Source: Oscillospiraceae bacterium (lineage in GTDB: Bacteria > Bacillota > Clostridia > Oscillospirales > Oscillospiraceae). Taken from it: 41,444 nt of DNA. Both the position numbers and the translations under genes were made by a program. The number at the start of each line of letters is the position of its first letter. Position 1 is the first letter of the stretch. The stretch spans positions 1 to 41,444 of the forward strand of contig CADAHL010000011.1 of assembly GCA_902787755.1 (NCBI GenBank), read 5' to 3'. This document shows, in pieces, positions 1 through 41,444 of the stretch. The notes under the pieces are model-generated. The model was not told where the DNA came from and ran no database searches. It saw only the letters and a program-made list of their open reading frames with translations.

Positions 1-246
1 TTTTCCCCGGATTATGTTTCTTCCCATTTCTCGCTTCTTCTGAAGAACAACAATCTGCCGCATATCCGTTTTCATGAGCTTCGGCACAGCTGCGCCAGCT
101 TGCTCCTGAATAACGGTTTTACGCTGAAAGATGTGCAGGAATACATGGGTCACGCCGATATTCAGATGACCGCAAACATTTACGGGCACCTGGATATGCA
201 GAGAAAAGAGCTTCTGACGCAGAAAATGGCGTCCAGCCTCTTCTAA
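1..246 (+). CDS. Tyrosine recombinase/integrase, C-terminal part (cut by window edge)
   Basis: This is the last 81 residues of a phage-type tyrosine recombinase, open from base 1 to a TAA at 244-246. The catalytic signature is visible: HELRHSCASLLL contains the H-x-x-R box, GHADIQMT follows, and the nucleophile tyrosine lies in ANIYGHLD. The N-terminal and core-binding domains lie outside the window. The gene reads toward the 3' end of tRNA-Leu, 146 bp away, which is the usual place for the integrase of an element inserted in a tRNA gene. Its base composition is visibly lower in GC than the core genes that follow. I infer the integrase of an integrated phage, ICE or island. A resident Xer-type enzyme is less likely given the tRNA neighbour. 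Confidence 0.85.
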   Translation, partial: FSPDYVSSHFSLLLKNNNLPHIRFHELRHSCASLLLNNGFTLKDVQEYMGHADIQMTANIYGHLDMQRKELLTQKMASSLF

Positions 247-282
247 CACAGCGTTAGAAAAGTGTTAGAAAAACGTTAGAAA
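241..282. repeat. Helically phased GTTAGAAA repeats at the integrase 3' end
   Basis: Three copies of GTTAGAAA start at 253, 264 and 275, exactly 11 bp apart, so they lie on one face of the helix. A fourth copy, inverted (TTCTAAC, 241-247), overlaps the integrase stop codon. Phased short repeats between an integrase and an att site are typical of arm-type integrase or excisionase binding sites. The role is inferred; the repeats and their spacing are seen directly. Confidence 0.6.
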
Positions 283-350
283 TCGGCCCTTTGTCGAAGG
301 AAAGTGAGAAACGGCGAAAAAATAAACTTGCTCAAAAAGTTCTCAAAAAT

Positions 351-383
351 ATAAAAATTGACCCCAAATCTTTCGATTTGAGG
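351..383 (-). terminator. Terminator of tRNA-Leu
   Basis: On the minus strand a 9-bp stem with one G-U pair (383-375 with 370-362) closes a GAAA tetraloop and runs into a T-rich stretch at 357-351. It begins about 9 bp past the tRNA CCA end, so it fits a rho-independent terminator for the tRNA transcript. Confidence 0.7.
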
Positions 384-391
384 CCAAGATG

Positions 392-479
392 TGGTGCGCG
401 AGGCGGGACTTGAACCCGCACGCCCGGAGTGAGCACTAGAACCTGAATCTAGCGAGTCTGCCAATTCCACCACTCGCGC
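392..479 (-). tRNA. tRNA-Leu (CAG), CCA encoded
   Basis: On the minus strand a complete class II tRNA folds. The acceptor stem is GCGCGAG (479-473) with CTCGCGC (402-396), followed by discriminator A and an encoded CCA (394-392). The anticodon stem CTAGA/TCTAG encloses the loop TTCAGGT, giving anticodon CAG, leucine. A long variable arm and a T-loop of TTCAAGT are present. A sigma-A promoter lies just upstream and a terminator just downstream. The gene is intact even though an integrase gene ends beyond its 3' side, as expected when an element restores the tRNA 3' end on insertion. Confidence 0.95.
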
Positions 480-504
480 ATCTCTGGAACGCTTGATTAT
501 GATT

Positions 505-533
505 ATGATAGCATTGAAGCGGCTCAATGTCAA
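505..533 (-). promoter_or_regulatory. Promoter of tRNA-Leu
   Basis: The -35 is TTGACA (533-528), the spacer 17 bp, and the -10 TATCAT (510-505), placing the start of transcription about 20 bp upstream of the mature tRNA 5' end. Confidence 0.7.
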
Positions 534-627
534 GAATAATTTTTCATTTTCCTCGTTTTTTTCTTTTTCTCCCGCCTTTCACAGCCCGGGATTGGGGGCC
601 GGAAGCCGGGCTCGACCCCGTTTTTCC

Positions 628-656
628 TTTACTTCTCCCTCATTCGGTGCTATATT
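628..656 (+). promoter_or_regulatory. Putative promoter of the DUF975 gene
   Basis: The -35 is TTTACT (628-633), the spacer 17 bp, and the -10 TATATT (651-656). It sits about 30 bp before the chosen start codon. It is one mismatch short of a good sigma-A match in each box. Confidence 0.45.
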
Positions 657-693
657 TGACACAAACCCGGTTTTTCTCCCGGATATCTCAAGA

Positions 694-1440
694 ATGGATG
701 TGACTTGCATGCCCCTGTCTCGCCCCGCCGTCAAACAGCAGGCCCGGGATCTGATCGCCGACAAACGCCGGACCGTTCTGATCACCAGCCTCATCTTCCT
801 GGTGCTGATGGCCTTTCTCGGCGCCCTCTCCTATCAGATCATCGGATACACCCCCAAGGAACTGGAGCGCTATGCAAACTACTTCTACGCCGGGGATCTG
901 GAACGAGCGGTGGAATATCTGGCGTCCCTGGAGCCCACGACCGGGGAGTCGGCCGTCAACACCCTGCTGAACCTGGTCTCCGGGATCCTCTCCCTGGGTT
1001 ATCTCATTTTCCTTCTCCACCTGGTTCGGGGCGAAGAAGCGATCCCTCAGAACCTGCTGGACGGTTTTGTCTATTGGTGGAAGGTCATCCTGCTGGATTT
1101 TGTGGTGGGGATGCTGGTCTTCTTCTGGAGCATGCTCTTCATCATCCCAGGCGTCATTGCGGCCTACAAATACCGGATGGCCCGATATCTGCTGCTGACC
1201 CATCCGGAGTACTCGATCTTTGAATGCATCGGGATGAGCAAGGCCATGACCCAGGGCCACAAATGGGAGTTGTTCGTCCTGGATCTGTCCTTCCTGGGCT
1301 GGGAACTGCTGGCTGTGGTGCCCATCGTGGGCTGGGTCCTGAGCATCTGGATTGTCCCGTACATCAACACCACCAGCGTATTGTACTATGAGCGTTTTGG
1401 CGGCGCGGAAGTCGTTGTGAACGACGATTCCATATTCTAA
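694..1440 (+). CDS. DUF975 family membrane protein
   Basis: A 248-residue multi-pass membrane protein of unknown function. The family signature is in the C-terminal half: a helix ending FIIPGVIAAYKYRMARY, then HPEYSIFECIGMSKAMTQGHKWELF, then a last hydrophobic stretch ending in a WIVPYINTTSVLYYE-like segment. Five or so membrane segments can be read. The frame stays open further upstream to 493, but that part is low-complexity and would start inside the tRNA promoter region. I chose ATG 694 because the promoter at 628-656 lies just ahead of it; ATG 709 is the alternative. No Shine-Dalgarno sequence is clear for either. The gene stands alone and ends in its own terminator. Confidence 0.8.
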   Translation: MDVTCMPLSRPAVKQQARDLIADKRRTVLITSLIFLVLMAFLGALSYQIIGYTPKELERYANYFYAGDLERAVEYLASLEPTTGESAVNTLLNLVSGILSLGYLIFLLHLVRGEEAIPQNLLDGFVYWWKVILLDFVVGMLVFFWSMLFIIPGVIAAYKYRMARYLLLTHPEYSIFECIGMSKAMTQGHKWELFVLDLSFLGWELLAVVPIVGWVLSIWIVPYINTTSVLYYERFGGAEVVVNDDSIF

Positions 1441-1462
1441 GCGTCTTCCACATCACGTATCA

Positions 1463-1499
1463 CCCCGGGCGAAGCCCTGTGCTTTGCCCGGGGTTTTTT
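1463..1499 (+). terminator. Terminator after the DUF975 gene
   Basis: Perfect 8-bp GC stem CCCCGGGC (1463-1470) with GCCCGGGG (1486-1493), followed by TTTTTT (1494-1499). Confidence 0.9.
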
Positions 1500-1515
1500 G
1501 CTTCCACCCCACCGC

Positions 1516-1560
1516 CTTTCCCTATTCGCTTTTCACTCTTCCCTTTTCACTCTTCCCTTT
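1516..1560 (-). repeat. Family B heptamer array abutting the spoIIE stop codon (one-sided)
   Basis: On the minus strand the units GGGAAGA, GTGAAAA, GGGAAGA, GTGAAAA and GCGAATA follow each other with a 7-bp period. They begin immediately after the spoIIE TAG (1563-1561). No inverted partner array is present on the other side, so this is a half element, perhaps truncated against the DUF975 terminator. Confidence 0.7.
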
Positions 1561-3885
1561 CTACACCCTCTCCTCCACCCGGACAGCCAGGACCGTCATA
1601 TCATCCGAGGCGCCGTAGAGGGACTCGGCCTGCTTCAGGACCGACCTGGCCAGGCCCTTCATATCCTCCTGCTCGGGCTGGAGCAGAGTCTTGAGCCAGT
1701 CATCCTCCCCGTCAGCCAGCACGCCGTCAGAGGCGATCAGGGCCGTGCAGCCGGGCCGCAGACGCATCCGTACCACGTCCGGGGCGATTCCCTCTCCCGT
1801 ACTGAGTCCGGCAGCCAGCGTCTCCCCCTTCACGCGACGAATGCTCTTGCCGTTCTTCACGTAGGACGGAGCCGCGCCGTACTTGTAAAAGCAGGTCTCC
1901 CCGCTGAACAGATCCACGCACATCAGATCCACCGCCGTGCAGCCCCAACCGTCTCCGCCCTGGAGCAGCAGCACCGAGTTCAGGATCTTCATAGCCACCG
2001 CCGGATCCACTCCGGAGCGGAGAAACTTCTCCAGGATGGAAACCACCCGGGCGCTGTCCTCCGCCGCCGCATCCCCGGTACCCATGCCGTCGGAGAGCAG
2101 CACGCACAGTACCCCCGCATCGGTCTTGAAATAGCTTCCCTTGTCGCCGCTGACCGCCTCGCCCCGTTTTTTCATGGCGGCGATCCCCACAGAAACCGCC
2201 AGGGGCTCGGCCTCCAGCAGCGTCAGCCGGGAGGCACCCTCCCGCCAGGGCTCGGGCAGACACAGCCGGGTCCCGGCGATGGCGGAGAGCTTCTCCAGAT
2301 AGTCCTTGTTCCGGGTCAGGGGCGTGAGCCGCCCGCTCTCGATGACCACATGCAGCCGCCCGCCCCCGTCCCGGTACACGGAGGTCTCCGCGTCGATATC
2401 CAGGCTCTTGAGATAGCGTTGAAGCCGCCTCTGGGCCAGAGGATCGGCGCCGTTGATGCTGCCCAGCTCCCGGCTCAGCTCCTCCAGCACCTGCGCCACG
2501 TCCGCATACTGTCCCCAGGCGATGCTGCGGTTCTCTCCGAGCCTGGCCCGGAGCTGCCTCCGGTAGCTGAGCGCCCGGAGCTCCGAGTTCACCGCCGCCA
2601 CAAAGGCGTCCAGGCCCACGCATTGGGACCGGAAATGCTCGGGCAGATCTCCCGTCTGCAGGCTTCCGTTTGCGGTCATGGCCCGGGTGGCGTCGTTCAT
2701 GGCGGAGAGCGTATCCAGGTATTCCGCATTCCAGCAGCGGTTTTTGAACTTGCAGCCCACGCAGACCTGATCCGCCGCCCGGTCGAAGACCCGGGCGACG
2801 TTCTGGTCATTGGAGGGCTCCTCCACGCTCTGCCGCACGGTCTCAAACAGGTCTCCATAGGCCTGGCTCAGTTCCTTCACCCGCCGGGCCACGAAGCGGC
2901 GGAGTCCCGCTTCCCCGCTGCCCCGGTCCGGGGGCTGGAGGATCAGCCCCACCTGGCTGAGCAGAGACGAGGGCAGCAGCAGAAAAATCACAGAGGCGCA
3001 GAAGGTCTCGAACAGGGCGCTGAGATAGATCTCCGTGTTCCAGGCGCAGACCACCGCCAGGCAGTCGGCGCACACGAAGGACAGCGTAAACAGGAAACGC
3101 CCGTGGCGGCTGAAGGCTCCCGACAGCAGGCCGCAGAAGGCATAAGCCATGGTATAGAAGGGCGCCCCGGCGCCGGTCACATCCAGGCTCAGCCCCAGCA
3201 CCGTGCCCACCGCGGCGCCGGTGAGCATGCCGCCCTTCAGGGCCGAGCACATCACCAGCAGCAGCGCCAGCACACGGCCCGGGGAGAGAGTATCAAAGAG
3301 CAGGAGCCGGGACAGGCTCATGAGCACCGAGGCCGCCAGGATCATCACCGACACACTGTGGCGCAGCTCCTCCGCCTCGCTGCGGCCCAGGCGCTCGGTC
3401 ATGGCTTCCCGATAGAACCAGCAGCAGGATCCGGCCAGCACCGTTTCCAGGATCAGGGACGCGACCCAGGGCGGATCCTGGGCGCTCTGGGTAAAGCTGC
3501 CCAGAAAACCGGTGAGCGCGCAGACCAGGGCCGCCGCCGCGGGCATAAAGAAGCTCTTCCGGCTCAGCGGCAGCTCATGGAACACGAACGCGACGGTGTA
3601 CACCAGCACCGAGGCCGCCACGTAGCGAACGCCCCACTCCAGCCCGCCGGTGACCAGATATCCCAGGGCGGAGCCCAGCAGGGCGCAGACGCCCAGCAGG
3701 CCCGATCCGGCGGAGGCCGCCAGCGCCACGCCGAAGGGGGCGCCGGTGAGCCTGACCCTGGCCCCGGCCAGGGTGAAGCCCAGCAGGAAGGCCACCCCGC
3801 AGCGGCCCGCCAGCAGGGCCGTTTTTTCCGTCTTCACCCGCGGCACCGGCAGCGCCGCCTGTTTCTCCTGTGCTCCGAACGACAT
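1561..3885 (-). CDS. spoIIE: Stage II sporulation protein E (serine phosphatase)
   Basis: SpoIIE is the membrane-bound PP2C phosphatase that dephosphorylates SpoIIAA~P to activate sigma-F in the forespore, and it joins FtsZ at the polar septum. The 774 residues show the family order: about ten hydrophobic helices in roughly residues 20-320, a central regulatory region with a Cys pair (VCVGCKFKNRCW), and a C-terminal PP2C domain from about residue 560. The metal-binding motif LLSDGMGTGDAAAEDS is near residue 595 and IASDGVLADGEDDW near 717. The start ATG 3885 has a strong AGGGAGGT site. Length is close to the B. subtilis protein (about 830). The promoter upstream has the long spacer of Spo0A-dependent promoters. 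The stop codon runs straight into a family B heptamer array. Confidence 0.95.
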   Translation of the reverse strand: MSFGAQEKQAALPVPRVKTEKTALLAGRCGVAFLLGFTLAGARVRLTGAPFGVALAASAGSGLLGVCALLGSALGYLVTGGLEWGVRYVAASVLVYTVAFVFHELPLSRKSFFMPAAAALVCALTGFLGSFTQSAQDPPWVASLILETVLAGSCCWFYREAMTERLGRSEAEELRHSVSVMILAASVLMSLSRLLLFDTLSPGRVLALLLVMCSALKGGMLTGAAVGTVLGLSLDVTGAGAPFYTMAYAFCGLLSGAFSRHGRFLFTLSFVCADCLAVVCAWNTEIYLSALFETFCASVIFLLLPSSLLSQVGLILQPPDRGSGEAGLRRFVARRVKELSQAYGDLFETVRQSVEEPSNDQNVARVFDRAADQVCVGCKFKNRCWNAEYLDTLSAMNDATRAMTANGSLQTGDLPEHFRSQCVGLDAFVAAVNSELRALSYRRQLRARLGENRSIAWGQYADVAQVLEELSRELGSINGADPLAQRRLQRYLKSLDIDAETSVYRDGGGRLHVVIESGRLTPLTRNKDYLEKLSAIAGTRLCLPEPWREGASRLTLLEAEPLAVSVGIAAMKKRGEAVSGDKGSYFKTDAGVLCVLLSDGMGTGDAAAEDSARVVSILEKFLRSGVDPAVAMKILNSVLLLQGGDGWGCTAVDLMCVDLFSGETCFYKYGAAPSYVKNGKSIRRVKGETLAAGLSTGEGIAPDVVRMRLRPGCTALIASDGVLADGEDDWLKTLLQPEQEDMKGLARSVLKQAESLYGASDDMTVLAVRVEERV

Positions 3886-3916
3886 ATCACTTGACCTCCC
3901 TGCATATGATGGCCCA

Positions 3917-3949
3917 ATTATAGACAGGCCGGGCAGAGAAGGCGGTCAA
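3917..3949 (-). promoter_or_regulatory. spoIIE promoter with 21-bp spacer (Spo0A-type)
   Basis: On the minus strand TTGACC (3949-3944) and a perfect TATAAT (3922-3917) are separated by 21 bp. This is too long for ordinary sigma-A promoters but matches the layout known for the Spo0A~P-activated spoIIE and spoIIG promoters of Bacillus. A partial 0A-box-like TTGTCCGA lies upstream. The ribosome site of spoIIE follows within about 25 bp. Confidence 0.65.
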
Positions 3950-4059
3950 AGGCCGCTGTTGAATCGGACAAGTTCTCCGGGGGAAATGAGAGGAAAACGC
4001 CGCCCTCCCATTCCCCGGCACAAAGCCCGGGGATTCGAAACGCTTCCGGCGCAGCGCAT

Positions 4060-4108
4060 AAAAAAGCCGCAGGAGAAAGGAGCTTCGGGTCCTTTCCCCT
4101 GCGGTTTT
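4060..4108 (-). terminator. Terminator of the metK transcript
   Basis: A 14-bp stem with one mismatch (4067-4080 with 4091-4104) is followed on the minus strand by TTTTTT (4065-4060). It ends the metK and remnant transcript. The plus strand also has TTTT, so it may work both ways. Confidence 0.85.
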
Positions 4109-4119
4109 CGATGGAATTG

Positions 4120-4311
4120 TCACCAGCAGGCGATATTGCTGTCGGTGCGGGATTCGGTGCCGCCTGCCAGCACGCCGTTGGGCAGACGCAGGATCATCTG
4201 GCCCGCGGCGGAGGCCAGGGGGCTGGAGCAGTTCATCATCTGGTTTCTGGCGTAGATGGGGAAGCGCTGGGAGGGGTAAGTCTGCCGCAGCGGATCGAAG
4301 GGAAGGGGCAT
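4120..4311 (-). pseudogene. Gamma-glutamyltransferase remnant: N-terminus joined in frame to C-terminus
   Basis: This 63-codon frame reads like the two ends of a gamma-glutamyltransferase family protein (normally over 500 residues) with everything between deleted. Residues 1-36 resemble the family N-terminus (DPLRQTYPSQRFPIYARN, then SSPLASAAG, where an intact enzyme continues into the ILxxGGNAVDAA region). The rest resembles the extreme C-terminus (QMILRLPNGVLAGGTESRTD, ending IACW and a stop). The catalytic Thr and the whole core are absent. The ATG at 4311 has a good GGGAGG site, and the frame sits between metK and its terminator, so it may still be translated. The family assignment is from memory of conserved ends. 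The alternative is a genuine small peptide gene of unknown role. Confidence 0.55.
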
Positions 4312-4351
4312 CGGGCTCACCTCCCTGTCTGATCGGAAAATAGCGGAACGA

Positions 4352-5497
4352 TCAGAGCACAGCCTTGCGCAGAGCCTCCACCCGGTCGGTGTTCTCCCAC
4401 TTCACGCCCAGCTCCTCCCGGCCCATGTGGCCGTAGGCGGCAAGCTTCCGGTAGATGGGACGGCGCAGGTCCAGGTCCCGGATGATGGCGGCGGGAGAGA
4501 AGTCGAAGACCTGCTGAACGGCCCGGGACAGCTTCTCATCGCTGACGGTACCGGTGCCGAAGGTCTCCACCAGGACGCTGACGGGCTGGGCCACGCCGAT
4601 GGCGTAGGCCAGCTGGATCTGGCAGCGCTTGGCCAGGCCCGCGGCCACCACGTTTTTGGCGGCCCAGCGGGCGGCATAGGCCGCGGAGCGGTCCACCTTG
4701 GTGGGATCCTTGCCGGAGAAGGCGCCGCCGCCGTGGGGAGCGGCCCCGCCGTAGGTGTCCACGATGATCTTTCGGCCGGTCAGGCCCGAATCCCCCTGAG
4801 GGCCGCCGATGACAAAGCGGCCGGTGGGGTTGATGAAATATTTGGTATTCGCGTCCAGCAGCTCCGCCGGGATGCTGGGCAGGATCACCAGCTCCAGCAT
4901 ATCCTTCCGGATCTGCTCCAGCGTGACCTCCGGGGAATGCTGGGTGGACAGCACCACGGTGTCGATGCGCACAGGGCGGTGCTCCTCGTCGTACTCCACG
5001 GTGACCTGGGTCTTGCCGTCGGGCCGCAGATAGTTCACCAGACCCTCCTTGCGCACCTGGGTCAGGCGCCGGGCCAGCTTATGGCTCAGGGAAATGGCCA
5101 GGGGCATGAGTTCCGGGGTCTCGTCGCAGGCGTAGCCGAACATCATGCCCTGGTCGCCGGCACCGCCCACCTGGTCGTTGGTACCCAGGGCGATATCCGC
5201 GGACTGCTCGTCGATGCTGGTGATGATGCCGCAGGTGTCGCAGTCGAAGCCGTACTTGGCCCGGTCATAGCCGATATCCCGCACCACCTCCCGCACGATC
5301 CGGGGGATGTCCACGTAGCACTCGGTGCTGATCTCGCCCATGACGTGGACCAGGCCGGTGGCCACAGTGGTCTCACAGGCGACTCTGCCGTTGGGGTCCT
5401 CGGCCAGGATGGCGTCCAGCACCGCGTCGGAGATCTGGTCGCAGATCTTGTCGGGATGACCCTCGGTCACAGATTCGGAAGTAAAAAAGGTATGCAT
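4352..5497 (-). CDS. metK: S-adenosylmethionine synthetase
   Basis: MetK makes S-adenosylmethionine from methionine and ATP with release of phosphate and diphosphate. The 381 residues are close to the usual length and carry all hallmarks: [19 protein letters not shown] at the N-terminus (ATP-binding His), [12 protein letters not shown], and [19 protein letters not shown] in the C-terminal part. ATG 5497 follows a clear AGGAGAG site. Transcription starts at a sigma-A promoter near 5700 and passes through a SAM-I riboswitch, so the enzyme is controlled by its own product. The transcript continues into the gamma-glutamyltransferase remnant about 40 bp downstream. Confidence 0.98.
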
Positions 5498-5537
5498 AAT
5501 CTCTCTCCTATTCTCACCACATCTACAAAGGGCAGAA

Positions 5538-5566
5538 ACGAAAACGCGCTGTCAACCGACAGCGCG
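5538..5566 (-). terminator. Riboswitch expression-platform terminator of metK
   Basis: Perfect 9-bp stem GCGCGCTGTC/GACAGCGCG type (5566-5558 with 5553-5545) with a GGTT loop, followed on the minus strand by TTTTCGTTT. It lies between the SAM-I aptamer and metK and would end transcription when SAM is bound. Confidence 0.9.
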
Positions 5567-5587
5567 CGCCAAAATGCCTTTTGCAAG

Positions 5588-5679
5588 CCTCATCTTTCGT
5601 CTCACCGCCGGATTTGGCACCTTGAACAAACAGGTTGCCGGGCTTCACAGGGCCGTTCCCTCCACCACTCTTGATAAGG
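5588..5679 (-). promoter_or_regulatory. SAM-I (S-box) riboswitch aptamer
   Basis: On the minus strand the conserved S-box landmarks occur in order: CTTATCAAGAG with GGTGGAGGGA, then GCCCTGTGAAGCCCGGCAAC, then AAGGTGCCAA and the closing GAAAGATGAG. Helix P1 pairs CCTTATC (5679-5673) with GATGAGG (5594-5588). The terminator at 5538-5566 forms the off state. Together with metK downstream the assignment is secure. Confidence 0.97.
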
Positions 5680-5698
5680 TGTTCAATTTTCGAATGAC

Positions 5699-5726
5699 AG
5701 TATAGCAGGTTTTCCCTGTTTGTCAA
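5699..5726 (-). promoter_or_regulatory. Promoter of the metK riboswitch transcript
   Basis: Consensus TTGACA (5726-5721), 16-bp spacer, TATACT (5704-5699), about 15 bp ahead of the aptamer. Confidence 0.8.
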
Positions 5727-5774
5727 GGCTTTTCGTGCTTCGTGCGCAGGATCCCAGGTCAGGCCATTTCCCTG

Positions 5775-5802
5775 AGCACTGTGCGCTAAGCACTGTGCGC
5801 TG
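5775..5802. repeat. Two tandem copies of a 14-bp repeat
   Basis: AGCACTGTGCGCT occurs at 5775-5787 and again at 5789-5801, a 14-bp period, directly beside the terminator of glgP. The function is unknown. Confidence 0.6.
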
Positions 5803-5843
5803 AAAACGCCCGGGAGAAGCTCGTTTCCTCCCGGGCGTTTTTT
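5803..5843 (-). terminator. Terminator of the glg operon (bidirectional shape)
   Basis: Perfect 11-bp stem ACGCCCGGGAG (5806-5816) with CTCCCGGGCGT (5828-5838). T runs occur on both sides: TTTT on the minus strand after glgP and TTTTTT on the plus strand. Confidence 0.85.
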
Positions 5844-5844
5844 C

Positions 5845-8247
5845 TCACTTGATGTGCCAGATGTTCCGGGCGTACTCGTCGATGGCCCGGTCGGCGGCGA
5901 AGACGCCGCTGAGAGCGGTGTTCATGATGGCCAGGCGGCCCCGCTCCTGGGGGTCCCGGATCCGCTCATAGAGCTTTCTCTGAGTCTCCACATAGGGCCG
6001 GTAGTCGGCCACCAGCATATACTGATCGCCGCCGTACAGCAGGCCGCTTACCAGGTCGGAATAGCTCTTGCCGTCCCGGAAGCCCTGGCGGAAGCGCTCG
6101 AAGATGCGCATGATCTCGCCGTCGGCATTGGCCGCGGCATTGGGATCGTAACCCTCCCGGCGGATCCGGGCGATATCCTCGGTGTGCAGACCGAAGAGGA
6201 ACATGTTCTCGTCGCCCAGGCGCTCGTACATCTCCACATTGGCGCCGTCCAGGGTGCCGATGGTCACCGCGCCGTTCATCATCAGCTTCATGCAGCCGGT
6301 ACCGGAGGCCTCCTTGCCGGCTGTGGAGATCTGTTCGGACACCTGAGCCGCGGGCACGATGGCCTCGGCGGCGGAAACCCGGTAGTTCTCCACAAAGCAG
6401 ACCTGCAGCTTGCCCTTGCAGATGGGATCGTTGTTGATGTCATCGGCCATCGACAGCAGCAGCTCGATGATCCGCTTGGCCACCTTGTAGCCTGCGGCGG
6501 CCTTGGCGCCGAAGACGAAGGTCCGGGGCACAAAGTCCTGATTGGGGTTATCATGCAGCTGCATCTGCAGGCTGGCAATGCTCATGGCGCACAGAAGCTG
6601 ACGCTTGTACTCGTGCAGCCGCTTGACCTGCACGTCCATGATGCCGTCGGTATCGAAAACGAAGCCCTGGTTGTTGCGCTTGACGAACTGGGCAAAGCGA
6701 AGCTTGTTGTCGTGCTTGATCTGGTTCATCCGCTCCCGCACCTGGTTGTCGGAGGCAAACTTCACCAGCTCCTCCAGCTTCTCCGGCTGGGTCAGATACT
6801 CGGGTCCGATCAGCTCGCAAACCAGCTCATGCAGGCCGGGGTTGATCTGGGCCAGCCATCTGCGGTGGTCGATGCCGTTGGTCACATGGGTGAAGCGCTC
6901 AGGCCGCAGGGTGTACACGTCGTGGAACAGGTCGTCCTTCAGGATCTCGCCGTGGAGCCGGGAGACGCCGTTGACCATGTAGCAGGCGGCCAGGCACATA
7001 TTGGCCATGTGGACCTGTCCGTCCCGGATGATCAGGTTGCGGCCCACCCGCTCGTCCCAGTTGAAGTTGTAGACCAGGTAGTCGCACCAGCGGCGGTTGA
7101 TCTCGCACATGATCTCCCAGAGTCTGGGCAGCAGCTGCTGCACCAGCTCCTGGGGCCACTTCTCCAGAGCCTCGCTCATGACCGTGTGGTTGGTGTAGGC
7201 CACGCTCTGGCGCACGATGTCCCAGGCCTCGTCCCAGCCCAGACCGTACTGGTCCATGAACAGGCGCATGAGCTCGGGGATGATGAGGGTGGGATGGGTG
7301 TCGTTGATCTGAATGGTGTGGTGCTTGTGGAAGGAGCGGATGTCGCCCCAGACCTGCACGTGCTTGCGCACCACGTCCTGGGCAGTGGCGGAGACGAAGA
7401 AATACTGCTGCTTTAACCGCAGGGTCTTGCCCTCGATGTGGTCGTCCGCCGGATACAGGACCTTGGTGATGACCTCGGCCATGGTCCGCTGCTCCATACT
7501 CTTGACATAGGCGCCCTCGGAGAAGAGGTACATATCCAGAGAGTTGGGGCTCTTGGCGTCCCACAGGCGCAGGGTGTTCACCTCGTTGCAGCCATAACCG
7601 GCGATCAGCATATCCCGGGGTACGGCAATCACCGCGTCATATCCGGTGTGCTCGGCATGATAGCGGCCGTAGTTGTCCCAACGGGGAGAGATCTGGCCGC
7701 CGAAGCGGACCTCCACCGCGTCTTCATAGCGGGGGATCAGCCAGCTCTCCGAAGCGGTACGCCAGTTGTCGGCTACCTCGGTCTGTCTGCCGTCCTGAAA
7801 CTGCTGCCGGAAAATGCCCAGCTCATAGCAAATGGAATAGCCGGTGGCCGCCAGGCCCAGGGTAGCCATGCTGTCCATGTAGCAGGCCGCCAGTCTGCCC
7901 AGACCGCCGTTGCCCAGACCCGCATCCGGCTCTGTCTCGAAAATGTCCGTAGCATTCCGGCCCAGGTCCTCCAGAGCCCCGGAGAGGGCTTCGGAAATGC
8001 CCAGGTTGAAGGCGTTTTTCATCAGGCTTCTGCCCATGAGAAATTCCATGGACATATAATGGACTTCCTTCTCCGCCCGGCGGGGATCCTCCACCGCAAG
8101 AAAGCGGCTCATGATCTCCCGGATCACCATGGCCGAGGCCTGGAACACCTGATCGTCCGTAGCCTGGGCGGCGGTGGTCGCAAAATGGGCGCAGAGCTTG
8201 TCCTCAATGGCAGAGCGGATCTCGTCGCGGGAAATTTCACCAATCAT
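5845..8247 (-). CDS. glgP: Glycogen/alpha-glucan phosphorylase
   Basis: GlgP releases glucose-1-phosphate from the non-reducing ends of glycogen using pyridoxal phosphate. The 800 residues match family length. The pyridoxal-phosphate lysine motif EASGTGCMKLMMNGAVTIG, followed by LDGANVEM, is in the C-terminal third. GNGGLGRLAACYMDSMATLG near residue 110 and KRLHEYKRQLL around residue 540 are also family signatures. ATG 8247 follows a GGAGGT site at 8263-8258. It is the last gene of a leftward series glgC-glgD-glgP, so synthesis and breakdown of glycogen are encoded together. A family B heptamer element separates it from glgD. Confidence 0.97.
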   Translation of the reverse strand: MIGEISRDEIRSAIEDKLCAHFATTAAQATDDQVFQASAMVIREIMSRFLAVEDPRRAEKEVHYMSMEFLMGRSLMKNAFNLGISEALSGALEDLGRNATDIFETEPDAGLGNGGLGRLAACYMDSMATLGLAATGYSICYELGIFRQQFQDGRQTEVADNWRTASESWLIPRYEDAVEVRFGGQISPRWDNYGRYHAEHTGYDAVIAVPRDMLIAGYGCNEVNTLRLWDAKSPNSLDMYLFSEGAYVKSMEQRTMAEVITKVLYPADDHIEGKTLRLKQQYFFVSATAQDVVRKHVQVWGDIRSFHKHHTIQINDTHPTLIIPELMRLFMDQYGLGWDEAWDIVRQSVAYTNHTVMSEALEKWPQELVQQLLPRLWEIMCEINRRWCDYLVYNFNWDERVGRNLIIRDGQVHMANMCLAACYMVNGVSRLHGEILKDDLFHDVYTLRPERFTHVTNGIDHRRWLAQINPGLHELVCELIGPEYLTQPEKLEELVKFASDNQVRERMNQIKHDNKLRFAQFVKRNNQGFVFDTDGIMDVQVKRLHEYKRQLLCAMSIASLQMQLHDNPNQDFVPRTFVFGAKAAAGYKVAKRIIELLLSMADDINNDPICKGKLQVCFVENYRVSAAEAIVPAAQVSEQISTAGKEASGTGCMKLMMNGAVTIGTLDGANVEMYERLGDENMFLFGLHTEDIARIRREGYDPNAAANADGEIMRIFERFRQGFRDGKSYSDLVSGLLYGGDQYMLVADYRPYVETQRKLYERIRDPQERGRLAIMNTALSGVFAADRAIDEYARNIWHIK

Positions 8248-8288
8248 ATGGGATAGTACCTCCAGAATGTAAGTAGCGAACAGTTGTC

Positions 8289-8389
8289 AGTGAATAGTGA
8301 ATCGTTGTGGTATCGCCTGCGGCGATGATTACAATCCGTCCGCGGAGCGGACACCTTCACTATTCACTATTCATTATTCACTATTCACT
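8289..8389. mobile_element. Family B heptamer element B1, between glgD and glgP
   Basis: The right array (8356-8389), read on the minus strand, is GTGAATA-type heptamers beginning the base after the glgD TAA. The left array (8289-8302) is the same heptamers in inverted orientation. Between them are two perfect 6-bp hairpins with 3-base loops: ATCGCC-tgc-GGCGAT (8312-8326) and GTCCGC-gga-GCGGAC (8338-8352). No gene fits inside. It closely resembles element B2 at 10764-10880. Confidence 0.7.
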
Positions 8390-9505
8390 TTATATTTTGG
8401 TCCACTTGGGCACCAGCATCGGGAGCTTCTCGCTGCCGGTGAGCACGGTGCCGTCGGAGAAGACGCAGTCCTTGTCGACGATGACGTTGGTCAGCTGAAC
8501 CCCTTCGCCGATCACGGTGCCGCGCATGACGATGCAGTTTTTCAGCTTGGCGCCGGCGCCGATCTTCACGCCGGAGAAGATGGTGCAGTTCTCAACCTCG
8601 CCTTCGATGATGCAGTTGTCGGCCACCAGGCTGTTGCGGGCCACGGCATGCTCGCCGTAGTAGGTGCTGACGCCCTCGTGCTCCTTGGTGCGCACGGGCC
8701 GGTCGGCCGGAAAGAGCTGCCGGCGGATCTCCGGGTTCAGCATGTCCTTGCTGGCGTCGTAGTACTCGTCCACGCTGCGCACGATCTTGGCGTAGCCCGG
8801 GTGGATATACACGCCCATTCTGCCGCCGCGGGTCAGGAACAGGGTCATGGCGTCCTGATGGAAGCGGTGCAGGTTCTTGGCCTGGCAGTCGTCCAGGAGC
8901 TTGAGCAGCACGTCCTTCTTGAAGATGTAGCCCTCCAGGGTGGGCACGCCCTCATGGTCGTTGCCGGTGCGGTAAAGGGCGATCTGCTGAACCATGCCGT
9001 CCTTGTCCAGGATATAGCGGTTGTGGGAGGTCTCCAGCTCGTGGTCGGCGCAGATGGCGGTGGCCTCGGCCCCGGACTTCTCGTGCTGCTGGATGGCGGC
9101 GCGCAGATCCAGGTTGGCGCAGAGGTTGCCCAGCATCAGAATGATGTTCTCCTGGGGGATGGAGCGCACGTAGGAGCCCACAGCGTTCAGAGCTTCCACC
9201 GTGCCGTTGTAGTTGCCGGTGTGGTACTGGGGCACGCCGAAGGGGGGCAGCATCTTCAGACCGCCCTTGGCCCGGCTCATATCCCAGGGCTTGCCGCTGC
9301 CGATGTGGTCCAGCAGGGACTGGTAGTCCCGCTGCATGATGACGCCCACGTTCAGGATCCCGGCATTGCGCAGGGAGGACAGGGCGAAGTCGATGAGACG
9401 ATAGCGGCCGCAGAAGGGCAGGCTGGCGGCGGTGCGGACAGCGACCAGCTCGCGCAGGGCGGGCTCGTCATGATAGGCAAAAATGATACCATGATAGTCT
9501 CTCAT
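8390..9505 (-). CDS. glgD: GlgD, ADP-glucose pyrophosphorylase partner subunit
   Basis: GlgD is the second, generally non-catalytic or weakly active subunit of the ADP-glucose pyrophosphorylase of Gram-positive bacteria; it forms a complex with GlgC. The 371 residues contain a nucleotidyltransferase fold with SLPFCGRYRLIDFALSSLRNAGI at residues about 28-50 and a C-terminal left-handed beta-helix (hexapeptide repeats such as GVKIGAGAKLKNCIV). The N-terminal GGxGxRL loop of true pyrophosphorylases is absent, which separates GlgD from GlgC. It starts 2 bp after the glgC stop, so the two subunits are co-translated. Confidence 0.95.
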   Translation of the reverse strand: MRDYHGIIFAYHDEPALRELVAVRTAASLPFCGRYRLIDFALSSLRNAGILNVGVIMQRDYQSLLDHIGSGKPWDMSRAKGGLKMLPPFGVPQYHTGNYNGTVEALNAVGSYVRSIPQENIILMLGNLCANLDLRAAIQQHEKSGAEATAICADHELETSHNRYILDKDGMVQQIALYRTGNDHEGVPTLEGYIFKKDVLLKLLDDCQAKNLHRFHQDAMTLFLTRGGRMGVYIHPGYAKIVRSVDEYYDASKDMLNPEIRRQLFPADRPVRTKEHEGVSTYYGEHAVARNSLVADNCIIEGEVENCTIFSGVKIGAGAKLKNCIVMRGTVIGEGVQLTNVIVDKDCVFSDGTVLTGSEKLPMLVPKWTKI

Positions 9506-9507
9506 GA

Positions 9508-10701
<1,194 letters not shown>

Positions 10702-10763
10702 AAACAGCCTCCTTGATGGATTGATATTTCCGTGCGGCCACCGGCCGCAGTCAGTACGTTGGG

Positions 10764-10880
10764 GAGTGAATAATGAATAACGAATAATGAATAGTTAAGG
10801 TATCGCCTTCGGCGATGATTTTAAAATCCGTCCCCGAAGGGGACACCACAACTGTTCACTTTTCCCTATTCACTATTCTC
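10764..10880. mobile_element. Family B heptamer element B2, between pth and glgC
   Basis: The right array (10854-10880) starts directly after the pth TAA and reads on the minus strand GAGAATA, GTGAATA, GGGAAAA, GTGAACA. The left array (10764-10796) is the inverted counterpart. The core has hairpins ATCGCC-ttc-GGCGAT (10802-10816) and GTCCCC-gaa-GGGGAC (10830-10844). The second hairpin differs from B1 by a compensated base pair. No coding frame is inside. Confidence 0.7.
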
Positions 10881-11465
10881 TTAATTAAACCGGTTCATGG
10901 TCTTTTCCGGGCCGTTTTCGATGTAGAACTCCACGGCCTGGGCCGCTCTTTTGCAGGCGGCCTGCATGTCCTCCGCGTCCTGGTTGCGGAACACGGACAG
11001 CACCCAGTCGGCCATATCGTAATCCGGGTGGGGCGGGGCGCCCACGCCCAGGCGGATCCGGGGGAACTGGTCGGTCCCCAGGGCGGCGATGATGCTCTTG
11101 AGCCCGTTGTGGCCCCCGGCGGAGCCCTTGGCGCGGACCCGGAGCTTACCGATGGGCAGACTCACCTCATCGGAGACCACCAGCACATGCTCGCTCGGGA
11201 TCTTGTAGAAGCGGGCCGCCTGGCCCACCGCCTCGCCGGACAGGTTCATATAGGTCTGGGGCTTCATCAGCAGCACCGGCTGGCCGCCCAGCTCACACTG
11301 AGCGGTAAGCGCCCGGAAACGGAGCCGGTCGATGGAGATGCCCTTCTCCTTCGCCAGAGCATCGCCGGTCATGAAGCCGGCGTTGTGGCGGGTGCCCTCG
11401 TATTTGAGCCCCGGGTTGCCCAGAAAGACTACCAGCCAGCCCGGAGCCTTGGATGCAAACAGCAT
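10881..11465 (-). CDS. pth: Peptidyl-tRNA hydrolase
   Basis: Pth cleaves peptidyl-tRNAs dropped by stalled ribosomes and recycles the tRNA. The 194 residues show LVVFLGNPGLKYEGTRHNAGF (catalytic His within TRHNAGF), LMKPQTYMNLSGEAV, VVSDEVSLPIGKLRVR and the GSAGGHNGLKSI motif. I chose ATG 11465, which places the conserved FLGNPG at residues 14-19 and has a GAGG site; the longer frame upstream would overlap prs. The order prs-pth is common in Firmicutes. The stop codon is followed without a gap by a family B heptamer array. Confidence 0.96.
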   Translation of the reverse strand: MLFASKAPGWLVVFLGNPGLKYEGTRHNAGFMTGDALAKEKGISIDRLRFRALTAQCELGGQPVLLMKPQTYMNLSGEAVGQAARFYKIPSEHVLVVSDEVSLPIGKLRVRAKGSAGGHNGLKSIIAALGTDQFPRIRLGVGAPPHPDYDMADWVLSVFRNQDAEDMQAACKRAAQAVEFYIENGPEKTMNRFN

Positions 11466-11487
11466 GGAAAAACCTCGATTTAGGTAC

Positions 11488-12453
11488 TCAATTATCAAAA
11501 ATGCTGGAGATGGAGACCTCCTCGTAGATCCTCCGGATGGCCTCGGCAAAGACGGAAGCGGTGGTCAGATACTCGATCTTGTCGCTCTTGGGCTTGTCCT
11601 TGGGGTAGGGAATGGTGTCCAGGAAGAGCAGCTCCTTGATGCAGCTGTCGTTGATGCGGTCCAGCGCCGGACCGGAGAGCACGCCGTGGGTGGCGCAGGC
11701 GTAGACCTCCTTGGCCCCGCCGATCTCTTTGATGGCCTTGGCGGCGCCGCACAGGGACCCGGCGGTATCCACGATGTCGTCCAGCAGGATACAGGTCTTG
11801 CCTTCCACGTTGCCGATGATATTCATGACCTCGGACTGATTGGCCCGCTCCCGGCGCTTATCCACGATAGCCATGTTCACGCCCAGCTTCATGGAGAAGG
11901 CCCGGGCCCTGGCGGTGCTGCCCACGTCGGGGGACACCACCATCACGTCCTCATTGCCCTTGCCGAACTTCTGGACATAGTGTTTGACGAACAGATTGCC
12001 TCCGGCCAGATTGTCCACGGGGATATCGAAGAAGCCCTGGATCTGGGCGGCGTGCAGGTCCATGGTCAGGACCCGGTCGGCACCGGCGGCGGTAATGAGA
12101 TTGGCCACCAGCTTGGCGGAGATGGGATCCCGGCTCTTGGCCTTGCGGTCCTGTCGGGCATAGCCGAAATAGGGGATCACAGCGGTAATGCGCCCTGCGG
12201 AGGCGCGGCGCATGGCGTCGATCATGATGAGCAGCTCCATCAGATTGTCGTTCACGGGGCCGCAGGTGGACTGAACAATAAACACGTCCTTGCCGCGTAC
12301 GGGCTCAAATACGGAGATTGAGCACTCTCCGTCCGCGAATTGAGACACGCTGGCGTCGCCCAGACCGATGTACAGATGGGAGCAGATCGCTTTGGCCAGC
12401 TCGGGGTTGGAGTTGCCGGTAAAAACCTTGATCTCCTTGCCGTGTGATATCAT
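11488..12453 (-). CDS. prs: Ribose-phosphate pyrophosphokinase
   Basis: Prs makes PRPP from ribose-5-phosphate and ATP for nucleotide, histidine and tryptophan synthesis. The 321 residues carry FADGECSISVFEPVRGKDVFIVQ, the ATP-loop RQDRKAKSRDPISAKLVA, the PRPP signature VMVVSPDVGSTARA, and LLDDIVDTAGSL, which binds the ribose phosphate. ATG 12453 follows a GGAGG site. pth follows 22 bp downstream. A promoter with an extended -10 lies about 65 bp upstream. Confidence 0.97.
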   Translation of the reverse strand: MISHGKEIKVFTGNSNPELAKAICSHLYIGLGDASVSQFADGECSISVFEPVRGKDVFIVQSTCGPVNDNLMELLIMIDAMRRASAGRITAVIPYFGYARQDRKAKSRDPISAKLVANLITAAGADRVLTMDLHAAQIQGFFDIPVDNLAGGNLFVKHYVQKFGKGNEDVMVVSPDVGSTARARAFSMKLGVNMAIVDKRRERANQSEVMNIIGNVEGKTCILLDDIVDTAGSLCGAAKAIKEIGGAKEVYACATHGVLSGPALDRINDSCIKELLFLDTIPYPKDKPKSDKIEYLTTASVFAEAIRRIYEEVSISSIFDN

Positions 12454-12516
12454 ATCTCTATTCCTCCGTATATGTAATTGTTTCCGGCTGCGGGCCGCCC
12501 GCGCCCGGGGGTATCC

Positions 12517-12545
12517 ATTGTATCACATTCCCACGCAAATGGAAA
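12517..12545 (-). promoter_or_regulatory. Putative prs promoter (extended -10)
   Basis: The -10 is TACAAT (12522-12517) preceded by the TGN extension (12525-12523). A weak -35, TTTCCA (12545-12540), lies 17 bp away. It leaves a leader of about 55 nt. Confidence 0.5.
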
Positions 12546-12591
12546 GAGGAAAGCGGGAACAAGTGCCTCCAAAAAGGAAAGAAAATAACGA

Positions 12592-12620
12592 TTTACAAGA
12601 CAAGGAAATTTGTATATAAT
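12592..12620 (+). promoter_or_regulatory. prfB promoter
   Basis: TTTACA (12592-12597), 17-bp spacer, perfect TATAAT (12615-12620), about 70 bp before the prfB start and diverging from the prs promoter. Confidence 0.75.
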
Positions 12621-12688
12621 ATCCTATACGACATGCTGGGGTGGTCTGTCCCCCCGGAGAATGGAAAAACACGGATCGGGAGAACAAT

Positions 12689-13798
12689 ATGCTGGAATTT
12701 GAAGAATACAAGGGAAAACTCAACGCCGCCAAGCCCACGCTGGAGGTGCTGCGGGGCGCTTTGAAGCTGGAGGCCGCCCAGAAGGAGATCGAAGAGCTGG
12801 AGGCCGCCAGCGAACGGGAGGGCTTCTGGAACGACGTGGCCAACTCCCAGAAGGTCCAGAAGCGGCTGAAGGTCCTGAAGACCAAGGTGGAGGGCTATCA
12901 GAAGCTCTGCAGTGCCTGGGACGATCTGTACGCCCTGTGCGAGATGGCCCTGGAGGAGAACGACGACTCCATGCTGGAGGAGCTGAAGGAGGGCTTCGAG
13001 GACTTTTCCGAGAAGGCCGAATCCATGCGCCTGAGCACTCTGCTCACCGGCGAGTACGACGCGAACAACGCCATTCTCACCTTCCACGCCGGCGCCGGCG
13101 GCACCGAGGCCCAGGACTGGGCCAGCATGCTCTACCGCATGTACAACATGTGGGCCGAGCGCCACGGCTATAAGGTCAAGGTCATGGACTATCTGGACGG
13201 AGACGAGGCGGGGCTCAAGAGCGCCACTATCATGATCGAGGGCGAGAACGCCTACGGCTTCCTGAGAAGCGAGCATGGAGTGCACCGGCTGGTGCGGGTC
13301 TCCCCCTTCGACGCTGCCGGCCGGCGGCACACCTCCTTTGCCGCGGTGGAGGTCATGCCCGAGATCTCCGCGGACGACACCGAGATCGAGCTGCGGGACG
13401 AGGACATCGAGATGCAGGTCTACCGCTCCTCCGGCGCCGGCGGTCAGAAGGTCAATAAGACCTCCTCTGCGGTGCGTCTGATCCACAAGCCCACGGGCAT
13501 CGTGGTCTCCTCCCAGGTGGAGCGGAGTCATTTCCAGAACCTGGAAAACTGCAAGAACATGCTGAGGGCCCGCCTGGCAGAGATCAAGGAGCGGGAGCAC
13601 CTGGAGAAGATCAGCGATATCAAGGGCGTGCAGATGAAGATCGAATGGGGCAGCCAGATCCGCTCCTACGTGTTCATGCCCTACCAGCTGGTAAAGGATC
13701 TGCGCACCGAGTATGAGACCGGCGCCATCCAGAGCGTGATGGACGGGGACCTGGACGGCTTCATCAACGCCTTCCTGTCCATGAGAGCGGCAAGTTAA
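12689..13798 (+). CDS. prfB: Peptide chain release factor 2
   Basis: RF2 recognises UGA and UAA stop codons and triggers peptide release. The 369 residues carry the stop-reading SPF tripeptide (RVSPFDAAG) and the peptidyl-transferase GGQ loop (SSGAGGQKVNKTSS). ATG 12689 has a GGGAGA site, and MLEFEEYKGKL matches the family start. The family often needs a programmed +1 frameshift near codon 25; here the reading frame is continuous, so that autoregulation is absent. The TAA stop overlaps the first two bases of a family A heptamer array. Confidence 0.96.
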   Translation: MLEFEEYKGKLNAAKPTLEVLRGALKLEAAQKEIEELEAASEREGFWNDVANSQKVQKRLKVLKTKVEGYQKLCSAWDDLYALCEMALEENDDSMLEELKEGFEDFSEKAESMRLSTLLTGEYDANNAILTFHAGAGGTEAQDWASMLYRMYNMWAERHGYKVKVMDYLDGDEAGLKSATIMIEGENAYGFLRSEHGVHRLVRVSPFDAAGRRHTSFAAVEVMPEISADDTEIELRDEDIEMQVYRSSGAGGQKVNKTSSAVRLIHKPTGIVVSSQVERSHFQNLENCKNMLRARLAEIKEREHLEKISDIKGVQMKIEWGSQIRSYVFMPYQLVKDLRTEYETGAIQSVMDGDLDGFINAFLSMRAAS

Positions 13799-14064
13799 TT
13801 CGGAATTCGGAGTTCGGAATTCGGAATTATGGGTCGAGAAAGCTGCTTCCGGTGTAAATGAAACAGGGTGGTTATTTCCGATACCCATACAGGGAGGGAA
13901 GGCTCAAGGGCTTTCCCTCCCTGCTGTCGTTTATTCCCGCCGCCGATCGGCGCGAACCGCTCGGGTAACCGCAAGGGCGAAGCGCAGCAGAGGACGCCCC
14001 TGCGGCATAACGGTACGTTCTCGTTAAACTCCGAACTCCGAACTCCGAATTCCGAATTCCGAAC
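13797..14064. mobile_element. Family A heptamer element A1, between prfB and aspartokinase
   Basis: The left array (13797-13829) consists of tandem RTTCGGA heptamers overlapping the prfB stop. The right array (14027-14064) is the same heptamers inverted. The 197-bp interior has no convincing gene. It holds a long hairpin at 13890-13923 and, near the right array, a GCAGAGG...CCCCTGC hairpin (13987-14003) that recurs in element A2. Confidence 0.7.
13890..13923 (+). terminator. Hairpin inside element A1, probable prfB terminator
   Basis: CAGGGAGGGAA at 13890-13900 pairs with TTCCCTCCCTG at 13913-13923, with extra pairing inside. The T tract after it is weak, so termination is likely but not certain. 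Confidence 0.55.
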
Positions 14065-14132
14065 TTTCACAATCTCCTCCCCTTCCGAGTAGGATGAAGT
14101 GGCCGGAGGCTCCGGCCATGGGAGGAACAATC

Positions 14133-15098
14133 ATGTTGATCGTACAGAAATTCGGCGGCAGCTCCCTGGCGGACCCGGAACGCCTGCGGCGGGCCGCCGG
14201 GATCAGTCTGGAGGCCCGGCGCCGGGGAAACCGGGTGGTGACCGTGGTCTCCGCCGCCGGAGACAGCACCGATGAGCTGCTGGAGCGGGCCCGGGCTCTG
14301 ACCAGGCATCCGGACCCCCGGGAGCTGGACGCGCTGGCCGCCACCGGCGAGCAGCAGTCTGCCGCCCTGATGGCCATCTGCATCCAGAGCCTGGGCGGAA
14401 AGGCCCGATCCCTCACCGGCTGGCAGGCCGGGATCCTCAGCGATCCCCGGCACGGTGACGCCAGGATCTGCCTGGTGGTCCCCGCCCGGATCGAGCAGGC
14501 CCTGGCCGCCGGAGAGATCGCCGTGGTCACCGGTTTTCAGGCGGTGAGTCCCCAGGGGGAGATCACTACCCTGGGCCGGGGCGGTTCGGACACCAGCGCC
14601 GTAGCTCTGGCCGCCGCCCTGGGAGCGGAGCGCTGCGAGATCTACACCGACGTGGACGGCATCTATACCGCCGATCCCCGTCTGGTCCCCGGAGCGAAGC
14701 TGCTGGAGCAGATCGACTTCCGGGATATGCTGGCCCTGGCGGAGGCCGGGTCCCAGGTGCTGCACCCCCGATCGGTAGCCCTGGCGGAGGCAAACGGCAC
14801 GGAGATCCGGCTGCTGTCCTCCTTCCGGCCCGGACCGGGCTCGGTGGTCCGGAATCTTGCGGAGCAGGAGCGGCCCCCGATCGCCGGGGTCACCCGGGAC
14901 GCAGAAAAGAGCGTCGTCACCGCCGTGGGCCGGGCCGTGGGGCCGGATATGCTGGAGCATCTGGAGGAGGTCCTGAAGGAAAACGGCATCGTCCCGCTCC
15001 GGGGCGAGGCGGGAGGGGGCCGGCTGCAGATCCAGGTCGCCCCGGACCGGCTTCTCCCCGCCCTGGCGCTTACGCACAGAAGCATCTTTGAAGCATAA
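14133..15098 (+). CDS. Aspartate kinase, short form
   Basis: Aspartokinase phosphorylates aspartate at the head of lysine, threonine, methionine and diaminopimelate synthesis. The 321 residues begin LIVQKFGGSSLADPERLR (the family KFGGSS phosphate site) and contain TGEQQSAALMA, TTLGRGGSDTSAVALAAALG, and YTDVDGIYTADPRLVPGAK. The regulatory end is short: after about residue 255 only some 65 residues remain, instead of the two full ACT domains of roughly 400-residue enzymes. I chose ATG 14133, with a GGGAGG site, over an upstream in-frame start at 14094 because IVQKFGGSS is the family N-terminus. It stands alone, downstream of element A1 and ahead of a strong terminator. Confidence 0.88.
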   Translation: MLIVQKFGGSSLADPERLRRAAGISLEARRRGNRVVTVVSAAGDSTDELLERARALTRHPDPRELDALAATGEQQSAALMAICIQSLGGKARSLTGWQAGILSDPRHGDARICLVVPARIEQALAAGEIAVVTGFQAVSPQGEITTLGRGGSDTSAVALAAALGAERCEIYTDVDGIYTADPRLVPGAKLLEQIDFRDMLALAEAGSQVLHPRSVALAEANGTEIRLLSSFRPGPGSVVRNLAEQERPPIAGVTRDAEKSVVTAVGRAVGPDMLEHLEEVLKENGIVPLRGEAGGGRLQIQVAPDRLLPALALTHRSIFEA

Positions 15099-15102
15099 AA
15101 CT

Positions 15103-15136
15103 CTGCCCCCGTTCCCGGGTTTGGGAACGGGGGCAG
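15103..15136. terminator. Bidirectional terminator between aspartokinase and the PurN-like gene
   Basis: Perfect 13-bp stem TGCCCCCGTTCCC (15104-15116) with GGGAACGGGGGCA (15123-15135), between convergent genes. Confidence 0.85.
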
Positions 15137-15165
15137 GTCTTTCTGCGGACTCGATCGCTTCCTGT

Positions 15166-15786
15166 TTACTTCTCCTTCTCGATGACCACCCGGCTGCCGT
15201 GGAGAGAGAGCCTTCCGCCGCAGTACAGCGCCACCGCCAGGCTCAGCAGCTTCCATTCGCACTCCTCCATCACCCGGTTGCCCAGGGTCTCCGGGGTGTC
15301 CTCCGGCCGGACGTCCACCGCCTTCTGCAGGATGATGGCGCCCACCCGGCCGTCGTTGTCGGCAAAATACGCGGTGGCGCCGGTGATCTTCACGCCCCGC
15401 TCCAGCACGGCCCGGTGGATGTCCCCCTCCGTGTCGGCAAAGGCCGGATACAGGGCCGGGAAGGTGCCGATGATGCGGTTGCGGAACTGATAGGGGATCA
15501 CGCCCAGGGGCACGTCGTAGCCCGCCAGGATCACCAGCTCGATATCCATGTCCTTGAGCTTGTTGGCCACGGCGATGGAGTGGCTGGTCATGGTGGGGAA
15601 CAGCTCCGGATCCACCACATAGGCCGGGACGCCCGCGTTCAAGGCCCGCTTCATGGCGTTGCAGCCCTTCTGGGGGCAGATCACCGCCACCAGCTCAAAG
15701 TTCGGTATCTCCTTGAAATACATGGCGTCCAGGATCGCCTGAAGCCTGCCTCCCTCGCCGGAGGCCAGCACAGCCGCACGAACCAT
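15166..15786 (-). CDS. PurN-like formyltransferase lacking catalytic residues
   Basis: The 206 residues align end to end with phosphoribosylglycinamide formyltransferase (PurN): VRAAVLASGEGG, ELVAVICPQKG, IELVILAGYDV, and AIILQKAVDVRPEDTPETLGNRVMEECEW. The active site is not conserved. The family N-x-H-P segment reads IIGTFPALYPAF (residues 105-116), so the catalytic Asn and His are Gly107 and Phe109. The later Asp position falls on Arg147. The phosphate loop SGGGTNLQ has become SGEGGRLQ. It is not in a purine operon. I infer an inactive or repurposed paralogue, perhaps a binding or regulatory protein. ATG 15786 is chosen over an upstream TTG. Confidence 0.8.
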   Translation of the reverse strand: MVRAAVLASGEGGRLQAILDAMYFKEIPNFELVAVICPQKGCNAMKRALNAGVPAYVVDPELFPTMTSHSIAVANKLKDMDIELVILAGYDVPLGVIPYQFRNRIIGTFPALYPAFADTEGDIHRAVLERGVKITGATAYFADNDGRVGAIILQKAVDVRPEDTPETLGNRVMEECEWKLLSLAVALYCGGRLSLHGSRVVIEKEK

Positions 15787-15816
15787 GGTCCATCCCCCCA
15801 ATTCCTCAGGAAATGC

Positions 15817-15845
15817 TTGTACAGCATAGAAAAAACAGCTATAAT
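15817..15845 (+). promoter_or_regulatory. Promoter of the histidine phosphatase-GNAT gene
   Basis: TTGTAC (15817-15822), 17-bp spacer, perfect TATAAT (15840-15845). It overlaps head-on with the promoter of the PurN-like gene. Confidence 0.75.
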
Positions 15846-15856
15846 AAACTCAGATT

Positions 15857-15885
15857 ATTATACTGTCTCCGACAGGTTCGGTCAA
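15857..15885 (-). promoter_or_regulatory. Promoter of the PurN-like gene
   Basis: On the minus strand TTGACC (15885-15880), 17-bp spacer, perfect TATAAT (15862-15857). Predicted start near 15850, almost the same base as the predicted plus-strand start. Confidence 0.75.
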
Positions 15886-15900
15886 GGAAAGTGACAAGAT

Positions 15901-17007
15901 ATGACAAAAATTTATCTGATCCGTCACACCCACGCGGAGGGAAACGCCTGCCACATGATGCAGGGCTTCTGGGACGGCGGCGTGACGGAGCTGGGCAAAA
16001 AACAGGCGAAGGCGCTGGAGGCCCGATTCCGGGACCTGCCGGTTGACGCGGTCTATGCCAGCGATTTGTATCGGGCCCGGTACACCGCCGCGGCCATCGC
16101 CGGCCCCCACGGCCTGAGCCTAGTGACGGACCCGGAGCTTCGGGAGCTGAACATCGGCCCCTGGGAGACCCGGTTCTACGCCAATCTCCGGCAGGAGGAC
16201 CCGGAGCGGATGCACCAGTTCCGCTATGACCCCGAGCACTTCTCTCTCCCCGGGGCGGAGACCTTTGCCCAGGTGGCCGAACGGATGCAGCGGGCCATGG
16301 AGCGCATCGCCCGGCGGCATGAGGGCCAGACCGTGGCCGTGGTGAGTCACGGCGCCTCCATCCGCTGCTTTCTCTGGCGGGCCTGCGGGCTGCCTCTGGC
16401 GGACGTGGAGGGCCTGCCCCTGATGCGCAATACCGCCGTCACCACCCTGGCCTGGGAGGACGGGCGCTTCCTCCTGATCGGGATGAACGACGCCAGCCAT
16501 GTCGCCGACCTGAGCCCGGCCCGGACCCCGGATCTGCGGCACGAGCCCCTGGATCTGTGGCGGGACGCCCGGTACTACAAGGACTGTTATCGGAACGCCT
16601 GGCTGGCCGCCCATGGGAATCTGGACGGCTACTTCGCCGACTGGTATCTCCAGGCTGCCCGGGAGCATCAGGCCGCCGACCCCATGGCGGTGCTGAAGCT
16701 TCTGGACGGGGACGAGCCGGTGGGCCTGGTGGATCTGGACACCCGGCGCGGCGCGTCGGAGGGCTGGGGCTGGCTCAGCCTGCTCTATCTGAAGCCGGAA
16801 TACCGGAACCGGGGGCTGGGGATCCAGCTTCTGGCCCGGGCGGTGTTCCACTACCGCAGGCTGGGGCGGAGGGTCCTGCGCCTGAACGTGGCCGAGGAGA
16901 ACGCCCCGGCCCTGGCCTTCTATCGGAGAGAGGGCTTCCGGCTGGCGGAGTCCCGGCCCGACGGGCTGCTGACCCTGGAGAAATCCCTGGGAGGACCGGA
17001 GGAATGA
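15901..17007 (+). CDS. Histidine phosphatase-GNAT acetyltransferase fusion
   Basis: A 368-residue two-domain protein. Residues 1-200 are a phosphoglycerate-mutase-like histidine phosphatase: IYLIRHTHAEGN with nucleophile His9, RELNIGPWE, and VVSHGASIR with the second His at 150. Residues about 215-365 are a GNAT N-acetyltransferase with the acetyl-CoA loop YRNRGLGIQLL (301-311) and LNVAEENAPALAFYRREGF. Both active sites look intact. The substrate cannot be told from the sequence; a coupled dephosphorylation and acetylation of one metabolite is possible. A ribosome site AAGGAAAG precedes ATG 15901. The stop overlaps the start of the next gene (ATGA), so the two are translationally coupled. Confidence 0.85.
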   Translation: MTKIYLIRHTHAEGNACHMMQGFWDGGVTELGKKQAKALEARFRDLPVDAVYASDLYRARYTAAAIAGPHGLSLVTDPELRELNIGPWETRFYANLRQEDPERMHQFRYDPEHFSLPGAETFAQVAERMQRAMERIARRHEGQTVAVVSHGASIRCFLWRACGLPLADVEGLPLMRNTAVTTLAWEDGRFLLIGMNDASHVADLSPARTPDLRHEPLDLWRDARYYKDCYRNAWLAAHGNLDGYFADWYLQAAREHQAADPMAVLKLLDGDEPVGLVDLDTRRGASEGWGWLSLLYLKPEYRNRGLGIQLLARAVFHYRRLGRRVLRLNVAEENAPALAFYRREGFRLAESRPDGLLTLEKSLGGPEE

Positions 17008-18104
17008 AGGAACAGAAGGCAAGGATCCAAAAGCTGGAGATCGCTCCGGGACGGCGGATCCTGGTGATTTCGGATATCCACGGAAACGTGCCCTATCTGG
17101 AGGGCGTGCTGAAAAAGGCGAACTTCGGCCCGGAGGACGAGCTGATCCTCGACGGAGACTTCCTGGAAAAAGGCAAAGAGAGTCTGAGGACCCTGCGGAT
17201 CGTGATGGCCCTGAGCAGGCTGGGCAACACCCACGCCCTGTGCGGCAACTGTGACGACTGGTACGATATCTTCCGTCCGGACTGGGACGATCGGGACGAC
17301 GAGCACATCCTCCGCTACATGCTCTGGCGCAAATCGGGCCTTCTGTGGGACATGTGCAACGCCGCCGGCGTCGACCCCTTCGAGATGGAGGATTTTACCT
17401 CGGTGAAGAAACAGCTGCTCCGGGCCTTCCCGGAGGAGTGGGACTTTCTCAGCCGGCTTCCCCACGCCATCGAGGCCGGGCGCTTTGTCTTTGTCCACGC
17501 CGGCATGCGCCCGGACAAGCCCCTGGAGGAGCATACCGTGGAGGAGCTGGACCGGGTCCCGGCCTTTCTCCGTTCCGGTCTGCGCTTCGACCGCTGGGTG
17601 GTGGTGGGCCACTGGCCGGTGGTGCTCTACGGCGAGGACCGGGTCTGCGCCAATCCCATCATCGGCCGGGACAAGCACATCATCAGCATCGACGGCGGCT
17701 GCGTTCTCAAGGACGACGGGCAGTTAAACTGCCTGATCATCCCCCACCGGGACAGCGAGGACTTTTCCTGGGTCTCCTACGATCCCTTCCCGGAAAAGAC
17801 CGTGCTGGACGATCAGGCCGGGAGCCAGCGCTCCTACTACATCCGCTGGGGCGACAGCAGCGTTCGGGTGCTGGAGCGGGGCGAGGAGTTCTCCCGCTGC
17901 CGCCACGTCCGCACCGGCTACGAGATGGATATTCTCACCAAGTATCTGTTCTCTCCCGGTGAGACCACCGACTGCAACGACTGCACCGACTACGTTCTCC
18001 CTCTGAAGGAGGGCGACCGGGTCTCGGTCATCGAGGAGACCGGCCGGGGATATTTTGTCAAGCACAACGGCACCTCGGGCTGGTACTACGGAAGGCTCAT
18101 ATAA
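17004..18104 (+). CDS. Calcineurin-like metallophosphoesterase with C-terminal SH3-like domain
   Basis: The 366-residue protein has the metal-binding motifs of PPP-type phosphatases in order: VISDIHGN, LDGDFLEKGK (a GDxxDRG variant), CGNCDDWYD (a GNHD variant), VHAGMRP and GHWPVV. About 60 residues at the C-terminus (LKEGDRVSVIEETGRGYFVK, GTSGWYYGRLI) look like a bacterial SH3 domain. ATG 17004 overlaps the stop of the histidine phosphatase fusion by four bases (ATGA); a longer frame upstream is only a shadow of that gene. I infer a protein or nucleotide phosphatase acting with its neighbour. A family A array starts one base after the stop codon. Confidence 0.85.
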   Translation: MKEQKARIQKLEIAPGRRILVISDIHGNVPYLEGVLKKANFGPEDELILDGDFLEKGKESLRTLRIVMALSRLGNTHALCGNCDDWYDIFRPDWDDRDDEHILRYMLWRKSGLLWDMCNAAGVDPFEMEDFTSVKKQLLRAFPEEWDFLSRLPHAIEAGRFVFVHAGMRPDKPLEEHTVEELDRVPAFLRSGLRFDRWVVVGHWPVVLYGEDRVCANPIIGRDKHIISIDGGCVLKDDGQLNCLIIPHRDSEDFSWVSYDPFPEKTVLDDQAGSQRSYYIRWGDSSVRVLERGEEFSRCRHVRTGYEMDILTKYLFSPGETTDCNDCTDYVLPLKEGDRVSVIEETGRGYFVKHNGTSGWYYGRLI

Positions 18105-18105
18105 C

Positions 18106-18432
18106 AATTCGAAGTTCGGAATTCGGAATTGAGCAGACGCGCTGCTATGCCGCGGGGCCGACGCCTACCGATAGGCACGCAGCCCGGCGGCCCGCGCGGG
18201 TCGACGTCTCCTGCCCCCTCTTGGGCAGGCAAGTGCGGCCGAAGGCCGACAGGACCCCTTTCGTCGGCTGCGCCTACACCTCCCCCTGAGGGGGAGGCAA
18301 GCTACACCGATCCTCAATTCGTCGCGAGGCGGCACCGCAACGATTCATGATTCACCCTCGCAGAGGCTGGCCCCTGCGGTATGACAGCAGGTTCTCCCTG
18401 AATTCCGAACTCCGAACTCCGAATTCCGAATT
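18106..18432. mobile_element. Family A heptamer element A2, after the metallophosphoesterase
   Basis: The left array (18106-18130) starts 1 bp after the TAA. The right array (18401-18432) is the inverted counterpart with RTTCGGA units. The 270-bp interior has no convincing gene but three hairpins: CCTGCCC/GGGCAGG (18210-18229), CCTCCCCC/GGGGGAGG (18279-18297) and GCAGAGG/CCCCTGC (18360-18377). The last, with the bases after it, matches the equivalent part of element A1. Confidence 0.7.
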
Positions 18433-18449
18433 TTAACAGAGGTGGTTTT

Positions 18450-18734
18450 ATGACAATTTTAGACCGGCCCTGGCTGATCCTGGCCTTCTGGCTCATCCTC
18501 ATGAGCCTGGTGCTGCTGATCTTCATGGGTCTTGACAAGCAAAAAGCCCGCCGGGGCGCCTGGCGGGTGCCGGAAGCCCGGCTGTTCTTCCTGGCCCTGC
18601 TGGGCGGCGGCCTGGGCGGCTGGATCGGCATGCGGCTGTTTCACCACAAAACCAGGCACTGGACTTTCGCCCTGGGCTTTCCTCTGATCGCCCTGATCCA
18701 ATGGGGCGCGGTCCTGTGGCTCTGGCTGAGATAG
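18450..18734 (+). CDS. DUF1294 family small membrane protein
   Basis: A 94-residue protein with three hydrophobic helices: residues about 8-28, 44-64 and 74-93. The family pattern is MGLDKQKARRGAWRVPEARLFF, then GGGLGGWIGMRLFHHKTRHWTF. Function is unknown. ATG 18450 follows an AGAGGTGG site that lies directly after element A2. The next gene starts 46 bp downstream on the same strand. Confidence 0.88.
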   Translation: MTILDRPWLILAFWLILMSLVLLIFMGLDKQKARRGAWRVPEARLFFLALLGGGLGGWIGMRLFHHKTRHWTFALGFPLIALIQWGAVLWLWLR

Positions 18735-18780
18735 GGGCAACTTGGAGACGAACTCTGAACGAACAAATGGGGGTCTGCTT

Positions 18781-21351
18781 ATGAAAACCGACCAACGCAT
18801 TTCCACCGGCATCGACAGTCTGGACAAGACCATCGACTTTCTCCGCGGCGGGGAGACCGTCACCTGGCAGGTGGAGAATATCGGGGACTACGCCTTCGCC
18901 GCCACCCAGTTTGTCACCCGGGTAGCCCTGACGGGGCAGCGCATCGTCTATCTTCGCTTCGGCGACCACGTGGAGGTGGTCTCCGCTGAGGCGCTGAAAA
19001 ACCGGGGCGCCAACATCCGGGAGTACCGGCTGGATCCGGCGGTGGGCTTTGAGACCTTCTCGGTCCAGGTCCACCGGATCGTAAGCCGGGAGCCGGCGGA
19101 CACCTTCTTCATTTTCGACTGCATCTCCGAGCTGCAGAAATACTGGTTTTCGGATCTGATGGTCTGCAACTTCTTCGTGCTGACCAGCGCCTTTCTGCAG
19201 AAGCGGGGCTCCCTGGCCTACGTGCCCCTGGAGTATGAGCGGCATATCTATGAGACCATCTCCCGGATCCGCCACGCCACCGGCGTGCTGCTGAACATCC
19301 GCACGGTGAACGGCTGTACCTATATCCACCCGGTCAAGGTCCAGGGCCGCCGCACCCCCACCACCTATTTCCCCCTGAAGCTGGAGGGCGGCCGGGGCCG
19401 GATCATCACCTCCAGCGCCGAGACCTACGCCATTTTCGACATCTTCACCCAGACCGGGGAGCGCCGGGACTGCTGGGACAGCATGTTCGACTCGGTTCAG
19501 GCCGGCCACACGGAGCCCACGGACCCGGACGGCGTGGCCCTGAAGGAGAACATCCTCCGCTGTCTGCTGGGCACCGAGCCCAAACGCCTGGAGCTGTGCC
19601 GGAAATACTTCTCCGTCCGGGATCTGATGGAGATCAAAAAGCGGGAGATCGGCACCGGCTGTATCGGCGGCAAGGCCGTAGGCATGCTGCTGGCCCGGAA
19701 CATCATCCGGGACACGGATCCGGAGCTCTACGCCCGGCGCATCGAACCCCATGACTCCTACTTCATCGGCGCGGACGTGTTCTACACTTACGCCGTGCAG
19801 AACGACACCTGGGAGATGCGCACCCGGATGGTGGAGCTGGAGGACTATATCCGCCTGGCCCCGGAGTTCCGGGAGAAGCTGCTTCACGGCAGCTTCATGC
19901 CCTCCATCAAGGAGCAGTTCCTGTCCATGCTGGAGTACTTCGGCCAGTCCCCCATCATCGTGCGCTCCAGCTCCCTGCTGGAGGACGGCATCGGCAACGC
20001 CTTCGCCGGCAAGTACGACAGCGTGTTCTGCCCCAACCAGGGCAGTCTGGAGGAGCGCTACCGGGATTTTGAGAACGCGGTGCGCACCGTCTATGCCAGC
20101 ACGGTCTCTCCCGAGGCCTTCCGCTACCGGGCCGACCGGAACCTGATGGATCGGGACGAGCAGATGGCCCTCTTGGTCATGCGGGTCTGCGGCGACATCC
20201 ACGGCGACTACTACTATCCCCATGTGGCCGGGGTGGGCCACTCGGTGAACCTGTACATTAACGGCCCCGAGGCGGCCGGCAACAACAAGGGCATGCTCCG
20301 GGTGGTCTTCGGCATGGGCACCCGGGCGGTGGACCGGGAGGCGGACGACTATGCCCGCTTTATTCGCCTGGACGATCCCACGGCCCCGCCCATGGTGGAG
20401 TACGGGGACGAGTACCGCTTCTCCCAGCACCACGTGGACGTGATCGACCTGAAAAACGACCGCTTCTGCACCGTGGATCTGGAGCAGATCCGAAAACCGG
20501 ACCTGCACACCGACGCCTCCCTGTTCCTGGAGCCGGATTTCGCCACTCTGGCCCGGTATCGGGAGCTGGGTCTCCGGGAGCCGGTACCGGAGCTGATGAG
20601 CTTCTCCAAGCTGCTGAAGAAGACCGACTTTGCCCCGGTGATGACCCGGCTCATGCAGATCGTGGCGGAGAAGTACGAGTACCCGGTGGACGTGGAGTAC
20701 GCCTGCAACTTCCTGCCCGACGGGGACTACCGGGTGAACCTGCTCCAGTGCCGCACCATCCAGACCCACGGGCTGGGTCAGGCCGGCGTCATGCCCAAGG
20801 TCCGGGCCTTCTACTGGCGCATCCACGGCAACTTCATGGGCGGCAACGCGGCCATCCCGGTGCGCTACGTGGTCTCGGTCCAGGTGGAGCCCTATCTGGA
20901 TCTGCCGGAGACCCGGAAATACCAGGTGGCCCGGCAGGTGGGCAAGCTGAATCTGCTGCTGCAGGGAAAGAACGCCATTCTCATGGGCCCGGGCCGCTGG
21001 GGCACCACCACCCCCAGTCTGGGCGTTCCGGTGAGCTTTGCGGAGATCAGCAAGTTTTCCTGCATGTGCGAGGTGGCCTACAAGTCCCACGGGCTGCGGC
21101 CGGAGCTGAGCTATGGCAGCCACTTCTTCCAGGACCTGGTGGAGAGCGGCATCTTCTACGCCGCCCTGTATCGGGGCGAGGAGGGCTGCGACTTCGATCA
21201 GGCCCTGCTGGACGCCTGCCCGGATCTCTACACCGAGCTGACCGGGGATGAGGCTCTCCGGGGCGTCATCAAGGTCTACGACCTGGGCCAGCCCGGCGGC
21301 ATCCTCTACGCGGAGATGGCCGGTCAGGACTGCTTCCTGGGCGCGCTGTGA
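18781..21351 (+). CDS. KaiC-like N-domain fused to PEP synthase/PPDK-type domain
   Basis: An 856-residue protein. The first 250 residues look like a RecA/KaiC-type domain (STGIDSLDKTIDFLRGGETV, and a Walker-B-like FFIFDCISEL), but the Walker A lysine is missing: WQVENIGDYAFAATQF stands where GxxxxGK should be. From about residue 390 comes an ATP-grasp domain like the N-terminus of pyruvate phosphate dikinase or PEP synthase (SPIIVRSSSLLEDG, then AFAGKYDSVF). The phospho-His swivelling domain and the PEP barrel are absent, so it cannot be a complete dikinase. The role is unknown; a kinase-like or nucleotide-sensing function is inferred. ATG 18781 follows GGGGGT. A degenerate family A array overlaps the stop codon. 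Confidence 0.8.
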   Translation: MKTDQRISTGIDSLDKTIDFLRGGETVTWQVENIGDYAFAATQFVTRVALTGQRIVYLRFGDHVEVVSAEALKNRGANIREYRLDPAVGFETFSVQVHRIVSREPADTFFIFDCISELQKYWFSDLMVCNFFVLTSAFLQKRGSLAYVPLEYERHIYETISRIRHATGVLLNIRTVNGCTYIHPVKVQGRRTPTTYFPLKLEGGRGRIITSSAETYAIFDIFTQTGERRDCWDSMFDSVQAGHTEPTDPDGVALKENILRCLLGTEPKRLELCRKYFSVRDLMEIKKREIGTGCIGGKAVGMLLARNIIRDTDPELYARRIEPHDSYFIGADVFYTYAVQNDTWEMRTRMVELEDYIRLAPEFREKLLHGSFMPSIKEQFLSMLEYFGQSPIIVRSSSLLEDGIGNAFAGKYDSVFCPNQGSLEERYRDFENAVRTVYASTVSPEAFRYRADRNLMDRDEQMALLVMRVCGDIHGDYYYPHVAGVGHSVNLYINGPEAAGNNKGMLRVVFGMGTRAVDREADDYARFIRLDDPTAPPMVEYGDEYRFSQHHVDVIDLKNDRFCTVDLEQIRKPDLHTDASLFLEPDFATLARYRELGLREPVPELMSFSKLLKKTDFAPVMTRLMQIVAEKYEYPVDVEYACNFLPDGDYRVNLLQCRTIQTHGLGQAGVMPKVRAFYWRIHGNFMGGNAAIPVRYVVSVQVEPYLDLPETRKYQVARQVGKLNLLLQGKNAILMGPGRWGTTTPSLGVPVSFAEISKFSCMCEVAYKSHGLRPELSYGSHFFQDLVESGIFYAALYRGEEGCDFDQALLDACPDLYTELTGDEALRGVIKVYDLGQPGGILYAEMAGQDCFLGAL

Positions 21352-21368
21352 ATGCGGAGTTTGGAATG
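21351..21368 (+). repeat. Degenerate family A heptamers after the PPDK-like gene
   Basis: AATGCGGAGTTTGGAATG starts inside the TGA stop and matches the AATTCGGAGTTCGGAAT pattern with changes. No inverted partner is visible downstream, so it looks like a decayed or solo end. Confidence 0.45.
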
Positions 21369-21442
21369 ATCCGTAAACCCAGCGGGTTCGTCCTCTCATA
21401 AGTTGTTTCCTTCGCCGCCCAACGAACCGCCGATATCACGAC

Positions 21443-21488
21443 AAAGAATCCCCGAAGGATCCGGGAACGGATCCTTCGGGGATTCTTT
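21443..21488. terminator. Strong bidirectional terminator
   Basis: A perfect 20-bp stem (21443-21462 with 21469-21488) and a 6-base loop GGGAAC, with TTT on each side, between the convergent PPDK-like and lipoprotein genes. Confidence 0.95.
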
Positions 21489-21527
21489 GTGCGGTTTCAA
21501 TTACCCAATTTCGCCCTGTCGATTCCC

Positions 21528-22271
21528 TCAGGCTGCGGAGAACAGACCCGCCAGAGCGGCGGGGCCTTCGCCGGTGAAGTCGCCCAGGGTGATGACGGCG
21601 ATGTAGCTGCCGACCTTGATATAAGCCTGCTGGGCCTGGTAAGTCATACCGTTGACGTCGGCCTGGATCAGCATGCCGTGGCGGGTCTGGCCGCCCAGGT
21701 CAATGGTGTTGATCTCCCAGGAGATGTTGCTAAAGCCCGCGTCCTCCAGCTGAGACTCCAGGTTCTGGGTGCTCATGTCCACGAAGGTCTCCTCGTCCAT
21801 CACCGTACCGTACAGCAGGCCCAGGTTCTGGATCAGGATGTTGATGGTCTGGGTGCCGTCCGGCTTCTGGGCGTAGAAATCGTAGAACATGTCGATCTTG
21901 TTCATCTGCTCCTTGAAGGTCTCGCTCTGGAACAGCTCAGCGGTCTGGCCGACCATCTGGGCCAGCTCGTCCTGGCTGGCGATATACCAATCGCTGTTCA
22001 GGTCGCAGGCGATGCCCAGGGAGCTGTTCTCATAGTGGCCGCCGGAAACAGAACCGATCTGCAGCTCGGCCTCGGAGGGGGCGGGCTCGGCAGGGGTCTC
22101 AGGCTCTGCGGGGGTCTCAGGCTCGGCCGGAGTTTCGGGCTCGGCGGGCTTTTCCTGGACCGCCTGGGTCACCGTGGAAAAGGATCCGCTCACGTCTTCT
22201 TTGGTCTGGCCGCAGGCGCACAGGGCAAAAACCATGGTCAGAGCCAGGATCAGGGCTAACAGTTTTTTCAT
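21528..22271 (-). CDS. Secreted lipoprotein with Pro/Glu/Thr repeat linker
   Basis: A 247-residue exported lipoprotein. The N-terminus MKKLLALILALTMVFALCAC has a signal peptide and lipobox ending in Cys. It is followed by a disordered linker with repeats of PETPAE (about residues 45-70), then a globular domain of about 165 residues with no family I recognise. ATG 22271 is preceded by GAGGAGAAA; an upstream in-frame ATG is less likely because the signal peptide would be displaced. It is the last gene of the leftward mutS-CPBP-trmO series, 71 bp after trmO. The domain may be a surface binding or proteolytic-processing substrate, but function is unknown. Confidence 0.8.
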   Translation of the reverse strand: MKKLLALILALTMVFALCACGQTKEDVSGSFSTVTQAVQEKPAEPETPAEPETPAEPETPAEPAPSEAELQIGSVSGGHYENSSLGIACDLNSDWYIASQDELAQMVGQTAELFQSETFKEQMNKIDMFYDFYAQKPDGTQTINILIQNLGLLYGTVMDEETFVDMSTQNLESQLEDAGFSNISWEINTIDLGGQTRHGMLIQADVNGMTYQAQQAYIKVGSYIAVITLGDFTGEGPAALAGLFSAA

Positions 22272-22342
22272 GTTTCTTTTCTCCTCATGTATCATTATTT
22301 TTGGGGTCGCTGTTTGATTGGCCGGGCTCGGCGCTTCATGAC

Positions 22343-23029
22343 CTAAGCGCTCTGTTCGACGCCGCAGACCAGCACTTTGTTCCCGGTCACCCGGAACCTT
22401 ACGTTGTATCCGGCAAAGCGCAGTCCGTAGATGCGCTCCGGATCCTTCTGGTACCGGGGCCGGGGATCGTTTTTCAGGATGCCCCGGAGGGCGGGGCGCT
22501 TTTCCGGCGGGAGCCTCTCCTCCAGCTCGGGCGGGAAGTCCAGCTCCAGGGTCTCTCCCGGATCCGGGGCAAAGCCCGAAAGGGCCTCGGGATGGCAGTC
22601 GGCATAGGGAAGATAGGGCTTGATGTCGTAGATGGGGGTGCCGGCCATCAGGTCGGCGCCGGCCACCCGCAGCACTTTGCCCTCCGGGCTGTCCTCGATC
22701 GACAGCAGCCGTACGCAGCTCAGGCCCAGGGGGTTGGGCCGGAAGGGCGATCGGGTGGCGAAGACGCCCAGCCGGGTATTGCCGCCCAGACGGGGCGGGC
22801 GCACCGTGGGAGACCAGTCCTGCCGGACGGCGCCGGAGAATTCCCAGATCAGCCAGACGTGGCTGAAGCCCTCCAGGCCCCGGAGAGCGTCGGGGTTCCG
22901 GAACTCCGGCTCGAAGACCACCAGGCCCTCCAGCTCCGGCACGATCCCCGCCTGCCTGGGCAGCCCGAATTTCTCATCCAGATCGCTCCTCAGCCGGGCG
23001 ATGGGCCGAATGTTCAGTTCTCCTTCCAT
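22343..23029 (-). CDS. trmO: TrmO-like tRNA t6A37 N6-methyltransferase (TsaA family)
   Basis: TrmO transfers a methyl group from SAM to the N6-threonylcarbamoyl adenosine at position 37 of certain tRNAs. The 228 residues show IRPIARLRSDLDEKFGLPRQ, LEGFSHVWLIWEFSG, the SAM-binding RLGVFATRSPFRPNPLGLS and DIKPYLPYADC, all TsaA/TrmO marks. It also has a C-terminal extension with LRFAGYNVRFRV. ATG 23029 lies 2 bp after the CPBP stop; its GGGAGG site is inside the end of that gene. A longer frame exists but would overlap it. Confidence 0.92.
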   Translation of the reverse strand: MEGELNIRPIARLRSDLDEKFGLPRQAGIVPELEGLVVFEPEFRNPDALRGLEGFSHVWLIWEFSGAVRQDWSPTVRPPRLGGNTRLGVFATRSPFRPNPLGLSCVRLLSIEDSPEGKVLRVAGADLMAGTPIYDIKPYLPYADCHPEALSGFAPDPGETLELDFPPELEERLPPEKRPALRGILKNDPRPRYQKDPERIYGLRFAGYNVRFRVTGNKVLVCGVEQSA

Positions 23030-23031
23030 CG

Positions 23032-23730
23032 CTACGCGCCTCCCATGCCCAGAAGCCACACGGACACGCCGTTGTTGAGCATGTGCAGGAAGATACTGCA
23101 CCAGATGCTTCCGGTATTGTCATAGCACCAGGCCAGCAGAAAGGCCGCGGGCAGATACTGCACCACGAAGATGATCTGGCTGGGGTCCACCAGAGCAAAG
23201 CTCCAGACGTGATAGGCCGCGAAGACCGCAATGGTGACCACATAGGCCAGGGCCTTGTTTTTCCGACGGATGGTGCCGAACAGGCCCGCCCGGAACAGCA
23301 GCTCCTCGGCGATGGGCGCCAGGAAGATCACCACGCCGGCCATGGGGCCGTAGCTCTCGTCCAGCATCTCCATCACGGCGTCGTTGTTGGGGTTCAGGTC
23401 CTCCACAAAGGGGTAGAGGATCAGGTTTACCGCCATATTTCCCAGCAGGATCAGCCCGTAGCACACGGCGATGATCCGCAGGTTCAGGGCCAGGCGGTCG
23501 CACAGGGGGTCAAAGTCCCGGCGCAGCGCCGTAAAATTGACCGCCACCAGTACCAGGCAGCTGACGCCGTAGTAAACGAGGTTGATCTCCAGCTCGTCAA
23601 GCCCGGGAAACAGCAGCACCAGCGCCACGGGCAGGCCGATCAGGTGCATCGGCAGCCACAGCAGGGTCAGGATCCGCTGGGCAAGGCTCAGGCTGCCCGG
23701 CGCGGGAAGGGGATGTTCTCTCCTGCTCAT
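23032..23730 (-). CDS. CPBP family intramembrane metalloprotease
   Basis: A 232-residue membrane protein with about seven hydrophobic helices. The CPBP (Abi/CAAX protease-like) motifs are present: APIAEELLFRAGLFG with the EExxxR pair, FAAYHVWSF with the metal-binding His, and SIFLHMLNNGVS with the second His. It is thus an intact putative intramembrane protease of unknown substrate. ATG 23730 overlaps the mutS stop (ATGA), so it is coupled to mutS. Confidence 0.88.
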   Translation of the reverse strand: MSRREHPLPAPGSLSLAQRILTLLWLPMHLIGLPVALVLLFPGLDELEINLVYYGVSCLVLVAVNFTALRRDFDPLCDRLALNLRIIAVCYGLILLGNMAVNLILYPFVEDLNPNNDAVMEMLDESYGPMAGVVIFLAPIAEELLFRAGLFGTIRRKNKALAYVVTIAVFAAYHVWSFALVDPSQIIFVVQYLPAAFLLAWCYDNTGSIWCSIFLHMLNNGVSVWLLGMGGA

Positions 23731-26324
23731 GCTCTCGCCTTCCTCTGCAGGTCGAAGAGCAGGTTCATGCACTCCAGGGGCGTCAGGGTGTTCAGGTCCG
23801 TATCCCGCAGGATCTGCCGGACCTCGTCGGCCCCCACGTCGGCCAGGCTGATCTGGTCCTCCTCCCCGAAGCTCACCGGCGGGGCGATACCCTCGGTCTC
23901 CAGCTCCTTGAGGTAGCCCTTGGCCTTCTGGATCACCGCCTCCGGCAGCCCTGCCAGCTTGGCCACCTCGATGCCATAGCTGTCGTCCGCCGCGCCCCGG
24001 ACGATCTTGCGCAGGAACACCAGCTCGCCCTTCTGCTTCTTGGCGGTGATGTTGTAGTTGCGCACGCCGGGGACCTGACCCTCCAGGGCGGAGAGCTCGT
24101 GATAGTGGGTGGCGAACATGGTCTTGGCCCCCAGCTTCCGCTTGTCGGCGCAGTGCTCCAGCACCGCCCGGGCGATGGCCATGCCGTCAAAGGTGGAGGT
24201 GCCTCGGCCGATCTCGTCCAGGATCAGCAGGGAGTTGGCGGTGGCGTGGCGCAGGATCTGGGCCATCTCGTTCATCTCCACCATAAAGGTGGACTGGCCG
24301 GAGGCCAGGTCGTCGGAGGCGCCGATCCTGGTAAAGACCCGGTCCACCACCCCGATGGTGGCGCTTTTGGCCGGGACGAAGGAGCCCATCTGGGCCATCA
24401 GCACGATCAGGGCCGTCTGGCGCATATAGGTGGATTTGCCCGCCATGTTGGGGCCGGTGACGATGGCCACCCGATCGTCGGAGTCGTTGAGATAGGTGTC
24501 GTTGGGGACGAAGAGCACGTCCTTCATGGTCTGCTCCACCACCGGATGCCGGCCCTCCAGGATCCTCAGATCCCGGGAGTCGTCCACCTCGGGGCAGGTG
24601 TAGTTGTTGCGCACCGCCACCTCCGCCAGGGAGCACAGCGCATCCAGCCGGGCCACCGCGTCGGCGGCGGCCTGGATCCGGGCCACCTGCCGGGCCACGT
24701 TGTCCCGCAGCTGGGTGAAATACTCGTACTCCAGGTCGTTGATGCGGTTCCTGGCAGACAGCAGATCGCTCTCCAGCTGCTTGAGCTCCTGGGTAAAATA
24801 GCGCTCGTTGGAAACCAGGGTCTGCTTGCGGATATAGTCCTCCGGCACGTTCTCCAGCCCCGCGGACCGGGGCACGTCGATGTAATAGCCGAAGATCTTG
24901 TTGTAGCCCACCTTCAGCTTTTTGATGCCGGTGCGCTCCCGCTCCCGGGCCTCCAGCTCGGTGACCATCTGAGCGCCGTGATCTCGGATGCCCCGGAGCC
25001 GGTCCACCAGCTCCGAATACCCGGGGCGCAGAATGTCGCCCTCCCGCACGGAGAATGGGGGATCGTCGGAGATGGCCCGGTCAATGTCCGTCCGGATATC
25101 CTCCAGCGCGTCCATTCGGGCGATGTCCCTCAGCTCCCGGCAGGAAAAGCCCTGCAGCAGCTCCTTGAGCCGGGGCAGCATGGCGCAGCAGTTGCACAGC
25201 GAGCGCAGATCCCGGCCGCCGGCGGTGCCGTAAACACACCTTCCCACCAGGCGCTGCATGTCGTGGATCTCCCGCAGGGCCAGGATCAGCTCCGGCCTGG
25301 TCACGTTATCCTTCGCCAGGGCCTCTACCGCCGCCAGGCGGCGCTTGATGGCCACCACGCTCAGCAGGGGCCGCTCCACCCAGGAGCGGAGCATCCGGGA
25401 GCCCATGGGAGTCCGGGTCTTGTCCAGCACCCAGAGCAGACTTCCCTTCTTCTCCCCGGTGCGCAGGCTCTCGGTCAGCTCCAGGCTGCGGCGGGTGGTC
25501 CAGTCCAGCTCCATATAGCGTCCGCCGAAGAACACGTCCAGCTTCCGGATGTGCCCCAGGTCGAACTTCTGGGTGTCCTCCAGATAGCGCAGCAGCGCCC
25601 CGGCGGCGCACACGGCGGAGCCGTCAGCGCCCAGCCCGGCCTGGTCCACGTCCTCAAAGCCGAACTGACGGCAGACCGTGGCGGCGGCGGGCATATACTC
25701 AAAATATTCTCCAGGCTCCTCCAGCATGGCGTTCAGCTTGCCCCGGAGAAACTCGGTCAGGCTCTGCTCCGCCAGGGCTCCGGCGGACAGCAGGGCTTCC
25801 CGGGGGGAGAAGCGGCCCAGCTCGTTCATCAGATGATTCACCGGGTCCTGATCGAAGGCGGCCACGCAGAATTCGCCGGTGGACAGATCACAGAAGGCGG
25901 CGGCGCCTTTTCCGGCCTCCAGGGAAACCGAGCAGATATAGTTGCTGCGCTTTTCGTCCAGCATGGAGCTGTCGGTGACGGTGCCGGGGGTGATGATGCG
26001 GATGACCTCCCGCTGGACCAGGCCCTTGGCCAGGGCCGGGTCCTCGGTCTGCTCGCAGATGGCCACCTTGTAGCCCTTGGCGATGAGCCGGGCGATATAG
26101 GCGTCGCAGCTGTGGTAAGGCACGCCGCACATGGGGGTGCGCTCCGCCGGGTCCTCCACGTTCCGGTCCCGGGTGGTCAGGGCGATGTCCAGTTCCCGGG
26201 AGGCCAGGATGGCGTCATCGTCGAACATCTCATAGAAATCCCCCAGGCGGAAAAACAGCAGGCAATCCGGGTACTGGGCCTTGATCTCCTGATATTGCTT
26301 TTTCATGGGAGTCAATTCTGCCAT
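23727..26324 (-). CDS. mutS: DNA mismatch repair protein MutS
   Basis: MutS binds mismatches and, with ATP, recruits MutL. The 865 residues start MAELTPMKKQYQEIKAQYPD, followed by the mismatch-contacting FYEMF (F-x-E) motif. The C-terminal ATPase has Walker A GPNMAGKSTYMRQ, Walker B LLILDEIGRGTSTFDG and the ABC signature region. ATG 26324 is the family start, but no Shine-Dalgarno is visible: the 32-bp family A array ends three bases before it. Translation must use another initiation signal, or is weak. mutL is nearby on the opposite strand. Confidence 0.97.
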   Translation of the reverse strand: MAELTPMKKQYQEIKAQYPDCLLFFRLGDFYEMFDDDAILASRELDIALTTRDRNVEDPAERTPMCGVPYHSCDAYIARLIAKGYKVAICEQTEDPALAKGLVQREVIRIITPGTVTDSSMLDEKRSNYICSVSLEAGKGAAAFCDLSTGEFCVAAFDQDPVNHLMNELGRFSPREALLSAGALAEQSLTEFLRGKLNAMLEEPGEYFEYMPAAATVCRQFGFEDVDQAGLGADGSAVCAAGALLRYLEDTQKFDLGHIRKLDVFFGGRYMELDWTTRRSLELTESLRTGEKKGSLLWVLDKTRTPMGSRMLRSWVERPLLSVVAIKRRLAAVEALAKDNVTRPELILALREIHDMQRLVGRCVYGTAGGRDLRSLCNCCAMLPRLKELLQGFSCRELRDIARMDALEDIRTDIDRAISDDPPFSVREGDILRPGYSELVDRLRGIRDHGAQMVTELEARERERTGIKKLKVGYNKIFGYYIDVPRSAGLENVPEDYIRKQTLVSNERYFTQELKQLESDLLSARNRINDLEYEYFTQLRDNVARQVARIQAAADAVARLDALCSLAEVAVRNNYTCPEVDDSRDLRILEGRHPVVEQTMKDVLFVPNDTYLNDSDDRVAIVTGPNMAGKSTYMRQTALIVLMAQMGSFVPAKSATIGVVDRVFTRIGASDDLASGQSTFMVEMNEMAQILRHATANSLLILDEIGRGTSTFDGMAIARAVLEHCADKRKLGAKTMFATHYHELSALEGQVPGVRNYNITAKKQKGELVFLRKIVRGAADDSYGIEVAKLAGLPEAVIQKAKGYLKELETEGIAPPVSFGEEDQISLADVGADEVRQILRDTDLNTLTPLECMNLLFDLQRKARA

Positions 26325-26327
26325 GAT

Positions 26328-26878
26328 AATTCGGAATTCGGAACTCGGAATTCGGAATTTCTTCCAAATTGGAGCCGAACGCCTTCTCCTTTCCTGGTGG
26401 TTCGGTATTCAAAGCCAGGAATCTCTTCCGGCCCGGAATCGAACGCCATTTTTCTCTATAGCGCGGAAATTGCTTTCTTGTCTCAAAGGCTCTTTCGCAG
26501 AGTTCTGGTAATGGCTGTCAGAAGCCGGATCAGCTCCTGGCAGTCGGCATACAAGCTCTCAAATTCCCGGGTGCGAATGTATCCTCCCTCATGAAGCAGC
26601 TCCAGCCAATAAGCCGTTTCGTCCGCTTCCTTGAGCGCGATGGTCAGCTTGGTGTAAAAGTCCGCTCGGGATTGTGCTCTTGCCGCTTCCCGGATGTTGG
26701 CGCCAATGCTGGTGCCGCTGCGCAGGGCTTGCCGAGACAGTACAAATTCGTGTTTTTCTTCGCTCAAAAAGCGATATAAGCCCACGATCCGCAGGGCAAA
26801 AGCCTTGCTTTTCTCCGCAATCACACTGGATCTTTCCATTCTGCTCAATTCCGAACTCCGAACTCCGAATTCCGAATT
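26328..26878 (-). mobile_element. Family A heptamer element A3 carrying a four-helix-bundle gene
   Basis: This element lies between the 3' end of miaB and the start of mutS. Array one (26847-26878) and array two (26328-26359) are RTTCGGA-type heptamers in inverted orientation, about 490 bp apart. Inside are a complete four-helix-bundle gene (26483-26839) and a 123-bp non-coding tail (26360-26482). The left array lies 3 bp from the mutS ATG. The right array encodes the last residues and the stop of miaB. No transposase or reverse transcriptase is inside. Confidence 0.75.
26483..26839 (-). CDS. Four-helix-bundle protein, S23/IVP-Avd family
   Basis: The 118-residue protein is all-alpha with the family signature in order: IAEKSKAFALRIVGLYRFLS, QALRSGTSIGANIREA, FYTKLTIALKEADETAYWLELL. 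This is the family of 23S rRNA intervening-sequence proteins, related to Avd, the accessory protein of diversity-generating retroelements. Family members are known as nucleic-acid binders in those settings. The gene starts 8 bp inside the family A array, at ATG 26839; an upstream TTG in the array (26848) also is in frame. I infer it serves the flanking heptamer element. It is the only clear gene in the element. Confidence 0.9.
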   Translation of the reverse strand: MERSSVIAEKSKAFALRIVGLYRFLSEEKHEFVLSRQALRSGTSIGANIREAARAQSRADFYTKLTIALKEADETAYWLELLHEGGYIRTREFESLYADCQELIRLLTAITRTLRKSL

Positions 26879-28281
26879 TCACCATACAGCGCCCAGGTGT
26901 TGGAGGCGGTGATGGTCACCTCCGCGAACTGCCCCACCAGGCTCGGCTCGCCCTTCAGGTGCACCAGTCTTCCGCCGTCAGTGCGGGCGGAGAGATTGTA
27001 CTCCTCCCGGCCGGTCTCGCCGTCGATGAGCACCCGCAGGGTCCGGCCCTCGTACTCTCTGTGCTTCTCGCCGGAGATGCGGTTCGAGAGCTCCGTCAGT
27101 CGGTCGAAGTGCTTCTGCTTGTCGGCCCGGGTATAGGGATCTGGCATGGAGGCCGCCGGGGTCCCCACCCGCTTGGAATAGATGAAGGTGAACATGGCGT
27201 CGTAGCGGACCTCCTCCACCAGGGAGAGCGTATCCTCGAACTCCTCCTCGGTCTCCCCGGGGAAGCCCACGATGATATCCGTGGTCAGCACCAGATCCGG
27301 CATGTAGGACCGGGCCAGGCGCACCTGCTCCAGATACTTCTCCCGGGTGTAGCTGCGGTTCATGGCCTTCAGCACCCGGTTGCTGCCGGACTGGACGGGC
27401 AGATGGATGTGGTGGGCGCAGTGCCGGCTCTCGGCCATGGTGCGGAAGAGCTTCTCGGTGGCGTCCTTGGGATGGCTGGTCATGAAGCGCAGCACATAGT
27501 CGCCGTCAATGGCGTCCACCATGCGGATCAGATCGGCGAAATCCACTCCCAGGCCCAGATCCTTCCCGTAGGAGTTCACGTTCTGGCCCAGAAGGGTGAT
27601 GTCCTTATACCCGGCGGCGATCAGCTCCCGGGCCTCGGCCACCACCTCCTCCGGGCGGCGGGAGCGCTCCCGGCCCCGGACGTAGGGGACGATGCAGTAG
27701 GTACAGAAGTTGTTGCAGCCGTACATGATACTCAGCCAGGCCTTCACGCTGCCGTCCCGGCGCTGAGGGATCCCCTCCACCACGGCGCCGTCGCTCTTCT
27801 CCGTGGCGAAGACCCGCTTTTTGCCGGTCATGGCCCTCTCCAGCAGCTCCGGAAAGCGCCAGAGCTCGTGGGGTCCGAAGACCAGATCCACGATGGGATA
27901 GGACTTTTTGATCTTCTCGGCGATGTGGGGCTGCTGCACCATGCAGCCGCAGACGGCGATGATCTGATGGGGCCGGGCCTTTTTCGTGTGGTTCAGCGCG
28001 CCCACGTTCCCGAAGACCCGCATCTCCGCGTGCTCCCGCACCGCGCAGGTATTCACCACGATCACGTCCGCCTGAAACTCGTCCCGGGTAAAGCCGTAGC
28101 CCATCTCGGCCAGATAGCCTCTCAGCTTTTCGCTGTCGGCCTCGTTCTGCTGGCAGCCGTAGGTGTCCACCATGGCCAGGGGGCGCTGCCCGTCCGCGGT
28201 GACCCGGTCAAAGATCCGCCGGCAGATCTCCTCCTGCCGGGCGATCTCCTCCGGCGCGATCTCTTTTCTTTCGTAGCTCAT
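26845..28281 (-). CDS. miaB: tRNA-2-methylthio-N6-dimethylallyladenosine synthase MiaB
   Basis: MiaB adds a methylthio group to i6A37 of tRNAs with a radical-SAM and a second iron-sulfur cluster. The 478 residues have the N-terminal cluster cysteines (DTYGCQQNEADSEKL, VNTCAVREHAEMR, VCGCMVQQ), the radical-SAM CNNFCTYC motif in a MYGCNNFCTYCIVPYVRG context, and a C-terminal TRAM domain. ATG 28281 follows AGAGGGA. The last eleven residues (EIRNSEFGVRN) come from the family A array, which also supplies the TGA, so the native end has been replaced. It makes i6A-dependent modification together with miaA in the facing operon. Confidence 0.97.
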   Translation of the reverse strand: MSYERKEIAPEEIARQEEICRRIFDRVTADGQRPLAMVDTYGCQQNEADSEKLRGYLAEMGYGFTRDEFQADVIVVNTCAVREHAEMRVFGNVGALNHTKKARPHQIIAVCGCMVQQPHIAEKIKKSYPIVDLVFGPHELWRFPELLERAMTGKKRVFATEKSDGAVVEGIPQRRDGSVKAWLSIMYGCNNFCTYCIVPYVRGRERSRRPEEVVAEARELIAAGYKDITLLGQNVNSYGKDLGLGVDFADLIRMVDAIDGDYVLRFMTSHPKDATEKLFRTMAESRHCAHHIHLPVQSGSNRVLKAMNRSYTREKYLEQVRLARSYMPDLVLTTDIIVGFPGETEEEFEDTLSLVEEVRYDAMFTFIYSKRVGTPAASMPDPYTRADKQKHFDRLTELSNRISGEKHREYEGRTLRVLIDGETGREEYNLSARTDGGRLVHLKGEPSLVGQFAEVTITASNTWALYGEIRNSEFGVRN

Positions 28282-28314
28282 AGTTCTATCCCTCTGCAGA
28301 TAATAATTCATGGT

Positions 28315-28344
28315 ATTTTACCACAAAGGGTATGGAAGTTTCAA
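28315..28344 (-). promoter_or_regulatory. Putative miaB promoter
   Basis: TTGAAA (28344-28339), 18-bp spacer, TAAAAT (28320-28315). Confidence 0.5.
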
Positions 28345-28355
28345 CACAAATCAGG

Positions 28356-28361
28356 TATAAT
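28356..28361 (+). promoter_or_regulatory. Putative -10 element of the mutL promoter
   Basis: A perfect TATAAT stands 56 bp before the mutL start. No good -35 hexamer lies at the right distance, so I rate it low. Confidence 0.35.
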
Positions 28362-28417
28362 CAAGGGCGCGATTTCCGTTTGTGAATTTCGATCTTCCCT
28401 TGAAGGAGCAAAACCCT

Positions 28418-30394
28418 ATGCCTGTTATCAACATTCTCCCGCCCCACGTGGCGGATATGATCGCCGCCGGCGAGGTGGTGGAGCGCCCCGCCTCCGTCAT
28501 CAAGGAGCTGATGGAGAACGCCTTCGACGCCGGGGCCCGGAACCTGACCGTGGAGCTTCGCAACGGCGGCGCCACCGGCATCCGCGTCATCGACGACGGC
28601 TGCGGCATGGCCCCGGAGGACGCCGGGGTGGCCTTCCTGCGCCATGCCACCTCCAAGCTCCATGACGAGCACGGGCTGGACGCCATCCGCACCATGGGCT
28701 TCCGGGGCGAGGCTCTGGCCGCCATCTCCGCCGTATCCCGGATCGAGCTGGTGACCCGCCGTCCCCAGGACAGCGAGGGCGTCCGGGTGACCCTGGAGGC
28801 CGGGGAGATCCAGGAGATGGGCCCCACCGGCTGTCGGACCGGCACCAGCATGAGCGTGCGGGACCTGTTCTTCAACACCCCCGCCCGGCTCAAGTTTCTC
28901 AAATCCGACCGGGCCGAGGCCTCGGCCTGTATCCAGACCGCCCTGCGCTGCGCCCTGGGCCGTCCGGAGGTCTCGGTGCGCCTGATGCGGGACGGGAAGG
29001 AGGAGTTCTTCTCCCCCGGCGACGGCAAGCCCGAATCCGCCGTCTATGCCCTGCTGGGCCGGGATCTGGCCTCCACCCTGCTGCCGGTGAGCAGCGAGGG
29101 GCAGGGCCTGCGTCTGCACGGCTTCATTTCCTCCCCTTCCGCGGGCCGGGGCAACCGGGGCGCCCAGTTTTTCTTCTGCAACGGGCGCTATATCCGCTCG
29201 GCGCTGTTGCAGGCCGCCCTGGAGCAGGCCTATAAAAATACCCTGCTCTCCGGCCGCTATCCCGCCTGCGTTCTCTATCTGGAGCTGAGCGCGGGCAGCG
29301 TGGACGTGAACGTCCACCCGGCCAAGACCGAGGTCAAGTTCTCCCAGGAGAAGCAGGTCTTCGACCTGGTCTACCAGGCCGTCACCGCCACCCTCCAGGG
29401 GGAGGACCGGCTGACCGCCCCCGCGGGAACGGAGCCGAAAGCCCGGGAACCGATCCCGGCCAAGCCCCAGCTCCCCGCCCAGATGAAGCCCCGGCAGGAT
29501 TTTTATCAGACCATGAGCGCTCAGGACTACCGGGCCGCCATGGAAAAGGGCCGCCCCGCCCCCGTCGTCGAGAGCCATACTGTCCCCGCCTCCCCCGCGC
29601 CCCGGGCAGTCCGGGAGACGGAGCTGCCGGGGCTGACGCCCCCGCTCTTTGACCGGGAGGCGGCCCCCCGGCCGGCCGAGCCTCCGGTCCAGGCCGATTT
29701 GTTCCCCTCAGATCGGGAATATTCGACACAAATCCCCTCTTTTTCCTCGATTTCGACCCTTTCTGCCCCGATTTCCGGGCAAAAAGTTGTGGAAAACCCT
29801 GTTCAAAATGTGGAAAGCTCTTCCATCCCCGACCACAAGATACTGGGGGAGGCCATGAAGACCTATATCCTGGTGGAGATGGGGGACGAGCTGATCCTCA
29901 TCGACAAGCACGCCGCCCATGAGCGGATGAATTTCGACCGGCTGAAGGCCCGGGATCGGGAGATTCTGTCCCAGCGTCTGCTGCTGCCGGTGCCCATGCG
30001 GGTCTCCGGCGAGGACGAGGAGCTGCTGGAGCAGTACGGAGCGCTTCTGACCGAGCTGGGCTTCGAGATCGAGCCCTTCGGCGCCGGTCAGGTGGTGCTG
30101 CGGGCGGTCCCCTCGGACCTGGATCCGGGCGAGAGCCAGGCCGCCGTGGAGGAGGTCCTGGAGAAGCTGCGCCGGGGCAAGGCCCCCGACGCCCAGAGCG
30201 CCCGGGACGAGATCCTGCACACCGTGGCCTGCAAGGCCGCCATCAAGGCCGGCTGGGATACGGACCGGCAGGAGCTGGAGGCCATCGTGAAGGAGGTCCT
30301 CAGCGGCCGGGTGAAGTACTGCCCCCATGGCCGGCCCGTATCCGCCGTCCTGACCCGGAAGGATCTGGACAAGATGTTCAAGCGGATCGTATGA
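28418..30394 (+). CDS. mutL: DNA mismatch repair protein MutL
   Basis: MutL couples MutS mismatch recognition to strand incision. The 658 residues have the GHKL ATPase motifs ELMENAFDAGA, VIDDGCGM and MGFRGEALAAIS, a low-complexity linker from about residue 335 to 460, and a C-terminal endonuclease domain. The endonuclease metal motif reads DKHAAHERMNFD rather than the common DQHAAHERILYE; the other metal motif CPHGRP is intact. ATG 28418 has an AAGGAG site. The stop overlaps the miaA start (ATGA). The linker section 29705-29825 is clearly lower in GC than the rest. Confidence 0.96.
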   Translation: MPVINILPPHVADMIAAGEVVERPASVIKELMENAFDAGARNLTVELRNGGATGIRVIDDGCGMAPEDAGVAFLRHATSKLHDEHGLDAIRTMGFRGEALAAISAVSRIELVTRRPQDSEGVRVTLEAGEIQEMGPTGCRTGTSMSVRDLFFNTPARLKFLKSDRAEASACIQTALRCALGRPEVSVRLMRDGKEEFFSPGDGKPESAVYALLGRDLASTLLPVSSEGQGLRLHGFISSPSAGRGNRGAQFFFCNGRYIRSALLQAALEQAYKNTLLSGRYPACVLYLELSAGSVDVNVHPAKTEVKFSQEKQVFDLVYQAVTATLQGEDRLTAPAGTEPKAREPIPAKPQLPAQMKPRQDFYQTMSAQDYRAAMEKGRPAPVVESHTVPASPAPRAVRETELPGLTPPLFDREAAPRPAEPPVQADLFPSDREYSTQIPSFSSISTLSAPISGQKVVENPVQNVESSSIPDHKILGEAMKTYILVEMGDELILIDKHAAHERMNFDRLKARDREILSQRLLLPVPMRVSGEDEELLEQYGALLTELGFEIEPFGAGQVVLRAVPSDLDPGESQAAVEEVLEKLRRGKAPDAQSARDEILHTVACKAAIKAGWDTDRQELEAIVKEVLSGRVKYCPHGRPVSAVLTRKDLDKMFKRIV

Positions 30395-31329
30395 AAAAAG
30401 ACACGCAGATGCTTGTGGTGGCCGGCCCCACCGCCACGGGCAAGACCGCCCTGGGCATCGCTCTGGCCCGGGCGCTGGGGGGCGAGATCGTCTCCGCCGA
30501 CTCCATGCAGATCTACCGCCGGATGGACATCGGCACCGCCAAGGCCACAGCCGGGGAGCAGGCTCTGGCCGCGCACCACATGATCGACGTGTGTGAGCCC
30601 TGGGAGAACTACTCCGTCTCCCGCTACGTGGACGAGGCCTCCCGGGTCTGCGACCGGCTGATCGCGGAGGGAAAGCTGCCCATTGTGGTGGGCGGCACCG
30701 GGCTGTATATCGACTCTCTGCTCTCCGGCCGGGATTTCGCCGGGCGGCAGGAGGAGGATGAGAGCCTGCGGGAGCGGCTGAACGCGGAGTACGACAGGCT
30801 CGGCGGCGAGGCCATGCGCCGGCAGCTGGCGGCCTTTGACCCGGAGCGGGCGGAAAAGCTCCATCCCGGGGATCGGCGCCGGATCGTCCGGGCCATCGAG
30901 ATCTATGAGCTCACCGGGAAGACCATCACCCAGCACGACCGGGAGACCCGGCTCCTGCCGCCCCGGTATCGGGCGGAGAAGCTGTGCCTGAGCTTCCGGG
31001 ACCGGGAGTGGCTTTACGAGCGCATCGACCGCCGGGTGGACTGGATGGTGGCCGAGGGACTCTTCGACGAGGTGGAGGCCCTGCTGCGGGAGGGCCTGAG
31101 TCCGGACTGCACCGCCATGCAGGCCATCGGCTACAAGGAGGCCGCCCTGGCCCTCCGGGGCGAGCTGTCCCGGCAGGAGGCCGCGGACCTCATCAAGCAG
31201 TCCAGCCGCCGCTACGCCAAAAGGCAGCTGACCTGGTTTAAACGCGACCCGGAGGCCTGCTGGTTTCTCTGGGACCGGGAGCCGGATATCCAGGGCGCCG
31301 TTGAAACGATAGTGAAAAACGAAGAGTGA
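30391..31329 (+). CDS. miaA: tRNA dimethylallyltransferase MiaA
   Basis: MiaA puts the dimethylallyl group on A37 of tRNAs reading UNN codons, the substrate MiaB then methylthiolates. The 312 residues show the P-loop VVAGPTATGKTALG, SADSMQIYRRMDIGTAK, VGGTGLYIDSLL and QAIGYKEAALAL. It overlaps mutL by 4 bp. The final residues IVKNEE and the TGA are encoded by a family B heptamer array that begins at 31311, so the native C-terminus has been altered. Confidence 0.96.
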   Translation: MKKDTQMLVVAGPTATGKTALGIALARALGGEIVSADSMQIYRRMDIGTAKATAGEQALAAHHMIDVCEPWENYSVSRYVDEASRVCDRLIAEGKLPIVVGGTGLYIDSLLSGRDFAGRQEEDESLRERLNAEYDRLGGEAMRRQLAAFDPERAEKLHPGDRRRIVRAIEIYELTGKTITQHDRETRLLPPRYRAEKLCLSFRDREWLYERIDRRVDWMVAEGLFDEVEALLREGLSPDCTAMQAIGYKEAALALRGELSRQEAADLIKQSSRRYAKRQLTWFKRDPEACWFLWDREPDIQGAVETIVKNEE

Positions 31330-31430
31330 AGAGTGAAGCGTTATGGTGTCGGCTTCGCCGACGGAATGAATATGCGCAGTGTCTCTTTTGCCTTTCTCTT
31401 TTCACTCTTCTCTCTTCACTCTTCGCTTCG
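31311..31430. mobile_element. Family B heptamer element B3, at the miaA stop
   Basis: The left array (31311-31340) has the units GAAGAGT and GTGAAGA with a 7-bp period and overlaps the miaA stop. The right array (31386-31430) is its inverted counterpart. The core has one clear hairpin, GTCGGC-ttc-GCCGAC (31348-31362), equivalent to the first hairpin of B1 and B2 but with compensated base changes. No gene fits inside. Confidence 0.65.
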
Positions 31431-31511
31431 ACAAGATTCCCCTCTCGCTCCGTACTATGATAAGGTCATCCGCAGCCCTGCGGACATCTTACATAAAGGA
31501 GCAGAGAACAG

Positions 31512-31739
31512 ATGCAGAAGACACAAAACCTACAGGATGCTTTCCTCAACCAGGCCCGAAGGGACAGGCTGAACGTGACCATGTTCCTGATGAACGGCTT
31601 TCAGCTGCACGGGATCGTGCGGGGCTTCGACGGCTTCACCGTGGTGCTGGACTCGGAGGGCAAGCAGCAGCTCATCTACAAGCACGCCATCTCCACCATC
31701 GTCCCGCCCCGGCCTCTGAACCTTGAGACCGAGGGCTGA
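31512..31739 (+). CDS. hfq: RNA chaperone Hfq
   Basis: Hfq forms an Sm-like hexameric ring that binds small RNAs and mRNAs. The 75 residues match the short Gram-positive form: [38 protein letters not shown], and the Sm2 motif [15 protein letters not shown] 31512 follows AAAGGAG. It lies between miaA and a HlyD-like gene. The miaA-hfq pairing is widespread in bacteria. Confidence 0.96.
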
Positions 31740-32541
31740 GCGCCGGTTTCCGGCCCTGGTGGCCGCGGCGTTGTTTCTGGCGGTGTCTGCCTGGACCGGG
31801 GCGGGGCTTCACGCCCGGCTCCGCCCTCCGGTCAGGACCGCCGTCGTCCTGCCGGGCAGTGTCACGGAGACGCTGGAGCTCCGGGGCCTGGCCCTGCGCA
31901 GGGAGCGCGCCCTTCTGGGGCGGGGCCCGGTCACTCTCCTTCCCGAAAACGGGCAGAGAGTGGCCGCCGGTCAGGCTGTGGCGGAGCTGTGGGACGGGGA
32001 ACTTCTCTGTGCCCCCGGCTCCGCTCTGTTTTTTTCCGACACCGACGGGCGGGAGGATCTGGCTCCGGAGCTTCTGGAGGACCTGGACGCCCGGGGGCTG
32101 GAGGCTCTGATGGCCCGGAGATCCCAGGCGGACTGGAACGCTTTCGGCCGTCTGGTCACAGGGCGGGACTGGTATTTTGCCGCGCTCTGCCGGGAGGAGC
32201 CGCCGCCCGGAGACTACGAGATCCTGTTCGAGGGCACGGACCGGGCGGTGCCCGCCCGCCTGCTGCGGGCAGAGGACGGGCTCGTGATCCTGCGTCTTAC
32301 CTGGCAGGAGGGCCTGATGAGCCTGCGCCTGGCCCGGGCGCAGCTGATCCTGCGCCGTCTGCAGGGACTTCAGCTCCCCGCGGACGCCGTCCGGACTCAG
32401 CCGGACGGCACAAACACCGTGGAGCTTCTCACCGTCCACGGGCCGGAGACCCGGGCGGTGACGCTGATCTACCGGGACGAGAGCCTGGCGCTGTGCGCGC
32501 CGGAGGAGCTCAGCCCCGGCAGTACCGTGATCATTGGATAG
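31723..32541 (+). CDS. HlyD-like membrane-anchored protein upstream of yggS
   Basis: The 272 residues begin with a short basic segment and a single hydrophobic helix ([14 protein letters not shown]), then an outside domain. The part [41 protein letters not shown] (a lipoyl/barrel-sandwich-like turn) resembles periplasmic-adaptor proteins of the HlyD group. This type of gene commonly stands just before yggS and sepF in Clostridia. The frame starts at TTG 31723, overlapping hfq by 17 bp, without a clear ribosome site; GTG 31759 is an alternative. Function in the division cluster is not known. Confidence 0.65.
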
Positions 32542-32555
32542 AAAGAAGGATCGCC

Positions 32556-33254
32556 GTGAACATTGCGGAAAACGTGGCGCTGGTGCGCCGGAATATAGCC
32601 GAGGCCGCCCTGGCGGCAGGAAGAGATCCGGAAAAGATCCGCCTGGTGGCCGCCACCAAGATGAACGCCGCCTCCCGTGTCCGTCAGGCCATTGCCGCAG
32701 GCGTGGAGATCTGCGGGGAGAACCGGGTCCAGGAGATGCTGGAAAAGCAGGCCCAGGGGGCCTACGAGGGGGCGGAGCTGCACTTCATCGGCCACCTGCA
32801 GAAGAACAAGGCCAAGCAGGTGGTGGGTCTGGCAAAGCTCATCCACAGCGTGGATTCCACCGAGCTGCTGACCCTTATCTCCCGGCTGGCGGAGGCCCGG
32901 GGGCTGGTCCAGGACGTGCTTCTGGAGGTGAACATCGCCGGGGAAGCGGCCAAGTCCGGCTTTGCCCCGGAGGACGTCCCCCAGGCCCTGGCCTTTGCCT
33001 CTCAGCTGCCCGGCGTCCGGGTGCGGGGTTTGATGGCAATTCCTCCCATCTGCTCGTTTCCCGACCAGAACCGACCTTTTTTTCTCCGGATGCGAAAGCT
33101 TTTTGTTGACAATGGAGGAAAAAAATACGATAATGTATCTATGGATTTTCTGTCCATGGGTATGAGCGGCGATTATCAGGAGGCGATCGCCTGCGGAGCA
33201 GACCTCGTCCGGATCGGAACGGCTGTTTTCGGCCCCCGCGATTACTCGAAATGA
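32556..33254 (+). CDS. YggS/YlmE family pyridoxal-phosphate-binding protein
   Basis: YggS-type proteins bind pyridoxal phosphate in a TIM barrel like alanine racemase and help keep its level and amino-acid pools steady. The 232 residues show IRLVAATKMNAASRVRQAIA, with the cofactor lysine, GENRVQEMLEK, ELHFIGHLQKNKAKQVVG, HSVDSTELL and the closing SMGMSGDYQEAIACGADLVRIG. I chose GTG 32556 because AGAAGGA precedes it and no upstream start fits the family. The next gene, sepF, follows in the standard Firmicutes order. Confidence 0.93.
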   Translation: MNIAENVALVRRNIAEAALAAGRDPEKIRLVAATKMNAASRVRQAIAAGVEICGENRVQEMLEKQAQGAYEGAELHFIGHLQKNKAKQVVGLAKLIHSVDSTELLTLISRLAEARGLVQDVLLEVNIAGEAAKSGFAPEDVPQALAFASQLPGVRVRGLMAIPPICSFPDQNRPFFLRMRKLFVDNGGKKYDNVSMDFLSMGMSGDYQEAIACGADLVRIGTAVFGPRDYSK

Positions 33255-33278
33255 AGCGCAATTTACGGAGGATTCACC

Positions 33279-33854
33279 ATGGGATTCATGGATAAGCTAC
33301 AGCAGCTGGTACAGCCCTATGACGACGAAAGCCGGGATGGGGATTTCTTTGACGGCTCCAACGACGAGAGCCGGCCGGCACAGCCCGTCAGCAGCGCCTC
33401 GGAGATGTTCGAGTCCGCCTTTGGCGCAGGCCCGATGGAAGCGCCGGAGCCAGCGGCGAAAAAGCCCGCCCGGGAACAGTCCGACGGCAGCCTTCTGGGC
33501 AGTCTGGGGCTGAAAAGGCAGTCGACCGCGCCGAAAGCCCGCTCCCCCTTCCGGGAACGGACGGTGGACGTGGGAGGCACGGAGACCAGCGTGGTCCTCT
33601 TTAATCCCCGGACCTTTGACGAGGCCGGCGCCCTGGCCGGGCACATCATGGCCGGCCGCTGCGCACTGATGAGCATGGAGGGCGTGTCCGAGGACAATGC
33701 CCGCCGCCTGCTGGACTTCCTGTCCGGCATCGCCTTCGCTCTGCAGTGGAAGATCACACCCATCTCCTCCGAGGCCTATTTTGTCTCCCCCAGGGGCATG
33801 GATCTGTTCGGCCGGGCCGACGACGGCGCCGAGCTGGGCGGTCAGCGCCTGTAA
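33279..33854 (+). CDS. sepF: Cell division protein SepF
   Basis: SepF polymerises into rings and tethers FtsZ to the membrane. The 191 residues have an N-terminal amphipathic start (MGFMDKLQQLVQ), a flexible linker rich in Pro, Ala, Glu and Lys, and the C-terminal SepF domain from about residue 97 (TSVVLFNPRTFDEAGALAGHI, NARRLLDFLSGIAFAL, AYFVSPRGMDL). ATG 33279 has a GGAGGA site. It follows yggS and precedes divIVA. Confidence 0.95.
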   Translation: MGFMDKLQQLVQPYDDESRDGDFFDGSNDESRPAQPVSSASEMFESAFGAGPMEAPEPAAKKPAREQSDGSLLGSLGLKRQSTAPKARSPFRERTVDVGGTETSVVLFNPRTFDEAGALAGHIMAGRCALMSMEGVSEDNARRLLDFLSGIAFALQWKITPISSEAYFVSPRGMDLFGRADDGAELGGQRL

Positions 33855-33902
33855 CAGAAAGAGAATAACAGAAACATATAAATTGAAAGGTGGATAAGGA
33901 TA

Positions 33903-34547
33903 ATGATTACTGCGCAGGAAATTCGCGAAAAGGTGTTTGAGACCTCCCGGATCGGCGGTTACGACCGCGCCTCTGTGGATGATTTTCTGGAAGAACTGGC
34001 CGAGGACGCCGCCAGCGCCCAGAAGGAGAACGCCTCCCTCAAGGCCAAGATGAAGGTCCTGGTAGATAAGATTGAGGAGTACCGCGCCAACGAGGAAGCC
34101 CTGAACCTGGCCATTCTCTCCGCGCAGAAGCTGGCTGTCCAGATCGAGAGCGAGGCCCGCGCCCGGGCCGCCGCCATGCTGGAGGACGCCGATCGTCAGG
34201 TCAAGGCCCGCGTCGGCTCCATTGAAGAGCAGGTTCAGACCCAGGAGCAGAAGCTGGCTGAGGCCAAGGCCGCTGCCGATAAGTTCCTGGAGACCGCCCG
34301 CAGCCTGTGCCAGGCCCAGATGAAGAAGCTGGACGCCATCGATCAGGAACGCGCCGTGAAGAAGGAAGCTCCCGCTCCCGCCCCGGCTCCCGCTCCCGCT
34401 CCGGCGGACGATGTGGACGACGCCGTGCGCAGCATTGAGGACACCGTGGCCCGTCTGCAGCCCGAACCGGCCTTCCGTCTGGATCTGGACGAGGAGAAGG
34501 ACAACTCCACCACCGGTCTCGAGAACACCCAGCCCTTCACCCTGTAA
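33903..34547 (+). CDS. divIVA: DivIVA-domain coiled-coil protein
   Basis: DivIVA binds negatively curved membrane at poles and septa. The 214 residues begin ITAQEIREKVFETSRIGGYDRASVDDFLEEL, the DivIVA membrane-binding motif, and continue as coiled coil to about residue 150. A run of alternating Ala and Pro (about residues 157-169) and an acidic tail follow. ATG 33903 has a GGTGG site. It ends the division part of the operon; a terminator follows. Confidence 0.92.
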   Translation: MITAQEIREKVFETSRIGGYDRASVDDFLEELAEDAASAQKENASLKAKMKVLVDKIEEYRANEEALNLAILSAQKLAVQIESEARARAAAMLEDADRQVKARVGSIEEQVQTQEQKLAEAKAAADKFLETARSLCQAQMKKLDAIDQERAVKKEAPAPAPAPAPAPADDVDDAVRSIEDTVARLQPEPAFRLDLDEEKDNSTTGLENTQPFTL

Positions 34548-34579
34548 GAAGGCTCCGCAAGGCCAAATGACCCAACCCG

Positions 34580-34618
34580 GGGCGCACGCGTCAGCGCGCG
34601 CCCTGTGTTTTGGTTTTT
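34580..34618 (+). terminator. Terminator after divIVA
   Basis: 10-bp GC stem with one mismatch (34580-34589 with 34594-34603) and a T-rich tail with TTTT and TTTTT to 34618. Confidence 0.75.
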
Positions 34619-34670
34619 CACGCTTTTCCGATTTTACTCATAACTCTAACCATTTTAGGAGACGCTATCT

Positions 34671-37466
34671 ATGTCCAAGGATTACAACGCCACTTTGAAC
34701 CTGCCGAAGACCGAGTTTCCCATGCGGGCCGGCCTGCCCAAGCGGGAGCCGGATATGCTCCGCCGCTGGGAGGAGATGGACCTGTACCATGAGATGCTGA
34801 AAAAGGCCGAGGGCCGTCCCCGCTTCTCCCTGCACGACGGGCCTCCCTTCTCCAACGGCAACATCCACATGGGCCACGCCCTGAACAAGTCCATCAAGGA
34901 CTTTATCGTCCGCTCCTACGCCATGCGGGGCTACTACACTCCCTACATCCCCGGCTGGGACAACCACGGCATGCCCATCGAATCCGCCATCATCAAGGAG
35001 CAGAAGCTCAACCACAAGGCCATGAGCGTGGCGGATTTCCGTTCCGCCTGCCAGGCTTACGCCGAAAAATACGTGCAGAAGCAGATGGAGGGCTTCAAGC
35101 GCCTGGGCGTCGTCGGCGACTGGGAGCACCCCTACCGCACCATGTCGAAGGGCTTTGAGGCCGACGAGGTCCGCATCTTCGGCAAGATGTACCGCAACGG
35201 CCACATCTACAAGGGTCTGAAACCCGTGTACTGGTGCCCCAAGGACGAGACCGCCCTGGCCGAGGCCGAGATCGAGTACCAGGATGATCCCTGCACCACC
35301 GTGTTCGTCAAGTTCCCCATGGCCGACGACAAGGGCAAGCTGGGCCATCTGGATCACGCCCGGCTCTTCTTCCTGATCTGGACCACCACCATCTGGACCC
35401 TGCCCGGCAACATCGGCATCTCCCTGCACCCGGATGAGAGCTACGCCATCGTCAAGGCCCCCAACGGAGAGATGTATATCCTGGCCGAGCCTCTGGCCGA
35501 AAAGGTCATGCGCGCCGGCGGCTTCGACAGCTTTGAGATCCTGGAGACCCATCCCGGCAGATTCTTCGAGTACATGCTGGCCCGGCATCCCTTCCTGGAC
35601 AAGACCAGCCTGCTGATGAACGCCGACTACGTCACCATGGATTCCGGTACCGGCTGCGTGCACACCGCCCCTGGCTTCGGCGCGGACGACTATCAGACCT
35701 GCATGCGCTACGGCACTGAAATGGTGGTGCCCGTGGACGATCAGGGCCGTCACACAGAGTACGCCGGCAAGTACGCCGGGCTGAAGACCGAGGAGTCCAA
35801 CGCCGTCATCCTGGCCGACATGAAGGAGAGCGGCGCGCTGTTTGCCTCCGAGCAGATCGTGCACAGCTATCCCCACTGCTGGCGCTGCAAGAGCCCCATC
35901 ATCTTCCGGGCCACGCCTCAGTGGTTCTGCTCAGTGGATTCCTTCAAGGAAGCCGCCGTCAAGGCCTGTGACGACGTGAAGTGGCTGCCCGCCTGGGGCA
36001 AGGACCGCATGGCCGCCATGATCCGGGAGCGCAGCGACTGGTGCATCTCCCGTCAGCGCCGCTGGGGCCTGCCCATCCCCGTGTTCTACTGCGAGGACTG
36101 CGGAAAGCCCGTGTGCACGGAGGAGAGCATCGAATCCGTGGCCGGCATCTTCGAGAAGGAAGGCAGCAACGCCTGGTTCAGCCGGGAGGCCGAGGAGCTT
36201 CTGCCCCAGGGCTTTACCTGCCCCCACTGCGGCGGAAAGCACTTCACCAAGGAGACCAACACCCTGGACGGCTGGTTCGACTCCGGCTCCACCCACTACG
36301 CCGCCATGCAGCGCGATCAGGGCTTCTGGCCCTGCGACATGTACATGGAGGGCGGCGACCAGTACCGCGGCTGGTTCCAGTCCTCTCTGCTGGTGGCTGT
36401 GGGCGCTCTGGGCAAGGGCGCGCCTTACCGGGAGTGCCTGACCCACGGCTGGACCGTGGACGGCGAGGGCAAGGCCATGCACAAGTCCCTGGGCAACGGC
36501 GTGGATCCCGCCGACCTGATCAAGGACTTCGGCGCGGATATGATCCGGCTGTGGGCCGGCTCCGCCGACTACCACGTGGACGTGAGATGCTCCAAGGAGA
36601 TCTTCAAGCAGCTCAGCCAGAACTACCTGAAGTTCCGCAACACTGCCCGGTACTGCCTGGGCAACCTGGACGGCTTCGACGCCAACGACCTGGTAGCGCC
36701 CGAAGAGATGCTGCCCCTGGACCGCTGGGCCGTGACCAAGCTCAACGAGCTCATTGAGAAGGTCGAGACCGCATACGCAAACTATGAGTTCCACGTGGTC
36801 TCCCATGCCATCAACGACTTCTGCGTGGTGGAGCTGTCGAGCTTCTATCTGGACATCATCAAGGACCGGCTCTACTGCGAGGAGCGCAACGGCCTGAAGC
36901 GCCGCAGCGCCCAGACCGCCCTGTGGCTGATCCTGGACAGCATGACCAAGATGTTCGCCCCCATCCTGGCCTTCACCTGTGACGAGATCTGGCAGATGAT
37001 GCCCCACCGGGAGGGTGACGACAGCCGGAACGTGCTGCTGAACCTGATGAACAAGCCCTTCCTGGACTACGCCCTGGATGCGGCCGAGATGGCCCGCTGG
37101 GATCAGCTGATCTCCCTGCGCGGGGACGTGAACGCCGTTCTGGAGACCGCCCGGGCCGCCAAGCGGATCGGCAAGCCTCTGGACGCCGCCGTGGTCCTGC
37201 ACCCGGAGGACGACCAGGCCAGGGAGCTGACTGAGCGCCTGTCCGACATGGATCTGGATGATCTGTTCATCGTCTCCCGCTGCCTGATCGCCGACGACGA
37301 GCAGGAGGACGCCATCACTGCCAGGGGCAGCGCCTGGCCCGGCCTGCGCATTTCGGTCACCGAGGCCCCCGGCGTCAAGTGCCCCCGCTGCTGGAAGCAC
37401 TCGATCCACGCCGATCCGGAGACAGAACTTTGCCCGCGCTGCGCTGAAGTTCTTGCAAAACTCTGA
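34671..37466 (+). CDS. ileS: Isoleucyl-tRNA synthetase
   Basis: IleRS charges tRNA-Ile and edits misactivated valine. The 931 residues contain the HIGH-type site NGNIHMGHALNKS, the editing domain with TTIWTLPGNIGISLHPDESY, the zinc/WFDSGSTH segment, and the KMSKS region in the variant form GKAMHKSLGN. The C-terminal zinc finger (CPRCWKH...CPRC) is complete. ATG 34671 has an AGGAGA site; no T-box leader fits between the divIVA terminator and the gene. lspA and rluD follow, a common order. Confidence 0.97.
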   Translation: MSKDYNATLNLPKTEFPMRAGLPKREPDMLRRWEEMDLYHEMLKKAEGRPRFSLHDGPPFSNGNIHMGHALNKSIKDFIVRSYAMRGYYTPYIPGWDNHGMPIESAIIKEQKLNHKAMSVADFRSACQAYAEKYVQKQMEGFKRLGVVGDWEHPYRTMSKGFEADEVRIFGKMYRNGHIYKGLKPVYWCPKDETALAEAEIEYQDDPCTTVFVKFPMADDKGKLGHLDHARLFFLIWTTTIWTLPGNIGISLHPDESYAIVKAPNGEMYILAEPLAEKVMRAGGFDSFEILETHPGRFFEYMLARHPFLDKTSLLMNADYVTMDSGTGCVHTAPGFGADDYQTCMRYGTEMVVPVDDQGRHTEYAGKYAGLKTEESNAVILADMKESGALFASEQIVHSYPHCWRCKSPIIFRATPQWFCSVDSFKEAAVKACDDVKWLPAWGKDRMAAMIRERSDWCISRQRRWGLPIPVFYCEDCGKPVCTEESIESVAGIFEKEGSNAWFSREAEELLPQGFTCPHCGGKHFTKETNTLDGWFDSGSTHYAAMQRDQGFWPCDMYMEGGDQYRGWFQSSLLVAVGALGKGAPYRECLTHGWTVDGEGKAMHKSLGNGVDPADLIKDFGADMIRLWAGSADYHVDVRCSKEIFKQLSQNYLKFRNTARYCLGNLDGFDANDLVAPEEMLPLDRWAVTKLNELIEKVETAYANYEFHVVSHAINDFCVVELSSFYLDIIKDRLYCEERNGLKRRSAQTALWLILDSMTKMFAPILAFTCDEIWQMMPHREGDDSRNVLLNLMNKPFLDYALDAAEMARWDQLISLRGDVNAVLETARAAKRIGKPLDAAVVLHPEDDQARELTERLSDMDLDDLFIVSRCLIADDEQEDAITARGSAWPGLRISVTEAPGVKCPRCWKHSIHADPETELCPRCAEVLAKL

Positions 37467-37481
37467 GGAATAGAGTAGAAT
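37453..37481 (+). promoter_or_regulatory. Putative lspA promoter inside the end of ileS
   Basis: TTGCAA (37453-37458), 17-bp spacer, TAGAAT (37476-37481). Confidence 0.4.
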
Positions 37482-37540
37482 AAACCAAGCTGATTCAGCA
37501 AGCCGCCGCAAACGCCCCCTGCGGCAGATAGGAGAGAGAT

Positions 37541-38482
37541 ATGCTGTACGCGATCGTAGCATTGGTGGTCGTTTTGATCGACCAGTGGGTCAAGTTCTAT
37601 ACCGCCGGTTTCATTCATTTTGATGACGCCGGAACCCCGTTGATCAACGGCATTCTGAGCCTGGTCAACGTCCACAACACCGGCGCGGCCTTCAGCCTGT
37701 TCAGCGGCGGAAACGCCCGGATCTATTTCATCATCATCACAGGCGTATTCACCGTGGCTGTCATCATCGCCCTGGCGACCAAGTTCGTCTCCGGCCCCGT
37801 GGCCCGCTGGAGCCTGGTGCTGATGACCGCAGGCGGCCTGTCCAACTGCATCGACCGGGTGATCTACGGCTACGTGCAGGATATGTTCAAGTTTGAGCCT
37901 CTGCCCTCCTTCCCCGTGTTCAACGTGGCTGACATCGTCATCACCGTGTTCTGCTTCCTGTTCATTCTGGCCCTGTTCTTTGAGAAGGACCGCCGGAGCA
38001 AGGACGATTATGATGACGCCTTCTCCACCGAGGAAGAGGAAGAGATTGAGGAGCCTGTCCGCAAGCCTGTGAGCCGCCGCGCCGCCAGGCGCGCCCGCGT
38101 GGAGGAGGATGAGGAGGACGACGAAGACGAAGAGCCCGTCCGCAAGCCTCAGCCCAAGCCGGTCCGCAGAACGCAGACCGACCCCGCCCGGGACAGTCTG
38201 GCTGCCGCCGAGAAGCCTCAGTTCTCCATGGACTTCAGCGCCCTGGACGACGTGCCCACCAGCCGTCACGGCTCCGCCCCCGCCAGGCCCGCCAGAACCG
38301 CGCAGCCCGCGGCCGCAAAGCCCCAGGCGGAAGCCCCTGCCGCCAGAGCCGCTCAGTCCGCGGCTCCCGCCCGGTCCCAGGCTCAGCCCGCCTCCAGGCC
38401 CGCAAGCCGCCCCGCGGCCAAACCGGCCTCGAAGGATGAGTTCTCCCTGGACGATATTCTGGCAGAATTCAGAGACAATTGA
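37541..38482 (+). CDS. lspA: Lipoprotein signal peptidase with a long disordered tail
   Basis: LspA removes signal peptides from prolipoproteins. Residues 1-148 are a full enzyme with four membrane helices and both catalytic aspartates: NCIDRVIYGYVQD (Asp105) and FNVADIVIT (Asp131). The family is normally about 150-170 residues. Here it is 313, with a tail from about residue 150: first acidic/Arg stretches (EEEEEIEEPV, EEDEEDDEDEE), then Ala-Pro-Arg-rich sequence, ending in a possible short motif, FSLDDILAEF (301-310). ATG 37541 has an AGGAGAG site. Its stop overlaps the rluD start by one base. Confidence 0.94.
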   Translation: MLYAIVALVVVLIDQWVKFYTAGFIHFDDAGTPLINGILSLVNVHNTGAAFSLFSGGNARIYFIIITGVFTVAVIIALATKFVSGPVARWSLVLMTAGGLSNCIDRVIYGYVQDMFKFEPLPSFPVFNVADIVITVFCFLFILALFFEKDRRSKDDYDDAFSTEEEEEIEEPVRKPVSRRAARRARVEEDEEDDEDEEPVRKPQPKPVRRTQTDPARDSLAAAEKPQFSMDFSALDDVPTSRHGSAPARPARTAQPAAAKPQAEAPAARAAQSAAPARSQAQPASRPASRPAAKPASKDEFSLDDILAEFRDN

Positions 38483-39405
38483 TGGAAGACGAAATTCTTC
38501 TGATCCAAGCAGAGGAGAGCGGCGAACGCATCGACGCTCTCCTCGCCCATACTGTGGAGGGTCTGAGCCGCAGCGCCGCCCAGCGGCTGTTGGAGGAGGG
38601 ATACGTGCTTCTCCACGGCCAGCCGGTCCGGAAGAACTACAAATGCATCTCGGGCGACTGCTTTGAGGTCTGTCTGCCCCCTCCGGAGGACGTGGAGCTG
38701 GTGCCTCAGGACATCCCCCTGGCGGTAGCCTACGAGGACGGGGATCTGATCGTGGTGAACAAGCCCCGAGGCCTGGTAGTGCATCCCGCCCCCGGCCATC
38801 CCGACGGGACCCTGGTCAACGCCCTGCTTTTCCACTGCGGAGACAGTCTCTCCGGCATCGGCGGAGAGAAACGGCCGGGCATCGTCCACCGGATCGACAA
38901 GGACACCTCCGGTCTGCTGATCGTGGCCAAGAACGATTTCGCCCACCAGGCGCTGTCGGAGCAGCTGAAGGACCGGAGCCTGTCCCGAACCTACGAGGCC
39001 GTCGTCCGGGGCAATCTGCGGGAGGATTCCGGCACCGTGGACCGCCCCATCGGGCGCCACCCCACGGACCGAAAGCGTATGGCCGTGACCGAGAAGAACA
39101 GCCGCCCCGCGGTGACCCACTGGGAAGTGATCGCCCGCTATCGGGGCTATACCCACGTCCGCTGCCATCTGGAAACCGGGCGCACCCATCAGATCCGGGT
39201 CCACATGGCCAGCATCGGCCATCCCCTGCTGGGGGATTTCACCTACGGCGCCCCCTCGCCGGACAAGGGCCTGGAGGGCCAGTGTCTCCACGCCAGGCAA
39301 CTGCGCTTTGTTCACCCCCGGACCGGGGAAACGGTCCTGATCGAAAGTGAGCTTCCGGAATATTTTACCCAGGTCCTGGCCCGTCTGGGCGAGGTGATCG
39401 GATAG
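38482..39405 (+). CDS. rluD: RluD-type 23S rRNA pseudouridine synthase
   Basis: The 307 residues consist of an S4 RNA-binding domain (SGERIDALLAHTVEGLSRSAAQRLLEEG) and a pseudouridine synthase domain. The catalytic Asp is in PGIVHRIDKDTSGLLIVAK, and GRTHQIRVHMASIGHPLLGD is the second signature. RluD-family enzymes modify U1911, U1915 and U1917 of 23S rRNA in E. coli; which uridines here is not known. ATG 38482 overlaps the lspA stop (TGATG). The lspA-rluD order is usual. Confidence 0.94.
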   Translation: MEDEILLIQAEESGERIDALLAHTVEGLSRSAAQRLLEEGYVLLHGQPVRKNYKCISGDCFEVCLPPPEDVELVPQDIPLAVAYEDGDLIVVNKPRGLVVHPAPGHPDGTLVNALLFHCGDSLSGIGGEKRPGIVHRIDKDTSGLLIVAKNDFAHQALSEQLKDRSLSRTYEAVVRGNLREDSGTVDRPIGRHPTDRKRMAVTEKNSRPAVTHWEVIARYRGYTHVRCHLETGRTHQIRVHMASIGHPLLGDFTYGAPSPDKGLEGQCLHARQLRFVHPRTGETVLIESELPEYFTQVLARLGEVIG

Positions 39406-39415
39406 GAGGATCCCT

Positions 39416-39610
39416 ATGAAAAAATACGCTCTGCTCGGCGGCATCCTGGTCGCGGTCATTCTGGTGATCGTGCTGGCGATCCGCATCGTCTCCGGCGCCG
39501 CGGCTCTAGCCGGCGGTCTGTTCCAGACTCTTCTCGGAATCGTCATCGTGCTGGCCCTGGTGGTCATCGTGGTCTGGATGTTCTCCTACGCAAAAAAGAG
39601 CAGAAAATAA
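39416..39610 (+). CDS. Small membrane protein, function unknown
   Basis: A 64-residue protein with two hydrophobic helices (about residues 5-25 and 36-57) and a basic C-terminus (YAKKSRK). ATG 39416 has a strong AGGAGG site 10 bp after rluD, so it is the last gene of the operon. I do not recognise a family. Confidence 0.75.
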   Translation: MKKYALLGGILVAVILVIVLAIRIVSGAAALAGGLFQTLLGIVIVLALVVIVVWMFSYAKKSRK

Positions 39611-39637
39611 GAGCCGCCCCTATGGGCAGCTCCCACA

Positions 39638-39677
39638 GAAAAAATGCCGAGGCAGCGCGTTATGCGCTGCCTCGTTT
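39638..39677. terminator. Bidirectional terminator between the rluD operon and rubrerythrin
   Basis: Perfect 10-bp stem GAGGCAGCGC (39649-39658) with GCGCTGCCTC (39664-39673). The minus strand, after rubrerythrin, has TTTTTT at 39644-39638. Confidence 0.9.
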
Positions 39678-39683
39678 GTCTTA

Positions 39684-40223
39684 TCAGTAATTCTCTTTGC
39701 GGACCTCAAAGTAGCTCTGGGGATGATTGCAGACCGGGCACACCTCGGGGGCCTTGGTGCCCACCACCAGGTGGCCGCAGTTGCGGCACTCCCAGACCTG
39801 GACGCCGCTCTTCTCGAACTGCGTCTTGGTCTCCACATTGGTCAGCAGCCTGCGATAACGCTCCTCATGGGCCTTCTCGATGGCGCCCACACCCCGGAAT
39901 TTGGCCGCGAGCTCGGGGAAGCCCTCTTCCTCCGCCTCCCTGGCCATCCGCTCGTACATGTCAGTCCACTCGAAATTCTCACCCTCGGCGGCATGCAGCA
40001 GGTTCTCCTCGGTGGTGCCCAGCTCGCCCAGCTCCTTGAACCAGAGCTTGGCGTGTTCCTTCTCGTTGTCGGCGGTCTTCAGAAAGATCTCCGCGATCTG
40101 CTCGAAGCCGGCCTTCTTTGCCACAGAGGCAAAATAGGTGTACTTATTTCTGGCCTGGGACTCGCCCGCGAAGGCCTCCCACAGGTTCTTTTCGGTTCTG
40201 GTTCCCGCGTATTTGTTCGCCAT
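39684..40223 (-). CDS. Rubrerythrin
   Basis: Rubrerythrin reduces hydrogen peroxide in anaerobes with a diiron site and a rubredoxin-type iron. The 179 residues show the helical diiron domain ([47 protein letters not shown]) and the C-terminal rubredoxin domain with CRNCG and CPVCNHP. ATG 40223 has an AGGAGG site, and it has its own promoter. This points to an oxygen-sensitive organism. Confidence 0.96.
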
Positions 40224-40257
40224 AGAATACCCTCCTCAGAAATGGCTTGATATAGAT

Positions 40258-40287
40258 ACTATACCCCGAATCACCGGTATTAGTCAA
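40258..40287 (-). promoter_or_regulatory. Rubrerythrin promoter
   Basis: TTGACT (40287-40282), 18-bp spacer, TATAGT (40263-40258). I see no clear PerR box. Positions 40288-40436 upstream hold no gene that I can support. Confidence 0.65.
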
Positions 40288-40436
40288 CTGATACTGTTTT
40301 CAAATCACGCGCTGCAGGTGCCGCTGCGGGATCGAACGCTGCCGATGGCGGATTGCGACAAACGCCGCCTCGTCTACGATCACCCGGATCATGAATCCGG
40401 CGTAAGGTCGCTCCCGTTTAAATCCCCTTGGGAATC

Positions 40437-40476
40437 AAAAAGAGCACCCCACCCTGACGGGTGAGCTGCTCTTTTT
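40437..40476 (-). terminator. Terminator of a former tRNA gene
   Basis: 10-bp stem AAAAAGAGCA (40437-40446) with TGCTCTTTTT (40467-40476) and an inner CACCC/GGGTG stem. On the minus strand it directly follows a tRNA 3' end and ends in TTTTT. Confidence 0.85.
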
Positions 40477-40498
40477 GGCGCAGAAGGAGGGATTTGAA
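40476..40498 (-). other. Truncated tRNA 3' end: probable att site, left junction of an integrated element
   Basis: On the minus strand this reads as a tRNA T-loop TTCAAAT (40498-40492), T-stem strand CCCTC, acceptor strand CTTCTGC, discriminator G and CCA (40478-40476). The matching 5' half of the tRNA is absent: after 40498 the expected T-stem partner is replaced. This is what remains of a tRNA gene when an element integrates in its 3' end; the intact copy would be at the far end of the element, outside the window. The amino acid cannot be told; the G discriminator and T-stem are like tRNA-Ser. Confidence 0.6.
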
Positions 40499-40619
40499 TT
40501 GAAGGCGTTGATTCCAATAGTACTTTTTTGATAAAAACGAGGCATAATAAAAAGATTATCAGCTAAAATCTAAAATCCGTACCTGTCAGAGTGCTTGTTT
40601 CCAATGGTTCCAATCTATA

Positions 40620-40641
40620 AAGGGTCAAAGTAAGGGTCAAA
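40620..40641 (+). repeat. Tandem AAGGGTCAAA repeats ahead of tnpV
   Basis: AAGGGTCAAA occurs at 40620-40629 and 40632-40641, a 12-bp period. TTCCAAT also occurs three times between the att site and tnpV. Such repeats near an att site could bind an integrase or excisionase. No gene fits in 40499-40658. Confidence 0.5.
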
Positions 40642-40658
40642 AAACAGGAGGAAAAACC

Positions 40659-41033
40659 ATGGAACAATCACTGTATGAAAAGCTGGGCGGAAGCTATGTA
40701 AAGGTCGGAGATTATCTTCTGCCCGATCTTACAATTGACGAATTTGAGCAACAGACCATTGGCAAATATGGCAGAATGCGAAAACGCTATCTGAAAGAAT
40801 ACCGCCGCGTACTTTACACCAATTTGTTGGTAAACGGTAAACTGTTTCGGCACCTGGCCGAGATCGACCAGAGCTGTGAGGAACAGCTGGAACTAATCAT
40901 CCAGCGGATGGCAAAGCAAGAGGGCGTGACCGAGATGCTCAAGGCAGTCGATCAAATGGAGTGGGTGCGCCGCATGAACAGCATTAACAATCGTGCGGAA
41001 GAGATCGTGCTGAGCGAGCTCATCTACTGCTGA
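40659..41033 (+). CDS. TnpV-family transposon-encoded protein
   Basis: The 124 residues (SLYEKLGGSYVKVGDYLLPD, GKYGRMRKRYLKEYR, LVNGKLFRHLAEID) match the TnpV family first seen in clostridial mobilisable transposons. The protein has no known enzymatic motif. ATG 40659 follows AGGAGG. It sits 160 bp inside the predicted element junction, and its AT content is higher than that of the core genes, which supports recent acquisition. Confidence 0.85.
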   Translation: MEQSLYEKLGGSYVKVGDYLLPDLTIDEFEQQTIGKYGRMRKRYLKEYRRVLYTNLLVNGKLFRHLAEIDQSCEEQLELIIQRMAKQEGVTEMLKAVDQMEWVRRMNSINNRAEEIVLSELIYC

Positions 41034-41046
41034 GGGAGGTGCTGAA

Positions 41047-41328
41047 ATGCTGATTCTGGAAGACCTTTACCTCGGTGATGTTCACCCCAGTGAGCGCAGC
41101 TTCAAGCGCAACAGCCAATATGCGAAAGCTCTGGATGACCTTGTGAAAGCCGGAGACGCGCTGACTGACACCCTCACCGAAAAGCAGAAGGGAATGTTTG
41201 AAGACTACATGACCGCACAGCGGGAGATAAACGTGCTTACCGATTGCGAGACGTTTATCTACGCATTTCGATTGGCAGCTAAGATCATAATTGATGTTCT
41301 GACAGAAGGGAAAATGAAAGAAATCTGA
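41047..41328 (+). CDS. DUF6809-type small protein of integrative elements
   Basis: A 93-residue alpha-helical protein that begins MLILEDLYLGDVHPSERSFK. Small proteins of this kind often stand beside TnpV in clostridial integrative elements. It follows tnpV by 13 bp and has GGGAGG ahead of ATG 41047. Function is unknown. Confidence 0.75.
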   Translation: MLILEDLYLGDVHPSERSFKRNSQYAKALDDLVKAGDALTDTLTEKQKGMFEDYMTAQREINVLTDCETFIYAFRLAAKIIIDVLTEGKMKEI

Positions 41329-41335
41329 AGAGAAC

Positions 41336-41367
41336 AAGGAGGGCTTGTAAAACTGCAGGCCCTCCTT
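41336..41367 (+). terminator. Hairpin after the DUF6809 gene
   Basis: 9-bp stem AAGGAGGGC (41336-41344) with GCCCTCCTT (41359-41367), weak T tract. After it, 41368-41444 is open in one frame to the window edge but has no clear start. Confidence 0.6.
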
Positions 41368-41444
41368 AGTCAATTATGGAAAACACGATCCCATTGACCA
41401 CTTCGTTGCTGATATGTTCAATGCTGATTCTGAGGCAATAATAG

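Follow-up and report, generated by a model that had tools for sequence, protein, structure and literature searches.

An S23 gene between inverted heptamer arrays at a miaB-mutS junction, and heptamer-armed S23 genes in many bacterial phyla

The stretch of DNA analyzed here (the window, 41,444 nucleotides from an Oscillospiraceae bacterium) carries an S23 gene between two inverted arrays of RTTCGGA heptamers, and such arrays, hereafter referred to as arms, are shown at the sequence level to accompany S23 genes in many phyla, within 23S rRNA, within RNase P RNA, and between protein genes. Thus, the initial observation is confirmed and generalizes strongly beyond the window. In our estimation, the window element is probably (at roughly 60%) a mobile element of the intervening sequence (IVS) type located outside of 23S rRNA, with a presumptive pentameric protein that would read arms composed of five cores. 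The original prediction had assigned the protein to the S23/IVP-type family, which was borne out by its profile matches to both PF05635 (8.7e-28, 97.1 bits vs. a curated cut-off of 33.8) and TIGR02436 (8.4e-32, 109.6 bits vs. a curated cut-off of 24); the window protein is a plain S23 family member. The predicted cassette between miaB and mutS is likewise real, as its two arms are 91% complementary, are separated by 487 nt, and are reported by TRF with a period of 7 (Table 1). The S23 gene, mutS, and miaB are all located on one strand (minus), and the genome from which the window derives encodes a total of three S23 genes. An S23-type ORF within complementary ends is a defining trait of a 23S IVS and is present in the window element, whereas its position between miaB and mutS is not that of a 23S IVS; the element works like an IVS but does not reside in 23S rRNA. 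When the window was compared with Rfam, only a tRNA and a SAM riboswitch reached the gathering score and no 23S rRNA was detected. The riboswitch (5587-5680, minus strand) is an ordinary one.

Table 1. Positions of the S23 element, its neighbors, and the gene-less elements in the window
Feature	Position	Strand	Remarks
Left arm, RTTCGGA heptamer array, 32 nt	26328-26359	+	Five ARTT-type cores at 7-nt spacing, the third being AACT
S23/IVP (TIGR02436) four-helix-bundle gene	26483-26839	-	118 aa from the in-frame ATG at 26839; ORF 26483-26848 encodes 121 aa from TTG at 26848
Right arm, inverted RTTCGGA array, 32 nt	26847-26878	-	miaB ORF runs across the right arm
MutS ORF	23727-26324	-	NCBIfam equivalog
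MiaB ORF	26845-28311	-	NCBIfam equivalog
Gene-less family A element, RTTCGGA arms	13797-14065		Array search
Gene-less family A element, RTTCGGA arms	18106-18432		Array search
Gene-less family B element, GTGAATA-type arms around two hairpins (GGTATCGCC...GGACACC)	8290-8391		Left arm short
Gene-less family B element	10765-10880		Two-hairpin core
Gene-less element, GTGAAGA-type arms	31321-31428

The AlphaFold2 model of the window protein consists of four helices (pLDDT 94.6) and has the four-helix bundle fold of the S23 family. It matches 2rld with a TM of 0.88 and 56-60% identity, and it also matches 2gsc, the S23 structure of Xcc0516 from X. campestris. Weaker matches were obtained to Avd (4dwl) and to a complex of a diversity-generating retroelement (DGR; 8ub7), both at TM ~0.73 and with Foldseek E values of 0.035 and 0.062, respectively. 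The anticipated ties of the family to the 23S IVS and to Avd therefore hold, the latter by fold. Avd is a pentamer, and five chains were deposited for 2rld and 2gsc alike, from which we infer that the S23 protein is probably pentameric as well.

S23 loci were gathered at the levels of genus, family, and phylum as well as from other phyla, and the expectation that arrays co-occur with the S23 family elsewhere was upheld. Among the first 60 loci, period-7 arrays were present near the S23 gene in 32 loci and in the far flanks in 6, while a survey of periods 4 to 15 found enrichment besides 7 at 14 alone. For a set of 80 loci, the titles of which cover Clostridia, Acidobacteria, Planctomycetes, Bacteroidetes, Proteobacteria, Chloroflexi, Verrucomicrobia, cyanobacteria, and others, period-7 arrays occurred at 0.948 per kb near the S23 gene vs. 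0.091 per kb in the far flanks (~tenfold), with period 8 forming a minor second (8 near arrays vs. 80 of period 7). We then scored both sides of 147 S23 loci with complete flanks, of which 54 had both arms, 23 the upstream arm alone, 21 the downstream arm alone, and 49 neither, the counts being of non-independent events as the loci include close relatives. By comparison, when 536 control positions were taken by shifting within these loci, none had both arms and 20 had one. Separated by source, the 73 loci from the 80-locus set comprised 30 with both arms, 17 with one, and 26 with none, and the 74 loci from the genome searches comprised 24, 27, and 23, respectively. These 147 remained from 152 genes (75 genome-search loci plus 77 of the 80 multi-phylum loci) once five with short flanks had been set aside; L105, L113, and L118 had been excluded due to stops in the trimmed frame, and broken or partial S23 genes such as L029-L031, L039, L054-L057, L150, L155, L161, L167, and L168 had been excluded as well. 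An identical 7-mer is present in both arms as reverse complements in 51 of the 54 two-armed loci, compared with 2.8% under shuffled pairing, and some of the 49 loci that are armless at our threshold have short or degenerate arms when inspected by eye. Given the near/far contrast at period 7, we rejected an origin of the arrays by chance or from other periods. Eight plasmid S23 loci were also inspected (seven cyanobacterial and one from Gemmatirosa), of which six, all of them cyanobacterial, are flanked by heptamer arrays upstream and downstream.

The heptamer varies between elements, and within an element both arms match. When placed in a common register, the arms share a core consensus of A (0.64), C (0.77), and T (0.92), and they mostly start and finish on a core. 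Counting cores from the length of 162 S23-linked arms yielded five cores in 79, four in 32, and six in 18, followed by a long tail in which some arms exceed 30 copies. The window's own genome has 128 RTTCGGA array matches, several per array, and 31 stretches of it were picked for these arrays among 100 listed of the 128. Within the window and these 31 stretches, perfect ARTT(CGGARTT)n runs of at least 3 cores had five cores in 33/54 cases and four in 13/54; a relaxed count of 69/98 was set aside due to possible double counting of arms. Judged from these counts, the five-core peak would fit one pentamer per arm: each subunit of the S23 pentamer may read a single core, such that one ring would occupy one five-core arm, and two such rings might then join both ends of the element, or mark the hairpin into which it folds, so that a host enzyme could copy or move it. 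In this view, the protein would be a candidate mobility or nucleic acid-binding factor, in line with the original prediction. Elements with more closely related proteins also tend to have more similar heptamers (n=120; Mantel r 0.255, matched or exceeded by 0 of 2000 permutations), a correlation that could in part come from shared descent alone. As an example, the RTTCGGA type is common to the window protein, L019, L021, and L291, which have 69-76% mutual identity. Arm mismatches in 59 elements included 35 G.U and 45 A.C pairs, and thus there is no G.U excess and no visible selection for RNA pairing among them. The arms therefore look more like a duplicated binding site than like a stem under selection to pair in RNA.

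Arms and proteins do not seem to be rigidly locked to each other, since the heptamer differs at an orthologous site adjacent to a dGTPase gene, where several species carry related S23 elements. The arms are built from AGCGCTA in L004, TAGTTTT in L283, GAGTTTT in L288 and L401, CAGTTTT in L399, and TAGTGCT in L287, and yet the flanks and the S23 gene align through. All of the units have changed in concert, as have both arms wherever both were seen, which argues for some copying between arms. L285 is also among the dGTPase-site loci with a differing heptamer. Such joint changes of array units could also be produced if the arrays were simple repeats that grow by slippage and become palindromic by template switching, with the presence of S23 being unrelated. 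Slippage has been proposed for heptamers (PMC4692102), and it would account for the arms of >30 copies and for a copy number that differs between L223 and L231 at one site. However, slippage does not lead one to expect an arm length that peaks at five cores with no fall-off from the shortest, a period-7 enrichment beside one gene family in many phyla, or related S23 proteins with shared heptamers, and we consider it quite unlikely to be the explanation.

The reading as a mobile element was also examined at the miaB-mutS junction, for which the original prediction had suggested a comparison of strains for an empty site. The comparison comprised 52 junctions, picked out of 102 genomes of the genus for a listed mutS and miaB on one contig; genomes lacking a listed pair of this kind were left out (e.g., G022, G031, G042, and G388), as were L251 and L252. 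An S23 gene is present in four of the 52 junctions, always with arms (RTTCGGA in L199, L204, and L217, and GGAGTGT in L235), and in another four the gap measures 5 bp only. The remaining junctions include lone arrays, gene-less elements, and other cargo, and the site is accordingly variable in the genus. Two outcomes had been named in advance as damaging, namely a gene that is always found at this site with no array and arrays that do not co-occur with the family elsewhere, and neither was observed. A DUF559 gene is the cargo at the L200 and L218 junctions (profile-tested) and, by eye, at those of L201, L213, L219, and L226, and at some of these DUF559-bearing junctions one end carries an array of CTCAAAA or CTAAAAA units.

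S23 genes were also found inserted in RNA genes. Six lie within 23S rRNA as identified by Rfam (L152, L157, L161, L165, L168, and L384, broken in L161 and L168), and with a relaxed threshold, 7-periodic arms are present on at least one side of each insertion. In L161, a single 23S rRNA gene contains two insertions (1444-1884 and 2493-2613), one with the broken S23 gene and the other gene-less and 121 nt in length, which have a near-identical TTCGAAG heptamer; from their flanking sequence, we take them to be in helices 45 and 25. In G231, the near-identical S23 genes of L384-L386 were set aside, as they represent copies of a 23S rRNA gene (L384 by Rfam). In two related genomes (L159 and L162, positions 1229-2003 of these loci), an S23 element plus its arms lies within a class A RNase P RNA, where it is inserted on the same strand into a helix loop at model position 136, which is presumably P12, with the remainder of the model matched. 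This insertion could yield an RNase P RNA made in two pieces. Insertion into operons and RNA genes would be bearable if the transcribed arm stem is cut by RNase III, as described in papers on the 23S IVS, and excision by RNase III is documented for the Coxiella IVS (PMC4990558). Within the 80-locus set, S23 genes are co-oriented with the upstream gene in 59/71 cases vs. 276/433 for adjacent ORF pairs (p=4.7e-4), as if the S23 gene lives on read-through transcription, and with the downstream neighbor in 52/73 (p=0.22).

The distribution of arrays within the genus is consistent with a link to S23 as well. RTTCGGA arrays are present in 17/102 genomes of the genus, compared with 0/102 for the backwards control pattern, and an S23 match occurs in 15/17 of the array genomes vs. 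30/85 of the others (p=7.6e-5, uncorrected for relatedness and draft quality). The two array genomes in which an S23 gene was undetected are G046 and G064. S23 itself is sporadic in the genus, being found in 45/102 genomes with up to 6 matches per genome.

Gene-less copies are frequent, and the window contains several (Table 1); the family A arrays that the original prediction had recognized in two of them are real. For neither of these was an empty site recovered, as 0/8 loci tried aligned on both flanks, while the site of the second family B element in Table 1 is an armless gap of 33 or 40 bp in L327/L328 (locally identical) and L330. Across the window and the 31 own-genome stretches, family A arms formed 9 pairs and 39/57 arms were partnerless within the ~1 kb seen. 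By eye, no target-site duplication, a trait of DDE-type transposons and MITEs, was common to the nine paired elements, and in the family A copies inspected the arms were the sole part seen to be shared with the S23 element of the window. Family B can be followed further through L001 of the same genome, in which an S23 gene with GTGAATA arms is flanked by two hairpins, one of the GTGTCGCC kind and one of the GTCCGC kind. The gene-less family B elements of the window have both of these hairpin kinds side by side, and because in L001 these hairpins enclose the S23 gene, the gene-less copies look like internal deletions of an S23 element. A search for the family B core returned 14 hits representing ~11 elements (two elements were hit on both strands and L087 is likely false), among which stems of at least 5 pairs occur in 12/14 for the first hairpin and 13/14 for the second, even as their sequences change; 7-periodic flanks were present on both sides in 4/14 and on at least one side in 11/14. 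The proposal that gene-less elements are empty copies of the S23 element was thus upheld in part: arms are shared and family B has the appearance of internal deletion, whereas the family A copies have the arms alone in common with it. Such gene-less copies would presumably be served in trans.

Arrays without a gene could alternatively be operators, with the S23 pentamer acting as a TRAP-like regulator, its own arms controlling its expression, and the gene-less arrays constituting its regulon. The short distance between arm and start codon (median 35 nt) and the many partnerless family A arms would both suit an operator, and a regulatory network has been proposed for the TAACTGA heptamers of Beggiatoaceae (PMC4679880). 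We nevertheless judge this to be unlikely, since mobility better accounts for the presence of S23 elements within 23S rRNA and RNase P RNA, for the sporadic occurrence of S23 in the genus, and for the retention of an S23 element's subterminal hairpins in gene-less copies.

If the S23 element is mobile, a further question concerns the enzyme that moves it. The original prediction held that the element has no reverse transcriptase of its own, and this is accurate: none is present in the element, and RVT_1 has no match in the window's own genome (a 92%-complete draft). A reverse transcriptase encoded elsewhere could still act together with S23 as in DGRs, with the element moving through RNA, and both the Avd-like fold and the tolerance of insertion in RNA genes would agree with this. 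However, RVT_1 is unassociated with S23 in the genus (14/45 S23 genomes vs. 19/57 others, p=0.83), it has no match in the own genome despite the 128 array matches, and the arms bear no G.U signature. Consequently, we rejected a reverse transcriptase as the partner and regard this route as very improbable. A host Y1 (HUH, RAYT-like) transposase that moves the elements as hairpin DNA, as occurs with REPINs, would be in agreement with the subterminal hairpins, whose stems change yet stay complementary, and with the target-site duplication not being seen by eye in the nine paired family A elements. Y1_Tnp matches are present in 31/45 S23 genomes vs. 25/57 others (p=0.016), a weak association among draft genomes. 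Conversely, 14/45 S23 genomes have no Y1 match and arrays are not associated with Y1 (p=0.43), although draft genomes weaken these counts, and inspection of 20 stretches around Y1 matches found paired family A arms in L362 alone, ~600 bp beyond the gene, and a lone array with a different heptamer in L373. We regard a host Y1 enzyme as unlikely to be the mover. Divergent Y1 genes that appear RAYT-like by eye (L362-L381, mostly ~160-230 aa, with L375 checked against Pfam) are common in the genus.

Several known systems resemble the S23 element in part. REPIN/RAYT systems include many short, gene-less palindromic copies that are served in trans, as would be the case here, and differ from the present elements, which have heptamer arrays as their ends and an S23 gene inside. 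The likeness to Avd of DGRs is one of fold, and the difference lies in the reverse transcriptase that is absent from the element. Vioque reportedly described in 1997 STRR tandem repeats within the RNase P RNA genes of heterocyst-forming cyanobacteria. Cyanobacterial STRRs are heptamers, and here RNase P RNA was found to harbor an S23 element and heptamer arms flank S23 genes of cyanobacterial plasmids, from which we infer that STRR and S23 elements may share an origin. To our knowledge, the S23 family has a name but no explanation, and how IVSs spread has gone unexplained over the decades since they were recognized. Among the closest systems is the 23S IVS of Coxiella, where heptameric direct repeats lie upstream of the S23p ORF, and the same paper cites an earlier proposal of IVS mobility in which the ORF serves as the mobility part (PMC4990558). 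Shared with the window element are the S23 ORF within an inverted-repeat stem and the heptamers, which also arm the 23S cases examined here. The window element differs in its location between protein genes, and the five-core rule, the gene-less copies, and the generality of sites are absent from the portions of PMC4990558 available to us. X. campestris, also the source of 2gsc, has 186 GGGAATC arrays that are mostly of four units and form 70 convergent pairs (PMC4692102). These and the Nostoc GGGGA(T/C)T arrays are likewise intergenic heptamers but are treated in that paper as quadruplex-forming repeats; it states that detailed literature on heptameric repeats is unavailable, and neither "S23" nor "four helix" appears in its main text. 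In marine Beggiatoaceae, the TAACTGA repeat is again an intergenic heptamer, with an ACTG core, but it forms direct sets plus one inverted set (PMC4679880). A repeat-binding protein is named there as a possible mobile element, and "S23" and "four helix" are absent from the main text of that paper too.

No paper linking S23 genes to heptamer arrays outside of 23S rRNA was found among the matches listed in searches of an open-access library. The pieces (the 23S IVS, the Coxiella heptamers, and the Xanthomonas/Nostoc arrays) are already in print, and it is their joining that appears to be new. From its presence in many bacterial groups, the S23 unit looks like a widespread and little-noticed mobile element. 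More tentatively, and at somewhat less than even odds, it may represent a bacteria-wide form of transposase-less mobile DNA, whose five-core ends are read by a five-fold ring through lineage-specific heptamers and which would explain 23S IVSs, RNase P insertions, and the STRR, GGGAATC, and TAACTGA repeats as one thing. Should the S23 ring indeed read the five-core arm, the family would gain a function, IVSs would be one manifestation of a general element, and a single cause would account for several heptamer repeats that were published separately.

A few other arrangements were noted around S23 genes. On cyanobacterial plasmids, the S23 gene lies between ribonucleotide reductase genes in L405 and between cas6 and cas4 in L404 and L409. 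A recent transposition between two Calothrix plasmids (L382 and L383) was considered and rejected, as the genes neighboring S23 form the same run on both plasmids. Period-8 arrays take the place of period 7 around S23 in L119, L103, L121, and L124, forming an inverted pair in all of these but L121, while period-11 arrays were seen by eye at the S23 genes of L156 and L158. Lastly, a second S23 group that is armless at our threshold (L003, own-genome C29, and, e.g., L022-L026, L036, L045, L048, L053, L059, and L389) has upstream, hairpin-spaced arrays of ~18-24 nt units, the unit often being a small hairpin beside a TTCAC or TGAAG-like core.
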